A DNA stretch of 64,000 nucleotides from NCBI GenBank assembly GCA_002729695.1, contig PBYQ01000002.1:103170-167169 (forward strand), given 5' to 3'. Positions 1 through 64,000 of this stretch are shown here, piece by piece; position 1 is the first letter of the stretch, and every line of letters begins with the position of its first letter. The position numbers and the translations under genes were made by a program. Below the pieces are notes generated by a model. The model was not told where the DNA came from. It ran no database searches and was given only the letters and a program-made list of their open reading frames with translations. This DNA comes from Citromicrobium sp. (GTDB lineage Bacteria; Pseudomonadota; Alphaproteobacteria; Sphingomonadales; Sphingomonadaceae).

Positions 1-724
1 GATCGACCACCAGGTTATTGGTGGTTTCCGCGTCTTCCGGCCTTTCGCACAGGCGATAATAAAGCTTGGGCATTTCGGCCAGCAGACGCGCTGTCAGATC
101 CCCCGGCACGATCATCATCGGTTCGGTATTGGGGTGGCGAAAAATGACGTTGAGGACCCAGGTCATCGCCACCGATGCCGCAAAGCCGAGTGCGAGAAGC
201 GGCACGCTGTACGGAAGCCTGAAATAAAGCAGCAGTCCGAGCATGCCCAGATTGGGCAGCAAAAAGGCCTGCAGGATGAACGCATAGCGCCGTGCGCCGG
301 GAAACAGGCGGAGGTTGCGGTAGTTCAGCAGGCTAAGCGTGGTGGCGCAAAACGTGAAGAAAGCAGAATTAACCACCCACGGGCTGTCGATCTGCGAGCC
401 AAGGGCAAGGCCCAGACCCAGCTGCAGCAATGCCACCGTTCCCAGAATCAGCGGCATCTGGAACCGGAACTTGTCGAGATAGAGGTGCGGCTGCAGGCCC
501 AGCTGTGCCTGATAGTCCACGTTCAACTCACGCCCGGCACGGCTATCCTGTTCGGGCTCCAGGCCCGGGATTACGGGATCGGTCTGGAGATAGTCCGACA
601 GACCAGGCTCCGTCGCCGCGTGAGGGTCTTGCGAAGACGCCGGTTCGTTAGCTTCGATCAAAGCCTGCGCCCCTATCTGGCGGTCCGTTACCTGTGCGGA
701 ATGTGTCCGAAGAGTGCCAAGCAT
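1..724 (-). CDS. Polyprenyl glycosylphosphotransferase-type exopolysaccharide protein, N-terminal part (cut by window edge)
   Basis: The frame is open from an ATG at 722-724 to the window edge, giving 241 codons with the C-terminus missing. Residues 1-85 are a soluble acidic lead. Four hydrophobic segments follow at about residues 90-110, 115-135, 148-168 and 172-195, then a soluble part beginning with a VPGD stretch. Four membrane helices followed by a nucleotide-binding-like domain is the N-terminal layout of polyprenyl-phosphate sugar transferases that start exopolysaccharide repeat units. The catalytic bacterial sugar transferase domain would lie outside the window, so the call is an inference from layout. 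The neighbours (UDP-sugar dehydrogenases and dTDP-rhamnose genes on the same strand) agree with polysaccharide synthesis. It could also be another multi-spanning polysaccharide protein. Confidence 0.55.
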   Translation of the reverse strand, partial: MLGTLRTHSAQVTDRQIGAQALIEANEPASSQDPHAATEPGLSDYLQTDPVIPGLEPEQDSRAGRELNVDYQAQLGLQPHLYLDKFRFQMPLILGTVALLQLGLGLALGSQIDSPWVVNSAFFTFCATTLSLLNYRNLRLFPGARRYAFILQAFLLPNLGMLGLLLYFRLPYSVPLLALGFAASVAMTWVLNVIFRHPNTEPMMIVPGDLTARLLAEMPKLYYRLCERPEDAETTNNLVVD

Positions 725-785
725 AGTCCGTCCAGCCGTCAAATTCCAGTTTATTGCAACGTCCCAATTGGTTACGCCGCCAAGA

Positions 786-2087
786 TCAGAGCGACCAATA
801 CGTGTAGCCCGTTGGAATCGCACCGGGATCGAGTGCCGATTTGATGTCTGCGACGATACCGCCATCGCGCAGCGAACCCACGATCAGGTCATCGATCCGC
901 CCCGTATAAGCCCGGTGGGGGACGGCGTAGATCAGGGCATCGAGATCGGTGAAGGCGTCGAGATCGGCCAGCGCAATGCCATAGTCCTCTTCAAACTCCT
1001 CATTCGAGGCGAGCGGATCGTGACACACCGCATGCATGCCGAAGGTGCGCAACTGCTGCAAAAGTTCGGCCGATTTGCTGTTGCGCACATCGGGCACGTT
1101 TTCCTTGAAGGTTGCGCCCAGCACGCCAACCCGCGCGCCCTGGATGGCGGTCCCCGACGTTGCCATCAGGCGCATCAATTCGGTCGCGACGTAGCGGGGC
1201 ATGCCATCGTTGATTCTGCGCCCGGCCAGGATGACCTCCGGATGGTAGCCCATCCTTTCGGCATGCGCCGTGAGGTAATAGGGATCGACTCCGATGCAGT
1301 GCCCGCCGACGAGCCCTGGGGTGAAGGGCAGGAAGTTCCACTTCGTCCCCGCTGCGGCGAGCACATCGGCCGACCGGATGCCCGAAAGATGGCAGATTTT
1401 CGCCATCTCGTTCATCAGGGCGATGTTGATGTCGCGCTGGGTATTTTCCAGCACCTTGGCCGCTTCCGCCACCTTGATCGATGAGGCACGGTGGACACCG
1501 GCATCGATGATCGCTTCGTAGGCTGTCGCCACCAAGTCGAGAGTTTCGGCGTCCTGCCCCGACACCACCTTTACGATCTGGTCGATCGTATGAACCTTGT
1601 CGCCCGGATTGATCCGTTCGGGACTATAGGCCAGTTTGAAATCTACTCCGGCGGTCAGGCCGGATGCTTCCTCCAGAATCGGGCCACAAATCTCCTCGGT
1701 GGCGCCTGGGTGCACGGTCGATTCGAAGACGATGGTGGATCCGGCGGAGAGATTCGCGCCGACCGTCCTGCAGGCGCTCTCCAGAATGGTGAAATCCGGA
1801 TTGCGATCGATGTTGATCGGCGTGGGCACGGCAACCACGATGAAATTGCATTTCGCGATCGCTGAAGCGTCGCTGGTGAATGCCAGTTCGACTTGCGCCA
1901 GTTGCTCGCCCGTCAATTCGCCGGTCGAATCCTCACCACGAACGAGTTCGTCGATGCGCGCCCGCGAGATATCGTAACCGATAACGCCGTCGAACTTGGC
2001 GGCGAAGGCATGCGCAACTGGGAGGCCGACATATCCGAGGCCGACAACGCAAATCCGATAATCTTGGGTTCTGGTGGACATGGTCAT
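786..2087 (-). CDS. tviB: UDP-N-acetylglucosamine/galactosamine 6-dehydrogenase (TviB/WbpO type)
   Basis: A 433-residue nucleotide-sugar dehydrogenase that oxidises C6 of a UDP-N-acetylhexosamine to the uronic acid with two NAD+. The N-terminal Rossmann motif GLGYVGLP sits at residues 16-23. The middle domain has a lysine at 211 followed by LENTQRD. The nucleophilic cysteine is C264 in GGHCIGVDPYY. The C-terminal UDP-binding domain contains GATFKENVPDVRNSK. The PTPI(N) signature and the sequence after the active site fit the TviB/WbpO branch better than WecC or Ugd. The product would feed surface polysaccharide made by neighbouring genes. About 140 bp separate it from rfbD on the same strand, so it may share the rhamnose transcript or have its own promoter. 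Substrate (GlcNAc or GalNAc form) cannot be fixed from sequence. Confidence 0.85.
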   Translation of the reverse strand: MTMSTRTQDYRICVVGLGYVGLPVAHAFAAKFDGVIGYDISRARIDELVRGEDSTGELTGEQLAQVELAFTSDASAIAKCNFIVVAVPTPINIDRNPDFTILESACRTVGANLSAGSTIVFESTVHPGATEEICGPILEEASGLTAGVDFKLAYSPERINPGDKVHTIDQIVKVVSGQDAETLDLVATAYEAIIDAGVHRASSIKVAEAAKVLENTQRDINIALMNEMAKICHLSGIRSADVLAAAGTKWNFLPFTPGLVGGHCIGVDPYYLTAHAERMGYHPEVILAGRRINDGMPRYVATELMRLMATSGTAIQGARVGVLGATFKENVPDVRNSKSAELLQQLRTFGMHAVCHDPLASNEEFEEDYGIALADLDAFTDLDALIYAVPHRAYTGRIDDLIVGSLRDGGIVADIKSALDPGAIPTGYTYWSL

Positions 2088-2227
2088 CCTGATATTTTTG
2101 CCGTCATTTCAATTCGGATACCGAGGGCGGGCGGGTCCGCTTAGCGTGGGTTTGCGAAAATTGCATGTCGAAATAAACCGGGGCCACGCGCGCTGAGGGC
2201 GTTTCATCCTGCCCACCCTTGCTGGGC

Positions 2228-3100
2228 TCAAGCCAGCAAGGTCTCGACGACTTGCTCCAGCGATGTCTGCCATGGCGGGCTTTTCAGCCCGAATGTCCGT
2301 TCAAATTTCGTGCAATCGAGGCGCGAGTTCGCCGGACGGCTGGCCCGTGTCGGATATTGTGCCGATGTGATCGATTCGACGTCGCAGTCGGGTCCGCCAT
2401 GCGCCGCGCCAGCTGCAAAGATCGCACGTGCGAACGTCGCCCAGTCCGTCGCCCCGGTGCCGGCAAAGTGATAGACCTGGTCGATCCCGTGACGGGGATT
2501 CTCCTGCCAGCGGTCGGCCACTGCCAGCAGCGCGTGGGCGATGTCGAGCGCGCAGGTCGGATTGCCGTGCTGGTCGCTGACGACACCGAGCGTATCGCGC
2601 GTTTCCGCAAGACGCAGCATGGTCTTGACGAAATTGTTGCCGAACGGGCTGTAGATCCACGCAGAGCGCACGATCGCGTAGCTGGCACCCGATGCAGCAA
2701 GCGCCCGCTCTCCCGCCAGCTTGCTCTTGCCATACACGCCGATAGGCTGTGTCGGGTCGTCCTCGCGCCAAGGGTGGTTTCCGCTGCCATCGAATACGTA
2801 ATCGGTCGACAGATGGATTACCGGAGCTCCGATGGCTGCCGCCGCACGACCGATCACGCCCGGCGCCTCCCCATTGATCGCCATCGCGAGATCGGGCTCG
2901 TCCTCGGCCTGGTCGACCGCGGTGTACGCAGCGGCGGAAATCACGAGATCGGGGTGTACCTGCGCGATCGTGCGCGCGATACTATCGCCGTCGGCAAGGT
3001 CGAATTCGGGCCGCCCCGCGAAGACCAGATCGCGGCCCGCGCCTTGCTGTGCGAGCGACCGGGCGACCTGCCCGTCGCGCCCGGTGACGAGGATTTTCAC
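2228..3100 (-). CDS. rfbD: dTDP-4-dehydrorhamnose reductase
   Basis: Last step of dTDP-L-rhamnose synthesis, NAD(P)H-dependent reduction of dTDP-4-dehydrorhamnose. The 290-residue protein starts at a GTG (3098-3100) that overlaps the rfbB stop codon as GTGA. An in-frame start 21 codons upstream lies inside rfbB and adds residues unlike the family, so I reject it. The N-terminal nucleotide motif is TGRDGQ (5-10). STDYVFDG lies at about 98-105, and the catalytic pair is Y123 and K127 in YGKSK. It is the distal gene of rfbA-rfbC-rfbB-rfbD, and overlaps imply translational coupling. Confidence 0.92.
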
Positions 3101-4158
3101 GCGCTGTCCGCACCCAGTCGCTCGCCCGCATATTTGCCGGAGCGGATCGGACCCCACCACCATTCGTTTTCGAGATACCAGTCGATGGTCTTGCCAAGGC
3201 CGCTCTCGAAGGTTTCCTGCGGGCTCCAGCCGAGTTCACGCGCGATCTTGCTGGCATCGATCGCATAGCGGCGATCGTGCCCCGGCCGGTCCGCCACGAA
3301 GGTGATCAGATCGCGGCGCGATGTGCCGTCAGCCAGAGGGCGCCGGTCGTCCAGGGCATCGCAAATCGCCTCCACCACCGCCAGATTGGTGCGTTCCTGA
3401 TTGCCGCCGATATTATAGCTTTCGCCCACCACGCCGGTGGTCAGCACCGTGACGAGGGCACGTGCGTGATCGTCGACGAACAGCCAGTCGCGCACGTTGT
3501 CGCCGGTGCCGTAAACCGGCAGCGGTTTGCCTTCGAGAGCGTTGAGGATGACGAGCGGAATGAGCTTTTCCGGGAAGTGGTACGGCCCGTAATTGTTCGA
3601 ACAATTGGAAAGCACCACCGGCAGGCCGTAGGTTTCGTGCCAAGCGCGCACGAAATGGTCGCTGGCGGCTTTCGATGCCGAATAGGGAGAGGACGGAGCA
3701 TAAGGCGTTTGTTCGCTGAACAGGCTGTCGTCGAAGTCGAGATCGCCGAACACTTCGTCTGTCGAGATGTGGTGGAAACGGAAGTCTGCCTTCTTGGTCC
3801 CCTCAAGGCCGCGCCAGTATTCCAGCGCGGCATCCAGCAGGCGGAATGTGCCGACCACGTTGGTCTCGACAAAGGCCCCGGGCCCGTCGATCGATCGATC
3901 GACATGGCTTTCGGCGGCGAGGTGCATGATCGCATCGACCTGTTCTTCGCGCAGCAGACCAAGCACCATCTCGCCATCGAGGATATCGCCCTCGACGAGC
4001 CGGTGGTTGGGCGCATTGGAGATTGTCCTCAGGCTTTCCGGGTTGCCCGCATAGGTCAGCTTGTCGAGGTTGATGACCCGCTTGCCTTCACGGACAAGCA
4101 GGCGAACCACTGCCGAGCCGATAAAGCCGGCTCCGCCGGTGACGAGGATGGTTTCCAT
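3097..4158 (-). CDS. rfbB: dTDP-glucose 4,6-dehydratase
   Basis: Converts dTDP-glucose to dTDP-4-keto-6-deoxyglucose using bound NAD+. The protein has 353 residues from the ATG at 4156-4158. The longer open frame upstream runs into rfbC and lacks family resemblance. The Rossmann motif is TGGAGFIGS (7-15). The TDE catalytic triplet is at 133-135, and the Y159-x3-K163 pair is in YSASK. Later conserved blocks include SNNYGP and RDWLFVDDH. Second enzyme of the dTDP-rhamnose pathway. It lies five bases after rfbC and overlaps rfbD by four bases. Confidence 0.95.
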
Positions 4159-4163
4159 GATGA

Positions 4164-4730
4164 TCAGCCTTCGAAGGTAAACGGAGAATCGAATTCTGCG
4201 AACAGCGGGGCTTCCAAATCTCTTTCCGAAAGCGTCGGCTCGCCCTCGATCGCGGGCCATTCGATTCCCAGCGCCGGATCGTTCCAGCGGATCGCGCGCT
4301 CATGCTCTTTCGAATAGGGGTTGTTGACCTTGTAGAGCACCTCGGTATCGGGCTCCAAAGTCATGAAGCAATGTGCAAAGCCAACCGGCACGAGCAACTG
4401 ATTCCACTTTTGCGCCGACAACGTCACTCCGACATGCTGACCATAGGTCGGAGAGCCTTTGCGAATGTCGAGTGCTACATCGTAAATCGCGCCGCGCAGC
4501 ACCCGGATCAGCTTGTCCTGCGCCACGGGCGGCACCTGGAAGTGCAGGCCACGCACCGTGCCGACGGTTTGCGACAGAGACTGGTTGTCCTGCATCCAGT
4601 CGATCCGGATGTGCTCGGCCTCGAAAGCGGACCGCTTGTAAACCTCTGAAAAGAATCCGCGATGATCGCCGTATTTCGGCGGCGTCAGCTCGATCACATC
4701 GGGAATTGCCTGGCGAAGGAACTGGGTCAC
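4164..4730 (-). CDS. rfbC: dTDP-4-dehydrorhamnose 3,5-epimerase
   Basis: Epimerises C3 and C5 of dTDP-4-keto-6-deoxyglucose. I start it at the GTG (4728-4730) that overlaps the rfbA stop as GTGA, giving 188 residues, the usual family length. Upstream in-frame codons lie inside rfbA. Family signatures are GDHRGFF (21-27), RGLHFQ with the catalytic histidine H63, and a tyrosine in VLYKV near residue 133. It is a cupin-fold homodimer with no cofactor. It sits between rfbA and rfbB in a fully coupled operon. Confidence 0.93.
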
Positions 4731-5608
4731 GCCGACATGTCCACCAGCTTGCGCAGATATGCGCCGTAGCTTGTCTTGCCCATCATCGCTGCGCGTTGCA
4801 GCAGGGCGTCGGCATCCAGCCAGCCCTGGCGGAATGCGACCTCTTCCAGGCACGCGATCTTGATCCCGGTGCGATGCTCGATCGTTCGCACGAAGCTCGA
4901 TGCTTCGTGCAGGCTCTCGTGGGTGCCGGTGTCGAGCCAGGCATAGCCGCGGCCGAGACGCGTGATATGAAGATCGCCGCGCTCCATGTAAGTGCGGTTG
5001 ACGTCGGTGATTTCCAGTTCGCCGCGTGCGCTCGGCCGAATGCTGCGGGCGATATCGACGACATCGCTGTCGTAGAAATAGAGCCCGGTCACGGCCCAGT
5101 TCGATTTCGGATTGACCGGCTTTTCCTCGATGCTGGTCGCCCTGCCAGTTTCCGGGTCGAAATCGGCGACTCCGTATCGTTCCGGATCATCGACGTGATA
5201 GGCAAACACGTTCGCTCCGCCCGCGGCGGCTTCCGCGGCGGCGTTGCGGCATTTTTCGCCCATCTTTTCGCCGTGGTAGATGTTGTCGCCCAGAATCAGG
5301 GCGCTCGGGCCGCCGGAAATGAAATCCGCACCGATTATGAAGGCTTCGGCCAGCCCGTTGGGCTCAGGCTGGACGGCGTAGCTCAAGGCCATTCCGTAAG
5401 CCGACCCATCGCCGAGCAATTCCTTGAACATCGGCAGGTCGCGGGGGGTCGAAATGATCAGGACCTCGCGGATGCCCGCCAGCATCAGGACGCTGAGCGG
5501 GTAATAGATCATCGGCTTGTCGAAGACGGGCAGGAGCTGCTTCGACAGCGCCAGCGTGGCCGGATAAAGTCGGGTGCCGCTGCCACCGGCGAGAATGATG
5601 CCCTTCAC
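4727..5608 (-). CDS. rfbA: Glucose-1-phosphate thymidylyltransferase
   Basis: First enzyme of dTDP-rhamnose synthesis, joining dTTP and glucose-1-phosphate. 293 residues, the usual length. The nucleotide-binding signature [11 protein letters not shown] is at residues 8-18. [19 protein letters not shown] (about 107) and IEEKP with the sugar-phosphate-contacting lysine are all intact. It is the first gene of the leftward rhamnose operon and is divergent from wecC across a 220-base spacer containing a near-palindrome at 5756-5771. In other bacteria the enzyme is inhibited by dTDP-rhamnose. Nothing here shows transcriptional control directly. Confidence 0.95.
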
Positions 5609-5755
5609 TGGTCGGTGCCCCTAAATCATCGGAATTCCACGGACGCATAGTTGGGCCATCCCTGGTTGTCACCCCACTGCGCCGGACCCTTGCGCGCGAG
5701 CCTGTAAAGACGCGCTGCAGCCATGGCCGTCCTCCCATTCAGGGCTGTAGCGTTA

Positions 5756-5771
5756 CCGATAAATTTACCGG
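5756..5771. promoter_or_regulatory. AT-centred near-palindrome between rfbA and wecC
   Basis: CCGATAAATTTACCGG reads the same on both strands except for one mismatched pair. It lies in the 220-base spacer between the divergent rfbA and wecC genes, about 57 bases before the wecC ATG. This position and symmetry suit a dimeric repressor or activator controlling one or both polysaccharide transcripts. No regulator is assigned. The rest of 5609-5828 shows nothing else I can name. Confidence 0.3.
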
Positions 5772-5828
5772 CTTCGTACACAAGCTTGCCCGAACACACC
5801 CGCTGGCCGGCTGCTAGGGAAGGCGCGC

Positions 5829-7127
5829 ATGACGAACGACAATCCGACCGTGGCGGTAGTGGGCCTGGGCTATATCGGCCTGCCGACCGCAGCGATCATC
5901 GCCCGAAGCGGCTGTCAGGTGATTGGCGTTGATACCTCGCCAAATGTGGTCGACACGATCAATCGCGGCGACATCCATATCGAGGAAGTCGATCTGGATG
6001 GCCTGGTGCAAGCAGTCGTCGCGCGTGGCACGCTACGCGCCAGCAACGAGATGCCAGAAGCCGACGTTTACGTGATCGCCGTGCCGACACCCTTCGTGAA
6101 GGAATCCGGGCACGAGCCCGATACAGGCTACGTCATGTCGGCGGTCGACGCGATTGCGCCAGTCTTGCGAGCGGGCGCGCTGGTGATCTGCGAATCGACC
6201 TGCCCTGTCGGCACGACCAACGCGATCCGCGACCGCCTGTCGCTGCTGCGGCCCGATCTCGCCATGCCCGGTCTCGCCAGCGGCACGCCCGATATCGCCG
6301 TCGCCTACTGCCCGGAGCGGGTCCTGCCGGGCCGCATCCTTGAAGAGCTCGTCCATAACGACCGTTCGGTCGGCGGGGTGACTCCACGCTGTGCGCGCAA
6401 GGCGCTGGCATTCTACAAACGCTTCGTGCGCGGCGAATGCGTGACCACCGATGCGCGCAGCGCGGAGATGACCAAGCTGGTCGAAAACGCCTTCCGCGAC
6501 GTCAATATCGCCTTCGCCAACGAGCTGTCGATGATTGCAGACAAGCAGGGGCTGGACGTGTGGGAGGTCATCCGCCTCGCCAACCGGCACCCGCGCGTCA
6601 ACATCCTCCAGCCCGGCCCCGGCGTGGGCGGGCACTGCATCGCGGTCGACCCGTGGTTCATCGTCCACGGTGCGCCAGAGGAAGCGAAGATCATCCGCCA
6701 GGCGCGCGATACCAACGACGCCAAGATGCACCACGTGTTGGCGCAGGCCAGCGAGCTCATTGCCGCAAATCCGGGCCTGCCGGTCGCGTGCATGGGCCTC
6801 GCCTTCAAGGCCAATATCGACGATTTCCGCGAAAGTCCGGCGCGCTTCGTCGCCGCGCGGCTCGCCCGCCAGTTCGGCGAGCGCATCCGGATCGTAGAGC
6901 CCTATGCGAAGGAACTGCCGGTTGAATTCGGCGAGACCGGCGCGCAGCTGGTCGATATCGACACCGCGCTGGAGACCTGCGGCATCCTGATCGTACTCGT
7001 CGACCATGATCTGTTCCGCTCGATTCCCGAGGAGGAACGCGCCGACGCCATCGTGTATGATACGCGCGGCATCTGGGGCAACCAGCAGGGCCGCAGTGGC
7101 CCCGCTGCCTTGCGCCTCGCCAGTTAA
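5829..7127 (+). CDS. wecC: UDP-N-acetyl-D-mannosamine dehydrogenase
   Basis: Oxidises UDP-ManNAc to UDP-ManNAc-uronic acid with NAD+. 432 residues. The Rossmann motif GLGYIGLPTA begins at residue 12, CESTCPVGTT is near 121-130, and the catalytic cysteine is C270 in GGHCIAVDPWF. The IAVDPWFI block and CPERVLPGRI are typical of the WecC branch and distinguish it from the TviB-type enzyme at 786-2087. A purine-rich GGGAAGG ribosome site lies about ten bases before the ATG. No wecB epimerase is in the window, so the UDP-ManNAc source is unseen. It ends three bases from the convergent fabI stop. Confidence 0.9.
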   Translation: MTNDNPTVAVVGLGYIGLPTAAIIARSGCQVIGVDTSPNVVDTINRGDIHIEEVDLDGLVQAVVARGTLRASNEMPEADVYVIAVPTPFVKESGHEPDTGYVMSAVDAIAPVLRAGALVICESTCPVGTTNAIRDRLSLLRPDLAMPGLASGTPDIAVAYCPERVLPGRILEELVHNDRSVGGVTPRCARKALAFYKRFVRGECVTTDARSAEMTKLVENAFRDVNIAFANELSMIADKQGLDVWEVIRLANRHPRVNILQPGPGVGGHCIAVDPWFIVHGAPEEAKIIRQARDTNDAKMHHVLAQASELIAANPGLPVACMGLAFKANIDDFRESPARFVAARLARQFGERIRIVEPYAKELPVEFGETGAQLVDIDTALETCGILIVLVDHDLFRSIPEEERADAIVYDTRGIWGNQQGRSGPAALRLAS

Positions 7128-7130
7128 GCG

Positions 7131-7955
7131 TCAGCCCAGCGCAATATCGGGCGCGTCTTCCTGCTTCATGCCCACCACGTGATAGCCCGCGTCGACATGG
7201 TGCGTTTCGCCGGTCACGCCCGCAGACAGGTCGGACAGGAAATACAGGCCAGATCCGCCGACATCCTCGATCGTGACGTTGCGGCGCAGCGGTGAATTCA
7301 GCTCGTTCCATTTGAGGATGTAGCGGAAATCGCCGATCCCGCTCGCGGCAAGCGTCTTGATCGGCCCGGCGCTGATCGCGTTGACGCGGATGTTGTCGGG
7401 GCCGAGATCGTTGGCGAGATACTGCACGCTGGTTTCCAGCGCCGCCTTGGCGACACCCATCACGTTGTAGTGCGGGATGACCTTTTCCGCGCCGTAATAG
7501 GTCAGCGTCAGGATGGAGCCGCCGCCTTTGCCGTCTTCGGTAACGGGCGGCATCATCGCCGCTGCACGCTTGGCCACCGCAACAAGGCTGTAGGCGGAGA
7601 TGTTCATCGTCATCAGAAAATTATCGAGGCTGGTGTCGACATATTTCCCGCGCAGCTCGCTCTTGTCCGAAAAACCGATCGCATGAACGACGAAGTCGAG
7701 CTGGTCCCAGTGCCCCTTCAGCGTCTCGAATGCCGCATCGAGATTGGCCATGTCGCTGACGTCGCAGGGGATTAGAATGTCAGAGCCCAACTGGCTCGCG
7801 AGCGGGCGGACACGCTTTTCCAGCGCTTCGCCCTGAAAAGTGAAGGCGAGTTCTGCGCCATGCTCGGCCAGCTTTTGGGCGATGCCCCATGCAAGCGACT
7901 TGTCGTTCGCAAGCCCCATGATGAGTCCGCGCTTGCCTTCCATCAATCGGGTCAC
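7131..7955 (-). CDS. fabI: Enoyl-[acyl-carrier-protein] reductase (NADH), FabI
   Basis: Final reductive step of each fatty-acid elongation cycle. 274 residues from a GTG (7953-7955) overlapping the brkB stop. A GGAAG ribosome site sits just upstream. An ATG four codons later is an alternative. The atypical short-chain dehydrogenase signature is present: GLANDKSLAWGIA near residue 14 for NADH, and the Y163-x6-K170 pair in YNVMGVAK. GPIKTLAASGI marks the substrate-binding loop, the region bound by triclosan in known FabI. The gene is cotranscribed with the BrkB-like protein and the J-protein upstream on the minus strand. Confidence 0.95.
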   Translation of the reverse strand: MTRLMEGKRGLIMGLANDKSLAWGIAQKLAEHGAELAFTFQGEALEKRVRPLASQLGSDILIPCDVSDMANLDAAFETLKGHWDQLDFVVHAIGFSDKSELRGKYVDTSLDNFLMTMNISAYSLVAVAKRAAAMMPPVTEDGKGGGSILTLTYYGAEKVIPHYNVMGVAKAALETSVQYLANDLGPDNIRVNAISAGPIKTLAASGIGDFRYILKWNELNSPLRRNVTIEDVGGSGLYFLSDLSAGVTGETHHVDAGYHVVGMKQEDAPDIALG

Positions 7956-8995
7956 GGTTTCTTCCTTTCCATTGCCAGCGCCTCGGGCGCGATACGCGAT
8001 TCCAGAGCGTTATCCCGCATCGCAAGCCGCTCTTCTTCCGGGGTTTCGGCCAGCGCCGCGTTCAGCTGCGCCCCGATAACGAGCCCGAGCCCGACCAGCC
8101 AGAAAAACAGTAGCGTTATAATGATTCCCGCCAGCGATCCGTAGGTGAGATTATACGCAAAGAAGCTCCGCAGCACCTGCGGCAGTGCCACCGTAACGCC
8201 AACCCACCACAGCGTCGTCGCGACCGCACCGGGCCATTTGGGATAGCGTTTCTTGCGATAGGGGCTGGGTGTGAGGATGTAGAACAGCGCATAGATCGAA
8301 CCGAACAGGCCGAACCCGGGGACGAACCGGGCCAGAGATAGCTGGTCGAGCACATCGCTCAATGGCGGGAAATAGGCGTCGATCACCTGCTGCGCTGCAC
8401 CGATCGTGACCTGCGCGATCAGGGAAAACAACAGCAATATGACCGCCCCGATGATCATTGCGGTCGAGGCGAGACGGTAGAGCCAGAAGGCCTGCGTCGG
8501 TTCCGTGCCGTAGGCTCGCCTCAGCAGGTCGCGGATCGTCTCGATCAGGCTGCCGACGGTCCACAGGCCCACTATTCCGCCCGCCCATAGCAGCCAGCCC
8601 TGCCGCGAATCGATGACGCTTCGCGCGACGGGCTCGATCACTTCGGCAACCACCGGCGGCATCGCCAGCAGGATGGCGTTGATGCTGGCCGCACGCTCGC
8701 TCCCCTCACCAAGCGCAGCGAAGATCGCCGCCCCGGTGATGAAGAAGGGGAAGATCGCCAGCATCGACATGTAGGCGAGATTGCCTGCGTACAGGAAACC
8801 GTCGTTGAAGGTCCCGACGACGACCCTTCGCACAACCTCGTAGGACCTGGCGTGCCTGTGCCGGTTGCCAATTGCGGGCCCCTTCAATTCTTGTGCCTCG
8901 CGGCGACGGTCTTCGGGGGTCAGCGAATGGATCTGGCGCGTTTCGGGATCGGGCAATGCCTGCCGCAAGCGAGGAATGAGGCGGCGCAATCGCAA
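7952..8995 (-). CDS. YihY/BrkB-family inner-membrane protein
   Basis: A multi-spanning membrane protein of the YihY/BrkB family (once called ribonuclease BN-like). It has about six hydrophobic segments after residue 70, including the NLAYMSMLAIFPF segment and a C-terminal segment before a soluble tail. Function in the cell is not established for the family; transport or envelope roles have been proposed. The start is uncertain. No in-frame ATG precedes the first membrane segment. I placed it at a TTG (8993-8995) immediately after the J-protein stop; a GTG near 8837 is another option. It is coupled to fabI by a GTGA overlap. Confidence 0.75.
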   Translation of the reverse strand: MRLRRLIPRLRQALPDPETRQIHSLTPEDRRREAQELKGPAIGNRHRHARSYEVVRRVVVGTFNDGFLYAGNLAYMSMLAIFPFFITGAAIFAALGEGSERAASINAILLAMPPVVAEVIEPVARSVIDSRQGWLLWAGGIVGLWTVGSLIETIRDLLRRAYGTEPTQAFWLYRLASTAMIIGAVILLLFSLIAQVTIGAAQQVIDAYFPPLSDVLDQLSLARFVPGFGLFGSIYALFYILTPSPYRKKRYPKWPGAVATTLWWVGVTVALPQVLRSFFAYNLTYGSLAGIIITLLFFWLVGLGLVIGAQLNAALAETPEEERLAMRDNALESRIAPEALAMERKKP

Positions 8996-8996
8996 A

Positions 8997-9968
8997 TCAG
9001 GCGCCCAGGTCTGCGCGCGGATTCGCCCCGTCGGTCCAGCCCTCGAGCGCCTTTTCCAGGGGCGTGATATCGTCCGGCAGAACGATTTGTATCGTGACCA
9101 GCTGATCGCCGCGGCCACCGCTCTTGCGAGAAAATCCCTTGCCCGCGAGGCGCATGGTCGTGCCCCCGCTTGTGCCGGGCTTGATCGTCAACATGACCGG
9201 ACCGTCGACCGTGGGCACGCGCACCTTGCCGCCACGCAACGCTTCGCTCAGCGTGATCGGCAGGTCGAGACGGACGCGATCGCCGTCGCGCTCGAAGTGC
9301 GGGTGCTTGTCGATCTCGATCGTCACCAGTGCATCGCCGGCGCCGCCTACGCCCGCTTCGCCCTTGCCGCGCAACCGCATCTGGGTGCCGCTCTCGACAC
9401 CGGCGGGCAGCTTGAGGTCGATCGTCTTGCCGTCCTGCAGGGTGATCCGCTGCTCGGTCAGCCTTGCGGCATCCACGAAGGGAACCCGCAGGCGATAGGC
9501 GATGTCCGCGCCCTTGCGCGGCGGGGGGGCGCTGCGCCCGAATCCGCCACCCATGCCCGAGCGCGGGCCGCCTCCACCCATCGGCCCGGCCCGGCCGCCG
9601 CCGAACAGGCCCTCGAACAGGTCGCCAAGATCGACTTCCTCACCACCCGCGCCCCGGAATCCTTCCGAATAGCCAGCGCCCGGCCCGCCCCTGCGACCTC
9701 CGCCGAAACCGCCACCGCCGCCCATGCCGCCGAAGGGGTTCGTCGGGTTGCCTTCCAGATCGATCTCGCCCCGGTCGTAGCGACCACGCTGCGTCTTGTC
9801 GGACAGCATGTCGTAGGCCTTGGTAATATCCGAAAACTTCTCGGCCGCTTTGGGATTGTCCTTGTTGCGGTCCGGATGCAGCTGCTTGGCGAGCTTGCGA
9901 TAGGCGCTCTTGATTTCCTGCTCGGTCGCGTCGCGCCCGACGCCGAGGATGTCATATGGATCCGCCAT
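8997..9968 (-). CDS. CbpA-like DnaJ-family co-chaperone without zinc finger
   Basis: 323 residues. The N-terminal J domain (about 1-70) carries the HPD motif at 31-33 that stimulates DnaK ATPase. A glycine-rich stretch runs about 75-150 with many GGG repeats, followed by two DnaJ C-terminal substrate-binding domains. The four CxxCxGxG zinc repeats of true DnaJ are absent, so this is a type II protein like CbpA. It is divergent from the glycosyltransferase at 10148 and lies two bases from the BrkB-like gene. It likely assists DnaK in folding. The link to neighbouring genes is not obvious. Confidence 0.88.
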   Translation of the reverse strand: MADPYDILGVGRDATEQEIKSAYRKLAKQLHPDRNKDNPKAAEKFSDITKAYDMLSDKTQRGRYDRGEIDLEGNPTNPFGGMGGGGGFGGGRRGGPGAGYSEGFRGAGGEEVDLGDLFEGLFGGGRAGPMGGGGPRSGMGGGFGRSAPPPRKGADIAYRLRVPFVDAARLTEQRITLQDGKTIDLKLPAGVESGTQMRLRGKGEAGVGGAGDALVTIEIDKHPHFERDGDRVRLDLPITLSEALRGGKVRVPTVDGPVMLTIKPGTSGGTTMRLAGKGFSRKSGGRGDQLVTIQIVLPDDITPLEKALEGWTDGANPRADLGA

Positions 9969-10147
9969 CCCCGCTAGCTAGATTTGCGAAGGGCTCTGCG
10001 CAAGGCGCTTGGCGACGCGAAGCCATCGCGAGACGACGGACATCATTGGATTTTCCTCGCGTCGTGCGCTGCGGGGCGCCGGTGTGTTTAGGAATTCTAA
10101 ACCATAATCGGGTGAAGAGGAGGCAAGGGAAGGGCCCGGAATCGCCA

Positions 10148-11173
10148 ATGTTGCTTGTGATCCAGATACCGTGCTTCAACGAGGAGCAGACGTTGCCGCA
10201 GACGCTCGTCGATCTGCCGCGCGCGATCCCCGGTGTCGATCGGGTCGAAATTCTGGTGATCGACGACGGTTCGAGCGACCGGACCAGCGAAATCGCCCGC
10301 CGTTTCGGCGCGCATCACGTCATTCGTAACGCCACCAATCGCGGGCTCGCAGCGTCCTACGCGCGCGGGATCGAGGAATGCCTACGGCTGGGGGCGGACA
10401 TCATCGTCAACACCGATGGCGACAACCAGTATTGCGGTGCGGACATCGCCAAGCTGGTCGGCCCGGTAGTGGAGGGCCGCGCGGATATCGTGATCGGCGA
10501 TCGGCAGACCGCCAAGATCGCCCATTTCTCTCCGGTCAAGCGCGTGCTCCAGCGGCTCGGTAGCTTTGCGGTCTCGACGCTATCGGGCGCCCGCATTCCC
10601 GATGCCGTTTCGGGGTTTCGCGCCATCAGCCGCGAGGCGGCGCTCAAATCCAAAATCGTTTCGCCGTTCAGCTATACCATCGAGACCGTGCTGCAGGCCG
10701 GACGCAAGAAGCTGAAGATCGTCTCGGTGCCAGTGGCGACCAACGCTGCGACGCGCGAGAGCCGCCTGTTCACTAATATCCCGAGCTTCATCGCCAAGCA
10801 GCTCAAGACGCTGCTCCTGATCTACGTGATGTATTCGCCGTTGCGCGCGTTCAGTGCGATCGGTCTGATGCTGGGCTTGATCGGTCTGCTACCGATTGCG
10901 CGCTTCGTGTGGCAGTTTGCCCAGGGCGACGGGGCAGGGCACCTGCAATCGCTGGTGCTGGGCGGCGTGCTGTGCGTGATGAGCTTCATCGCCTTTGCTG
11001 CGGGGTTGCTGGCAGATGTGGTATCGCGAAATCGCCAGTTGCTGGAGATCACACTCGAAAAGGTCCGCCGGATCGAACTGGCGCAGGGCGGGCAGGGGAA
11101 TGCCGTCGAGAACACTGGCATTGGCGATGACGATGGCAGCGAGACACCAATCTCTTTGAGCGCCAGAAGTTAG
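10148..11173 (+). CDS. GT2-family polyprenyl-phosphate glycosyltransferase (DpmA/ArnC-like)
   Basis: 341 residues from the ATG at 10148; in-frame sequence upstream lacks family character and a GGAA ribosome site lies 8-11 bases before this ATG. The GT-A fold begins with IPCFNEE at 7-13, then VIDDGSSDRT at about 37-46, and NTDGDNQY holds the metal-binding DxD-type acidic residues. Two C-terminal hydrophobic segments (about 220-275) anchor it in the membrane. This is the architecture of enzymes that move a sugar from a nucleotide donor to polyprenyl phosphate. It leads a four-gene cassette whose next gene could use such a lipid-linked sugar. The donor sugar is unknown; mannose is suggested by nearby manA-manC. 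Confidence 0.85.
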   Translation: MLLVIQIPCFNEEQTLPQTLVDLPRAIPGVDRVEILVIDDGSSDRTSEIARRFGAHHVIRNATNRGLAASYARGIEECLRLGADIIVNTDGDNQYCGADIAKLVGPVVEGRADIVIGDRQTAKIAHFSPVKRVLQRLGSFAVSTLSGARIPDAVSGFRAISREAALKSKIVSPFSYTIETVLQAGRKKLKIVSVPVATNAATRESRLFTNIPSFIAKQLKTLLLIYVMYSPLRAFSAIGLMLGLIGLLPIARFVWQFAQGDGAGHLQSLVLGGVLCVMSFIAFAAGLLADVVSRNRQLLEITLEKVRRIELAQGGQGNAVENTGIGDDDGSETPISLSARS

Positions 11174-11177
11174 CGAG

Positions 11178-12884
11178 ATGCCGGGAATCGCTGCACGTGC
11201 TGCTCCGACGCGCGCCGGGACCGATTTCGGGATCGTCGAGCGGCTCTCCGCTCGCGCGATTGCTGGCGCAGCCTTGGGGCTGCTGCTGATCGTCCAGTTC
11301 ACGCAGGTGTTTCGCCGGGCGATCAACTGGGACGAGTTCTGGCATTACAACCATTTGATCCAGTTCCAGAACGGCGAACTGGCACGACCACTCAACACTC
11401 TGCACGTCCGCGCATTCTCGTGGGTGACCGACCTGCCGGGCAACGCGGTGGATCACATCGTCGTGATCCGCCTGTTCATGTTCGGGTGCGAGCTGGCGAT
11501 CGTCGCCGGAATCGTCGCGCTCGCCACCCGCTTCACCGACCGCGTGACGGGGCTGCTCTGCGCGCTCGCCTACATATCCTTTCCGTTCGTCTTCCAGCAC
11601 GGCTATTCCTTCCGCTTCGATCCGCCCTCGACAGCGCTGATGATGGGCGCGCTGTGGGTGCTCGCACTCCGCCCGCTCGACTGGCGGAGCATGCTGGGCG
11701 CGGGCTTTCTGATCGGCACAGCGCTGATGGTCACGATCAAGATCGTCCTGCTGTTGCCGGCCTTTGCAGGGGTTCTCTGGTGGCGCTGGAGCGAACAGCG
11801 CTTTGCCTGGAGCTATGTGGCGCGCGTTGCCGCAACCGGCGCGATTGCGCTGGCGACGGCTGGCGCGATCTTTGCGCTGCATTCGCAGGGCATTGCGGGC
11901 GTGGCTTCGGAAAATGCTGCCAATATCGTGGAAGGTTCGGGTTCGACGATGTTCGCGCTCGAGGCCAAGCCCTATTGGCCGATCGCGATCGCCGCGGCGC
12001 AGATGGCCCCGCTGGTGACGCTCCTGCTCGCACTGTTCCCTTTCGCGCTGTGGAAATCGACGGCGACACGGCCCGTGAAGGTCGCCCTTTGCGGACTATA
12101 CCTGCCGCTGACGACGCTGCTCTTCTATCACAACACCGCGCCCTATTATTACGTCTTCATGCTGCCCTGGGTGCTGATCGCATGCAGCATTGCGATGCCG
12201 TATATCAACGCGAGGATCACCGCATCGGGCACGGCAGCGCTGTTCCTGGTGTTCGGCCTGATCGGCTATGCGTTCGAGGAAGATAGCCCGATCGACAAAC
12301 AGCGCGCGCTGATCGATACGGCCTACTCCACGTTCCCGAAGGACACGGCGTATTTCGACTTTATGGGCATGCTGGCCGAACAGCCCAAGGCCAATCCTTT
12401 CGTGACCCCGGCGACACTCAAGCAGTATCACTTGGCGAACCGTTCGATCTATCGTGCGGCTATGGAAGAGCGTCCGGTGCCCTTGCTGGTCGACGACGAT
12501 TTCCAGTTCCAGCAGCTTTTTGCGGAGCCCTATGTGCCGACCCTGACCGAGGGCGGCGTGCCGCATTTCAGTCCGGACGACGCCGAGGCGCTGCGCGACA
12601 CATACCTGCACTGGTGGGGTCCGTTCTATCTCGCGGGCGAGGAGGTTCCGGCGGGACCTCAGCCCTATCGCTTCGAAATCCGCGTGCCGGGTCCGTACAC
12701 GGTGGAAGGCAATCCGCTAGCGATGGACGGAACAACATATCGCCCCGGCGACGTGGTGATGCTCGAGCGCGGCCCTCATGCCATTACCGGCCCTCGCGCG
12801 AAGTCTGCGCGGATCATCTGGGGAGAGCGGCTGCGTCGCCCGGCCAACGCTGCGCCCGACAAACCGTATTTCATGGGCTGGTAG
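11178..12884 (+). CDS. GT-C-type membrane glycosyltransferase (PMT/ArnT-like)
   Basis: 568 residues with roughly ten membrane segments in the first 360 residues, then a soluble C-terminal domain of about 200 residues. An acidic pair follows the first membrane segment (W51-D52-E53), the position of the catalytic acidic motif in GT-C enzymes that use polyprenyl-phosphate sugars. The soluble tail (about 370-568) resembles no domain I can name. The start is four bases after the GT2 stop. A likely reaction is transfer of the sugar made lipid-linked by the upstream GT2 to a periplasmic acceptor. This is an inference from fold and neighbourhood; the acceptor is unknown. Confidence 0.65.
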   Translation: MPGIAARAAPTRAGTDFGIVERLSARAIAGAALGLLLIVQFTQVFRRAINWDEFWHYNHLIQFQNGELARPLNTLHVRAFSWVTDLPGNAVDHIVVIRLFMFGCELAIVAGIVALATRFTDRVTGLLCALAYISFPFVFQHGYSFRFDPPSTALMMGALWVLALRPLDWRSMLGAGFLIGTALMVTIKIVLLLPAFAGVLWWRWSEQRFAWSYVARVAATGAIALATAGAIFALHSQGIAGVASENAANIVEGSGSTMFALEAKPYWPIAIAAAQMAPLVTLLLALFPFALWKSTATRPVKVALCGLYLPLTTLLFYHNTAPYYYVFMLPWVLIACSIAMPYINARITASGTAALFLVFGLIGYAFEEDSPIDKQRALIDTAYSTFPKDTAYFDFMGMLAEQPKANPFVTPATLKQYHLANRSIYRAAMEERPVPLLVDDDFQFQQLFAEPYVPTLTEGGVPHFSPDDAEALRDTYLHWWGPFYLAGEEVPAGPQPYRFEIRVPGPYTVEGNPLAMDGTTYRPGDVVMLERGPHAITGPRAKSARIIWGERLRRPANAAPDKPYFMGW

Positions 12885-12894
12885 GCTGACTCGC

Positions 12895-13806
12895 ATGAAA
12901 CCTGTCGCTCCTGCCGATCTGTCCGCGCAGCACACGCTGCGCGCCTCGCTGATCGCGCGGCTCCAGCCGACGCTTGCGCTGGCGAAGGATTATCTTGCAC
13001 GGCGGCGCCGGACGATGATCGTGCTGGCGACGATCCTGTTCGTCGGCGGCTTCGCATGGTCGCTCTACGCGGCGCAGATCAGCCTTGCAGCAATCGCATG
13101 GCACTGGCTGCTCGCCTCGGTCTTCCTTGGCTTCGCGGGTGTCGTACTCAACGGTCTCGAACTGAGCCTGTGCGCCATGGCCATAGGCAAGCGCTTCCCG
13201 CCCATCGAAGCCACCCGGCTGTCGAGCGTTGGCATCCTTTCCAACCTCCTGCCCATCCCGGCGAGCGCGCTGGTGCGCGGGGGAGGGCTGGTCGCCAGGG
13301 GTGCGTCGGTCGTCGAGAGCGGGCGTATCCTGCTCTACGTCGGTTTGCTGAGGCTCACTGTCGCGGGCGCGATCACCGGTGTGGCGCTGACATCGTTTCC
13401 GCTCGTCGGGGGGAGCCTGCTTGCCAGCGCGGTCCTGTTCGCGCTGATCGCCCGGTCGGGAGGACTTCGGGTCGCCACGGGTCTGCTCGTGCTGCGTGTC
13501 GCAATGCTGGGGGTCGTGACGGTGCGCCTGCTGCTGTGTTTCTGGGCGCTCGGTGCCGTCGCCGATTTTTACGACGCCGCGCTCCACGCCATCGCTCCCG
13601 TGGTGGGCTCCGTCGTCGGCCTGGTGCCCGGAGGTATCGGCGTGTCGGAAACGATCGGCGCAGGTCTCGCGATGATTGTCAGCCAGTCGCCTGCGGTGGC
13701 GTTCGCCGCGCTCGCGCTGAACCGGCTCGGCGGATATCTGTGTTCCTTCCTCACGCTGGCGCTGTTCGAAGCGGCGGATCTGGTGCGCAAGGGGCGAACG
13801 GCCTGA
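12895..13806 (+). CDS. Lysylphosphatidylglycerol-synthase-like/UPF0104 flippase-type membrane protein
   Basis: 303 residues from the ATG at 12895. A basic stretch (DYLARRRRT) precedes about seven or eight hydrophobic segments. GLVPGGIGVSE near residue 240 and the LNRLGGYL block match the membrane part of lysylphosphatidylglycerol synthases and related UPF0104 proteins, but the catalytic aminoacyl domain is absent. Such stand-alone membrane parts are suspected lipid or lipid-sugar flippases. The gene starts ten bases after the GT-C gene and ends two bases before the DUF354 gene. In this setting it may flip a polyprenyl-linked sugar made by the GT2. That role is an inference. Confidence 0.65.
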   Translation: MKPVAPADLSAQHTLRASLIARLQPTLALAKDYLARRRRTMIVLATILFVGGFAWSLYAAQISLAAIAWHWLLASVFLGFAGVVLNGLELSLCAMAIGKRFPPIEATRLSSVGILSNLLPIPASALVRGGGLVARGASVVESGRILLYVGLLRLTVAGAITGVALTSFPLVGGSLLASAVLFALIARSGGLRVATGLLVLRVAMLGVVTVRLLLCFWALGAVADFYDAALHAIAPVVGSVVGLVPGGIGVSETIGAGLAMIVSQSPAVAFAALALNRLGGYLCSFLTLALFEAADLVRKGRTA

Positions 13807-13808
13807 CG

Positions 13809-14831
13809 ATGCGTGTGCTGTTCGACATCGTCCACCCCGCACACGCGCTGTTCTTCAAGAACGCGATAGATCAGCTGCGCAGCGAAGGGGCCGATATCGC
13901 TATCGCCTCGCGCCACAAGGATGTGACGGTCGACTTGCTCGACAGCTGGGGTTTCGATCATCGCCCGGCAACACGAGCTGGGGCGGGCGCTCCCCAGCTG
14001 GCGTTTGAGCTCGTGAAGCGCGATCTCGCGGTGTGGCGGATGGCGCGCAAATTCCGCCCCGACGTGATGGCGGGGTTCGGCGGGGTGGCGATTTCGCACG
14101 TCGGAAAGCTGCTCGGCATCCCGGCGATATCCTTCTACGATTCGGACAACGCGGCGTTGCAGACCGCGCTGACCTGGCCCTTCATCACCCATGTCTACAC
14201 CCCCGAAAGCTATGCCGGGCCGCTGCCAGCGGGGCGGCATTCGCATTTCGCCGGTCCCAAGGAACGTGCCTTTCTCGAAAATTTCGAGCCCGATCTCGCA
14301 ACCGCTAAGCGGTGCGGTTTCGACGAAACGCGCGACAACTTCCTCGTGCGCACGGTCAGCTGGAATGCCAATCACGATCTCGGCAAGGCAGGCTGGTCTG
14401 CCGAAACGCTTCGGCAGCTTGTCGCTCAGCTGTCGCGCCATGGCCGGGTGCACATCAGCGCCGAGGGCGACTTGCCGGGCGATCTTGCGGCCCATGCCTA
14501 CGCCGGGCGCCCTGCCGACCTGCACCACGTGATGGCGCTATGCCGTGGCTACGTGGGCGAGTCGCTCACGATTGCACGAGAATGCGCCGTGCTCGGCGTG
14601 CCCGCCGTGACGCAATGTTCGGACATCAACGGCATCTCGCGCGAGCTGGAAGACGAAGGGCTCGTCATCGGCCTTCGCGGTGGCGGGGAAAAGGATCTGC
14701 TTGAGGCCGTCGCCCGGATGCTGGCCATCGACCCGGCGGAGCATCTGAAGTTGCGCGATGCCTATCTGGCGAGGGTCGGCAGGCTCACCGAATTTGTGAC
14801 CAGTGCCATCCGGAAAGCGGCCCGGGGCTAG
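13809..14831 (+). CDS. DUF354-family protein (glycosyltransferase-B/epimerase-like fold)
   Basis: 340 residues. The first residues (MRVLFDIVHPAHALFFKN) and the HKDVTVDLL region match DUF354 proteins, which resemble MurG and UDP-GlcNAc 2-epimerase in fold. A glycine-rich AGFGGVAISH segment lies near 90, and GESLTIARECAVLGVPA near 250 has the look of a nucleotide-sugar binding loop. No catalytic activity is established for the family. It ends the four-gene glycan cassette, and its TAG overlaps the convergent manA stop within CTAG (14828-14831). Confidence 0.75.
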   Translation: MRVLFDIVHPAHALFFKNAIDQLRSEGADIAIASRHKDVTVDLLDSWGFDHRPATRAGAGAPQLAFELVKRDLAVWRMARKFRPDVMAGFGGVAISHVGKLLGIPAISFYDSDNAALQTALTWPFITHVYTPESYAGPLPAGRHSHFAGPKERAFLENFEPDLATAKRCGFDETRDNFLVRTVSWNANHDLGKAGWSAETLRQLVAQLSRHGRVHISAEGDLPGDLAAHAYAGRPADLHHVMALCRGYVGESLTIARECAVLGVPAVTQCSDINGISRELEDEGLVIGLRGGGEKDLLEAVARMLAIDPAEHLKLRDAYLARVGRLTEFVTSAIRKAARG

Positions 14832-15628
14832 GCCGCAGAGGTATCCTCGACCAGGATCAGGCTGGCTCCATTACCAAGTTCCAGTCCATCGATTCCGTTC
14901 ACGAGTGTGCAGGTCCCGACGGCAAGCGGCTGACCCGCGAGCGAGGCACCCTCGGTCAACGGCAGGACGAGCGCGTGGCTCGCGAAGCGTCCTGCTGGCA
15001 CAGCACCGCCGACCGCAAGCTTCGCGAGACGGAAGAAGGGGCCGTCGATCAGTTCGAAGTAGCCTTCGTCCGGTGCGCGGGAATGGAGCGCAGAGGCGTA
15101 TACTTGCCGCTTCGCGACCCGCAGTGCGTCCTCCAGATGCAGCTCGCGCGGACGGCCGAAGTCGTACAGCCGGTAGGTGACATCGCTGTTCTGCTGCACT
15201 TCGAGCAGGGTGATGCCTGCGCCGAGCGTGTGGATCGTGCCTGCGGGGATCGAAAAGAAATCGCCCCGGCGCACCTCGACGTAACCAAGCATGCGCTCGA
15301 TCGACCCGTCGAGCGCGGCGGCGCGAAGTTCGTCGGCATCCATCTCTTGCGTCAGCCCGACTGCCAGTTTGGCCCCCGGTTCGGCATCGAGGATATACCA
15401 GCATTCGTTCTTGCCGCGCCAACCCGCAGGCGCCTGAGCGTCGTCCGGATGGACCTGTACGCTGAGCGCGGCATCGGTGAAGATGAACTTGACCAGCAGA
15501 TTGGCGAGCTCAGGCGGGGAATCGAACCAGATTTCACCGAGCGGTTCATCGTTCGGGTTCGTGAACGGCGGCGGCGGCGTTTGCCGACCCCAGACCTTGG
15601 GCAACGAGTGGGTGGGGAGTTGCCTCAT
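14828..15628 (-). CDS. manA: Mannose-6-phosphate isomerase, class I (short form)
   Basis: Interconverts fructose-6-phosphate and mannose-6-phosphate. 266 residues, shorter than enterobacterial ManA but like the short cupin forms. Zinc-site residues are visible in QVHPDD (about 58-63), in the glutamate of KNECWY, and in the histidine of IPAGTIHTLG. Start overlaps the manC stop as ATGA, so the two are translated together. With manC it supplies mannose-1-phosphate chemistry and GDP-mannose; a phosphomannomutase is not in the window. Confidence 0.88.
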   Translation of the reverse strand: MRQLPTHSLPKVWGRQTPPPPFTNPNDEPLGEIWFDSPPELANLLVKFIFTDAALSVQVHPDDAQAPAGWRGKNECWYILDAEPGAKLAVGLTQEMDADELRAAALDGSIERMLGYVEVRRGDFFSIPAGTIHTLGAGITLLEVQQNSDVTYRLYDFGRPRELHLEDALRVAKRQVYASALHSRAPDEGYFELIDGPFFRLAKLAVGGAVPAGRFASHALVLPLTEGASLAGQPLAVGTCTLVNGIDGLELGNGASLILVEDTSAA

Positions 15629-16641
15629 GTCCGCTTCACTCCGTCGAGGTCGCCGACTTCTTGGGCGCTGCCCGCGCTAGTGACGAGGATGTCGTCCCCA
15701 TCGACCACCACGATGACATTGTCGAGGCCGACCACGCTCACGCGCGGGCCATCGCTGTCGACCATCACGCCCGTGCAATCGTGCAGCTCGTGGGGCCCGC
15801 TGGACTCTCCACCGCGCGCCTCGCGCACGGCTTTCCAGTCCCCGATGTCGGACCAGCCCATTGCAACGGGCACCATCGCGGCGCGCCTGGTGTTCTCCAT
15901 GATCGCGTAGTCGATCGATTCCCCTTCGATCCGGGTGAGAGGCGCCTGCGCGGGGCGGAACACCTGCCCCTCGGTTGCTCCTTCGTTAACCGCCGCCTCG
16001 CACAGGCGAGCCATTTCGGGCCGATGCGCCTGCAACTCTTCCAGGAAGCGCTCCCGTCCGAAGACGAAGATTCCGCCATTCCAGCTGTATCGCCCGTCGG
16101 CCAGAAAGCGCTTCGCGGTTTCGAGGTCGGGCTTTTCTACAAAGGCTTCGAGTGCATAGCCGCCGGGCAGTTGCGCGCCGCGCTTCAAATAGCCGTAGCC
16201 GGTATGTGGGCTGACGGCTTCGATTCCGAACGAGACGAGATATCCGTCGCGAGCGAGCTTGGCCGCCGCCTCCGCTGCTGCGCGAAAGGCCTGTTCGTCC
16301 GCAATATGATGATCGCTCGGACAGACCAGCAAAACGCTGCCCTCGGGCGCGCGGTGCGCCGCAAGCGCGATCGCGGGTGCGGTATTGCGTCCGACCGGTT
16401 CGGCGATGATCGCAAGCCCTTCTCCCCCCTGTTCGCGCACCAGGGGAAGGTGTGCTTCGCCAGCGACTACGAGTGGCGCGACAAACTGCTTGGGATCGGC
16501 GACACGGTCGAGCGCCTTCTGGAAGAGCGTTCGCCCGCCCAGCAGGGCGAGGAAGGGTTTGGGCTTTGCCGGACGGCTGCGCGGCCATAGTCGCGTGCCG
16601 CCGCCGCCGCACAGGATCACTGGCTGGATACTCACCGTCAT
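15625..16641 (-). CDS. manC: Mannose-1-phosphate guanylyltransferase
   Basis: Makes GDP-mannose from GTP and mannose-1-phosphate. 338 residues from ATG 16639-16641; in-frame sequence further upstream runs antisense through pdxH and is rejected. The pyrophosphorylase signature GGGGTRLWPRSR follows the first beta strand, CPSDHHI lies near residue 110, and FVEKP is at about 165. The C-terminal left-handed helix part ends in short hydrophobic repeats. The isomerase domain of bifunctional ManC/AlgA is absent and is replaced by separate manA downstream. It is divergent from pdxH across 80 bases. Confidence 0.92.
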   Translation of the reverse strand: MTVSIQPVILCGGGGTRLWPRSRPAKPKPFLALLGGRTLFQKALDRVADPKQFVAPLVVAGEAHLPLVREQGGEGLAIIAEPVGRNTAPAIALAAHRAPEGSVLLVCPSDHHIADEQAFRAAAEAAAKLARDGYLVSFGIEAVSPHTGYGYLKRGAQLPGGYALEAFVEKPDLETAKRFLADGRYSWNGGIFVFGRERFLEELQAHRPEMARLCEAAVNEGATEGQVFRPAQAPLTRIEGESIDYAIMENTRRAAMVPVAMGWSDIGDWKAVREARGGESSGPHELHDCTGVMVDSDGPRVSVVGLDNVIVVVDGDDILVTSAGSAQEVGDLDGVKRT

Positions 16642-16721
16642 GGACTCTGGCTCTAGCGACCAGCCCGGACAAATTGAATGGCCTAATTGCCGACGCGCGG
16701 AGCGGAGGCTAGGGCTCGGGC

Positions 16722-17339
16722 ATGAGTGAAAGCCAGCCCACCGCATCCACCAGTGCGTTGCCTCACAGCGATCCGCTGGCGCTGTTCGACACATGGATGG
16801 CCGAGGCACGCGCATCCGAACCCAATGATTCAAATGCGATGGCGCTCGCGACCGCAACGCCGCAGGGCCGCCCGTCGGTTCGCATGGTGCTGCTGAAGGG
16901 ACACGGGCCGGACGGCTTCACCTTCTACACCAACGCGCACAGCCGCAAGGGCGAGGAAATCAGGGCCAACATGCACGCAGCGCTGCTATTCCATTGGAAG
17001 AGCCTGCGCCGCCAGATCCGCATCGAGGGGCCCTTGTCGCAAGTCGCAGACCAGACTGCCGACGATTACTTCCATTCGCGCGCCCGCGACTCGCAACTGG
17101 GCGCCGTCGCCTCCGACCAGTCCCGCCCGCTCGAAGATCGCGCCATCTTCGTTGACCGCTTTCGGGCAGCGCAGGAGCGTTTCGAAGGTCAGGAGGTCGA
17201 GCGCCCAGCCCATTGGACGGGGTTCACGCTCGCGCCCGAACGGATCGAATTTTGGCTCGACCGCGACAACCGCTTGCACGACCGCCGCGTATTCACGCGC
17301 GAGGGTGACGGGTGGAGCAGCACGTTGCTCTATCCATGA
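16722..17339 (+). CDS. pdxH: Pyridoxamine 5'-phosphate oxidase
   Basis: FMN-dependent oxidation of pyridoxine- or pyridoxamine-phosphate to pyridoxal phosphate. 205 residues. FMN and substrate signatures are in order: RPSVRMVLLKG (about 50-60), FYTNAHSRKG, LFHWKSLRRQIRIEG, SRARDSQLGAVAS, and the C-terminal WLDRDNRLHDR followed by WSSTLLYP. All are intact. The stop overlaps the start of the downstream CDF exporter as ATGA. Confidence 0.95.
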   Translation: MSESQPTASTSALPHSDPLALFDTWMAEARASEPNDSNAMALATATPQGRPSVRMVLLKGHGPDGFTFYTNAHSRKGEEIRANMHAALLFHWKSLRRQIRIEGPLSQVADQTADDYFHSRARDSQLGAVASDQSRPLEDRAIFVDRFRAAQERFEGQEVERPAHWTGFTLAPERIEFWLDRDNRLHDRRVFTREGDGWSSTLLYP

Positions 17340-18283
17340 GGAGCGGCTCGGCAAGCGAGAGGGCGAGCCTTGGCCGCAGCGCGGCCGTGGCCTCGATCGC
17401 GACCGCCGTCCTGCTGGTCGGGCTCAAGCTGTGGGCGGTGTGGCAGACCAACTCGATGGCCCTGCTGGGATCGCTGGCGGACAGCGCGCTCGATCTGGTG
17501 GCGAGCCTCGTCACGCTGCTGGGCGTCATCGTCGCCGCCCGCCCCGCGGACCGGACGCATCGGTTCGGTCATGGCAAGGCGGAAGCGCTCGCGGCGATCT
17601 TCCAGGTCATGCTGATCGCGCTTTCGGCTGCCGGTATCGCAATGCGTTCGGGCGAGGCGCTGGTTGCCGGGCAGCGTGTCGCGGGCGCGCAGGAGGGTAT
17701 CCTGGTCAGCGTGATCGCGATCGGCGCGACGCTGGCACTGCTGGCCTACCAGCGGTTCGTGATCGCCCGCACACGTTCGATCGCGATAACGGCGGATCAC
17801 GTGCATTATCAGTCCGACCTGCTGCTGAACCTCGCCGTGATCATGGCGCTGGTGCTGGACCGGTATGCCGGTCTTTCCGGAGCCGACCCGCTGTTCGGCC
17901 TCGGCATTGCCGCCTGGCTTTTGTGGGGCGCATGGCGCGCCGGGGGGCACGCGATCGACCACCTGATGGACCGCGAGTGGCCGGACGCGAAACGACAGCA
18001 GTTCGTCGAGGTCGCCGCACGCCACCCGGAGCTTTCGCGCCTGCACGACCTGCGCACCCGCACCAGTGGCGGTGTGGATTTCGTGCAGTTCCACGTCGAT
18101 CTCGACGGCAACAAGAGCATTGCCGAGGCGCACCACATCCTTGAAGCAGTGGAACAGGACCTGTGTCGCGAGTTTCCAGGGATCGAGCTGCTGATTCACG
18201 TAGATCCCGCAGGCCATGTCGACGAACCTGGCAACATGCTGGTCGAACAGGATGAGTTCGCCAAATTGGAGAGCAAAGAATGA
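17336..18283 (+). CDS. Cation diffusion facilitator (FieF/ZitB-like) metal exporter
   Basis: 315 residues from the ATG at 17336 that overlaps the pdxH stop. About six hydrophobic segments. The zinc/iron-site motif LADSALDLVAS gives two aspartates in the second helix, and DHVHYQSDLLLN gives a histidine and aspartate in the fifth, the expected DxxxD/HxxxD metal quartet. RFGHGKAEALAA follows helix 2-3. A cytoplasmic ferredoxin-like C-terminal domain (about 205-300) contains a FVQFHVDLDG strand. It probably exports zinc, iron or manganese by proton antiport; the metal is not decidable. Stop overlaps the phzF start. Confidence 0.9.
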   Translation: MRSGSASERASLGRSAAVASIATAVLLVGLKLWAVWQTNSMALLGSLADSALDLVASLVTLLGVIVAARPADRTHRFGHGKAEALAAIFQVMLIALSAAGIAMRSGEALVAGQRVAGAQEGILVSVIAIGATLALLAYQRFVIARTRSIAITADHVHYQSDLLLNLAVIMALVLDRYAGLSGADPLFGLGIAAWLLWGAWRAGGHAIDHLMDREWPDAKRQQFVEVAARHPELSRLHDLRTRTSGGVDFVQFHVDLDGNKSIAEAHHILEAVEQDLCREFPGIELLIHVDPAGHVDEPGNMLVEQDEFAKLESKE

Positions 18284-19080
18284 TCGCGCTTCCTTACTGG
18301 CATGTCGATGCCTTCGCCGACCGCCCTTTCGGAGGCAACCAGGCGGCAGTCATGCCGCTCGACTCGTGGCTGCACGATGCGACGTTGCAGGCGATCGGCG
18401 AAGAGAACAACTTTGCCGAAACCGCCTTCGTCGTGCGCGACGAGAGTGGGGAGGCGGACTGGGAATTGCGCTGGTTCACCCCGACCAGCGAAGTCGCGCT
18501 ATGCGGCCACGCGACGTTGGCTGCGGGTCACGTGCTGCTGAACCGTGACGGGGGCGACGCGGTCACGTTCCGGACCCGCAAGGCGGGCGTGCTCGAAGTC
18601 AGGCGAAGTGCAGAGGCCTATGAACTGGCGCTGCCGATCACGCGGGTGGAAGAGGCGACATTTCCAGCCTTGCTCGCCGCGCTGCACGCGAAAGCACCCT
18701 TGTTCGAATCGGTAAGCGGCGCCGAACAGACCACGATAGTGCTGTTCGAGAACGAGGCGGCCGTTCGTCGCCTGCAGCCGGACATGATGGCACTCGCGAA
18801 GATCGACCGTATGGTGATCTGCACCGCCCCGGGCGACCACACCGACATCGTCAGCCGCGTATTCGTACCCGCGTGGGGTGTGCCGGAGGACAGCGTCACC
18901 GGCTCCGCCCATGCCGCGCTCGCACCCTTCTGGGCCGCACGCCTGCGGCGCGACACGATGAGCGCGTTTCAGGCATCGACGCGCGGTGGACAGCTGACCT
19001 GCCGGCTCGAAGGCGAGCGCGTGTGGCTTGGCGGGCCCTGCGCGACGGTTGTCGAAGGCACGTTCCACCTTCCCGGTTGA
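18280..19080 (+). CDS. PhzF-family isomerase-like protein
   Basis: 266 residues with the two-lobed PhzF/diaminopimelate-epimerase fold. FADRPFGGNQAAV (12-24) and EENNFAET give the catalytic glutamate near residue 42. CGHATLAAGHVL is at about 75-86, and the second-lobe GVPEDSVTGSAHAAL is near 205. Phenazine genes are absent, so this is one of the many stand-alone family members of unknown substrate. It is coupled to the CDF gene by an ATGA overlap and ends the pdxH-CDF-phzF operon. Confidence 0.88.
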   Translation: MIALPYWHVDAFADRPFGGNQAAVMPLDSWLHDATLQAIGEENNFAETAFVVRDESGEADWELRWFTPTSEVALCGHATLAAGHVLLNRDGGDAVTFRTRKAGVLEVRRSAEAYELALPITRVEEATFPALLAALHAKAPLFESVSGAEQTTIVLFENEAAVRRLQPDMMALAKIDRMVICTAPGDHTDIVSRVFVPAWGVPEDSVTGSAHAALAPFWAARLRRDTMSAFQASTRGGQLTCRLEGERVWLGGPCATVVEGTFHLPG

Positions 19081-19115
19081 TCCAGGCCGCTGGCGGAGCG
19101 TGAATGCCAGTTCCG

Positions 19116-20249
19116 TCAGTCGGTCGGGTACAGCTCGACCACATCGTTGATCTGGCGCAGCAGCGCACGGCGCTCCTCGCTGTCCGAATGTCCCAGCCGG
19201 ACAATCGTCAACTTCTGCCTGGGCGAGACGACGATGTACTGACCCATGTGGCCGATGGCGGCGAATATCCCCTTCGGCTTGTCGATCGGATACAGCGAAT
19301 TTTGTGGGTCACTGGCCTGTGTGTTGAGCCAGATTTGCCCGCCGTAGAAGGGCGCAGGCGGGCTCGGCTCCAGCATGAAATCGATCCACTGGCGCGGGAC
19401 CAGCTGGGTGCCGCGATAGCTTCCGTGATTGCGCAGGAATTCTCCGAAACGGGCCCAGTCGCGCAGGGTGCCGTGGATCGCGCTGCCGCCGATCAGCGTT
19501 CCGGCGGCGTCGTATTCAGGCACCATCGACGTCATCCCGAGCGGTTCGAACAGGCGCGTGCGCAGATAGGTATCCACGGCCTTGCGGCGCGTTTCGGGGT
19601 CTGTGCTGTTGTCGGTCAGGACATCGGCTGCGATGTCGGCCAGGATAACCGTCGTGTTGCTCGAATATTCGAACTTTTCGCCGGGTTCGGCTTCCAGCGG
19701 CTGCTCTTCCGCGAACTTCGCCATGTCGTCTCGCTGGTCGAGAAAAAGCATCCGCACTTCGCTTGATTCGTAGGGCGGATCGCCGGCTTCGGTATGATCG
19801 AGCCCGGATCGCATCTGCAACAGGTCGCGCAGCGTGATCTCGGCGCGCGCGTCGCCCGGTCGCTGCCAATTGGGGACGGGCGCGGGTTCGTCGAGCTCGA
19901 GCGCGCCATCGGCCACGAGCATGCCGATCATGACCGCGGTCACCGTCTTGGCCATCGACCAGCTGATGAAGCGGGTGTCGGCATCGTAGCCATCGGCATA
20001 ACGCTCTGCGACGATTTCGCCCCCATGCATCACCATGGCTGCCCGCGTTTCGCCAACGCCCTGTTTATCGTCGAAAAGGTCGGCAAAATCCATTGCCAAC
20101 CGTTCGCGCCCGACGCCCGGGCTTTTGGCGATGACCGCGAGTTCGGACTCGCTTGGTCCAAGGTCCGGCTCGGAACCTCCGCCGCAGGCGGTAAGCGACA
20201 GGATGAGGCAGACAGGGCTTGCAAGCGCGAGGTGGCGGAGCGACAACAT
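19116..20249 (-). CDS. Serine hydrolase lipoprotein, beta-lactamase/class C (S12) family
   Basis: 377 residues from the ATG at 20247-20249. A signal peptide ends in LSLTAC, giving a lipidated cysteine at about 22. The nucleophile is S98 in SMAK (SxxK); YSSNT provides the tyrosine motif, and GHMGQ near the C-terminus is the third motif. This set is seen in penicillin-binding-protein-like esterases and peptidases, so the protein likely acts on an amide or ester in the periplasm. The start triplet overlaps that of the divergent gene at 20248 within one CATG, so one of the two starts may be wrong; an in-frame upstream start exists for this gene. Confidence 0.85.
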   Translation of the reverse strand: MLSLRHLALASPVCLILSLTACGGGSEPDLGPSESELAVIAKSPGVGRERLAMDFADLFDDKQGVGETRAAMVMHGGEIVAERYADGYDADTRFISWSMAKTVTAVMIGMLVADGALELDEPAPVPNWQRPGDARAEITLRDLLQMRSGLDHTEAGDPPYESSEVRMLFLDQRDDMAKFAEEQPLEAEPGEKFEYSSNTTVILADIAADVLTDNSTDPETRRKAVDTYLRTRLFEPLGMTSMVPEYDAAGTLIGGSAIHGTLRDWARFGEFLRNHGSYRGTQLVPRQWIDFMLEPSPPAPFYGGQIWLNTQASDPQNSLYPIDKPKGIFAAIGHMGQYIVVSPRQKLTIVRLGHSDSEERRALLRQINDVVELYPTD

Positions 20250-20661
20250 GACCGCAGCAATTCGCACGAGAGACGCACGCTTGGCAACGACCGAAACCCC
20301 TTCCGCAACCACTCATTTCCGTGAAAAGTCGACGCGGCGCCTGTGGCCGCGCATCCTGCTGGTCGCAGTGCTGGTGCTGCTGTCCGTCGGCGTGGTCGGG
20401 TGGTTCGCCAACCGCGCGGCGATCAACGGTTACGCCGTGACCGGCGCGTCCTACGCGGCGCGTGTGGCCTGTTCGTGCCGCTATATCGGCGGTCGCTCGA
20501 TCGGCGATTGCGCGAAGGACAAGGTCGCCGGGATGGAACTGGTGAGACTGTCCGACGACCCCAAGACGAAGAGCGTCACCGCGACATTCCCGCTCGTAGC
20601 CAGCCAGACGGCCACGTATCGCGAGGGGTATGGCTGCGTGCTGGAGGAATGGGCGGACTAG
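20248..20661 (+). CDS. Unrecognised protein with one N-terminal membrane anchor
   Basis: 137 residues if started at the ATG at 20248, or about 126 from a TTG at 20281. A basic segment (about 25-35) precedes one hydrophobic helix (about 35-57). The soluble domain has a conserved-looking cysteine cluster (ACSCRYIGG, then DCAKDK, later YGCVLEEW), consistent with disulfides in the periplasm. From memory, proteins with a CSCRY-type block sit beside serine hydrolase genes in other sphingomonads, which would suggest partnership with the divergent lipoprotein at 19116. No function is known to me. It ends 21 bases from the mnmA stop. Confidence 0.6.
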   Translation: MTAAIRTRDARLATTETPSATTHFREKSTRRLWPRILLVAVLVLLSVGVVGWFANRAAINGYAVTGASYAARVACSCRYIGGRSIGDCAKDKVAGMELVRLSDDPKTKSVTATFPLVASQTATYREGYGCVLEEWAD

Positions 20662-20682
20662 GAACGCGCCGCCAAGCGATGG

Positions 20683-21837
20683 CTACGCCGCCGCGACCGT
20701 CCGGTCGATCCAGCCGCCGCCGACCACGCGCTCTCCTGCGTAGATGACTGCCGCCTGCCCCGGCGCGACGCCGAATTCGGGCGATGCGAACCGGATATCG
20801 ACCGGCGCGCCGTCTCCGAGCGAACCATCGAGAGTGATGGCGACAGGCTTCGCCAGCGAACGCACCTTCGCCGTCAGGGGGACGTCGGGGAGCGGGCCGA
20901 TCCGGTTGGTTTCGACCAGTCGTGCGCTCGCCGTCGCGAGCATCGCCTTGGGCCCGACCCTAACTTCCGAGGCCGCGGCATCGAGCTCGACGACATAAAG
21001 CGGTTCGGGCTGGCCGCCGATCTCGAGCCCGCGCCGCTGACCGACCGTGAAATGGATCACGCCCGCGTGTTGGCCCAGCGTTTCGCCGGTCTGCGCGTGG
21101 ACGATTGCGCCGGGGGTGCCACCCTCGGGGCGCAGCTTCTCGACGATCTTGGCGTAGTTGCCGTCGGGCACGAAGCAGATGTCCTGGCTGTCCGGCTTGG
21201 CGGCGTTGCGCAGCGAAGCCGCCTCGGCCAGTTCGCGCACCTGTGTCTTGGGCATGCCCCCCAGGGGGAAGCGGAGGAAATCGAGCTGCGGCTGGGTCGT
21301 CGCGAAAAGGAAATAGGACTGGTCGCGGCTCGCATCCTCTGCGCGAAGCAGCTCCGCACCGCCGGGCCCCATGGCACGGCGCACGTAATGACCCGTGGCG
21401 AGGCAATCGGCATCGAGTTCGCGCGCCATCTCGAGAAGATCGGTGAACTTCGGCCCCATATTGCATCTTATGCATGGAACCGGGGTGCGCCCCGCGAGGT
21501 AATCGTCGGCGAACTGTTCCACCACCGATTCGCGAAACGCGCCCTCGTGGTCGAACACATAGTGCGCGATACCCAGCCGATCGGCCACGGCGCGCGCGTC
21601 GGCGATGTCATCTCCCGCGCAGCACGCGCCCTTGCGGCCAGTGGCGGCACCGTAGTCGTAGAGCTGGAGCGTGATCCCGACCACGTCCGCGCCGCTCGCA
21701 GCGGCGAGCGCAGCGACCACCGAACTGTCGACCCCGCCCGACATGGCGACGACGATGCGGCACTCGGAGGCCGGGCGCGGCAGATCGAACAGCGCGGCGG
21801 CTGCGTCGGCGGTGGAGAGGATAGTGGAATGGGACAT
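20683..21837 (-). CDS. mnmA: tRNA-specific 2-thiouridylase MnmA
   Basis: Thiolates U34 of Lys, Glu and Gln tRNAs. 384 residues from the ATG at 21835-21837, fifteen codons inside the longest frame. The PP-loop ATP motif [10 protein letters not shown] is near residue 33. The catalytic nucleophile is the cysteine of PCIRCN, and the second active cysteine is in [18 protein letters not shown] and SYFLF are intact. Its sulfur should come through a cysteine desulfurase relay, a possible link to SufS in this window. It appears monocistronic and is divergent from the sciP region. Confidence 0.93.
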
Positions 21838-21964
21838 AAATGCTCGCGTTGCAGCATATAGGCCCCTGCCTTGGTGAGACAAGCGAAGCTCTTCCGTCGC
21901 TGTTTTGCCTGAAAATATCCCGTCTTTACCGCTTGTTGACCATCTTGGAGGTAATCATCCAGGC

Positions 21965-22249
21965 ATGTTCGAAGGACTTGAGCCAATCGTTGCGCAGGAC
22001 GATGCGACAGGTGAGGGCGGGCTGCGGCGCGTCGGCTGGGCGGAGCTTACCGCCGCGATCAGCCTGTCGCGCAATCTTGCCAGGAACGAGCAGGGATTGC
22101 TCGCTCAGGCCGGCCCTTCCTTCGATAATAGCGAACCGAAAGAAGAACGCGGCATTAACCTTAGGTCTTTAGCGAGCCGCAAAGCGCCCGAGCTTACGGG
22201 TGGGATCAGCGCAACCCCAACCCCCAGGCGCCACCGAGAGAAACCATGA
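21965..22249 (+). CDS. Small unrecognised protein translationally coupled to sciP
   Basis: 94 residues from an ATG at 21965, with a GGAGGT ribosome site about 13 bases upstream. The stop codon overlaps the sciP start as ATGA, strong evidence that the frame is real. The N-terminal half looks folded (about residues 15-45, with WAELTAAISLSRNLARNE), while the C-terminal half is charged and proline-rich and probably disordered. I know no function. Co-expression with a CtrA inhibitor suggests a cell-cycle or motility role, as an inference. Confidence 0.55.
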   Translation: MFEGLEPIVAQDDATGEGGLRRVGWAELTAAISLSRNLARNEQGLLAQAGPSFDNSEPKEERGINLRSLASRKAPELTGGISATPTPRRHREKP

Positions 22250-22545
22250 TCGAGAACCAGAAAATCAAGCCAGACCAGGTGATCGGCCCGCTCGGCGAGC
22301 CGCTGACCGTCGCCGACCTGCCCTCACCGAAGACCAAGCGCTGGGTCATCCGGCGCAAGGCGGAAGTGGTGGCCGCGGTCAATGGCGGCCTGCTGACGAT
22401 CGACGAGGTTCTCGAGCGCTACGGCCTGACGCTGGAGGAATTCGCGTCTTGGCAACGTGCGGTCGATCGCTCTGGCATGCAGGGCCTCCGGGTCACGCGC
22501 ATCCAGCACTATCGCGACCTTTACGAGCGCCAGCTGAAATATTGA
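22246..22545 (+). CDS. sciP: SciP-like CtrA inhibitor (DUF1153)
   Basis: 99 residues. The helix-turn-helix part with KTKRWVIRRKAEVVAAV (28-44) and the following GLLTIDEVLERYGLTLEEFASW match the DUF1153/SciP family. In Caulobacter, SciP binds the master regulator CtrA and blocks activation of its target promoters in G1. Length matches the family. It follows the small gene at 21965 with ATGA overlap. The gene is confined to alphaproteobacteria and supports the taxonomic call. Confidence 0.93.
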   Translation: MIENQKIKPDQVIGPLGEPLTVADLPSPKTKRWVIRRKAEVVAAVNGGLLTIDEVLERYGLTLEEFASWQRAVDRSGMQGLRVTRIQHYRDLYERQLKY

Positions 22546-22665
22546 TCGCCCGCTGAGGCGACGCGCCTGGCATTCACAATTCGTCGCTCGTCGGGAACCT
22601 GCTGTCCCCCGGCTCCGTTGCAGACCCGTAACTCGAACGGGTTTGATAAAAACAGGAGCTGGGAC

Positions 22666-22935
22666 ATGTTGAGTTGGATTATCGCGATTATCATCGGCGG
22701 TGTAGCGGGCTGGATCGCCTCCATGATCATGGGGCGCGATGCCTCGATGGGCATTTTCTGGAACATTATCGTCGGCCTGATCGGCTCGCTGATCGGGAAC
22801 TGGGTCGGCAACGCCTTCTTCGGCGTAGGCGGCCCGATCGGCGAATTCAGCCTGACCGGCTTCATCGTCGCCATTGTCGGCGCGGTCATCCTGCTGGCCA
22901 TCGCCAATCTGGTCCAGCGCGGTCGCGTCCGCTAA
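22666..22935 (+). CDS. GlsB/YeaQ/YmgE-family small membrane protein
   Basis: 89 residues from the ATG at 22666, with an AGGAG ribosome site eight to twelve bases upstream. Three hydrophobic segments are dense in glycine; GGVAGWIASMIMG and GLIGSLIGNWVG are the signature repeats of the transglycosylase-associated/GlsB family. Members are stress-induced inner-membrane proteins of unknown mechanism. It is a single-gene transcript ended by the strong hairpin at 22961-22996. Confidence 0.9.
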   Translation: MLSWIIAIIIGGVAGWIASMIMGRDASMGIFWNIIVGLIGSLIGNWVGNAFFGVGGPIGEFSLTGFIVAIVGAVILLAIANLVQRGRVR

Positions 22936-22960
22936 CCTCACAAAACCGACAACACCTATT

Positions 22961-22996
22961 GGGGCGGTCCGACACGACGTCGGGCCGCCCCTTTTT
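22961..22996 (+). terminator. Rho-independent terminator after the GlsB-like gene
   Basis: Arms 22961-22973 and 22979-22991 form a 13-bp GC stem (one G-U pair) with a five-base loop, followed by TTTTT at 22992-22996. It lies 25 bases after the gene stop. The remaining spacer to the RND adaptor start (22997-23224) holds no gene I can support. Confidence 0.92.
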
Positions 22997-23224
22997 CGTA
23001 TCCCACGCCCGCTCGAAAGACGCCGGGCCGTTGATCCTTCGTCTTGCCCGCTTTGCGGTTCGTAGAGCAGTCGATTGCTTGCCGGTTAAGGGACGCGTAA
23101 GGCAGAGGTGGATCGACGGATCGCCCCGGAGGCCTCGAGCAGGCGAGGCGTGCACCCCCAAGGGAATGGACTTGCACTGATGAACTACCAACCCCCGGTC
23201 GGCCGTGAGGATGAAGAACACCCC

Positions 23225-24376
23225 ATGACACAAACCTACTCCACAACCGTAGACGACCAGCCGAAGAGCAATCGGACGCGCGCCATCATCATCGGCATTG
23301 TCGTCGTGCTTATTGTCGCGGTGGTGGGCGGCTGGTTCTTCCTGAGCGCTGCCAACGACAGCCCGGCCGAGGCAGGTCCGGCGGACCAGGCACCGGAAAT
23401 TACGGTCGTCCAGCCCGGCAGCGGCACGATCGAGGGCACCATCAACGCCAGCGGAACGATCGCCGCGCGGCGTGCGCTGCCCGTCGGCGTCGTGGGTGAG
23501 GGCGGCCGCGTTGTCTCGGTCAATGTCGAGCAGGGCCAGTGGGTGAGGGCAGGCCAGGTGCTCGCCTCGATCGATCGTTCGGTCCAGAACCAGCAGGCCC
23601 GCGCGCAAGCGGCGCAGGTGCAGGTGGCGCGTGCCGACGCCGAACTGGCGCAGAACAATCTCGACCGCGCGCTGCAGCTGGTGGAGCGCGGTTTCGTATC
23701 GACCGCAGATGTCGACCGGCTGACCGCGACGCGCGACGCCGCGCGGGCGCGGGTAAATGTCGCACAGGCGCAACTCGCGGAGCTTCGCGAGCGCAATGCA
23801 CGCCTCAACATCGTCGCACCGGCCTCAGGCCTCGTGCTCGAGCGTAACATCGAACCGGGCCAGACGGTAAGTGCCGGGATCGCCTCGGCCTTCGTGATCG
23901 CTCAGGGTGGCGAGATGGAGCTGCGCGCGCAGGTCGGCGAAAGCGACCTCCAGAAGCTGTCTGTAGGCGTACCTGCGGAAGTGACCCCGGTCGGTTCGAG
24001 CGAGACCTATAGCGGGCAGATCTGGCAGATCGAGCCGACAGTAGATGCTCAGAGCCGTCAGGGCACTGCGCGTATCGCCCTCAAATACGAACCTGGACTC
24101 CGCCCTGGCGGCTTCGCCAGCGTAACGATCCGTAGCGGCACCACGGTCGCGCCCTTGCTGCCGGAAAGCGCGGTGCTGGCCGACGATAACGGCACCTACG
24201 TCTACATCGTGGACAAGGCCAACACCGTACAACGGCGCCCCATTGAAACAGGGATGGTCACTCCGAACGGTATCGCGGTCACCGATGGCCTGACGGGCGA
24301 CGAACGGATCGTGGTCAGCGCGGGTGGCTTCCTCAATCCGGGTGAACGGGTCAATCCCGTCGTGCGAAAGAAGTAA
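23225..24376 (+). CDS. RND efflux periplasmic adaptor (membrane fusion protein)
   Basis: 383 residues from the ATG at 23225 (an ATG at 23180 is possible). One N-terminal membrane helix (about 20-43). A barrel-sandwich half begins at residue 75 (AVGVV-like GVVGEGGRVVSVNVEQGQ), followed by an alpha-helical hairpin rich in Q, A and R (about 120-200), the matching lipoyl half (IVAPASGLVLERNIEPGQTV), a beta-barrel, and a membrane-proximal domain. It bridges the inner-membrane pump encoded next to an outer-membrane channel, not encoded here. The permease starts six bases after its stop. Substrate is unknown. Confidence 0.9.
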   Translation: MTQTYSTTVDDQPKSNRTRAIIIGIVVVLIVAVVGGWFFLSAANDSPAEAGPADQAPEITVVQPGSGTIEGTINASGTIAARRALPVGVVGEGGRVVSVNVEQGQWVRAGQVLASIDRSVQNQQARAQAAQVQVARADAELAQNNLDRALQLVERGFVSTADVDRLTATRDAARARVNVAQAQLAELRERNARLNIVAPASGLVLERNIEPGQTVSAGIASAFVIAQGGEMELRAQVGESDLQKLSVGVPAEVTPVGSSETYSGQIWQIEPTVDAQSRQGTARIALKYEPGLRPGGFASVTIRSGTTVAPLLPESAVLADDNGTYVYIVDKANTVQRRPIETGMVTPNGIAVTDGLTGDERIVVSAGGFLNPGERVNPVVRKK

Positions 24377-24382
24377 TCGACG

Positions 24383-27300
24383 ATGAACTTCCGCAACATC
24401 TCCGCATGGTCGATCCGTAACCCCGTCATTCCGCTGGTGTTTTTCACCGCGCTGCTGTTCGCTGGCCTGCTCAGCTTCTGGCAGATGGACGTGGTCAACA
24501 ACCCGGAGATCGAATTCCCGGCAGTCAACGTCAACATCTCGCAGCCCGGCGCAGCGCCGACCGAGATCGAGAACCAGATAACCCAGCTGGTCGAATCCGC
24601 CGTCCGCTCGATCAATGGCGTAAAAACCATCAACTCGACCGCTTCGGAGGGGAATTCCAGCACCTTCATCGAATTCGAGATCGGGACCGATCCCGACGAT
24701 GCCGTCTCGGAAGTGACCAACGCGATCAACACGGTGCGCGGGTCGCTGCCCGACGGTATTCTCGAACCGCGCGTTTCCAAGCAGGAAATCTCGGGCGGCT
24801 TCCTGGGCATCTACGCGGTCGAAGCCGATGACATGACGCTCGAACAGCTGAGCTGGTTTATCGACGACGTCGTCGCGAAGCGATTGCTGGGCGTCGAAGG
24901 CATGGCCGAGGTCAATCGCTTCGCCGGGGTCAATCGCGAAATCGAGGTGATCCTCGATCCGGCAAAAATCCAGTCTTACGGCGTGACCGCGAGCCAGCTG
25001 AACAGCGTGCTGCGGCAGAACAACCTGAACGCGGCCGGTGGTGCAGCCGAGGTCGGCGGGACGCGCCAGTCGGTGCGCGTGCTCGGCAATAGTCAGGATG
25101 CCTACGCGCTTTCGCAGCAGCAGATCCAGCTCGGTGACGGGCGCACGGTCAAGCTTGCGGACGTAGCCACCGTACGCGACGGATTTTCCGAGCAGGACTC
25201 GATCAGCAAGGTTCGTGACAAGGAAGTCGTCAATTTCGCGATGTCGCGCGCAAAGGGCGCGTCCGACGTATCGACCTTCCATTCCGCACTCGAGGAGATC
25301 GAGAAGATCGAAGCGGAAAACCCCGGTGTGCGCTTCATCCAGCTGTTCAACACGGTGAAGTACACCGAGGAACAGTACGAAAGCTCGATGGCGATGATGA
25401 TCGAGGGCGCGCTGCTCGCGGTAGTGGTGGTCTTCTTCTTCCTGCGCGACTGGCGCGCGACCTTCATCTCCGCCGTCGCGATCCCGCTCTCGGCGATCCC
25501 GACCTTCTGGTTCATGGACCTGCTCGGGTTCAACCTGAACTCCCTTTCGCTGCTGGCATTGGCACTGGTGGCGGGGGTGCTGGTCGACGATGCGATCGTG
25601 GAGATCGAGAACATCGTCAGACACATGCGAATGGGCAAGAACGCCTATCAGGCGTCGATCGACGCGGCGGACGAGATCGGGCTGCCGGTGGTCGCGACCA
25701 GTTTCTGCATCGTCGCGGTGTTCCTGCCCGTTGGCCTGATGCCGGGCATTTCCGGCCAGTTTTTCAAGAACTTCGGGATCACCGTGGTGATCGCGGTGCT
25801 GATGTCTCTGGCGGTGGCACGCATGATCACGCCAATGCTGGCGGCCTACTTCCTCAAGTCCAAGGGCCATGCCAGCCATGGCGAAGGCCCAGTGATGGAC
25901 CGCTACATGGGCATCCTCCACTGGTCGCTGGAACGCGGCAAGATGATGCGCCGTCGCGACGGTATCGAACCGCCGAAAACGCGCTTCCTCTACATGATCC
26001 TACTGCTGGCCACGATCCTGCTGCTGATCGCGATTACGGGCGGGGTGTTCTTCGTTGCGAACCAGATGATCGGCGGCCTGGGCCTGGCCCAAGCGGCGGG
26101 CAATGCCGTCGCGTCTTCACCGGAATCGGTCGCGGGAACGTTCTACAGCCGCATCGTCGGCATCGCGCAACTGGCGGTTGCAGCCGTCCTCGCATTCGCG
26201 GCCGGTTGGATCGTGCTCAAGCTGTTCGGCCTCCTCGCGGGAATCTTCGGCAGGCGGATGCGCGAAGTCTGGCGCTATCTGGAAGCGCGCTTCTACGATC
26301 ATCGCGTATGGATGCTGATGGTCGGATATTTCTCGCTCCTGCTAACGATCCAGCTGTTCATGAACGTGCCCGCGCAATTCCAGCCGCTGGTCGATAGCGA
26401 CAACAGCCAGGTCCAGATCGAGATGGTACCCGGCACCACGCTCGAAGATACCGAGCGGGTGGCCGACCGGGTCGCCGCACTCCTCTATCAGCAGCCCGAG
26501 GTCGAGCGCGCGCTTGAACGGGTACGGATGGGTAGCGCGACGCTCTACGTTTCGCTGTCGCCCGACCGTGAGCGAACCTCGATCCAGTTCGAGCGTCAGC
26601 TGGCACCCGAGCTGGCGAAGATCCCCGATGCCCGCGTGCGCTTCCAGTCGCAGGGCGGCGGTTTCGGGAGCGGGCGCGACATCACCGTGATGCTCGCCGG
26701 CTCCAACCCCGAAGTGTTGCAGGATACCGCCTCGCAGCTGGTCGAACAGATGAAGGGGCTCGATACGCTGGTTGCGCCGCGGATCGAGGCCGATCTCAAC
26801 CGGCCCGAACTCATCATCACGCCGCGCCCCGATTTGGCCGCCGATCTCGGGGTCTCGACCGTCGCGCTCAGCCAGACGATCCGTATCGCCACGCTGGGCG
26901 AGATCGACCAGAGCGCGGCCAAGTTCTCGCTGTCCGACCGCCAGATTCCGATCCGCGTCAAGCTGCCCGAAACCTCGCGCGAAAGCCTGACTACGATCGA
27001 GAACCTGCCCGTGCCCACATTGCGTGGCGGCACCGTGCCACTTTCGCGCGTTGCCGACATCAGCTTCGGGTCGGGACCGACGGCGATCCAGCGGTACAAC
27101 CAGAGCCGTCGCATCCTGGTCGGAGCTGACCTTGCACAGGGCGTCGTCAGCGGCACCGCGCGTGAACAGATCGATGCTCTTCCGGCTCTTCAGGATCTGC
27201 CACAGGGCGTCACGCGCGATGCCGTGGGTGACGAGCAGTGGCAGCAGGAGCTGGTAACCAGCCTGATCTACGCGGTCATCTCTGGCGTGTTGCTCGTGTT

Positions 27301-27858
27301 CGCGGTGCTGGTCCTGCTGTACAAGCGCCTGATGAGCCCGCTGGTGAACATGACCAGCCTCGCCCTGGCGCCGCTGGGCGGGATCTTCCTCGTCTGGCTG
27401 GTCGGCCAACCGCAATCGATGCCGGTCTATATCGGCGTGCTCTTGTTGCTGGGGTCGTGTCGAAGAACTCGATCCTTCTGATCGACTTCGCGATCGAGGC
27501 GATGGCCGAGGGGCGCGACAAGATGGACGCGATTCTCGACGCTGGTCACAAGCGTGCCCAGCCGATCGTGATGACGACCTTCGCGATGACCGCCGGGATG
27601 ATCCCGACCGCGCTTTCGGGTGTGCTCGGATCGGGCGATGGCGCATGGCGCGCCCCGATGGGCACGATGGTCATCGGCGGCCTGGTGGTTTCGACCCTGC
27701 TCACCCTGTTGATCGTGCCGGCCGGTTTCAGCCTTGCAGACGGGTTCGAGAAGCGCGTCGGCCCATGGCTGCGCGATCGTGTGCTCAGCTATCGTCCAGG
27801 CGACGACACGAACGCCGGGCATCGCCACGGTGAGGGTGAGGCTGCCCCGGCCGAGTGA
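24383..27858 (+). pseudogene. RND-family efflux permease, frameshifted near 27451
   Basis: Reads as a heavy-metal/multidrug RND permease. NPVIPLVFFTALL starts the first helix, and VLVDDAIVEIENI carries the helix-4 acidic pair needed for proton transfer. The frame ends early at 27481 in unrelated residues. Adding one G to the run GGGG at 27451-27454 restores ILLLGVVSKNSILLIDF, the highly conserved helix-11 region, and continues in the shifted frame to 27858 for a total near 1158 residues. That is about 110 more than usual, because two extra hydrophobic segments lie between helices 6 and 7 (about 530-630). The lesion may be a homopolymer sequencing error. The DUF445 gene start overlaps the restored stop, evidence that the long frame is the native one. 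Confidence 0.85.
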
Positions 27859-29138
27859 CGAGCGCGCCGATCATCAGGTCCAAATCTGCGGTCGCTCCAC
27901 TCGATCGCGCGAAAGGCATGCGCCGCACCGCCACCTTGATGCTGGTGCTGATGGCGGCGATCTTCGCGGCCAGCCACTGGGCGATCGGGTCCCACCCGCA
28001 ATGGGCCACGGGACTGGGTTACGTGAACGCCTTCGCCGAGGCTGCGATGGTCGGCGGACTGGCGGACTGGTTCGCGGTGACCGCGCTGTTCCGCCATCCG
28101 CTTGGCCTGCCGATCCCGCACACCGCGATCATCCCGCGCAAGAAGGATCGCATCGCCGACACCATGGCGCAATTCCTGCGCGACAACTTCCTGACCCCGT
28201 CGGTCGTCGCGCGGCGGATGCGGCGAATGAACGTTGCCGTCTCGGCAGGCGAGTTCCTGGTCAACCGCGAAGGGGGCGAGCGCTCCCGCTTTATGGGCGG
28301 AGGCGCGGAACTGGTCGCCGAGGTACTCGAATCGCTCGATCCGGAGCGGCTCGGCCTGCGGGTGCGCCAGGGCCTTGCAGGACAGCTGGCCAAGGTCGAA
28401 TTGTCGCCGTTGCTGGGCGGCCTACTGGAGAACCTGATCGCCGACGGGCGTCACCGTCCGCTGCTCGACGGGCTGATCCGCTGGGCTGGCCTGACACTCG
28501 AGGACAATGAAGAGGCGGTGCGCGAGATCATTCGTTCGCGCGCCAATTCGGTCCTTCGCTGGACCGGGCTCGACAGCCGGATTTCAAGCTCGGTGCTGGA
28601 TGGCGTGTATCGCCTGCTGGCCGAAGTGCTGGTCGACCCCGAGCACCCGATGCGCGAGAAGATCGATGCGTCGCTGGTGAAGCTTGCGACACAGCTCAAG
28701 ACCGATCCGGAGATGCGCGCCAAGGTCGAAGCGGTGAAGATGGACCTGCTCGAAAATCCGGCGCTGGCCGATTGGTGGATGGGCGTGTGGGAGCGGATCA
28801 GGCTGTCGCTGATCGCGCGAGCGCGCGACCCGGAAAGCGCGCTGGGCGACGAGTTGCGTGAGGGGCTGCGCGAGGTCGGTCGCGCGCTTCAGGACGATCC
28901 GCGCCTCCAAGCGCAGATCAACCGCTTCGCCCGCCGCACCGCCGTGGGGATGACCTCGCGCTACGGCGCGCAGATCGTCGCGCTGGTGTCCGAAACGGTG
29001 AAGCGCTGGGATGCCGCCACGGTGACCGACCGGATTGAAAGCGCGGTGGGCCGCGACCTCCAGTTCATCCGCATCAACGGCACGCTTGTGGGCGGATTGG
29101 TCGGAGTGACGCTGCACGCGATTACGCAGCTGTTCTAG
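27855..29138 (+). CDS. DUF445 (YjiN-family) membrane protein
   Basis: 427 residues from a GTG that overlaps the RND permease stop as GTGA. Two hydrophobic segments lie near the N-terminus (about 25-42 and 50-70) with GGLADWFAVTALFRHPLGLPIPHTAIIP, the DUF445 signature. A long helical, charged region follows, and the end is a hydrophobic glycine-rich segment (INGTLVGGLVGVTLHAITQLF). Function is unknown. Linkage with an RND pump suggests an envelope role but gives no mechanism. It converges on the next gene with a 20-base gap. Confidence 0.88.
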   Translation: MTSAPIIRSKSAVAPLDRAKGMRRTATLMLVLMAAIFAASHWAIGSHPQWATGLGYVNAFAEAAMVGGLADWFAVTALFRHPLGLPIPHTAIIPRKKDRIADTMAQFLRDNFLTPSVVARRMRRMNVAVSAGEFLVNREGGERSRFMGGGAELVAEVLESLDPERLGLRVRQGLAGQLAKVELSPLLGGLLENLIADGRHRPLLDGLIRWAGLTLEDNEEAVREIIRSRANSVLRWTGLDSRISSSVLDGVYRLLAEVLVDPEHPMREKIDASLVKLATQLKTDPEMRAKVEAVKMDLLENPALADWWMGVWERIRLSLIARARDPESALGDELREGLREVGRALQDDPRLQAQINRFARRTAVGMTSRYGAQIVALVSETVKRWDAATVTDRIESAVGRDLQFIRINGTLVGGLVGVTLHAITQLF

Positions 29139-29158
29139 CGACCAGTATCGCTGTGCCG

Positions 29159-30097
29159 TCATCGGGACAGTACGAATCTCACCGTATTGCGATAATAGGA
29201 TGCGATAGGCGCCCCATTTTCATCGAGGGCGGGCAAAAACCGCGCGCGACGCATCACCGACTTGCACACGGCCTTGTCGAACTCGGCAGGTCTTGTCGAT
29301 CGCTGGATATGGCAATCTGTCGGCGTCCCTTCGGTGTCTATCGAAAGGCGGAACTGGACAATGCCCTGTGTGCCGCGAGCGACAAGATCCATCGGATAAG
29401 CATCCGGCCTGATCCAGTCACCCGGATTCGTCCTTGGCATAACGGGCCGCGTGAGCTTTGCATGGGCAGCCACGTCGATGCCCCAGGTCCCCATGAGCGC
29501 GTCGGTACATTTTCGCATCTGCTCCAGCGGCGCTTGCATCGGACCCATATCGAGCCTCACCGGTTGCTCGCTACCGCGCGAGACCTGCAACCACCGAATC
29601 TTCGCTTCACGCTCCTGCGAAAAGGGATGTTCGAGCGGATCGTACCCTTCGGGAATCTCGTCCGGATCCGGCTTCTTCCACTTTGTGTCGGCATCCTCGC
29701 CTTCCACTGTGCCAAAAAACGCTCCGGTGACAACTACCGCAGGATCGTACTCTCCAAAAACGCCGAACCCGACGTTCTGCGATTGAGGCTCTTCATCGGG
29801 GCCGAACTGATAGGTAAAATCGTCCAGCTTGCTCTCGTCGCCGATCTCTTCCAGCGGCGAGCCTGCCACAATCATATCGAATTCATCGCCGGAAACGTAT
29901 CGTTCGAGGATGAGGACGGCCTTGTCGTCACCCTCGCCGAACAGGCGTAACAGCCGGCAGCTGTCGTCGTCGTATTTGAGTATCCAATCGGAACTCGGCG
30001 CTAAAGTGCGGGCCGCTGGTGTGGACTCATTCTGAGCGGAGAGGCTTGTCGCCGCTCCAGCGATCAGCGCGAAGGTCAATGCGACGTTTCTATGCAT
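29159..30097 (-). CDS. Secreted protein with TonB C-terminal-like domain (paralog 1)
   Basis: 312 residues from the ATG at 30095-30097. A signal peptide ends near AQNES. The N-terminal domain has a W-x-L-x-Y-x5-C-R-L-x-R-x-F-GEGDDK block (about 38-60) that I do not recognise from any named family. The C-terminal 90 residues, with GIVQFRLSIDTEGTPTDCHI and ending in TVRF, resemble the TonB C-terminal fold found in TonB and in secreted proteins. No membrane anchor or proline-rich linker typical of true TonB is present, so energy transduction is unlikely. The gene at 30242 is a paralog with the same order of domains. The leader carries a 37-base tandem duplication. Confidence 0.7.
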   Translation of the reverse strand: MHRNVALTFALIAGAATSLSAQNESTPAARTLAPSSDWILKYDDDSCRLLRLFGEGDDKAVLILERYVSGDEFDMIVAGSPLEEIGDESKLDDFTYQFGPDEEPQSQNVGFGVFGEYDPAVVVTGAFFGTVEGEDADTKWKKPDPDEIPEGYDPLEHPFSQEREAKIRWLQVSRGSEQPVRLDMGPMQAPLEQMRKCTDALMGTWGIDVAAHAKLTRPVMPRTNPGDWIRPDAYPMDLVARGTQGIVQFRLSIDTEGTPTDCHIQRSTRPAEFDKAVCKSVMRRARFLPALDENGAPIASYYRNTVRFVLSR

Positions 30098-30100
30098 CTG

Positions 30101-30173
30101 CCCAAAGTAGGCAGCCTGCAAGGGAGGCGTAAAGCTTCCCAAAGTAGGCAGCCTGCAAGGGAGGCGTAAAGCT
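30101..30173. repeat. Two exact 36-base direct repeats (period 37) in the leader of paralog 1
   Basis: Positions 30101-30136 and 30138-30173 are identical, with one T between. They sit directly upstream of the start codon of the minus-strand gene at 29159-30097, so the 5' leader is duplicated. An alternative longer start would translate part of it. This looks like recent tandem duplication by slippage. The remaining spacer to 30241 contains only a short AGCTGG/CCAGCT hairpin. Confidence 0.95.
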
Positions 30174-30241
30174 GGATATCTGCCAGCTCTTCGTTAAGTC
30201 CTCAGCACCGGGGGGCAAACCGGTATTGGGTCTTCCACCCT

Positions 30242-31171
30242 TCATCGCGGCATCTGGAAACGGACCGTGCCGAGATAGACCGAAGCGATCGGCTTTCCGT
30301 CGACATCGAGCGCCGGTTCAAAGCGAGCGCGCTTTTTCAAACGATCACAACTGATCTCCGCGAACTCGGCCGAATCGGTCAGGCCGGAAACATCGCAATC
30401 GACCGGAAGGCCCTTCTCGTTCACGGTCAGACGGAATTTGATGATCGCCTGTCCGCCCTTCCACAATTCCGAAACCGGATAGTCGGTCGACCTGATCCAG
30501 TTGCCGGGATCGTTCGTCGGTTCCACCCTGCGCGAAAGTTCGCGGTGCGCAGCCACATCGATCCCCCAGGTGGACACGAGATCTTCCATGCATTTCTGCA
30601 GCGCCGCGACCGGCTTCTCCATCGGACCGGTGGCGAGCGTTACGGCCCTCCTCCGCCGTTCGATCCGAAACCACTCGATCTGCGCGGCACGATCATTCGG
30701 GAAGGTGCGTCCGATGATATCGAAGGGGCCGGGCGCGACATAGCCATCCGGCCGGTCCTCGGTTTCGAAAGGTAGCGTCCCAAGCTTGGCCATGGAGATG
30801 ATCGCGGCGGGCTTGAATTCCCCCAGGTCGCCTTCGACAGCCGTGGCATCGCTGGCATCCTCGAATGGTCCGAACTGGATTTGGACATCTTCGGGCGTGG
30901 GTTTCAGGTACACTGATCGCAATGGCCGTCCTGCGACGATCACGGAAAAGTGATCTCCGGGCAGGGCCTGCTCGATCGCGAAGACGACCTTGTCGTCGCC
31001 TTCGCCGAACGTACGCATCAGCCGGCAGTTCTTCTCCGCGTAATTGAGATTCCAGCTGGAGGACGGCTGGAGCGGGGCCGGGTCCTGCTTGGCGCTGGCA
31101 CCATTAGAAAAAGCCGCCGAGGCGATAATCATCACCGCGGCGGCTTTGAATGCTGTCTTGCGATCGATCAT
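30242..31171 (-). CDS. Secreted protein with TonB C-terminal-like domain (paralog 2)
   Basis: 309 residues with a signal peptide (first 27 residues, ending ASAKQ). It shares the same order as paralog 1: the N-terminal W-x-L-x-Y-x5-C-R-L-x-R-x-F-GEGDDK block (about 40-62), a divergent middle, and WGIDVAAH about residue 205 followed by a TonB C-terminal-like domain (GGQAIIKFRLTVNEKGLP, ending TVRFQ). The cysteine in the CRL block and those of the C-terminal domain are kept in both copies. The pair probably arose by tandem duplication. No function is known to me; periplasmic location is inferred. Confidence 0.7.
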   Translation of the reverse strand: MIDRKTAFKAAAVMIIASAAFSNGASAKQDPAPLQPSSSWNLNYAEKNCRLMRTFGEGDDKVVFAIEQALPGDHFSVIVAGRPLRSVYLKPTPEDVQIQFGPFEDASDATAVEGDLGEFKPAAIISMAKLGTLPFETEDRPDGYVAPGPFDIIGRTFPNDRAAQIEWFRIERRRRAVTLATGPMEKPVAALQKCMEDLVSTWGIDVAAHRELSRRVEPTNDPGNWIRSTDYPVSELWKGGQAIIKFRLTVNEKGLPVDCDVSGLTDSAEFAEISCDRLKKRARFEPALDVDGKPIASVYLGTVRFQMPR

Positions 31172-31220
31172 GGGCGGAGAGACTATCCCCGCCCAATAAT
31201 GGGAGCAAGCTATTGTAGGG

Positions 31221-32150
31221 TCAGAGCTTCTCGGTCAGCTCAGGCACCGCCTTGAACAGGTCCGCGACCAGGCCGATGTCCGCGACCTGGAAGATCGGGG
31301 CGTCCTCGTCCTTGTTGATCGCGATGATGACCTTGGAATCCTTCATCCCGGCAAGGTGCTGGATCGCGCCCGAAATGCCGATTGCGAAATAGGCTTCCGG
31401 CGCGACGATCTTGCCCGTCTGGCCGACCTGATAGTCGTTGGGGACATAACCCGCGTCGACCGCCGCACGGCTGGCACCGATCGCGGCGCCCAGCTTGTCG
31501 GCCAGCGGCGTGATGTATTCCTCGAACGTCTCGGCGTCCTTCAGCGCACGGCCACCCGAGACGACGACGCTGGCGCTAGTCAGTTCGGGGCGCTCGCTCT
31601 TGGCGAGTTCGCGGCTGACGAATTCGGAGGTGCCCGCATTGCCGGTGGTCTCGACCTTCTCCACGGTACCGCTGCCGCCTTCGGCGTCGGCCTTGTCGAA
31701 GGCGGTACCGCGCACGGTCAGCACCAGCTTGTCTTCGGTGCTTTCGACCGTCGCGATCGCGTTGCCCGCGTAGATCGGGCGCGTGAAGGTCTTGTCGCCT
31801 TCAACGCTCATCACTTCGGAGATCTGCATCACGTCGAGTAGCGCGGCGACGCGCGGCGCGATATTCTTGCCGGTGGTGGTGGCAGGCGCGACGAAGGCGT
31901 CGTGATCGGCCATCAGCTTGGCGGCGAGCGGCGCGATGTTTTCCGCCAGCATGTCCTTGTAGGCGGCATCGTCCGCGAGATGGACCTTGCCCACGCCTGC
32001 GATCTTCGCCGCGGCATCGGCCACGCCTGCGCAGTCTGCGCCAGCGACAAGCAGGTGCACTTCGCCGAGCTTGGACGCGGCGGTGACTGCAGCCAGAGTT
32101 GCGTCCTTCACTTCTGTGTTGTCGTGTTCGACCAGAACCAGAGTTTTCAT
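31221..32150 (-). CDS. etfA: Electron transfer flavoprotein, alpha subunit
   Basis: 309 residues. The C-terminal FAD-binding half is well preserved: [10 protein letters not shown] (about 196-205), [71 protein letters not shown]. It pairs with EtfB (encoded 40 bases upstream) to carry electrons from acyl-CoA dehydrogenases to ETF-ubiquinone oxidoreductase. It is the second gene of an etfB-etfA operon. Confidence 0.97.
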
Positions 32151-32190
32151 GTTCTTACCTCAAATATCATAAACCGGGCTCAGGCCCTGC

Positions 32191-32937
32191 TCAGGCGATC
32201 CCGAGCGCCTTGATCTTGGCGACCAGCGCATCGACATCCTCGACCTTTTCGCCCGCCTGGCGAACCGGCGGCTCGGAGACCTTGAGCGTCTTGAGGCGCG
32301 GCGCGGTGTCGACACCGAAGTCGGCCGGGCTCTTGGTGTCGAGCGGCTTCTTTTTCGCCTTCATGATGTTCGGCAGCGAGGCGTAGCGCGGCTCGTTCAG
32401 GCGAAGGTCGGTGGTGACAATCGCGGGCAGGGTCAGCTTGACCGTTTCCAGACCACCATCGACTTCGCGCTTCACGGTGATCGAATCGCCTTCGAGCGTG
32501 ATCGTGTTGGCGAAGGTGCCCTGCGGGCGGTCGAGCAGCGCGGCGAGCATCTGGCCCGTCTGGTTGCTGTCGTCCGAGATCGACTGCTTGCCGAGCAGAA
32601 CCAGACCGGGCTGTTCTTCCTCGACGATCGCCTTGAGGATCTTGGCCACGGCGAGCGGCTCCAAATCTTCGTCGGTTTCGACCAGAATCGCGCGGTCGGC
32701 ACCCATGGCGAGCGCGGTGCGCAGCGTTTCCTGTGCCTTTGCCGGGCCGACCGAGACCGCGACGATCTCTTCGGCATTGCCCGCTTCCTTGATCCGGATC
32801 GCTTCTTCGACCGCGATCTCGTCGAACGGGTTCATGCTCATCTTGACGTTGGCGAGGTCGACGCCGGAGCCGTCCGCCTTGACGCGGGGCTTCACGTTGT
32901 AGTCGATCACCCGCTTGACGGGCACGAGTATCTTCAT
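32191..32937 (-). CDS. etfB: Electron transfer flavoprotein, beta subunit
   Basis: 248 residues. Starts [10 protein letters not shown] as usual; [17 protein letters not shown] lies at 35-51 and the AMP-binding segment with [17 protein letters not shown] is at about 118-134. The recognition loop region [29 protein letters not shown] is intact and is the site for binding dehydrogenases and for trimethylation by EtfB methyltransferase in other bacteria. It leads the etfBA operon. The upstream spacer to exoD (32938-33180) holds divergent promoters I could not define. Confidence 0.97.
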
Positions 32938-33180
32938 CGGTTGTCCTTTCCCGTGAGAGGCCGGGCGTTTTTCGCGCGCCGGGCCGCAGAATGCTTCGCC
33001 TGTTCCAATGGCTGGGGGCGGTGTTGCGTTCCGGAAACAGCCTCGTCAAGGGCGCGCGCGCGGGCTCGCCAAGGCGTAGCGTCAGGCAGCCACCGGTGCC
33101 GCCGCCTGCCGAGCGGGCAAGTGCTTGCGAATCATGCTAAAGGCGCGGGAACTCCCATCGAGCAGGGTGCTTGAGCACAT

Positions 33181-33813
33181 ATGTCAGACACGCCGAAAAA
33201 CGTTTGCGGGATCATCGACCGTCTGACCGAGCTTGGCGACGAGCAGGACAAGGTGTCGATCGGAGACATCGTCGAATCCTTCGGCAGCCGGTCGTACGGC
33301 CCCATGTTGCTGGTGCCCGCACTGATCGGCATCTCGCCCGTGGGCGGCATCCCTGGCGTGCCGAGCTTTCTCGCGCTGACCCTGTTGCTGATCGCGGTGC
33401 AGATGGTTTTCGGGAAAGACCACCTGTGGCTGCCCGGGATCGTGAAGGATCGCTCGGTTGATGGCGAGAAGCTCGCCAATGCGGCGGAGGACATGGAGGG
33501 TGTTGGCACGTTCATGGACAAGATTTTCCATGGCCGACTTGAGATGTTCACCGGGCCGACGGCTGGCCGGATCGCCGCGGGCGTGATCGCCTTGATGTGC
33601 CTGGCGGTCCCTCCGCTCGAACTGCTGCCCTTTGCAGTCGTGCTGCCGATGGGCGTGATCGCGGCATTCGGCATTGCACTCACCGTGCGCGACGGCCTGC
33701 TGATGCTGGTCGGATTTCTGGGCAGCGGCGCTGCGCTCTACGTCCTGATCACGAAAGTCGTATTCGGGATGCTGATGGGCGGTTCGTCGGGCGGTAGCGG
33801 CGGGATGTTCTGA
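33181..33813 (+). CDS. ExoD-family membrane protein
   Basis: 210 residues. The N-terminal soluble part (1-40), with SFGSRSYGPMLLVPALI beginning the first hydrophobic segment, and the SPVGGIPGVPSFLALTLLLIA block match ExoD, a Rhizobium protein affecting exopolysaccharide and alkali tolerance. About four membrane segments, with a glycine/serine-rich tail. Mechanism is not known. It stands alone between etfB and a convergent secreted-protein gene. The exopolysaccharide connection with region 1 is thematic only. Confidence 0.85.
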   Translation: MSDTPKNVCGIIDRLTELGDEQDKVSIGDIVESFGSRSYGPMLLVPALIGISPVGGIPGVPSFLALTLLLIAVQMVFGKDHLWLPGIVKDRSVDGEKLANAAEDMEGVGTFMDKIFHGRLEMFTGPTAGRIAAGVIALMCLAVPPLELLPFAVVLPMGVIAAFGIALTVRDGLLMLVGFLGSGAALYVLITKVVFGMLMGGSSGGSGGMF

Positions 33814-33843
33814 CCATTACCGCTCTGTGAGAAGGAAAGCCGC

Positions 33844-34395
33844 TCAGGCCCCCATCGACAAGCCTTCGTAACACGTAAGCATGCCTGAGATCAGCTGCCG
33901 GTTGGGCATCAGCGTATCCTGCATGCCTTCGGGATCGGACAGCGAGATATGGTCGTAGCGATCCTGGTCGAACAGGTCCTTCGTCGCCTCGAATTCGACG
34001 AAAGGCAGGCTGCCTTCGTACCACAATTCGCGCAGCACTCCGGCGCCGAAGGCAAAGGTCGTGCGGTTGCCACGCGCGGCGACGACCTTGCCCCAGACGA
34101 GATCGTCGCCGAACTTCATCTTGACCCAGCTGCCGGCCTTGTAGCGGTTGTAGGTATCCTGCTCGATCACGAGGATGCGGTACGCGCCGTCACCGACCGG
34201 ACCATTCGTGAAATGGTCGGTCAGCGCGAGCTCGGTCCCGCCCATCAGCTCGGCGCTGCAGGTGTCGTAATCGGGGCCCAGCTTGAAACTGCTCAGGACC
34301 GAGCGGTCGGAAATGGTCGGCCAAGGTGACTGCGCCGAAGCGGCACCGCCCACCATGGTTGCGACACTTGCGAGCCCGAGCAGTATCTTGCGCAT
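33844..34395 (-). CDS. Secreted protein of unknown function downstream of sucC
   Basis: 183 residues with a clear signal peptide (MRKILLGLASVATMVGGAASA). The mature part has an even mix of charged and aromatic residues and two cysteines (about 46 and 174), which may pair. No motif is recognised. It begins three bases after the sucC stop, so the two are cotranscribed. A periplasmic role is inferred from the signal only. Pairing a TCA-cycle gene with an exported protein is unusual and may simply reflect local rearrangement. Confidence 0.75.
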   Translation of the reverse strand: MRKILLGLASVATMVGGAASAQSPWPTISDRSVLSSFKLGPDYDTCSAELMGGTELALTDHFTNGPVGDGAYRILVIEQDTYNRYKAGSWVKMKFGDDLVWGKVVAARGNRTTFAFGAGVLRELWYEGSLPFVEFEATKDLFDQDRYDHISLSDPEGMQDTLMPNRQLISGMLTCYEGLSMGA

Positions 34396-34397
34396 GA

Positions 34398-35594
<1,197 letters not shown>

Positions 35595-35712
35595 GGGGGC
35601 GCTCCGTCCTTCGTCGACTGGATCTGTGTGCGGATAGGTTTGTGCAGCGCCTAAGCATGGTTGTGCGCGCTTGAAAAGGGCGCTGCGCTAGCGCACATCG
35701 CGAACGTTCGAA

Positions 35713-36510
35713 ATGATCGATTACACACGCCTCGATGCGATACTCCACGAAGCTGGTTTGATCGCGATGACCCGATGGCCGGGAGCGGGCCATAGCGTCG
35801 AAACATGGGACAAGGGCGACAACGATCCGGTTTGCGAGGCGGATATCGAAGTCGACGCATTCCTCCGCCGCGAACTTTCCGCGCTGTTGCCGAGCGCGGG
35901 CTGGTTGTCCGAAGAGAGCGCCGACCACGCCGAACGGCTCGAAGACCGCTTGGTGTGGGTGGTCGATCCGATCGACGGCACGCGCGATTTCATCCGGGGG
36001 CGGTCTGGCTGGGCGGTTTCGGTCGCGCTGGTTTCGAACGGGCGTTCGCTGATCGCGAGCCTGGAGGCCCCCGCGCGCAAGGAACGCTGGCGGGCAACGG
36101 CGGGCAAGGGGGCGACGCTCAACGGCGAACCGCTGGTCGCGTCGGACAGGGCAGAACTGGATGGCGCGCGGGTGCCTGCCGTCGATCTGGCGAAGGCCGA
36201 TCGCTCGCTGGTCGCGGTCGAGCAGCCCAATGGGATTGCCCTGCGCGCCGCGATGGTCGCCGCGAATCGTGTGGACCTGCTTGCGACGATGCGCTGGGGC
36301 TACGAATGGGATATTGCCGCCGCCACCCTGATCGCGCGCGAGGCGGGCGCGGCGGTGAGCGATATTTTCGGGCAGCCGCTGGGGTACAACAAGCGCGATC
36401 CGCGCAGTTTCGGATTGCTGGTCTGCGCGCCGGGAATCCAGCAGCAGGCGATCGAACATTTCGGCGAGCGGGCGCGCGAAAGGCTAGGCACTGCGAAGGG
36501 CCCTGAATGA
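35713..36510 (+). CDS. Inositol-monophosphatase-family phosphatase (CysQ- or HisN-like)
   Basis: 265 residues. Metal ligands are visible in WLSEES (glutamate about 68), DPIDGT (D85, D88), and YEWDIAAA (aspartate about 198), the three motifs of lithium-sensitive phosphatases. Substrate may be adenosine 3',5'-bisphosphate, histidinol phosphate or inositol phosphate; sequence alone does not decide. A perfect ten-base palindrome, CGAACGTTCG, lies at 35700-35709 just before the start. It is divergent from sucC. Confidence 0.85.
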   Translation: MIDYTRLDAILHEAGLIAMTRWPGAGHSVETWDKGDNDPVCEADIEVDAFLRRELSALLPSAGWLSEESADHAERLEDRLVWVVDPIDGTRDFIRGRSGWAVSVALVSNGRSLIASLEAPARKERWRATAGKGATLNGEPLVASDRAELDGARVPAVDLAKADRSLVAVEQPNGIALRAAMVAANRVDLLATMRWGYEWDIAAATLIAREAGAAVSDIFGQPLGYNKRDPRSFGLLVCAPGIQQQAIEHFGERARERLGTAKGPE

Positions 36511-36545
36511 AAAAAAGGGGGCCGACGCACGCGGCGCCGACCCCC
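36510..36545 (-). terminator. Rho-independent terminator after the OmpA lipoprotein gene
   Basis: On the minus strand, arms 36545-36534 and 36528-36517 form a 12-bp GC stem with two G-U pairs and a five-base loop, followed by seven U residues (36516-36510). On the plus strand the same pairs would be mismatched and no T run follows, so it serves the minus-strand gene ending at 36570. Confidence 0.9.
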
Positions 36546-36569
36546 CTCTTGTTACAGTGGTCTGCGGCC

Positions 36570-37262
36570 TTAGCGGCGCGCGGCCTGGACCTGTTCCTGG
36601 CTGATCGGAACGATCTTGATTTCCACGCGGCGGTTCAGCGGTTCGGCAACATTGTCGCCGGTCCGCACACGCAGGTACTGCGGATCTTCGCCGTAGCCGC
36701 GGGTCGCGATGCGGGCGCGCGAGACGCCCTGCGAAACGAGGTAATCGGCCACAGCCTGTGCGCGGCGCTCCGAAAGATCCTGGTTATAGCCCACGCTGCC
36801 GGTCGTGTCGGTGAAGCCGTACACATCGATCAGGCTGTCCGGATAGCGGATCAGGCTGTCGGCGACGGTTTTCAGGGTCGCGCGGAAGTTGGCATTGATG
36901 TTCGCCGAGTTGGTGGCGAAGGTTACGCCGTCGGGCAAACGAACCAGAATCGCGTCCTGATCGCCGATTTCCTCGACGTCGACGCCGCTACCGGCGGTCT
37001 GTTCGTCAAGTTCGCGGATCTGGTCGTCGAATTTGTCGCCGATCACCGCGCCTGCGGTACCGCCGATGCCCGCGCCGATGATGCGCGCGGCATCGCCGCC
37101 GATTACGCCGCCCAGCAGATAGCCGAGCGTACCGCCGATTGCGGCACCTGCAGCGGTGCGCGAAAAGGTCTTTTCACCGGTGTTCGGGTCGGTAACGCAA
37201 GCGGAGGTGCTCACCAGAGCCGCGACGGCCACCGACGAGAGAATGATACGGGGGGTTTTCAT
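36570..37262 (-). CDS. OmpA-family outer-membrane lipoprotein
   Basis: 230 residues from the ATG at 37260-37262; upstream in-frame sequence overlaps the divergent gene and is rejected. The signal peptide ends in LVSTSAC, giving a lipidated cysteine near 22. A glycine-zipper region (about 38-76, repeated G-x-x-x-G) may insert in or contact the membrane. The OmpA C-terminal domain (about 110-220) has YGFTDTTGS and NRRVEI with the peptidoglycan-binding aspartate and arginine. It likely ties outer membrane to peptidoglycan, like YiaD. It has its own terminator downstream. Confidence 0.9.
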   Translation of the reverse strand: MKTPRIILSSVAVAALVSTSACVTDPNTGEKTFSRTAAGAAIGGTLGYLLGGVIGGDAARIIGAGIGGTAGAVIGDKFDDQIRELDEQTAGSGVDVEEIGDQDAILVRLPDGVTFATNSANINANFRATLKTVADSLIRYPDSLIDVYGFTDTTGSVGYNQDLSERRAQAVADYLVSQGVSRARIATRGYGEDPQYLRVRTGDNVAEPLNRRVEIKIVPISQEQVQAARR

Positions 37263-37461
37263 ATTCAGGCAGTCCCTCTTTTGTGTCGTTTCGCGGGAAA
37301 TGCCGCGAACGTAATAAGTGCCAGCGTCCACCCACGCTCGCCGCCCCAGTAACGGCCCCCTGTCGGCGAAGTTCCCGCGACGCCGCCGATGGGAGGTCGA
37401 TCGGGCAGTCGGACGATGACGGATGGCGCAGCGCCGCTTTTGTGCTAGCGCGAAGAATGTC

Positions 37462-38808
37462 GTGACACCTTTTCCCTGGACAGACCTGCTCATCATCGCC
37501 GGGCTCATCGTGCTCAATGGCGTTTTCGCCATGTCCGAGCTGGCGATCGTTTCCGCCAGGACCACGCGGCTGCAGTCGAAGGCCGAAGGCGGGAGCGTCG
37601 CAGCGCGTACCGCGCTCGAGCTGGCGGGCGATCCGGGCAAGTTCCTCTCTACCGTGCAGATCGGCATCACGCTGGTCGGGATCGTCGCGGGTGCCTATTC
37701 GGGATCGAGCCTGGGCGGGCCCGTCGGCGAACGGCTGCAGGCGCTCTTCGGCCTGTCTCCGGACAGCGCGGCGCAGGCAGGCTTCTTCCTGGTAATCGTC
37801 CTGACGACTTATTTCAGTCTCGTCATCGGGGAGCTGGTGCCAAAGCAGCTCGCGCTGCGCGCGGCGGACCAGATCGCAATGGTCATGGCGCGACCGATGA
37901 AATGGCTCGCACTGATTGCCGCGCCGATCGTGTGGGTGCTCGATTTCTCCTCGGCGACTATCGTGCGCCTGTTCGGCGTGCGTCCGGGCGGTCAAAACAG
38001 CGTCACCGCCGAAGAGCTGCAGATGCTGTTCGCCGAGGCCACCCGCAGCGGCGTGCTGGAGGCGGAGCAGAGCGCGATCCTGCGTGGGGTGGTGCGCCTG
38101 GCCGACCGCCCGGTGCGCGAGCTGATGACCCCGCGTACCGAGGTGGACTGGATCGCCGTCGACGCAGATCGCGCCGAGATAGAGGCGACGATTGCCGACA
38201 GCCCGCATTCCTTGCTGCCGGTGGCCGACGGTTCGGCCGACAAGATCATCGGTGTGGTCAAGGTCCGCGAAGTCTTGGCCGCGATGGTCTCAGGCGCGCC
38301 CTTCGCGCTGACCGATCTGGTAAAGCGGGCCGAGGTCGTGCCCGACCAGCTCGATGCGATGGACGCCTTGCGCGTGCTCCAGCAGGCGGATGTCGCGATG
38401 GCGATGGTCCACGACGAGTACGGCCATCTCGACGGTATCGTCACTCCGATCGACCTTCTCACCGCGATCGTGGGCCAGTTCGAAAGCGACAAGGACCAGG
38501 GCGAGATACCCGAGGTGATCGAGCGGGCGGATGGATCGCTGCTGGTTTCAGGCAGCCTTTCGGCGGAGGATCTGGGCGACCGGCTGGGCCTCGATTACGG
38601 CGAGGAACGCGAATTCGCGACCGCGGCCGGGTTCGCGCTCTCGGTGCTCAAGCACCTGCCCGACGAGGGGGAGGTGTTCACGCATCAGGGCTGGCAGTTC
38701 GAGATCGTCGACATGGACGGGCGCAAGATCGACAAGCTGCTGGTGGCGCAGGAGAAGCCCGATTCGGCGTCGACTCCAGCCGATCGTTCCGCAGGCGGCA
38801 ATGCCTGA
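37462..38808 (+). CDS. CNNM/CorC-type (hemolysin-family) membrane protein with CBS domains
   Basis: 448 residues from a GTG at 37462; an ATG at 37423 is possible but lacks a ribosome site. DUF21 membrane region (about 5-190) with VLNGVFAMSELAIVSARTTRL. Then a CBS pair (about 210-330) beginning RPVRELMTPRTEVDWI and containing HDEYGHLDGIVTPIDLL, and a CorC/HlyC C-terminal domain (about 350-430). Members are linked to magnesium or cobalt transport; hemolysin is a historical label. The upstream 150 bases (37263-37461) are shared with the divergent OmpA gene. Confidence 0.9.
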   Translation: MTPFPWTDLLIIAGLIVLNGVFAMSELAIVSARTTRLQSKAEGGSVAARTALELAGDPGKFLSTVQIGITLVGIVAGAYSGSSLGGPVGERLQALFGLSPDSAAQAGFFLVIVLTTYFSLVIGELVPKQLALRAADQIAMVMARPMKWLALIAAPIVWVLDFSSATIVRLFGVRPGGQNSVTAEELQMLFAEATRSGVLEAEQSAILRGVVRLADRPVRELMTPRTEVDWIAVDADRAEIEATIADSPHSLLPVADGSADKIIGVVKVREVLAAMVSGAPFALTDLVKRAEVVPDQLDAMDALRVLQQADVAMAMVHDEYGHLDGIVTPIDLLTAIVGQFESDKDQGEIPEVIERADGSLLVSGSLSAEDLGDRLGLDYGEEREFATAAGFALSVLKHLPDEGEVFTHQGWQFEIVDMDGRKIDKLLVAQEKPDSASTPADRSAGGNA

Positions 38809-38844
38809 CGGGAACGGGCAGCACGTCTGACGCTTTCACTAGGA

Positions 38845-39702
38845 ATGACGGGACATCGCGATATCTGGCTGATCGCCAATCAGGGCAGCGGATCGGTCCG
38901 CGAAGAGACTCTTGCCAAGCTGGACCAGTGTTGCGCCAGCTCTGACCTGTGCATCGCCAAACGCTCGACCTTTCCAGATGACGGCATCCCCGACCGGCAG
39001 GAGCTTGCGCGGCTGGGAATCGATACCGTGGTCACCTTGGGCGGCGACGGGACGATCAACGCGGTCGTCACCGAGCTTTCGGGCTGGGACGGAGCAGTGC
39101 TCCCGCTTCCCGGGGGAACGCAGAACCTGCTGACCAAGCGGCTGCATGGCGATGTCGAGGTCGACGCCGTGATGGACGCCTTTGCCGCCGGAACGGCGCG
39201 GCGTATCCGACCCAACATCATTCGATGCCGGAGCGGTGTCGCGCTGGCGGGGCTCCTCGTAGGCCCCGGCACCAGCTGGAACGAGGTGCGCGAGGCGTTG
39301 CGGGCAGGCGACCCTGGCGCCATGCTCGCTGCGACGGGCGCTGCGATCGAGGGTACGACCGGTCGGCCGCCCGTACGCATTGCGCTGCCCGAGGCGGGCG
39401 ATGAAGCTGGCTATCCGATACTCGAACTCGTGCCGCACTCGGGCGGCATCGACGTTGCCGCTTACCATGCACGCAGCGGAGCAGACTTCGTCGGCCAGAC
39501 ATGGGCGCTTCTGCGGCAGGAATTTCGCGAAGGTCCGCACGAGACCTTTGGGCCCTTCCCCGAGGTCGAACTGGCCAGCACGGGGAGCGAACCGCTCGAC
39601 CTGCTGCTCGACGGAGAGCCTGCCGACGGGCGCGAGCGGGAGAACTTCACTCTCGACGCCTGCCCCGTCGATCTGATCGCAACACTGGCGGAGGATGGCT
39701 GA
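38845..39702 (+). CDS. Diacylglycerol kinase-family lipid kinase
   Basis: 285 residues. The DAGK catalytic motif TLGGDGTINAVV (about 64-75) and PLPGGTQNLLTKRL (about 87-100) follow an N-terminal IANQGSGS phosphate-binding loop. The second, beta-sandwich half is shorter and more divergent than in DgkB/YegS. It should phosphorylate a lipid such as diacylglycerol or a sphingoid base; the latter is attractive in a sphingolipid-containing order, but this is inference. The stop overlaps the next start by eight bases. Confidence 0.85.
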   Translation: MTGHRDIWLIANQGSGSVREETLAKLDQCCASSDLCIAKRSTFPDDGIPDRQELARLGIDTVVTLGGDGTINAVVTELSGWDGAVLPLPGGTQNLLTKRLHGDVEVDAVMDAFAAGTARRIRPNIIRCRSGVALAGLLVGPGTSWNEVREALRAGDPGAMLAATGAAIEGTTGRPPVRIALPEAGDEAGYPILELVPHSGGIDVAAYHARSGADFVGQTWALLRQEFREGPHETFGPFPEVELASTGSEPLDLLLDGEPADGRERENFTLDACPVDLIATLAEDG

Positions 39703-40561
39703 GGTGACTGGGGAAACCCTGCTATTCCACGTAAGCGACATTCATTTTGGGCTCGAAAACAACGAGGCGCTCGACTGGTTTTCCAGCGAGGTAGTGCGGA
39801 TGCGGCCTTCCGCGATCGCGGTTACCGGCGACCTGACGATGCGCGCGCGGGCCCGGGAATTCGCTGCCGCGAAAGAGTGGGTCGGCGCGCTTGAAGCGCC
39901 GGTGACGCTCGATGTGGGCAATCACGACATGCCCTATTTCAATCTGATCGAGCGGTTCGTCGATCCGTACAAACGGTTCGGGCGGCTGCGCGAAGTGGTT
40001 GAGCGTGAAATCGACCTGCCCGGCATTGCGCTCGTCCCCCTCAAGACCGCGGTTCGCGCACAGCCGCGCTTCAACTGGTCAAAAGGGTGGGTGACCGGGC
40101 GCGCTCTGGATAGATGTCTCGCGCGGATCGATGCACTGCCCAAGGGCACGCGCGCGCTGGTGACCGTTCACCACCCCCTGCGCGAAGTCGGTACGCAAGG
40201 CACCGCACTCACGCGCGGTGGTTCCAACGCGCTCGCCGAACTCGCCAAACGCGATGTGCTGGGCGTGCTGTCGGGCCATGTCCATGACGCGTTCGACATC
40301 ATGGAAGACACGCTCCATGGGCCGGTGCGGATGATCGGTGCGGGCACGCTGTCGCAGCGCCTGCGCTCGACCCCGCCGAGCTTCAACGAACTGCACTGGG
40401 ATGGTGCGGACCTGCGCGTCTGCGTCCGCAATCTGGAGAATATCGAGGACGACGCGATGAAGATCGACGACGTTCCCGAAGACGCCCACCCGCCGCGCGA
40501 AGAGGGAGAGCCGGTCGCGCCGGTGGGCGCCGTGCCGCGTACAGACCCTCCGGTCAGTTGA
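39695..40561 (+). CDS. Calcineurin-like metallophosphoesterase
   Basis: 288 residues. All metal motifs are present: D15-x-H17 (SDIHFG), GDLT, GNHD, VHHPL, and GHVHDA. The body resembles cyclic-nucleotide or UDP-diacylglucosamine-type phosphoesterases, without a decisive feature. The last 40 residues are acidic and proline-rich. It overlaps the lipid kinase gene by eight bases, so kinase and phosphoesterase are made together; they may act on the same lipid pathway. Confidence 0.87.
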   Translation: MAEVTGETLLFHVSDIHFGLENNEALDWFSSEVVRMRPSAIAVTGDLTMRARAREFAAAKEWVGALEAPVTLDVGNHDMPYFNLIERFVDPYKRFGRLREVVEREIDLPGIALVPLKTAVRAQPRFNWSKGWVTGRALDRCLARIDALPKGTRALVTVHHPLREVGTQGTALTRGGSNALAELAKRDVLGVLSGHVHDAFDIMEDTLHGPVRMIGAGTLSQRLRSTPPSFNELHWDGADLRVCVRNLENIEDDAMKIDDVPEDAHPPREEGEPVAPVGAVPRTDPPVS

Positions 40562-40606
40562 TCTCCGAGAGGCGATGGCCGTCGGCGACGGCAGGGCCAC
40601 CACACG

Positions 40607-40637
40607 AAAAAAAGGGCGGCGCCTTGTGGCACCGCCC
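40607..40637 (-). terminator. Rho-independent terminator after rplM-rpsI
   Basis: On the minus strand, arms 40637-40628 and 40623-40614 form a ten-bp stem with one G-U pair and loop ACAA, followed by seven U residues (40613-40607). It is 45 bases past the rpsI stop. Confidence 0.92.
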
Positions 40638-40681
40638 CTCCTGGTGATTGGTTGCTTGTGTAGCCTAGCGCACCAAAGCGA

Positions 40682-41242
40682 TCAACGCTTGCTGAACTGG
40701 AAGCTGCGACGTGCCTTGGCACGACCATACTTCTTACGTTCGACCACACGGCTGTCGCGGGTAAGGAACCCGGCGGCCTTGACCGTGCTGCGCAGTTCCG
40801 GCTCGTACTTCGACAGCGCCTGCGCGATGCCGTGCTTCACGGCACCGGCCTGGCCCGAAAGACCGCCGCCACGCACCGTGGCGATCACGTCGTACTGGCC
40901 TTCGCGATCGGTGATGGCGAACGGCTGGTTGATGACGAGGCGCAGCGTGGGGCGAGCGAAGTAGACTTCCTGCTCCTTGCCGTTGATCGTGATCGTGCCC
41001 TTGCCCGGCTTCACCCAGACGCGGGCAACCGCGTCCTTGCGGCGACCGGTGGCGTAGGCGCGGCCATGCTGGTCGAGCTCCTGCTCGCGCAGCGGCGCGG
41101 TGCTCTGGGCAACGACGGCGGCGTCCGCTTCGGGCGCATCGCCCGCGATATCGCCGAGATCGGCGAGGTCACGGATACTGGCCGTCTTGGGTTCGGACTC
41201 GTTGTCCGTCTGCGGCTGGTTCTGGTTCTTGTCGTCGGCCAT
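40682..41242 (-). CDS. rpsI: 30S ribosomal protein S9
   Basis: 186 residues. The canonical S9 fold begins about residue 60 with [17 protein letters not shown], and the basic tail ends in RRSFQFSKR, which reaches toward the P-site tRNA in ribosomes. The first 55-60 residues are an acidic, low-complexity extension absent from most bacteria. Start codon overlaps the rplM stop. It is the second gene of rplM-rpsI. Confidence 0.97.
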
Positions 41243-41721
41243 TATGCGACAGCCTTGTTCTTGCGGTTCATGGAAGCAACATCGAGCACTTCGGGCTTCT
41301 GCCCGTCATGCGGATGCTCGGTACCGGCGTAGAGGTGCAGCGCCTTCATCTGCTGGCGACCAAGCGGGCCGCGCGGGATCATCCGCTCGACAGCCTTTTC
41401 CAGCACGCGCTCGGGGAACTTGCCCTCGAGGATCTTGGCCGGAGTGGTTTCCTTGATGCCGCCGGCATAGCCGGTGTGCTTGTAGTACTTCTTGTCGCCC
41501 ATCTTGCGACCCGTGAACTTCACCTTGTCCGCGTTGATGATGATGACATGGTCGCCGCAATCGACATGCGGGGTGTAGCTCGGCTTGTGCTTGCCACGCA
41601 GCATGTTCGCGACGATCGAGGCGAGCCGGCCGACGACCAGGCCTTCCGCGTCGATAATATACCAGTTCTTTTCGACCTCGGCCGGCTTGATCGACCGGGT
41701 CATCTTGCTGAGCGCCTTCAT
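41242..41721 (-). CDS. rplM: 50S ribosomal protein L13
   Basis: 159 residues. [16 protein letters not shown] near residue 20, then [21 protein letters not shown] and [10 protein letters not shown], with [20 protein letters not shown] near the end, are all typical. First gene of the rplM-rpsI operon. A plausible promoter is at 41808-41836, and the 5' leader contains the small hairpin TCCGCG-CTGT-CGCGGA (41767-41782), which might take part in autogenous control, as known for L13 in E. coli; this last is inference. Confidence 0.98.
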
Positions 41722-41807
41722 GGCTGTAATTTCCCTTGGAATTCGGGGGTCTCGCCAGATTGACGGTCCGCGCTGTCGCGGATTCGCCGGATCGGGCGTG
41801 GAGCGCG

Positions 41808-41836
41808 CTAATGCTTTCGGTTTGCCCCCAAGTCAA
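41808..41836 (-). promoter_or_regulatory. Probable sigma-70-type promoter for rplM-rpsI
   Basis: On the minus strand TTGACT (41836-41831) and CATTAG (41813-41808) are separated by 17 bases. They lie about 90 bases before the rplM start. The spacing and the -35 match are good for a housekeeping promoter. Confidence 0.5.
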
Positions 41837-41863
41837 GCGTTCATGCGGCTTAGCGAAGAGGTA

Positions 41864-42583
41864 TTATAATACCGCGCACGATAAGGTCCACGCTTCGCTA
41901 CCCTTCTGGGTCATGCCATTCGTCGTGGTGGCTGCTTCTCGCAGAAAGCTCTTCAGCAAGCCCGAAGCGCTATCGGCAGAGACGCTTTCACGCAGATCGA
42001 AGCTTCCGGTGGACCCGTCCGGCAGGTCGATCTCGCGCGATATGCTGCGTTGCCTGGGAGCAGGGAAGAACACGTCGGCGGGCAGGCCGCTGAGCCAGGA
42101 CATCCCATGTTGCGAAAGCTCGACGAGGAATTGCCGCGACATCGTTTGCGCGGCAGACGCTTCGCTCCGCGCCTTCGCATAGGCGAGTGCTGCATTCACC
42201 ACGGTTTCCGGCAATGGTGCCAGCGCAACCTTCGGGTTGCTCCCGGCAATTTGGCCTTCGCGATCGAGCTGCAGCGGGAAGAGATCGCTTTCGTCACGTG
42301 CGGCCTCCAATCTGGCCATCGCCTGCAGCGCAGCCGGTGCGTCGACATTCGCATCGACCTGCGTGCCTATTACGCGCAGCCCGTCGCCGCCAACCGCCTC
42401 GAACGTGATCGCCCAGCGCCGGGTCACACTGATTTGCTTGCCGTCCGAAAGGCTGCGCAGAAGGACGCGTTCGAGCACGAAGGACCCGGCGATTGGCGCA
42501 AGTCGCGCCGACGTAGCGGCCGGCAGCAGGAGCAGCGCGCCAAGCCCGGTGAGAACGCCGCGACGTCCCAACATGGATGTCAT
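41864..42583 (-). CDS. Exported protein of unknown function with a twin-arginine-like signal
   Basis: 239 residues from the ATG at 42581-42583, which overlaps the cutA stop as ATGA. The leader has an RRGVL motif near residue 7 followed by a hydrophobic leucine stretch, suggesting Tat or Sec export, with cleavage near TSARL. The mature protein lacks cysteine clusters or known motifs; about 100-140 is helical, and a DLPDGSTGSFDL stretch lies near 190. No family recognised. It may be periplasmic. Coupling with cutA and the nearby heme A synthase gene gives no specific clue. Confidence 0.65.
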   Translation of the reverse strand: MTSMLGRRGVLTGLGALLLLPAATSARLAPIAGSFVLERVLLRSLSDGKQISVTRRWAITFEAVGGDGLRVIGTQVDANVDAPAALQAMARLEAARDESDLFPLQLDREGQIAGSNPKVALAPLPETVVNAALAYAKARSEASAAQTMSRQFLVELSQHGMSWLSGLPADVFFPAPRQRSISREIDLPDGSTGSFDLRESVSADSASGLLKSFLREAATTTNGMTQKGSEAWTLSCAVL

Positions 42584-42891
42584 TGCACCACGCCCGAGAG
42601 CCACGCGGCAGTCGCATTCCCGCACGCGTCCGCGCGCCAGCCCAGAATTGCCGGCGTATCGTAAGGGTGAAGCGCCTCTAGCCGGGCGACGGCGGCATCG
42701 AGCCGCTCGGCGTGCGTCTTGAACAGCACGGCGACTTCCTCGCCCGAGCCACGCTCCCCGTCCCAATCGAACAGGGCTTCGACGCGCCCGATGATGTTCG
42801 CACAGGCGATCAGCTTTTCGTCGAGAAGGCGGCTGGTTACGCTGCGCGCGTCGTCCTTGCTCACAAAAACCGTGTAGATCAGTGCGCTCAC
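42580..42891 (-). CDS. cutA: Divalent-cation tolerance protein CutA
   Basis: 103 residues. TRLLDEKLIACANI-type segment near 20-35, then FKTHAERLDAAVARLEALHPYDTPAI (about 56-82) and AAWLSGV are the CutA1 signatures of a PII-like trimer. Linked to copper tolerance in E. coli, though its activity is unclear. It lies five bases after heme A synthase and overlaps the downstream exported-protein gene. Confidence 0.9.
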   Translation of the reverse strand: MSALIYTVFVSKDDARSVTSRLLDEKLIACANIIGRVEALFDWDGERGSGEEVAVLFKTHAERLDAAVARLEALHPYDTPAILGWRADACGNATAAWLSGVVQ

Positions 42892-42896
42892 ACCCG

Positions 42897-43943
42897 CTAC
42901 CCGAGCGCGTGCGCGCTGGCCGAGGTTGCTGCGACCAGCAAAGCGCCGGTGACCTGGTGGGCGACAGCCACCCAGATCGAGACGCCGGTCACCACCGTCA
43001 CGATCCCCAGCAAAACCTGCCCGATCGCGAGCGCGATCAGCGCCTTGCCCGCATTCCCTTCACGCGGCAGCGCGCGCGATCCCAGCCAGATGAGCACGAT
43101 GAATGCGATCCAGGCGAACCAGCGATGGATGAAGTGAAGCAGGAAGGGATCGTGCGTGAGCGCCCAGAAGAATCCCTGCGACCAGTTGGCCTCGGGTACG
43201 AACCGGTCCTGCATCAGCGGCCAGGTGTTGGAGGCATGTCCGGCGTTGAGCCCCGCAACCCATGCGCCGAGCACGATCTGTACGAAAAGGACTCCGCCCG
43301 CGATTGCGGCGAGCGGGCGCAAGCGTGCCGGCAACGCGCCCTGGTTGCGATCGAGATCGTGGAGGTCGAGTGCGGTCCACACCAACCCCGCGAGCGTGAA
43401 CAAGGCGGTGCACAGATGGATCGAGAGCCAGAAGTGGCTCACGTCAGTCATCGACCCGGTCAATCCCGAGCTGACCATCAGCCAGCCGAATACGCCCTGC
43501 AATCCGCCCAGCGCCAGCAGCGCGAGCAGGCGCGGCTTGTAGCCTTTCGGAATCCACCCGCGCAGCCAGGCGAAGGCGAGCGGCAGGGCGAAGACCAGCC
43601 CGATCAGGCGACCGAGCAGACGGTGAAACCACTCCCAGAAGAAGATCGCCTTGAAGTCGGCGAGGGTCATGCCCGCTGGACCGGCTTCGAGCCTGTACTC
43701 CGGCGTCGCCTGATAAAGCGCAAACTCTGCCTGCCACGCCTTGTCGCTCAGCGGCGGGAGCACGCCTGTCACCGGGTCCCACTGCGTGATCGAGAGACCC
43801 GATTCGGTCAGCCGGGTAATTCCGCCGACCGCGACGATCAGCACCACGAGCACGGCAACGCAAACGAGCCACCAGGCCAGCCAGCCTGGCCGCGTGCCAT
43901 CAAGGGTGGGTTCGCTGGATCGACGCAAGAGTGTGGCGGCCAT
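42897..43943 (-). CDS. ctaA: Heme A synthase (COX15/CtaA family)
   Basis: 348 residues from the ATG at 43941-43943; upstream in-frame sequence runs under merC and is rejected. Eight hydrophobic segments. GGITRLTESGLSITQWDPVTG (about 40-60) begins with the first membrane helix. Histidine ligands are visible in EWFHRLLGR (about 100), SIHLCTA, LHFIHRW and VAHQVTG, in two symmetrical halves. It oxidises the C8 methyl of heme O for cytochrome oxidase. It is the type 2 form common in alphaproteobacteria. Confidence 0.93.
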   Translation of the reverse strand: MAATLLRRSSEPTLDGTRPGWLAWWLVCVAVLVVLIVAVGGITRLTESGLSITQWDPVTGVLPPLSDKAWQAEFALYQATPEYRLEAGPAGMTLADFKAIFFWEWFHRLLGRLIGLVFALPLAFAWLRGWIPKGYKPRLLALLALGGLQGVFGWLMVSSGLTGSMTDVSHFWLSIHLCTALFTLAGLVWTALDLHDLDRNQGALPARLRPLAAIAGGVLFVQIVLGAWVAGLNAGHASNTWPLMQDRFVPEANWSQGFFWALTHDPFLLHFIHRWFAWIAFIVLIWLGSRALPREGNAGKALIALAIGQVLLGIVTVVTGVSIWVAVAHQVTGALLVAATSASAHALG

Positions 43944-44058
43944 TCCGCATGAATGCGTATTGGCGACCAGACTTGCAAGCGCGCAGACGCGCATCGCCGG
44001 CACGCGATCGATTTTCAGGCACTTGCAAAATGAAACAACATAACATACTTCGCTCCTC

Positions 44059-44466
44059 ATGAACTTCCGCAGCATATCGAACCGCATCAGACTGGATGCG
44101 GTGGGCATCGCCCTGTCTGCGCTGTGCGCGGTGCATTGCGTGCTCACGATCGTGCTGATTTCCGCGCTGGGCTTTGCGGGTAGCTGGCTGCTCGCGCCCG
44201 AGTTGCACACCTGGGGACTGGTCGCCGCAACTGTGATTGCGGGGGTCGCCATTGGTGTCGGCGCGATTCGTCACCGCCGTCGCATGCCATTCGTCGTGGC
44301 GATGACGGGGCTGACTTTCATGGGCGGTGCGCTGGCCGCGCCGCATGGATTGGAGGAGGCCGTCCTCACGATCATCGGCGTCGGGCTGGTTTCGGCAGGT
44401 CATATTCTCAATCTGCGGCACCACACGCCCGGACACCGCGCGGAAAGCTTGCGCGAGGGGCGCTGA
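44059..44466 (+). CDS. MerC-domain membrane protein
   Basis: 135 residues with four hydrophobic segments. LCAVHCVLT (about 22-30) is the metal-binding cysteine motif of the MerC family in the first helix. The tail is histidine-rich ([10 protein letters not shown]). No other mercury-resistance genes are present, so zinc or another metal is as likely. The 60-base leader is AT-rich for this genome (44030-44050), possibly a metalloregulator site, but I could not find a convincing palindrome. It ends 20 bases before thiSG. Confidence 0.75.
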
Positions 44467-44486
44467 GCCTCCAAGTCGCTCTCGCT

Positions 44487-45476
44487 ATGAGCGATACCAA
44501 GACGATCCAGCTGAACGGCGAGAGCCGCACCACCACCGCCCCCGACATCGCCGCGCTGGTGCGCGAGCTGGGCCTCGCGCCCGAAAAGGTCGCGGTCGAG
44601 CATAATGGCGAAATCGCGCCACGTTCCCGGCTCGCCGACACAGCGTTGTGCGATGGGGACACTCTGGAAATCGTGCACTTCGTCGGCGGCGGCGACCATC
44701 CCTCCGACGACGACACCTGGACCGTTGCCGGGCATACCTTCCGTTCGCGGCTCATCGTGGGCACCGGCAAGTACAAGGACTTCGCGCAGAACGCCGCCGC
44801 TCTGGAAGCGAGCGGGGCGGAAATCGTCACTGTTGCGGTGCGCCGCGTGAACGTCTCCGATCCGGGCCAGCCGATGCTGACCGATTTCATCGACCCGAAG
44901 AAGGTTACGTACCTGCCCAATACCGCCGGGTGTTTCACAGCCGACGAAGCGGTTCGTACGCTGCGGCTGGCGCGCGAGGCGGGCGGCTGGGATCTGGTGA
45001 AGCTGGAGGTGCTGGGCGAGGCGAAGACGCTCTATCCCGACATGCGCGAGACACTGCGCGCGACCGAGACGCTGGCGAACGAAGGCTTCCACCCGATGGT
45101 CTATTGCGCGGACGATCCGATCGCCGCGAAGCAGCTGGAAGAGGCGGGCGCGGTGGCGATCATGCCGCTGGGCGCGCCGATCGGCAGCGGGCTAGGCATC
45201 CAGAACCGCGTGACCATCCGCCTGATCGTCGAAGGGGCGAACGTGCCGGTGCTGGTCGATGCCGGTGTCGGCACCGCGTCGGACGCGGCAGTCGGCATGG
45301 AGCTGGGCTGCGACGGCATTCTGATGAACACCGCCATCGCCGAGGCGAAGGATCCGATTCGCATGGCCCGTGCGATGAAGCTGGCGGTGCAGGCCGGGCG
45401 CGACGCCTATCTTTCCGGCCGGATGGCGACGCGCAAATATGCCGATCCCTCCAGCCCGCTGGCCGGTCTGATCTAG
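44487..45476 (+). CDS. thiG: Fused sulfur carrier ThiS - thiazole synthase ThiG
   Basis: 329 residues. Residues 1-68 are a ThiS ubiquitin-like domain ending in [10 protein letters not shown], so the usual C-terminal Gly-Gly is internal. ThiG follows from about 75 ([22 protein letters not shown]) with the Schiff-base lysine in LVKLEVLGE near 172 and the phosphate-binding loops [14 protein letters not shown] and [21 protein letters not shown]. The enzyme builds the thiazole ring of thiamine. Fusions of this order are known, but the activation chemistry of an internal Gly-Gly is unclear. No ThiF or ThiO gene is in the window and I see no TPP riboswitch upstream. Confidence 0.93.
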
Positions 45477-45571
45477 CGCTGGGCCCTCGGCGTCCCGCAA
45501 GGCTTACGGGATGTTAACCAAGTTACGCGAAACCTTCCTCCACCGGATCAAGCGCCCGATGGAGGGGCAAG

Positions 45572-46105
45572 ATGGCGACAAGGAACACGACGAACCTGAG
45601 CATCGCTGAGATGCGCGAATTTGCGAACTTCTCGCCCTGCGAGCAGCGCTTCATCCGTCGCAATCTCGACATCGGGCTTGGCCGGTGCGACGCATTCAAG
45701 CTGTGGGCGCGCAACGCGAGCGAGAATGTCGACATCCGTCGCCAGTACGTGGCGTACCAGGACCTCAAGGCGCTGCGCCATTCAATCCCGGATGCCGACG
45801 CGGTCGATTCGATTTCACCATTCATCGGGCAACTGGCGCGCCTCGCCGCGTTCGACCTCGCGCAGGAACGGCTGGACGGCTTTTCGCCCTTCCGCTTCCT
45901 CTACGAACGCCTGCTCGGGGCGGAGATTCGTCCCTGGCTGCCGAGCGCTTTCTGCAGCGGGGCGGCGATGCCGCACCTGCGCCCCGCACGGCGCAAGCTG
46001 CTGCTGCAATCGCTGAGCGAAGCCGCCGCGACCGCACCTGCCTGGTCGACCCGCGCGCCGAGCTTCTATCCCGAATATGTCGATCTGGAAGGCGAAGCCG
46101 CCTGA
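45572..46105 (+). CDS. Uncharacterised soluble protein
   Basis: 177 residues without signal or membrane segment. Codon use matches neighbours. Residues 13-75 look helical (REFANFSPCEQRFIRRN, then a charged helix). There is a cysteine/aromatic patch near WLPSAFCSG, and the tail is acidic. I do not recognise a family. The 95-base spacer before it contains GTTAACCAAGTTAC, partly like a CtrA half-site, too weak to claim. A strong terminator follows. Confidence 0.6.
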   Translation: MATRNTTNLSIAEMREFANFSPCEQRFIRRNLDIGLGRCDAFKLWARNASENVDIRRQYVAYQDLKALRHSIPDADAVDSISPFIGQLARLAAFDLAQERLDGFSPFRFLYERLLGAEIRPWLPSAFCSGAAMPHLRPARRKLLLQSLSEAAATAPAWSTRAPSFYPEYVDLEGEAA

Positions 46106-46130
46106 CCGATTGTTCCTGAACGATTATCAT

Positions 46131-46169
46131 GACCCGGGCCGCCCTCCAGACGGGCGGCCCGGGTCTTTT
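46131..46169. terminator. Strong hairpin terminator, possibly bidirectional
   Basis: Arms 46131-46144 and 46152-46165 form a perfect 14-bp stem with a seven-base loop, followed on the plus strand by TTTT. It lies between the gene ending at 46105 and the convergent porin gene ending at 46194, so it may serve both, better for the plus strand. Confidence 0.88.
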
Positions 46170-46193
46170 CGTCTCACCGTCAGGCGAAGCGGA

Positions 46194-47843
46194 TCAGAAG
46201 GATACCTGCGCGCCGGCCAGGATCACGTTCGTATCCGCGTCCTGCCGCGACCATGTGCTGCCATCGGGGAAGTTGCCGCCCGACAGGAAGTTGAGCGGCA
46301 CGTACCCGTCGACATGGATGAATTCGCCGAACAGATCCACGTTCGGCACGGGGAACCAAGACAGGCCGAGCACCGACTGGTTCTGGCGCCGCCAAGGCGA
46401 GCCCTTCTCGCCCGAGATGAACTTCGAGAATTCGGCCGACACCGCGAATTCGCGCCGCTGGACGGAAAGATTTTCCGCGCCGAACGCGAAGCGTCCACCC
46501 AAGGTGAATGCTTCCGGCTTCACCGCTTCGAATTCGCTCAAAGGATTGGTGGGGATCGGGACAGCGGTCCCCTCCCACTCCCTGGTCGTCTGTGCGTACT
46601 CACCCAACAGGGTGATGGGGCCGTAGGTCAGCTTGCCGTACGCCGCGATGCCAGGGTTGTTGTCTGCACAGGGATTGAAGTGCGTCACCGGATAGGCCTG
46701 GCAATAGGCAGTGCCGCGCTGGTAGCTGGCACCCGCCATCAGCGCATTGCCTTCGCCACCAAGATCGATCGTGTAGCGCGCGTCGACCGCGAAATTATTG
46801 GCGCGCGAGGGCACGCTCGACCCGAGCACCGGGACGTTCGCCGAACGGAACTGGGCGCCGCCCTGGATGATCATCGCGCGCAGATGCAGACCGCCTGTGA
46901 CCAGACCGACCTGCCCCCCGAAGGCCAGCCCGGCGAACGCATGCCAGTTGGTTGAATTGGTGAACGGGCTGACCGTGTCGTTGAGCCCGAAGGGCGTGTC
47001 CATCTTGCCGACCAGCGCGTAGACCGGCGAGGTATCCAGATTGCCGTACATCACCCAGCCGCGCCGCAGCTGAACCTGGTTGCGGGCCAGCGCCGTAATG
47101 GTGCCCTGGCCGAAGCTTTGCTCGGGATCGTAGAGGAATTCGGCGTAGCCGGTGAGGTTGGGCGTGAGCCGCGCGGTCAGCGCGAGGTTGGCCGAGTGCA
47201 GCACGACTTCGGAGACATTGTCGCCCAGCTGGTTGGCGCTGGTCGGGTGGCGCATCAGGTAGCCGAACTTGTCGTCCACGGTAGCCCACTGATAGTTCGC
47301 AAGCGCCGTGATCCCGCCCGACAGCGTAACGCGGTCCTCAAGCTCGCCCGACTGCAGGGCTGCGAGCTGCACCAGCGGCTTCGTGTTCACGTTCTCGGCA
47401 TGATCGAGCATGCGATAGGCATAGGCGCCGTTGGTGCCGACGAAATTCTCCGACCCCTCCACCTGCAGCTCTCGCGGATCGTCGGTTTCGGTCACGACAT
47501 CGACCGGGCCGACAGAGGCGGTTTGGGCGGCGGCGACCTGCGTTGAACCCGGGATCCTGTCCTGCGTGGTCGCAGCGGGCTCTTCCCCTTGCGCTATCGC
47601 AACCGGTGCCGACGCCTCGACCGAAGTTTCGGCGCGCATCGCCTCGATCTGCGCACGCAGCGCGGCGTTTTCGTCCTGCAGCGCATCGAGACGGTCTTCC
47701 ATCGCTTCGAGCCGGTCGAGCACGGCCGAATCCTGTGCCAGTGCCGGCGTCGCAAGAGAAAAGAGCGAAATCCCACCCAGCAGCAGCGCGCTCATGCGCA
47801 GAGGGCGAGGCATGGCAAATGAGCCACAGTTGTCCATTATCAC
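46194..47843 (-). CDS. Outer-membrane porin
   Basis: 549 residues. Signal peptide ends in TPALA (about residue 36); I start at a GTG (47841-47843) with AGGA just upstream, though an ATG ten codons later is possible. A coiled-coil segment follows (about 40-70, repeated L-E-A-M-E-D-R-L). The rest is rich in alternating amphipathic beta strands with QLRRGW and GKMDTPFGL blocks reminiscent of phosphate-selective porins, and the last residue is phenylalanine, the BAM signal. The coiled coil may form trimers. Substrate is unknown. Confidence 0.82.
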   Translation of the reverse strand: MIMDNCGSFAMPRPLRMSALLLGGISLFSLATPALAQDSAVLDRLEAMEDRLDALQDENAALRAQIEAMRAETSVEASAPVAIAQGEEPAATTQDRIPGSTQVAAAQTASVGPVDVVTETDDPRELQVEGSENFVGTNGAYAYRMLDHAENVNTKPLVQLAALQSGELEDRVTLSGGITALANYQWATVDDKFGYLMRHPTSANQLGDNVSEVVLHSANLALTARLTPNLTGYAEFLYDPEQSFGQGTITALARNQVQLRRGWVMYGNLDTSPVYALVGKMDTPFGLNDTVSPFTNSTNWHAFAGLAFGGQVGLVTGGLHLRAMIIQGGAQFRSANVPVLGSSVPSRANNFAVDARYTIDLGGEGNALMAGASYQRGTAYCQAYPVTHFNPCADNNPGIAAYGKLTYGPITLLGEYAQTTREWEGTAVPIPTNPLSEFEAVKPEAFTLGGRFAFGAENLSVQRREFAVSAEFSKFISGEKGSPWRRQNQSVLGLSWFPVPNVDLFGEFIHVDGYVPLNFLSGGNFPDGSTWSRQDADTNVILAGAQVSF

Positions 47844-48006
47844 GAATCCTTTTGTCCAAACGGCCGTGCCTATTCAGATCGCGAATATTGACCCCGATGT
47901 CTTCGCAACCCAGCATTTCCGGCGGTTTGCGCGCGTTATCGCGCGGCCTGGCATCTGCCAAGCCGCCTGCCAAAAGGAATTCCAAAATTGTTGCTAAAAA
48001 GCCACT

Positions 48007-49821
48007 TTAGCCGTGGCGATAAAGTCCATCGAGCCGTTCGCTGTAGCGTTCGCGGATCTTGTGACGCCGGATTTTCATGCTCGGCGTCATTTCCTCGTTC
48101 TCGATACCGAAGGGCTCGTCGGCGAACGCAAAGCCGCGCACCTTTTCTACCACCGATAGCTCGGCATTGACCCGGTCGACTGCCTTGCGGATCGCCGCGC
48201 GGAATTCGGGTAGCTCCTGCACGCTTTTGCAATCGAGCGGCTTGCCCTGCGCCTTGCACCAGTCGAGCGCCCATTCGGCATCGGGCACGATCAGGCCGAC
48301 CACGTAGGGCCGCCTGTCACCGACGACCATCGCCTGCCCGATTTCGGGCTGCAACGTCAGCATGCCCTCAACCTTTTGCGGCGCGACGTTATCGCCCTTA
48401 TCGTTGACGATCATGTCCTTCTTGCGGTCGGTGATGACGATCCGGCCCTTCTCGTCGAGGTGCCCGATATCGCCGGTGTGCAGCCAGCCGTCCTGAAGAG
48501 CGCGGTCCGTTTCCGCCTGGTTCTGCCAGTAGCCGTGCATCACCAGTTCGCCGCGACACAGGATTTCGCCGTCGTCTGCGATCCTGATCTCGACCCCCTT
48601 CATCGGCGGGCCGACCGTGTCCATCGCCACCCCGGCGGCGGGGCGGTTGCAGCTGATCACGGGCCCGGCCTCGGTCTGGCCGTAACCTTGCATCATCGGC
48701 AGGCCGAGCGCCTGAAAGAAGATGCCGACATCGGGATTGAGCGGCGCGCCACCCGACACCATCGCCTTGATCCGTCCTCCGAATTTCTGACGGATCTTGG
48801 GCCGCAGAAGACGCCCGACCACTGCGTCCATCGGCCTGTCGCGCAGGCGTTTGCGGCCCTTGCGGTTCGCGCGCTCCTCGATCTCGAGCGCCCGATCGAG
48901 CAGGAAGCTGGCTGCGCCGCCCTGCTTGGCGATCTGCTTCATGATCCGCGTGCGCAGCACTTCGAACAGGCGGGGCACGACGACCATGACGGTCGGGCTG
49001 GTTTCCTCGATATTACTGGCGAGCTTTTCGAGCCCTTCAGCATAATGGATCTGCGCGCCAACGCTGATCGGCAGGAATTGCCCGCCGGTATGCTCGTAGG
49101 CGTGGCTGAGCGGCAGGAAGGAGAGAAAGCGTTCATCGTCGGACAGATCGAAATCGCTGATCAGGATGTCCGCCGCTCCGGCAACGTTGCACAGGATCGC
49201 GCCGTGGTGCTGCAACACGCCGCGTGGCGCACCGCCGGTGCCGCTGGTGTAGATGATGCAGGCCGTATCCTTGCGCCCGATACCGGCGATCCGCGCTTCG
49301 ACGGCTACGCGCGCGGCGCTCGCATCCCCTTCGATCATGCTCGCCCAGCCATGGCAGGCGAGGTTGCCGCCCTGATAGGCGCGCACGCTTTCGATCGGGA
49401 TGATATGCTCGGCGATACCCGTGTTGAAGATCGCCGGGATCAGAGGGCCGGAAAGCTTTTCGTTCGAAACGATCACCACCTTCGCGCCCGAATTGTCGAG
49501 GATGTGAATGTGATCGCGTTCGGTATTGGTGATGTAGGCGGGCACGGTGATGCACCCCGCGGCCATGATCGCCAGGTCGGCGATGCACCACTCGGGCCGG
49601 TTCTCCGACACCAGCATCACCCGGTCACCGCTCTTGAGGCCCAGCCCCTTCAGGTTCTCCGCCAGAATGCAGACCTGGTCGGCGGCTTCGCGCCAGCTGA
49701 TCGTCTGCCATTGGCCCGCGACCTTGCGCCCCAGAAAAGGCTTGTCGCCGCCCTCGTCGGCTCGCTTCAGGAACAGCGAGACAAGGTTGCTCGCCCGTTC
49801 GATCTCTTCAAGCTGCGTCAA
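48007..49821 (-). CDS. Long-chain acyl-CoA synthetase (AMP-forming)
   Basis: 604 residues. The nucleotide motif IIYTSGTGGAPRGV (about 189) deviates from the usual TTGxPKG by Gly for Thr and Arg for Lys. MQGYGQTEAGPV and DGWLHTGDIG are intact, and the hinge and C-terminal lysine region has ITDRKKDMIVNDKGDNVAPQ and SMKIRRHKI. It activates fatty acids for oxidation or lipid synthesis. Related to FadD15-type synthetases with the long linker. It appears single-gene. Spacer 49822-49918 shows nothing else. Confidence 0.88.
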   Translation of the reverse strand: MTQLEEIERASNLVSLFLKRADEGGDKPFLGRKVAGQWQTISWREAADQVCILAENLKGLGLKSGDRVMLVSENRPEWCIADLAIMAAGCITVPAYITNTERDHIHILDNSGAKVVIVSNEKLSGPLIPAIFNTGIAEHIIPIESVRAYQGGNLACHGWASMIEGDASAARVAVEARIAGIGRKDTACIIYTSGTGGAPRGVLQHHGAILCNVAGAADILISDFDLSDDERFLSFLPLSHAYEHTGGQFLPISVGAQIHYAEGLEKLASNIEETSPTVMVVVPRLFEVLRTRIMKQIAKQGGAASFLLDRALEIEERANRKGRKRLRDRPMDAVVGRLLRPKIRQKFGGRIKAMVSGGAPLNPDVGIFFQALGLPMMQGYGQTEAGPVISCNRPAAGVAMDTVGPPMKGVEIRIADDGEILCRGELVMHGYWQNQAETDRALQDGWLHTGDIGHLDEKGRIVITDRKKDMIVNDKGDNVAPQKVEGMLTLQPEIGQAMVVGDRRPYVVGLIVPDAEWALDWCKAQGKPLDCKSVQELPEFRAAIRKAVDRVNAELSVVEKVRGFAFADEPFGIENEEMTPSMKIRRHKIRERYSERLDGLYRHG

Positions 49822-49918
49822 ATCCGCACCTGCTCCCCAGTTTCCGTTGTCTGTGTAACGGTGCGGCGCGCTCTAGGCTCCCGCCGACGCTACGGCAAGC
49901 GCCTGACACTTCCGCAGA

Positions 49919-51658
49919 TCATGGCAAATCGAGTTGCCCGGAGAGCCGCGGATCGCGGGCGGCCACCCACTGACCATCGCGCCGAACCACGATTCCCGCC
50001 TTCACCGGGGCCGGTCGGACGATCAGCGACGCGTGGCCGAGCGCGCGAAACGCGTCCTGGCTGCCTGCCAGCCAGGTGCCCTCTTCCAGCATCACGCTAT
50101 CCCCGAATGCCATGACGAACGGCAGGCCCATTGCGTCTTCGGGAGCCAGCCCGAAATCGATCACGCCGATGATGGTGCGCGCGGTCTGCACGGGGATCGT
50201 GCTCCCGCCTGCTGCGCCGACCGCCATGAACGGCTCGCCCTGTGGATCGTAGACCACCACCGGCGACATCGAGCTGCGCGGCCGCTTGCCCCCCTCCACC
50301 CGGTTGGCGACGGGTTTGCTATCGACCATGGGCGAACGGCTGAAATCGGTCAGTTCGTTGTTGAGATAGAAGCCGTCGACCATGAGGCCCGATCCGAACG
50401 CGCTCTCGATGGTCGAGGTGTAGCTGATCATCGTGCCCGCATCGTCGACCACCGCGATATGCGATGTGCCGTGCTCGGCAGGCTCGTCGCCATCGGCGAG
50501 CGCTGTGCTGGCCCCCTTGGGCGACCCGGCTTTCACCTCCGACATCGAACTGCCCGACTGGATCAGAGCGCTGCGCCGCGCGAGGTAGTCCGGTGCAATC
50601 AACCCCTGCGAGGGGACCGGCACGAAATCGCTGTCGGCGAGGTAAAGCTCGCGATCGGCATAGGCGAGCCGCTGCGACTCGACGAACAGGTGCCAGGTTT
50701 CCGGATTGCGCACGCCAAGCGCGGCCAGATCGAACCGCTCCAGCTGCCCGAGCATTTGCAGCACTGCGACGCCGCCCGAGGTCGGCGGACCCATCGCGCA
50801 GATGCGAAAAGCGCGATATTCGCCGCAAAGCGGTGCGCGTTCCTTCGCGACGTAGCGCTCGATATCGCGCAGGTCCATCGGGTTGGGTCGCGGTGTGTCG
50901 TCGGCCACCGTGCTGGCGATATGCCGGGCCAGGTCACCGCGATAGAATGCCTCCGGTCCGGCCTGCGCGATCTTCTCGAGCGTGCTGGCCAGCGCCGGGT
51001 TTTTTACCGTGGTCCCTACCGCCAGCGGATTGCCCGAGGCATCGTAAAACAGTGCTTGCGCCTCGGCGCTGCGGGCGCCCGTATCGCTACTGTCGGAGAG
51101 CGAGCTGTTGAGCCTGGGATTGATCCGAAAGCCGTCGCGCGCCAGCGCAATCGCGGGGGCGAACAGGTCTGCCCAGGTCAGCTTGCCATGTTCCGCATGA
51201 GCCTTCGCTGCGAGGGCAAGATTGCCGGGCACGCCGACGCTGAGCCCGCTGCGGACCGAATCCCGGAAGGGCGGAACTTCGCCGTTCTCGTCGAGGAACC
51301 AGTCCGGGGTCGCGCCAGCCGGCGCGGTTTCGCGTCCGTCGTAGCTCGTCACCGTGCCATCGGCCGCGCCACGGACCATAAAGCCGCCACCGCCGATGCC
51401 CGAACTCTGCGGTTCGACAACAGTCAGCGCGAGCATCACGGCGATCGCCGCGTCGGTGGCACTGCCGCCCTGGCGTAGGATCTGCTCCCCCGCCTCCTGC
51501 GCGCGCGGATCGGCGGCGCTGACGGCTCCGCGCGCCGATTGCGGAGCCGGCGCGGCGGTTACGGTTTCTACCGGTGCCGCCGGGGCCGTCGCACACCCTG
51601 CCAGCGAGAGCGTGGCAATGAAGCCGAACAGGGGGGCGGCGAAATGTCTGGCGAGCAT
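49919..51658 (-). CDS. ggt: Gamma-glutamyltransferase
   Basis: 579 residues. Signal peptide with lipobox LSLAGC, so the protein is probably a lipoprotein. Autoprocessing nucleophile is the threonine of EHGTSHIAVVDDAGTMISYTS (about 375). SSGIGGGGFMV and SGLSVGVPGNL are early family blocks; GKRPRSSMSPVVV and GAAGGSTIP come later and hold the substrate-binding serines and glycines. The precursor should cleave itself into two subunits and transfer or hydrolyse gamma-glutamyl groups such as those of glutathione. Ends nine bases from pyrD on the same strand; cotranscription is likely. Confidence 0.95.
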   Translation of the reverse strand: MLARHFAAPLFGFIATLSLAGCATAPAAPVETVTAAPAPQSARGAVSAADPRAQEAGEQILRQGGSATDAAIAVMLALTVVEPQSSGIGGGGFMVRGAADGTVTSYDGRETAPAGATPDWFLDENGEVPPFRDSVRSGLSVGVPGNLALAAKAHAEHGKLTWADLFAPAIALARDGFRINPRLNSSLSDSSDTGARSAEAQALFYDASGNPLAVGTTVKNPALASTLEKIAQAGPEAFYRGDLARHIASTVADDTPRPNPMDLRDIERYVAKERAPLCGEYRAFRICAMGPPTSGGVAVLQMLGQLERFDLAALGVRNPETWHLFVESQRLAYADRELYLADSDFVPVPSQGLIAPDYLARRSALIQSGSSMSEVKAGSPKGASTALADGDEPAEHGTSHIAVVDDAGTMISYTSTIESAFGSGLMVDGFYLNNELTDFSRSPMVDSKPVANRVEGGKRPRSSMSPVVVYDPQGEPFMAVGAAGGSTIPVQTARTIIGVIDFGLAPEDAMGLPFVMAFGDSVMLEEGTWLAGSQDAFRALGHASLIVRPAPVKAGIVVRRDGQWVAARDPRLSGQLDLP

Positions 51659-51666
51659 GGCGATCC

Positions 51667-52701
51667 TCAGGCTTGCGATCCGATGGCGTCCTCAATCGAC
51701 GCAAAGCCTTCGCGCCGCAACCTTTCCCTCAGCCCCTTTGCGATCCGGCGTCCCAGCATCGGCCCGTGGAAAACCATCGCCGAATAGAGCTGCACCAGAC
51801 TGGCACCTGCCACGATCCGGTCCCACGCAGCATCGGCACTGTCGATCCCGCCCGCCGCGATCAGCGGTATCTCGCCGCCAGTCGCCTTGCGGAAATCCTT
51901 CAGCCTTTGAAGCGCGATAGGGGCGAGCGGGGCACCCGAGAGCCCGCCCGTCTCGTTCGCGTGTTTCGAGCGTAGCGGTGGCCGTGCGAGCGTGGTGTTG
52001 GAGACAATCAGCGCGGCCAGCCCGCTGCCCACAGCTACCTTCGCGATCGCGTCTATTTCCTTGGGTTCCAGATCGGGCGCGAGTTTCAGGAAGACTGGCG
52101 GCCCTTCCGTCCCTCGCGCCTCAAAGACGCCCGCCAGCAGATCGGCAAGCGCACCGCCCGCCTGGAGGTTGCGCAGGCCCGGCGTGTTGGGGCTGGAGAT
52201 ATTGACCGTCAGGTAGCTGGCGAGCGGTGCCATCAGCTCGGTCAGCAACGCATAATCGGCCATGCGATCATCGCTATCCTTGTTGGCGCCGATATTGATG
52301 CCGACGACACCCGGCCTGCCTGCACGTTTGCGCAGGCGTGCGTGCGCGGCCTCGGCCCCGCCATTGTTGAACCCCATGCGGTTGATCACTGCGCGATCCT
52401 CGACCAGCCGGAACAGACGGGGTTTCGGGTTGCCCGCCTGCGGCAGCGGCGTGATCGTGCCGACCTCGACAAAGCCGAAGCCGAGCCCGAGCAGGGCGTC
52501 GGGCACCTCGGCGTCCTTGTCGTATCCCGGGGCCACGCCAACGGGCGAGGGGAAGGTTAGCCCGCCCAGCGTGACGGCCAGCGCCGGGTCGTGGCGCGCA
52601 GGCTTTCTCGATGGGAGGGACTGCAGGCCTGCGAGCGACAGGCGGTGCGCGCGCTCGGGATCGAGCTGGAAAAGCAGCGGCTTTGCGAGCGGAAACAGCA
52701 T
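51667..52701 (-). CDS. pyrD: Dihydroorotate dehydrogenase (quinone), class 2
   Basis: 344 residues. N-terminal membrane-associated helix region ([20 protein letters not shown]), then the FMN barrel from about 45. [15 protein letters not shown] near 170 holds the catalytic serine, class 2; [10 protein letters not shown] and [13 protein letters not shown] are FMN-binding. Oxidises dihydroorotate with ubiquinone in pyrimidine synthesis. It is divergent from the SUF regulator across 158 bases. Confidence 0.96.
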
Positions 52702-52831
52702 GTCGGACGCCCTATTGCGCGCTTGCAGCCCTGTCGAGCGGGCTTTGGAGGATGTCCTGCGCGTCGGAGCGAACGCGGCGAGGAAACGAGCAAACGCTAA
52801 CGACTCGCAACAGGTGGGTTTTGGTTGAAAT

Positions 52832-52848
52832 CGGACCGCATTAGTCCG
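52832..52848. promoter_or_regulatory. Inverted repeat at the SUF operon promoter
   Basis: Five-base perfect arms CGGAC and GTCCG are separated by seven bases, 11 bases before the regulator ATG. The position suits an Rrf2-type dimer controlling its own operon. A further TTAG occurs just downstream (52851-52854). The factor is inferred from neighbouring gene content. Confidence 0.4.
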
Positions 52849-52859
52849 AATTAGCCCCT

Positions 52860-53282
52860 ATGCGCCTCAGCAACCTCGCCGACTATGCCATCGTCATCAT
52901 GGCTGCGACCGCACGCAAGTGCGGCGGCGGGCGCGTGTCGGCGGCCGATCTGGCGCAGGAAACGGGCATTCCGGTGCCGACCGCGCAGAAGATCGTCAGC
53001 AAGCTGAGCGCTGCCGGCCTGCTGCGCGCCACGCGCGGCGCGGGTGGCGGGCTGCAGCTCGCCCGTCCTGCCGCCGCGATCAGCATGGCGGATATTGTCG
53101 AGGCAATCGAAGGCCCCATCGCGCTCGTCACCTGTATCGACACCGGCGATTGCGCGGTCGATCACGAATGCACCGTCAAGCCGCACTGGCCCGTGGTCAA
53201 CGCCGCGGTGCGCGGCGCATTGGCCGACGTGTCGCTTGCGAAAATTGCAGGCTCCGCACCTGCGCAGAAAGAATTGGCATGA
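52860..53282 (+). CDS. Rrf2-family regulator of the SUF operon
   Basis: 140 residues. Winged helix (about 1-75) with [11 protein letters not shown] and [20 protein letters not shown], then a dimer helix, then cysteines C92, C98 and C104 in the same spacing as the [2Fe-2S] ligands of IscR. A histidine (H109) follows in VKPHW, two residues later than the IscR ligand. It likely senses iron-sulfur status and represses or activates sufB and downstream genes. First gene of the operon and divergent from pyrD. Overlaps sufB start as ATGA. Confidence 0.9.
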
Positions 53283-54772
53283 ACGAAACCATCGACCTCA
53301 AGAACCCCGAGCAGGATCGGGAAGCCCGGGAAGCCGCCGCCAAGGCCGCCGATTACGAGTTCGGCTGGCATTCGGAAATCGACACCGAATACGCGCCCAA
53401 GGGCCTGTCGGAAGACACGGTCAGGTTCATCTCGGCCAAGAAGAAAGAGCCCGAGTGGATGCTCGAATGGCGGCTCAAGGCGTACCGCAAATGGCTCACC
53501 ATGACCGAGCCGGACTGGGCGAAGCTGGGCTATCCCGAGATCGATTACCAGGACGCGTACTACTACGCCGCGCCCAAGAAGAAGGAAGAGCTCGAAAGCC
53601 TCGACGAGCTCGATCCGGACATCAAGTCGGTCTACGACAAGCTGGGCATTCCGCTGGCGGAGCAGGAAGTGCTCGCCGGGGTGAAGGGCGCGCGCAAGGT
53701 TGCGGTGGATGCGGTGTTCGACAGCGTCAGCGTCGCCACCACCTTCCGCGAAGAGCTCGAAAAGGCCGGCGTCATCTTCCGCTCGATCTCCGAAGCGATC
53801 CGCGAATATCCCGATCTGGTGAAGAAGTGGCTGGGCAAGGTCGTGCCGCAGAACGACAACTACTTCGCCTGCCTCAACAGCGCGGTCTTTTCCGACGGGA
53901 CCATCGTCTACATCCCCGAAGGCACGCGCTGCCCGATGGAGCTATCGACCTATTTCCGCATCAATGCGGAGAATACCGGGCAGTTCGAACGCACGCTGAT
54001 CGTTGCCGAAAAGGGCAGCTACGTCAGCTACCTCGAAGGCTGCACCGCGCCGATGCGAGACGAGAACCAGCTGCACGCCGCCGTGGTCGAGCTGGTCGCG
54101 ATGGACGATGCCGAGATCAAGTATTCGACCGTGTAGAACTGGTATCCCGGCAACTCCGAGGGCGTCGGCGGGATCTATAATTTCGTCACCAAGCGTGGCC
54201 TCTGCCAGGGCGCGCGCAGCAAGATCAGCTGGACGCAGGTCGAAACCGGCTCTGCGGTGACGTGGAAGTATCCGAGCTGCGTGCTGAATGGTGAAAACAG
54301 CGTGGGTGAGTTCTACTCGGTCGCGGTCACCAACAACCACCAGCAGGCCGATACCGGGACCAAGATGATCCACAACGGCAAGGGCAGCCGCTCGACGATC
54401 ATCTCCAAGGGGATCAGCGCCGGGCAGAGCAGCAACACCTATCGCGGGCTGGTCCGCGTGGCCGCCAATGCCGAGGGCGTGCGCAACCGCACGGAATGCG
54501 ATTCGCTGCTGCTGGGCGACAAGTGCGGCGCGCACACTGTGCCCTATATCGAGGTGAAGAACCCCACCGCGCAGATCGAGCATGAGGCGACAACCAGCAA
54601 GATTTCCGACGACCAGCTGTTCTACGCGCAGCAGCGCGGGCTGGACGAGGAAGCGGCGATCGCGCTGATCGTCAACGGCTTCGCCAAGGAAGTGCTGAAA
54701 GAGCTGCCGATGGAATTCGCGGTCGAGGCGCAGAAGCTGCTGGCGATTTCGCTCGAGGGGAGTGTGGGGTGA
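53279..54772 (+). pseudogene. sufB: Fe-S scaffold SufB with an in-frame TAG at codon 286
   Basis: Start ATG overlaps the regulator stop. Reading through the TAG (54134-54136), the frame encodes 497 residues, near the E. coli length of 495, with [12 protein letters not shown]-like segments, [15 protein letters not shown], then IKYSTV-stop-NWYPGN, and the later [18 protein letters not shown] and the C-terminal [11 protein letters not shown]. Other SufB proteins have glutamine (CAG or CAA) at the TAG site, so one C-to-T change explains it. SufB is the cluster scaffold of SufBC2D, normally essential in bacteria with only SUF. The sequence either has an error, or the gene is disabled, or the stop is suppressed. 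TAG is a genuine stop for at least six other genes here. Confidence 0.9.
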
Positions 54773-55032
54773 GCCTCGGCGATTTTCTTGGCTATGCCTT
54801 TGCGGCGCTCATGCTGGTCGGATGGTTATATCTGACTGTCGAGTATGTAAGGGCGGCGATCCGGGGTCGCTTCTCGTTCTGGCGGCGCAGGGCTGGCAAA
54901 AAGACATGGCCTCCTGTCCGCGCCGAACGCCCGCTTGCGTTCTGGGTGATTTGGGCGCTGATGGCTGGGCCAATCCTTATGCTGACGGCGCTTGTGCTGA
55001 GCGGCGTAATTATGGTGGCGTTTCAAGCATGA
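54769..55032 (+). CDS. Two-helix membrane protein in the SUF operon
   Basis: 87 residues from a GTG that overlaps the sufB stop as GTGA. Hydrophobic segments at about 5-25 and 58-82 with a basic loop between ([14 protein letters not shown]), suggesting a positive cytoplasmic loop. No family recognised. The next gene overlaps its stop by ATGA. The coupling suggests membership in the SUF transcript; function unknown. Confidence 0.75.
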
Positions 55033-55625
55033 CTGACCGCAAAACTCTCCAGCTCCGCGATCCGTCCGAGAGCGATTCCGAGACCCCCGCCGTCAAGCGC
55101 AAGGGCCGCGGGTGGGAGATCTCGGAGAAGCGGCTCGACGCGTTGCATGATCGTGCGCGCGAGATGCGTCGCCATGCGAGCCCGGCGCACAAGGCGCTGG
55201 CCGAGAAGTTTTCCAAGGCCGATTTCGGGCGCTATTCCTTCACCCGCTTCGCGGTGGTCGGCAGCGCGATCGTCGATTTCAACTCGCACAACATGGGCCT
55301 CGCGATCCTGATCGACGAGGAGGGCGTCGAGCCCGCCATCGCGACCCGGCGCGACAAGAGCCTCGAGGCCGTCGGCATCCGCGTGGTCCATGTGGCCGCC
55401 GCCGATATCCTCGCCGATATCGACGCGGTGCTGGCCACGCTGACGCAGGAAATGCGCGCCGCGATCGTCACCCGCAAGGAAGCGCGCCGCCGCCACGAAG
55501 AGGCCAATCCGCGCCAGACCAAACCGCGCTACGACCGCGACGGCAACGGCCCACCGCGTGACCGATCCCCCCGAGACCAGAAACCCCGCAATTCCAGACC
55601 AGGCAGGGACCGTCGCGATGGATAA
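55029..55625 (+). CDS. DUF559-like protein with a degenerate nuclease core, in SUF operon
   Basis: 198 residues. The ordering of REMRRHASPAHKALAEKF, YSFTRFAVVGSAIVDF and LAILIDEEG resembles DUF559/Vsr-like nucleases, in which the beta strands read IVDF and IELDG. Here the catalytic-looking glutamate and the histidine after it are replaced, so nuclease activity is doubtful. The tail (about 150-198) is very charged with repeated RDR and PR, probably disordered and perhaps nucleic-acid binding. Start ATGA-overlaps the membrane gene; stop overlaps the next start by eight bases. From memory, similar proteins occur in other sphingomonad SUF loci. Confidence 0.65.
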   Translation: MTDRKTLQLRDPSESDSETPAVKRKGRGWEISEKRLDALHDRAREMRRHASPAHKALAEKFSKADFGRYSFTRFAVVGSAIVDFNSHNMGLAILIDEEGVEPAIATRRDKSLEAVGIRVVHVAAADILADIDAVLATLTQEMRAAIVTRKEARRRHEEANPRQTKPRYDRDGNGPPRDRSPRDQKPRNSRPGRDRRDG

Positions 55626-56154
55626 GCTCGAAATGCTTGCTCTCGCGGAACCGCCCGCTGCCAGTCGCGAACTGGCTGCGATGCAGGCGCTCGCGCGCAA
55701 GCTGGCGAATACGGACACGACAAATCCGCGTCTGCGCTCGCTCGCGCGCACCCTTCAGCGCGATCTCGACGCGGCGCTGACCGGCAAGTCTGCACCGTGG
55801 AGCGAGGCGCGTACTCGCTTCGAAGCGCGCAAGCTTGCCCGTCTTGCGCCTGCCGATGCAGCGTTCGAGGATGGGTCTTCGCACGAAAGCGATAGTCCCT
55901 TTGCTGGCGAACTTGCCGACACGGAAGAGAACGGCAAGCGCGCGCTGATCGTGCGCCTTGCCATTGCAGCGGTTGCCTTCGCGCTCTGGGCTTTGTGGAT
56001 CGGCTCGCTTGGCAATGCAGGGCAAGTCGCGTGGGATGGCGGGACGGGGCCTGCGCAAACGCTGAACCTCGTGACGCTCTATGCCCCGGCTGTGATAGCC
56101 CTGCTCTTCACGCTGATTGCGATCACCCCATCGGATCGGGTCACGCAGTCGTGA
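55618..56154 (+). CDS. Membrane protein of unknown function in the SUF operon
   Basis: 178 residues from the ATG at 55618 (a GTG at 55558 is possible but overlaps more). The first 105 residues are soluble, helical and charged (ASRELAAMQALARKLAN, then LARTLQRDLDAAL). Two hydrophobic segments lie at about 108-128 and 145-168. The family is not recognised. Stop overlaps the next start as GTGA. Confidence 0.65.
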   Translation: MDKLEMLALAEPPAASRELAAMQALARKLANTDTTNPRLRSLARTLQRDLDAALTGKSAPWSEARTRFEARKLARLAPADAAFEDGSSHESDSPFAGELADTEENGKRALIVRLAIAAVAFALWALWIGSLGNAGQVAWDGGTGPAQTLNLVTLYAPAVIALLFTLIAITPSDRVTQS

Positions 56155-56498
56155 AACCGGCTTTCGCCCTGTCCCTTGCTCTTGCTGCCGGTCTGGTATC
56201 GTCGCCGACTCTCTCGGCACAGGAAACGCTGAGCCCTCAACAGGCCGAGACGCGGCTGCGCGACTGCTTGCAGTCGGGTTCCGCCGGGGCCCCTCGCACC
56301 GGCCTGCGCGCTGCGGTGGTCGCGGTCAGGGCGCTGTGCAAACCGCAGATCGACCGGGTCGCCGATGATCGCGTTGCGTCCGCGACGACCGGCCTCGCCG
56401 GCGACGACGCCGTACAGGCGAAGCAACGCGCCATCCGCCAACTCAACGATGAGATCGCTCTCGCGATCGCCAATTTCACCGGATTGAAGACACTTTAG
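56151..56498 (+). CDS. Small exported protein in the SUF operon
   Basis: 115 residues from a GTG overlapping the preceding stop. Signal peptide (FALSLALAAGLVSSPTLSA) ending near residue 24. Mature part is alpha-helical, with two cysteines (about 39 and 63) that might pair. It ends two bases before sufC. No family recognised. A periplasmic product in an operon for cytosolic cluster assembly is unexpected. Confidence 0.7.
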   Translation: MKPAFALSLALAAGLVSSPTLSAQETLSPQQAETRLRDCLQSGSAGAPRTGLRAAVVAVRALCKPQIDRVADDRVASATTGLAGDDAVQAKQRAIRQLNDEIALAIANFTGLKTL

Positions 56499-56500
56499 AC

Positions 56501-57250
56501 ATGCTCCAGATCGACAACCTCCACGCCGAAATCGACGGCAAGAAAATCCTCAACGGCCTCACGCTCAGCGTGAACGCGGGCGAGGTACACGCCATCATGG
56601 GCCCCAACGGCGCGGGCAAGTCGACGCTTGCCTATGTGCTCGGCGGGCGGCCTGGTTACGAAGTGACCGAGGGTTCGGTGTTCTTCCGCGGCGAAGACCT
56701 GCTGGCGATGGACCCGCACGAACGCGCGGCGGCAGGCCTCTTCCTCGGCTTCCAGTATCCGGTCGAAATCCCCGGCGTCTCCAATATCCAGTTCCTGCGC
56801 GAAGCGCTCAACGCACAGCGCCGCGCTCGCGGCGAAGAGGCGATGACCGGGGGCGATTTCCTCAAGCTCGCCAAGGAGAAGGCCGGGCTGCTCAAGCTCG
56901 ACATGGAGATGCTCAAGCGCAACGTGAACGTCGGCTTCTCGGGCGGCGAGAAAAAGCGCGCCGAGATGGTCCAGATGGGCATCCTCGACCCGTGCTTCGC
57001 CGTGCTGGACGAGACCGACAGCGGGCTCGACATCGATGCGTTGCGCGTCGTGGGCGACGGGATCAACGCGATCATGCGGCAGCCCGACAAGGGCGTGCTG
57101 CTGATCACGCACTACCAGCGGCTGCTCGATGTGGTCGAACCGACCCACGTCTCGATCCTGTCCAAGGGCCGCATCGTGAAGACCGGCGGGCCGGAACTTG
57201 CCGCCGATCTGGAGCGCGAAGGCTACGACGCCGTCATGGAGAACGCATGA
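56501..57250 (+). CDS. sufC: SUF ATPase SufC
   Basis: 249 residues. ABC ATPase: Walker A GPNGAGKST (33-41), signature FSGGEKKRAEM (about 147), Walker B AVLDETDSGLDIDAL (about 168-182) with Asp-Glu, and a histidine switch in LITHY. It powers the SufB-SufD scaffold during cluster assembly. Start is two bases after the exported-protein gene; stop overlaps sufD as ATGA. Confidence 0.97.
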   Translation: MLQIDNLHAEIDGKKILNGLTLSVNAGEVHAIMGPNGAGKSTLAYVLGGRPGYEVTEGSVFFRGEDLLAMDPHERAAAGLFLGFQYPVEIPGVSNIQFLREALNAQRRARGEEAMTGGDFLKLAKEKAGLLKLDMEMLKRNVNVGFSGGEKKRAEMVQMGILDPCFAVLDETDSGLDIDALRVVGDGINAIMRQPDKGVLLITHYQRLLDVVEPTHVSILSKGRIVKTGGPELAADLEREGYDAVMENA

Positions 57251-58008
57251 CCGAGAGCATTCTCCTCCCCACCCGCAAGGACGAAGCCTGGCGCTATTCG
57301 GATATCGAGGCGTTGCAGGACAGCGCATCCGACACGTTCGAGGCGTGGGAAGACGTCCGCGTGGCCGAAGGCGAGAGCTGGTCCGACCTGATCGTGATCG
57401 ACGGTGCGGATGGCTTGCAGATGCGCCGTCTGCGAATCATGCTGGAAAAGGGCGCGCGCGCCGAACTCGCGGCGCTGGTTGCCGGTGGTCAGCTCGGGCG
57501 GCTGGAAGTCGTGGTGACGCTGGCCGAAGGCGCGCATTTCGAGTTGGGCGGAATCACGCTGGGCGGTGGCGACACCACGCGCGAAATCGTCACCCGGCTG
57601 GCGCACGATCACCCCGGCGCGACCAGCAACCAGACCGTGCGCTCCGTCCACTGGGGCAAGGGCACGGGCAATTTCCTCGGCCGGATCGACGTTGCGCGCG
57701 ATGCGCAGAAGACCGACGCCGCGCAGAGCTTCAAGGGCCTGCTGTTGGAAAAGGGCGCGAGCGTGAACAGCGTACCGCAGCTCGAGATTTTCGCCGACGA
57801 CGTGCAGTGCGCGCACGGCGCGAGCGTGGGCCAGCTGGACGAGTCCGCGCGCTTCTACATGGCCGCGCGCGGCCTTCCGCCCGAAACCATCCGGCGCCTG
57901 CTGGTGCAGGCCTTCATCGGCGATGCAACGCGTGAGCTGGCCGACGAGGCCACGCGCGAAACGCTGCTGGAGAAGGCGCTCGCCAAGCTGGAAGAGCGCG
58001 ACGCATGA
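57247..58008 (+). CDS. sufD: SufD, SUF scaffold subunit (short form)
   Basis: 253 residues, much shorter than the 423 of E. coli, lacking most of the N-terminal domain, though it begins with an RKDEAWRYSDIEAL block. The core is the right-handed beta-helix from about 90 to 200, with SVHWGKGTGNFLGRIDV and ASVNSVPQLEIFADDVQCAHGASVG; the last segment holds the histidine equivalent to a functionally important one in E. coli SufD. The C-terminal helical part is normal. Coupled to sufC and sufS. Confidence 0.93.
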   Translation: MTESILLPTRKDEAWRYSDIEALQDSASDTFEAWEDVRVAEGESWSDLIVIDGADGLQMRRLRIMLEKGARAELAALVAGGQLGRLEVVVTLAEGAHFELGGITLGGGDTTREIVTRLAHDHPGATSNQTVRSVHWGKGTGNFLGRIDVARDAQKTDAAQSFKGLLLEKGASVNSVPQLEIFADDVQCAHGASVGQLDESARFYMAARGLPPETIRRLLVQAFIGDATRELADEATRETLLEKALAKLEERDA

Positions 58009-59213
58009 CCGAGCAACTCAAGATTTCCGCCTCCGCGGCGACGCCGGGCGACAAGGCCGAATTCCCCGGCATGTTCACCGAGGATGGCACGCCGTGGCAC
58101 TATCTGGACAGCGCCGCGACCGCGCAGAAGCCGCAGATCGTGCTCGATTCGGTCGCTTGGGCGCTGGGCGAGGGCTACGCGACCGTCCATCGCGGGGTCT
58201 ATTCCCGCTCCGCCCGGATGACGATGGGCTACGAGGCGGCGCGCCGCAGGGTTGCCGCCTTCATCAGCGCCCCGCAGGACGAGCTTATCTTCACCCGCGG
58301 CGCGACCGAGGCGATCAATCTCGTCGCCTATTCCTACCCGAAGAAGGGCCGCGTGCTGCTGAGCCAGCTGGAGCATCATTCGAACATCGTGCCGTGGCAG
58401 CTTGCGGGCTGGCAGGTCGATGTCTGCCCGCTGACCGAAGACGGCCGGATCGATCTGGACGCGGCGGAAAAGATGCTCACGCCCGAGCACGAAATGGTCG
58501 CCTTCGCGCATGTCTCCAACGTGCTCGGCTCGGTGGTCGACGCGCCGCGCGCGGCGGAGCTGGCACATTCGGTGGGCGCGAAGCTGCTGCTCGACGGGTG
58601 CCAGGCCGCGCCGCGCCTGCCGGTGTTCGTCGACGAGATCGGCTGCGATTTCTACGCGATGAGCGCGCACAAGATGTACGGACCGACCGGCGTCGGCGCG
58701 CTGTGGGGCCGTAAGGAACTGCTCGATTCGATGCCGCCCTGGCAGGGTGGCGGATCGATGATCGACAAGGTCACCTTTGCCGAAACCAGCTATGCTCCGC
58801 CGCCCCAGCGGTTCGAGGCGGGCACGCCCGCGATCGCCGAGGCCTATGCCTTTGCGGAAGCTTGCGACTTCATCGACCAGATCGGTCGCGAAGAGATCGA
58901 GGCGCACGAGCGCGCTCTCGTGCGCCAGCTGCGTGAGGAGCTTTCCCGCATCCAGGGCGTGCGCGTGTTCGGGCCCGAAGATGCGCTCGGCATCGTCTCG
59001 TTCGAGCTGCCGGGGGTTCACCCGCACGATCTGGGCACCATATTGGATGAAGAGAACGTGGCGATCCGCGCCGGGCACCATTGCTGCCAGCCGCTGATGG
59101 AGCACCTCGGCGTGCCGGGTACGGCGCGCGCCAGCTTCGGGGTCTATTCCGACGAAGCCGACATCGCCGCGCTGATGCGCGGGATCGACCGAACGCTTAA
59201 GATTTTCGCCTGA
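58005..59213 (+). CDS. sufS: Cysteine desulfurase SufS
   Basis: 402 residues. PLP lysine K223 in SAHKMYGPTG; catalytic cysteine C360 in RAGHHCCQPLM (a second cysteine follows, where most SufS have alanine). HRGVYSRSA and FTRGATEAINLVAYS are intact. It supplies persulfide sulfur to SufB through SufE or SufU; no sufE or sufU is in the window. ATGA overlap with sufD. Confidence 0.95.
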   Translation: MTEQLKISASAATPGDKAEFPGMFTEDGTPWHYLDSAATAQKPQIVLDSVAWALGEGYATVHRGVYSRSARMTMGYEAARRRVAAFISAPQDELIFTRGATEAINLVAYSYPKKGRVLLSQLEHHSNIVPWQLAGWQVDVCPLTEDGRIDLDAAEKMLTPEHEMVAFAHVSNVLGSVVDAPRAAELAHSVGAKLLLDGCQAAPRLPVFVDEIGCDFYAMSAHKMYGPTGVGALWGRKELLDSMPPWQGGGSMIDKVTFAETSYAPPPQRFEAGTPAIAEAYAFAEACDFIDQIGREEIEAHERALVRQLREELSRIQGVRVFGPEDALGIVSFELPGVHPHDLGTILDEENVAIRAGHHCCQPLMEHLGVPGTARASFGVYSDEADIAALMRGIDRTLKIFA

Positions 59214-59218
59214 GAGTA

Positions 59219-59725
59219 ATGACGATGAGCGACGAAGAAAAAGACTACATCGCGGCCCCTTCGCCGACCGAGCAGATGGTCGCGAGCAAACCGCCCCGCG
59301 CGCGCGTGGAAGACGCGGTCGATCCCGATGAGACTGCGGGCGAGAAGTTGGCGCGCAAGCGCGACTATCTCGACGGGTTCCTCAAGAAGAAGCCCGAGGC
59401 GACCGGCGAAACCGGTGCGGGCGGGGCCTTGCAGGAAGCGGTGATCGCTGCGCTCAAGGAAATCTATGACCCCGAAATCCCGGTCAATATCTACGATCTG
59501 GGCCTGATCTACGGCGTCGAAGTCTCCGAGGACAAGGACGTGATCGTCACCATGACGCTCACCACGCCGCACTGCCCGGTGGCCGAATCGATGCCCGCCG
59601 AGGTCGAGATCCGCACTGGCTCGGTGCCCGGCGTGCGCGATGCCGAGGTCAACCTCGTGTGGGACCCGCCCTGGGGCCCGGACAAGATGACCGACGAGGC
59701 GCGCCTCGAACTGGGAATGCTGTGA
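59219..59725 (+). CDS. sufT: SUF-associated DUF59 (SufT-like) protein
   Basis: 168 residues. An acidic/basic N-terminal region (1-65) precedes the DUF59/MIP18 domain. DPEIPVNIYDLGLIYGV and TLTTPHCPVAESMP are the family blocks with the conserved cysteine near 122. Such proteins help mature iron-sulfur proteins. It is five bases after sufS and shares its transcript. Confidence 0.88.
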   Translation: MTMSDEEKDYIAAPSPTEQMVASKPPRARVEDAVDPDETAGEKLARKRDYLDGFLKKKPEATGETGAGGALQEAVIAALKEIYDPEIPVNIYDLGLIYGVEVSEDKDVIVTMTLTTPHCPVAESMPAEVEIRTGSVPGVRDAEVNLVWDPPWGPDKMTDEARLELGML

Positions 59726-59735
59726 GCACCGTCAG

Positions 59736-59802
59736 CCGTTCGTGTCGAGCGAAGTCGAGACACGGTCGCGCTACGGTTCTCGACTTCGCTCGAACCGAAC
59801 GG
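59736..59802. repeat. Dispersed-type palindromic repeat between sufT and sufA
   Basis: Arms 59736-59760 and 59778-59802 are a 25-base inverted repeat with two mismatches around a 17-base loop. The arm sequence (TCGAGCGAAGTCGAGA core) is of a kind I recall as widespread in sphingomonad genomes. It could fold in the transcript and reduce sufA expression or stabilise the upstream message. Confidence 0.85.
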
Positions 59803-59815
59803 ATAGGTTTCGACC

Positions 59816-60172
59816 ATGACTGAAACAAAGATAAGACAACGCCCCGCGGCGGTCAGCCTGACTGAGACTGCCGAGCAGCGCGTGGCCGACCTGATGGCCA
59901 AGGCCCCCGATGACGCTATCGGGGTGAAGCTCTCGACGCCGCGCCGGGGGTGCTCGGGGCTTGCCTATTCGGTCGACTATGTCTCCGAAGAACAGGCCTT
60001 CGACGAGAAGATCGAGACCCCCGGCGGCACCTTCTACATCGACGGCGCGAGCGTGCTCTACCTCGTCGGCAGCGTGATGGACTGGGTGGAGGACGATTTC
60101 TCCGCCGGGTTCGTGTTCGAAAACCCGAATGCCAAGGGCGCCTGCGGCTGCGGCGAGTCCTTCATGGTCTGA
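59816..60172 (+). CDS. sufA: A-type Fe-S carrier SufA
   Basis: 118 residues. Three ligand cysteines are C46 (RRGCSGLAY) and C110 and C112 (GACGCGESF). FYIDGASVLYLVGSVMDW fits the SufA/IscA branch. Transfers clusters to targets. Last SUF gene, 90 bases after sufT with a palindrome between, so it may be less tightly expressed or have a separate promoter. Confidence 0.93.
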   Translation: MTETKIRQRPAAVSLTETAEQRVADLMAKAPDDAIGVKLSTPRRGCSGLAYSVDYVSEEQAFDEKIETPGGTFYIDGASVLYLVGSVMDWVEDDFSAGFVFENPNAKGACGCGESFMV

Positions 60173-60308
60173 GGGCGACAGGGTCGGCTGCAAATGCGAA
60201 ACCGCTGCGCTTCCGGTGCTCACGGACCCAAATGTCCGCTGCGCGCCGGTTCTCGCGATTTCACATTTTGCTCGACCCTAACGCCCTCATCAGCTGGCGA
60301 GAGAAAGC

Positions 60309-60770
60309 CTACCGCTTTAGCGCATTGGCGCAGGCGACCCGGTCCACATCCAGCGCATCGCTCGCGCGGCGGGCATCCACGTAGGTCGCAGTAGGCTCCG
60401 CACCCGGCGACAGCGGGTAGAGAAACACGTCGAGCACGCAGGCTTCGCCGACGAATTGCAGTTTGCGCGCATCGCCTTCCACCACGTCGAGACGGGCAGG
60501 GCCGAAGGTCTGCTCCAACTGGCTTGCACGCGCGCCGATCACGTATTCCAGGCCCTTGTCGTTCATCACCCGCGGCGCAATGAAGTCGCCCGGGGTGACG
60601 GGCTGCGGGTTCGTAGGCGGCACCGTGCCGGGCCGCTGCGACGACGGAGATTGCGGAGGCACGGGTCGGCCCGCGCTCGGCCGCTGGGTCTGGGTGGGCG
60701 CAGGTGTCGCGCAAGCCGCGACCGACGCGGCCAGAGCCAGCGCGATTCCCATTTTCCATTCACTACGCAT
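60309..60770 (-). CDS. Small lipoprotein of unknown function
   Basis: 153 residues from the ATG at 60768-60770. Signal peptide with lipobox-like SVAAC gives a lipidated cysteine near 20. A proline/glutamine/threonine-rich linker (about 25-60) follows, then a folded domain with RASQLEQTFGPARLDVVEG and a cysteine pair (ACVLDVF, VACANALK). No family is named. Overlaps the upstream EI24-type gene by eight bases. Spacer 60173-60308 shows no gene. Confidence 0.75.
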   Translation of the reverse strand: MRSEWKMGIALALAASVAACATPAPTQTQRPSAGRPVPPQSPSSQRPGTVPPTNPQPVTPGDFIAPRVMNDKGLEYVIGARASQLEQTFGPARLDVVEGDARKLQFVGEACVLDVFLYPLSPGAEPTATYVDARRASDALDVDRVACANALKR

Positions 60771-61470
60771 CGCGCAATCTTCCTTGCACCAGATGGGTGG
60801 CGGCTGCCGCACCGATGATCGGCGCGATGAAGTTGAGGCCCGGAACGGTCAGCATCCCGGCAATGATCAGCCCCAGGGCAAAGCGCGTGCCACGCCCGAT
60901 CGGCGGCTCTTCCGATCGATCGCGCCGATGCCGCTGCCACGCCATGTCGCGCAGCTCGCGCCCCAGCAACCACGCATTGACCAGCGCGAAAAGCACCACG
61001 GTGCCGAAGCCGGTGACCAGCAGGATCAGCGCCAGCGGCAGGATCAGGATATTGACGAAGACGACGCGCAGCGCGCCCTTGAGGCTGAGCCACATGCTCT
61101 CGCCAAAGCCGATCCGCCGCGCGCTTTCCAGCGCCTCGGGGTAATATTTCGCCTCGACCACTTCGACCACGTCGTCGGCGAAGAACTGGACCGCGGCGAG
61201 CGCGGTGACACGGAACAGCAGCCACCCGCCCAGCACGACGCCCAGCAGCGTGCCGATGGTCGCGACCAGCTCCGCCGTCTGGGGCGGCAGCCCGTCGAGC
61301 ATCGACCCCAGCCTCCGGTCGACCAGCCACATCAGCCCGAAATAGAGCACCGCACCCAGCGCCACAAACAGCAGCAGCGTGACCAGCAGCGACTTGATCA
61401 GCAGCCACAGGATGCGCGGGTCCGCCAGTTGTGCGAAAGCGCGGGCGAGGGAGGCGGGCAGCGAGAGCAT
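60763..61470 (-). CDS. EI24/CysZ-like membrane protein
   Basis: 235 residues from the ATG at 61468-61470. Four or five hydrophobic segments at about 22-48, 68-95, 130-160 and 195-220. YYPEALESARRIG and the ALRVVFVNILILPLALI block suit the EI24/CysZ domain (sulfate transport in E. coli), but sulfate genes are absent, so the substrate is uncertain. Coupled to the lipoprotein downstream. Confidence 0.75.
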   Translation of the reverse strand: MLSLPASLARAFAQLADPRILWLLIKSLLVTLLLFVALGAVLYFGLMWLVDRRLGSMLDGLPPQTAELVATIGTLLGVVLGGWLLFRVTALAAVQFFADDVVEVVEAKYYPEALESARRIGFGESMWLSLKGALRVVFVNILILPLALILLVTGFGTVVLFALVNAWLLGRELRDMAWQRHRRDRSEEPPIGRGTRFALGLIIAGMLTVPGLNFIAPIIGAAAATHLVQGRLRDA

Positions 61471-61604
61471 GAAGGCCCTGCTTTTCCGTTGGCCCGCCTC
61501 CCAAGTCAATTGCCTGCACACCATAACCGGCCTTGGCCGCGGCTCGCTTCGTCGCTAGGTCGCGCACCAATCGAGATTTCCAAAGCAAAGGATAGTGAGC
61601 CCAC

Positions 61605-62612
61605 ATGGCCGACCCCCAGTACGACGTGATCGCCATCGGCAACGCCATCGTCGACGTTCTCGCCCCCGTCACGCACCAGTTCCTGAAGGACGAGGATCTG
61701 CCGGCGGGGTCGATGCGGCTGATCGATGCCGAACGGTCGATCGATCTCTACGCCAAGATGGGGCCGACCAAGGAAATCTCTGGCGGCGCGGCCGCCAACA
61801 CGCTGACCGGCGCGACGATGCTGGGCCTGAAGACTGCCTTCGTCGGCCAGGTTGCGGACGACCAGCTGGGCGAAATCTATCGCCACGACCTGACGTCGGT
61901 CGGCGTAGATTTCGACACTCCCGCGCGCCCCTATGGCGACAGCGACGACCAGCCGCCGACCGGGCGCTGCCTGATCCTGGTCGATCCCGATGGCGAGCGG
62001 ACGATGAACACCTCGCTCGGCGCATCGCAGTTCCTGCCCGCCGAAGCGATCGACGACGATCTGATCCGCAGCACCAAGGTGCTGTTCCTCGAAGGCTACC
62101 TGTGGGACCCGGCGGAACCGCGCGAAGCGATGAAGCGCGCGATCCAGGTTGCGCGCGACGCGGGCGTGAAGATCGCCTTCGCCACCTGCGCCGACTTCTG
62201 CGTCCACATGCACGGCAAGGACTTCCGCGCGCTGATCAATGACGGCCTGATCGACATCCTGTTCGTGAACGAGGAAGAGGCGGGCATTCTCGAAGGCTCC
62301 GACCCCGATACCGCGTTCGAAAGCCTTGCCAACGACGTACCGCTGGTGGTGATGACGCGCGGCGGCGACGGCGCGGTGGCCGCGCGCGGCGATGAACGTG
62401 CCAAGGTTTCGCCCGAGCCGGTCGAGAAGGTGCAGGATCTGACCGGCGCAGGCGACCTCTTCGCCGCCGGCTTTCTCTCGGGCTATTGCCGCGAAGCTTC
62501 GCTGGAAGAGTCGCTGATCCGTGGTGCGGTGGCAGCAGGCGAGGTCATCTCGCACTGGGGCGCGCGGCCCGAGGCGGATTTGCAGGCGCTGGTGGCGAAG
62601 CGGCTGGGGTAG
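61605..62612 (+). CDS. PfkB-family adenosine kinase
   Basis: 335 residues. GNAIVDVLA near residue 12, GGAAANTLTGATMLG (about 60-74), and the C-terminal DLTGAGDLFAAGFLSGY with the catalytic base aspartate (about 285). The match to bacterial adenosine kinases is good, but ribokinase-type substrates are not excluded. A seven-base inverted repeat GCCGTAC/GTACGGC (62628-62650) follows, without a U run. Confidence 0.88.
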   Translation: MADPQYDVIAIGNAIVDVLAPVTHQFLKDEDLPAGSMRLIDAERSIDLYAKMGPTKEISGGAAANTLTGATMLGLKTAFVGQVADDQLGEIYRHDLTSVGVDFDTPARPYGDSDDQPPTGRCLILVDPDGERTMNTSLGASQFLPAEAIDDDLIRSTKVLFLEGYLWDPAEPREAMKRAIQVARDAGVKIAFATCADFCVHMHGKDFRALINDGLIDILFVNEEEAGILEGSDPDTAFESLANDVPLVVMTRGGDGAVAARGDERAKVSPEPVEKVQDLTGAGDLFAAGFLSGYCREASLEESLIRGAVAAGEVISHWGARPEADLQALVAKRLG

Positions 62613-62881
62613 CGGAGCGCTTTTAGGGCCGTACAGGATGTGAGTACGGCACCGGGGATATACGCTTAGGCTTGGCCATCCGAGCGATCGGGCTGACCGC
62701 CTTCGAGCACCGATAGCCGGTTCAGCGCAGTGAGAATGGAGAGGCCGCCGAGCGCTGCTGTGTCGCAAACGAGCCCCAGCGATCGAGGCAACGAACCCTC
62801 CCTGTCATGATCCGAGCCACGCTTCCTCGTGCTATCGTCAGGTTTCTAGCTCGTCAGCCTGCTGGCATCGCTGATATGCGG
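62613..62881. other. Intergenic stretch with a possible gene remnant
   Basis: No complete gene is supported. On the minus strand a frame open from 62845 to the stop at 62666-62668 reads like real protein (LGLVCDTAALGGLSILTALNR-type hydrophobic part, then an acidic tail) but has no ATG; a TTG at 62789-62791 would give 41 residues. It may be the end of a gene whose front was lost when the low-GC gene at 62882 arrived. Confidence 0.3.
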
Positions 62882-63742
62882 TTAGATAGTGCGCTTCCAC
62901 GTTTGTCGGCGAAAACGCCCAGTGCGCGCTAACTTGCGGCGGCGACCACTTGTTAGATTATGATTCCTGCCAAAGCGCCATTCGAGATTTTCTAAATCGA
63001 CCGCCAGCTTTTCAAAACCGGCTTCGGCCGCGAACGCGCCTACTATTTCACCGAGGGCCGAAAACTCATTCAGTAAAAATGCCTTTGCCTCTCGCTCGTC
63101 CATTCCCGTGGTGGGCCCGTTGATCGTGCCGCGAGGTACCGCGTGGTTAACCCGAATGTGGTGGGTCATCTGATGCCTCAGCTTCCCTTGGCATGAACTC
63201 GAGAGGCCGACCGTCGCCCACGCAACAATGATTCTATAATTTTGGAAAGCAACAGAGGTTTGCTCGAAGTGCAGACTTCCGGTGAGTTTAGAAGGGCCGC
63301 CTAACTCTCCAACGAAAACCGCGAACAGAAAGGTTTGTCGCTCAGGGTTATAACGCCCGGTTGAAACAATTTTATCTCGAGCCCTCCCTTCTGGAACGTC
63401 GTAACCTTCGAACCTTAAATCTGGGCAAGCTCGACAAAAGATCATCTGCAGTCCTCCCGACTTAGGGCCGAAAGAAGACAGGACGGTTTCGATGAGTACG
63501 TCGCCCTCAAGCCGGATCGTTTGCTTGATCTCATTTATGGATAAATCACTGTGCAGAGATGGATGAACTGAATACCGTCGTTCGAGTATCTCCCGCCCCT
63601 CAAAAGGTGGATTGGTATAATACCTTGCATGGGACAGGGAGATGATCAGATCACCTCCCCGGTCGTGGATCTTGAAGAGCTGGCGCCGTTCTTTGCCAAT
63701 TATTACTGTGAACCGGGTCTGCGGCTTCTTTTTCTTCGCCAT
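62882..63742 (-). CDS. Low-GC orphan protein
   Basis: 286 residues. Base composition is near 50% GC in most of the gene, against more than 60% in its neighbours, and codon use is less biased; it is rich in lysine, asparagine and isoleucine codons rare nearby. MAKKKK begins it and the last 20 residues are very basic. CRACPDLRF near 106 holds a Cys-x2-Cys pair. No family is recognised. Horizontal transfer between adenosine kinase and purD is likely. Confidence 0.6.
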   Translation of the reverse strand: MAKKKKPQTRFTVIIGKERRQLFKIHDRGGDLIISLSHARYYTNPPFEGREILERRYSVHPSLHSDLSINEIKQTIRLEGDVLIETVLSSFGPKSGGLQMIFCRACPDLRFEGYDVPEGRARDKIVSTGRYNPERQTFLFAVFVGELGGPSKLTGSLHFEQTSVAFQNYRIIVAWATVGLSSSCQGKLRHQMTHHIRVNHAVPRGTINGPTTGMDEREAKAFLLNEFSALGEIVGAFAAEAGFEKLAVDLENLEWRFGRNHNLTSGRRRKLARTGRFRRQTWKRTI

Positions 63743-63769
63743 GTCACTCCTTGAGCCAGTTCACTTAGT

Positions 63770-64000
63770 TCACTCCCCCTCCCGCTCCACCTCCCGCCAG
63801 CCGATATCGCGGCGGCAGAAGCCGTCGGGGAAGGTGATCCCGTCGACGGCCTTGTAGGCGGCTGCTTGTGCCTGCGTTGCGTTGCTACCGCGTGCGGTCA
63901 CGTTGAGAACGCGTCCTCCGCTGGAGATCAGCCCGCCGTCCTCACCCAGCGCAGTGCCCGCGTGGAAGACCTTCGCGCCGTCCGACTTGGCATCGCCCAG
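63770..64000 (-). CDS. purD: Phosphoribosylamine-glycine ligase, C-terminal end (cut by window edge)
   Basis: The frame is open from the window edge to a TGA at 63770-63772, 76 residues. [14 protein letters not shown] and the following [15 protein letters not shown] with CRRDIG are typical of the GARS C-domain end of PurD. The ATP-grasp part lies outside. Makes glycinamide ribonucleotide in purine synthesis. Confidence 0.9.

Follow-up and report, generated by a model that had tools for sequence, protein, structure and literature searches.

Suppression or recoding of the amber codon is defined by a tRNA with the anticodon CUA, by loss or change of release factor 1 (RF1), and by the rarity of TAG as a terminator. 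Near-cognate suppression has been described in E. coli lacking RF1, in which Gln and Tyr are inserted at UAG, and for the RF1-restored strain the available part of the same report gives tmRNA-type end products only, with no suppression products (PMC6207430). In E. coli SufB, Gln285 is located at a putative sulfur tunnel and the Q285A variant is reported to be non-functional (2017 Sci Rep, PMC5571166); a review, in the portion available, agrees on both the loss of function and the putative tunnel (PMC6006206).

The window, a stretch of 64,000 nucleotides from a Citromicrobium genome, contains a SUF operon made up of an Rrf2-type regulator, sufB, sufC, a short sufD, sufS, a SufT-like protein and a SufA-type carrier, with several small frames between sufB and sufC. 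The sufB frame runs from an ATG to its natural TGA with a single interruption, a TAG that in the translated frame falls within YSTV-stop-NWYPG. The features are as follows, with profile scores and the corresponding cut-offs in brackets.

52860..53282, + strand, Rrf2-family SUF regulator upstream of sufB (TIGR02944, 117 bits, above 110.65)
53279..54772, + strand, sufB frame, from ATG at 53279 to natural TGA at 54770-54772, one interruption
53279..54133, + strand, sufB 5' part, 285 codons, keeping the Cys254 equivalent
54134..54136, + strand, in-frame TAG, codon 286 of sufB, aligned to E. coli SufB Gln285
54137..54769, + strand, sufB 3' part, 211 codons, holding the Cys405 and Glu434 equivalents
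56501..57250, + strand, sufC (TIGR01978, 334.7 bits, above 212.8)
57247..58008, + strand, sufD, short form of 253 aa (TIGR01981, 165.6 bits, below 222)
58005..59213, + strand, sufS cysteine desulfurase (TIGR01979, 471.9 bits, slightly below 475.1)
59219..59725, + strand, SUF-associated SufT-like protein (TIGR02945, 149.7 bits, above 143.4)
59816..60172, + strand, SufA/IscA-type carrier (TIGR00049, 100.5 bits, above 58.8; SufA profile TIGR01997, 100.7, below 136.2)

With the stop read through, sufB matches the full-length SufB profiles above their cut-offs (NCBIfam TIGR01980, 638.2 bits against 346.4; NF008773, 887.9 bits against 717), and the frame itself is broken at codon 286. Both parts match the SufB profile separately, the 5' part alone scoring 340.7 bits, slightly below the cut-off of 346.4. 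Alignment with PDB chain 5awf_A, counted by hand, places codon 286 at E. coli SufB Gln285; a product ending at the TAG would keep the equivalent of Cys254 and lose those of Cys405 and Glu434. An earlier sequence-only reading of the window had put an in-frame TAG at codon 286 (54134-54136) and had equated the residue with E. coli Gln285 on the sulfur path, and the frame, the alignment and the two publications, as far as their available text goes, agree with it (PMC5571166, PMC6006206).

The same reading had supposed that relatives carry Gln at this site, and this holds in the genus. Each of the ten genus genomes, the present one among them, has one sufB copy over the cut-off; the nine congeners are free of internal stops and all have CAG at the codon. 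An order-wide survey of 147 genomes, again including this one, gave sufB over the cut-off in 142, weaker matches only in three and none in two, and among the over-cut-off matches listed no internal stop occurs except in this genome. The stop is not kept in these relatives, whereas conserved programmed readthrough would keep it.

Beyond the order, the genome_contigs collection was scanned for TAA or TAG at this codon within TVxNWYPG, a scan that covers exact motif matches only and possibly leaves out the window's own record; it gave two matches, L021 and L022. The first (JAFYPV010000111.1, 1785-1787, minus strand) is a TAA at the same Gln codon of sufB in Bacteroides sp. MAG RGIG7312, from water buffalo cecum. 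The second was taken for a chance match, its ORF list holding nothing SufB-like. Plasmid records searched with the sufB-sufC stretch gave eight records, none covering 80% of it, the best match being a Sphingomonas sufB at 81.7%.

The coding sequence on either side of the stop appears well maintained. Of the 273 sufB codons compared with congener G005 before the stop, 41 differ synonymously and 8 non-synonymously; the counts for the 211 codons beyond it are 35 and 2. Synonymous differences also exceed non-synonymous ones on both sides of the stop in the other eight congeners, with at most 28 non-synonymous differences before and 20 after. Across sufB, sufC, sufD and sufS this genome has seven private amino-acid changes in 1,319 columns, the TAG included, while the congeners have 0, 0, 4, 5, 6, 6, 7, 22 and 106 in the same columns. 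A decaying pseudogene is rejected on two grounds: the pattern of differences in the 3' part is purifying, and there is no excess of private changes.

Loss of SufB would be difficult to accommodate in this cell. No second sufB over the cut-off was found in this genome (completeness 93.2), the other match being SufD, and its assembly gave no NifU_N match that would indicate an IscU/NifU-type scaffold; as far as these searches go, the earlier supposition that no second system is present is supported. In another alphaproteobacterium, Zymomonas mobilis, knockdown of the suf transcription unit leads to oxygen-specific fitness defects according to the accessible part of the report (PMC10746277). Since the only over-cut-off sufB is the interrupted one, no NifU_N match is seen, and both the Zymomonas knockdown and E. 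coli Q285A are deleterious, a fixed sufB null should be costly and hard to tolerate, and the gene may be essential in this organism.

The quality of the assembly was also considered. It is a gapped draft of 46 contigs, in which the Pro-TGG and Ala-TGC tRNAs seen in congener G002 were not found (10 of the 42 G002 hits were read for this comparison, namely those whose scores had no counterpart). The Leu(CAA) and Glu(CTC) tRNAs, each one base from CUA, were likewise not seen. A search for small-subunit rRNA, which found none in this genome, counts for little, its control being positive in 9 of 14 genomes and negative in Caulobacter. Two pairs of tRNA-Leu genes of equal score and anticodon lie at or near contig ends (the start of C6 with C29:454-535, and the end of C20 with the start of C26), which suggests overlapping contig ends.

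Five contigs were read at length, and all but C45 contain ambiguous N bases: a single one in C2 (41169) and clusters in C3 (188586-190191), C4 (46515-46606) and C6 (179362-179428), their spacing often in multiples of three. A ligase gene of C3, presumably Mpl-like, is the one gene with a clear frame, and 21 of its 28 N bases fall at third codon positions, a pattern that a mixture of reads from related templates would produce. These features suggest that the record is a metagenome assembly. Congener G002 has no N in the 940 kb of its census and one in a small locus, L101.

The frequency of comparable lesions was assessed in coding-scored genes, with G002 as the sole comparison genome. Four events were listed for this genome in 423 ortholog pairs (133,433 aligned codons), of which two, the sufB TAG and the frameshift of an RND permease gene, are convincing. 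The remaining two were dismissed on inspection by eye: one is a stop close to the end of a 120-residue ORF, the other a frame change ahead of the likely start of the C3 ligase gene. In the reverse direction (414 pairs, 130,523 codons) one event was listed in G002; it had been found with a 120-residue query and was likewise dismissed, which leaves none that convinces. Two lesions against none are too few to prove a raised error rate.

The frameshifted gene encodes an RND-type permease of the AcrB family (about 24383-27831, + strand) with the break at about 27442-27454, 27 kb from the sufB TAG in the same window, and its frame is intact in G002. Its first 1,022 residues match Pfam ACR_tran, while the short segment beyond the break has no match in Pfam. 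A first census, which reported numerous stops together with some frame changes for this genome and two congeners, was discarded on account of counting antisense shadow frames as genes; three of its frame changes came from the comparison with G005, and of the two inspected, that of the RND permease was convincing and the other, in an upstream stretch, was set aside. In a coding-potential scan of 421 kb of this genome sufB was the strongest case, with weaker candidates at C2 141719 and C6 188741 and three in congeners.

The assembly contains the stop, none of the relatives examined shares it, and nothing unusual is apparent in the decoding genes found. It is probable that the TAG is a single-base consensus change in a draft, arising from an error in sequencing or assembly or from a minor or recent strain variant taken up as the consensus, so that the base at 54134 is likely to be wrong or not fixed. 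Most cells of the species would then carry an intact sufB with Gln at codon 286, and the TAG would be without function and have no decoding mechanism behind it. This reading is favoured by the restriction of the TAG to one of ten genus members and to one genome among the listed over-cut-off sufB matches of the 147, by the lack of decay in the 3' part and the cost expected of a fixed null, and by an imperfect assembly (46 contigs, missing tRNAs, N bases) with a second lesion in the same window. Against it stand the small number of lesions (two convincing in 423 pairs), the position of the seven private suf changes inside the congeners' range of 0 to 106, and the N base in the G002 record (L101); furthermore, mixed positions elsewhere are seemingly written as N, and the base at 54134 is not. 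Of the four options offered by the sequence-only reading, those of a sequencing error and of a new mutation remain in play, and the suppressor tRNA and the two half proteins have little or no support.

Second comes a genuine nonsense mutation that arose recently in the sampled lineage, which is possible, if doubtful. SufB would be lost or made only in traces, and the cells would be crippled or would live in conditions that demand few Fe-S clusters. Traces could arise when a near-cognate tRNA, most plausibly tRNA-Gln(CUG), occasionally outcompetes RF1; the corresponding tRNA-Gln(CTG) gene is present and normal (L052), and insertion of Gln and Tyr at UAG has its precedent, in the text available, in the E. 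coli strain lacking RF1 (PMC6207430). The few other lesions in the compared part of the assembly also favour a real mutation. However, prfA, encoding RF1, is intact (487.4 bits, over the cut-off, no stops), so near-cognate readthrough should be slight, in line with the absence of suppression products that the same report, as far as available, gives for E. coli with RF1 restored (PMC6207430). The lack of a NifU_N/IscU scaffold in the assembly likewise weighs against a lineage living without SufB. A further variant, a natural leaky sufB allele in which tRNA-Gln(CUG) decodes UAG at a low level, sustaining Fe-S assembly and tying SUF output to termination efficiency, is very unlikely. Genuine readthrough of the TAG is unlikely, as is a new way of reading the genetic code.

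It is likewise very unlikely that full-length SufB is made through an amber suppressor tRNA whose gene lies outside the assembled sequence and which inserts an amino acid at UAG. The incompleteness of the assembly, from which at least two congener tRNAs are missing and in which the Leu(CAA) and Glu(CTC) tRNAs were not seen, leaves some room for such a gene. Against this, none of the 42 tRNA hits in this incomplete assembly (43 ARAGORN genes in the loci read, all anticodons being read) has the anticodon CUA, with the proviso that an odd pyrrolysine-type tRNA could escape the model, and no change of anticodon is seen in the Gln(CTG), Tyr(GTA), Trp(CCA), Lys(CTT) and Ser(CGA) tRNAs. In 790 kb of this genome TAG terminates 151 of 627 predicted genes, about a quarter, and in 940 kb of G002 it terminates 211 of 799; an earlier, overlapping gene set gave 72 of 290 for this genome. 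A strong suppressor would consequently extend many proteins. After TAG the frame stays open for a median of 37 codons, against 32.5 after TGA and 61 after TAA, so that TAG is not singled out by this measure. Amber recoding across the genome is ruled out by this usage of TAG, the intact RF1 and the lack of a CUA tRNA among the 42 hits; the sequence-only reading had argued to the same effect from six genes ending in TAG in the window (11173, 12884, 29138, 45476, 56498 and 62612), all of which were confirmed.

Re-initiation after the stop to give SufB as two assembling pieces is scarcely credible: although the two parts are intact and match the SufB profile separately, the first 40 codons after the TAG contain no ATG, GTG or TTG, the next usual start lying 40 codons on, so that the second piece would lack the Trp287 equivalent, which falls within this stretch, and none of the nine congeners has a split gene.

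If the TAG were fixed and read through, the locus would serve as a natural experiment on the survival of an important gene despite a stop codon under the ordinary code. Its meaning is mainly that of a warning, in that single-base consensus changes in draft genomes can mimic recoding.

Among known systems, amber suppression and recoding are resembled here in the in-frame UAG at a Gln codon of this sufB; they differ in that no CUA tRNA was found, RF1 is present and TAG ends about a quarter of predicted genes. The sufB of the Bacteroides MAG RGIG7312 is alike in that a TAR stop occupies the same codon and long SufB-like frames flank it, and differs in that the stop is TAA rather than TAG, the organism is a Bacteroides, and the sequence lies on a 3.5 kb contig of a metagenome-assembled genome. 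The gene also resembles the SufB scaffold of the SUF iron-sulfur system (TIGR01980; E. coli SufB, PDB 5awf), with which it shares a full-length match on readthrough, the suf operon context and the conserved residues, and from which it differs in a single in-frame stop at the Gln285 equivalent.
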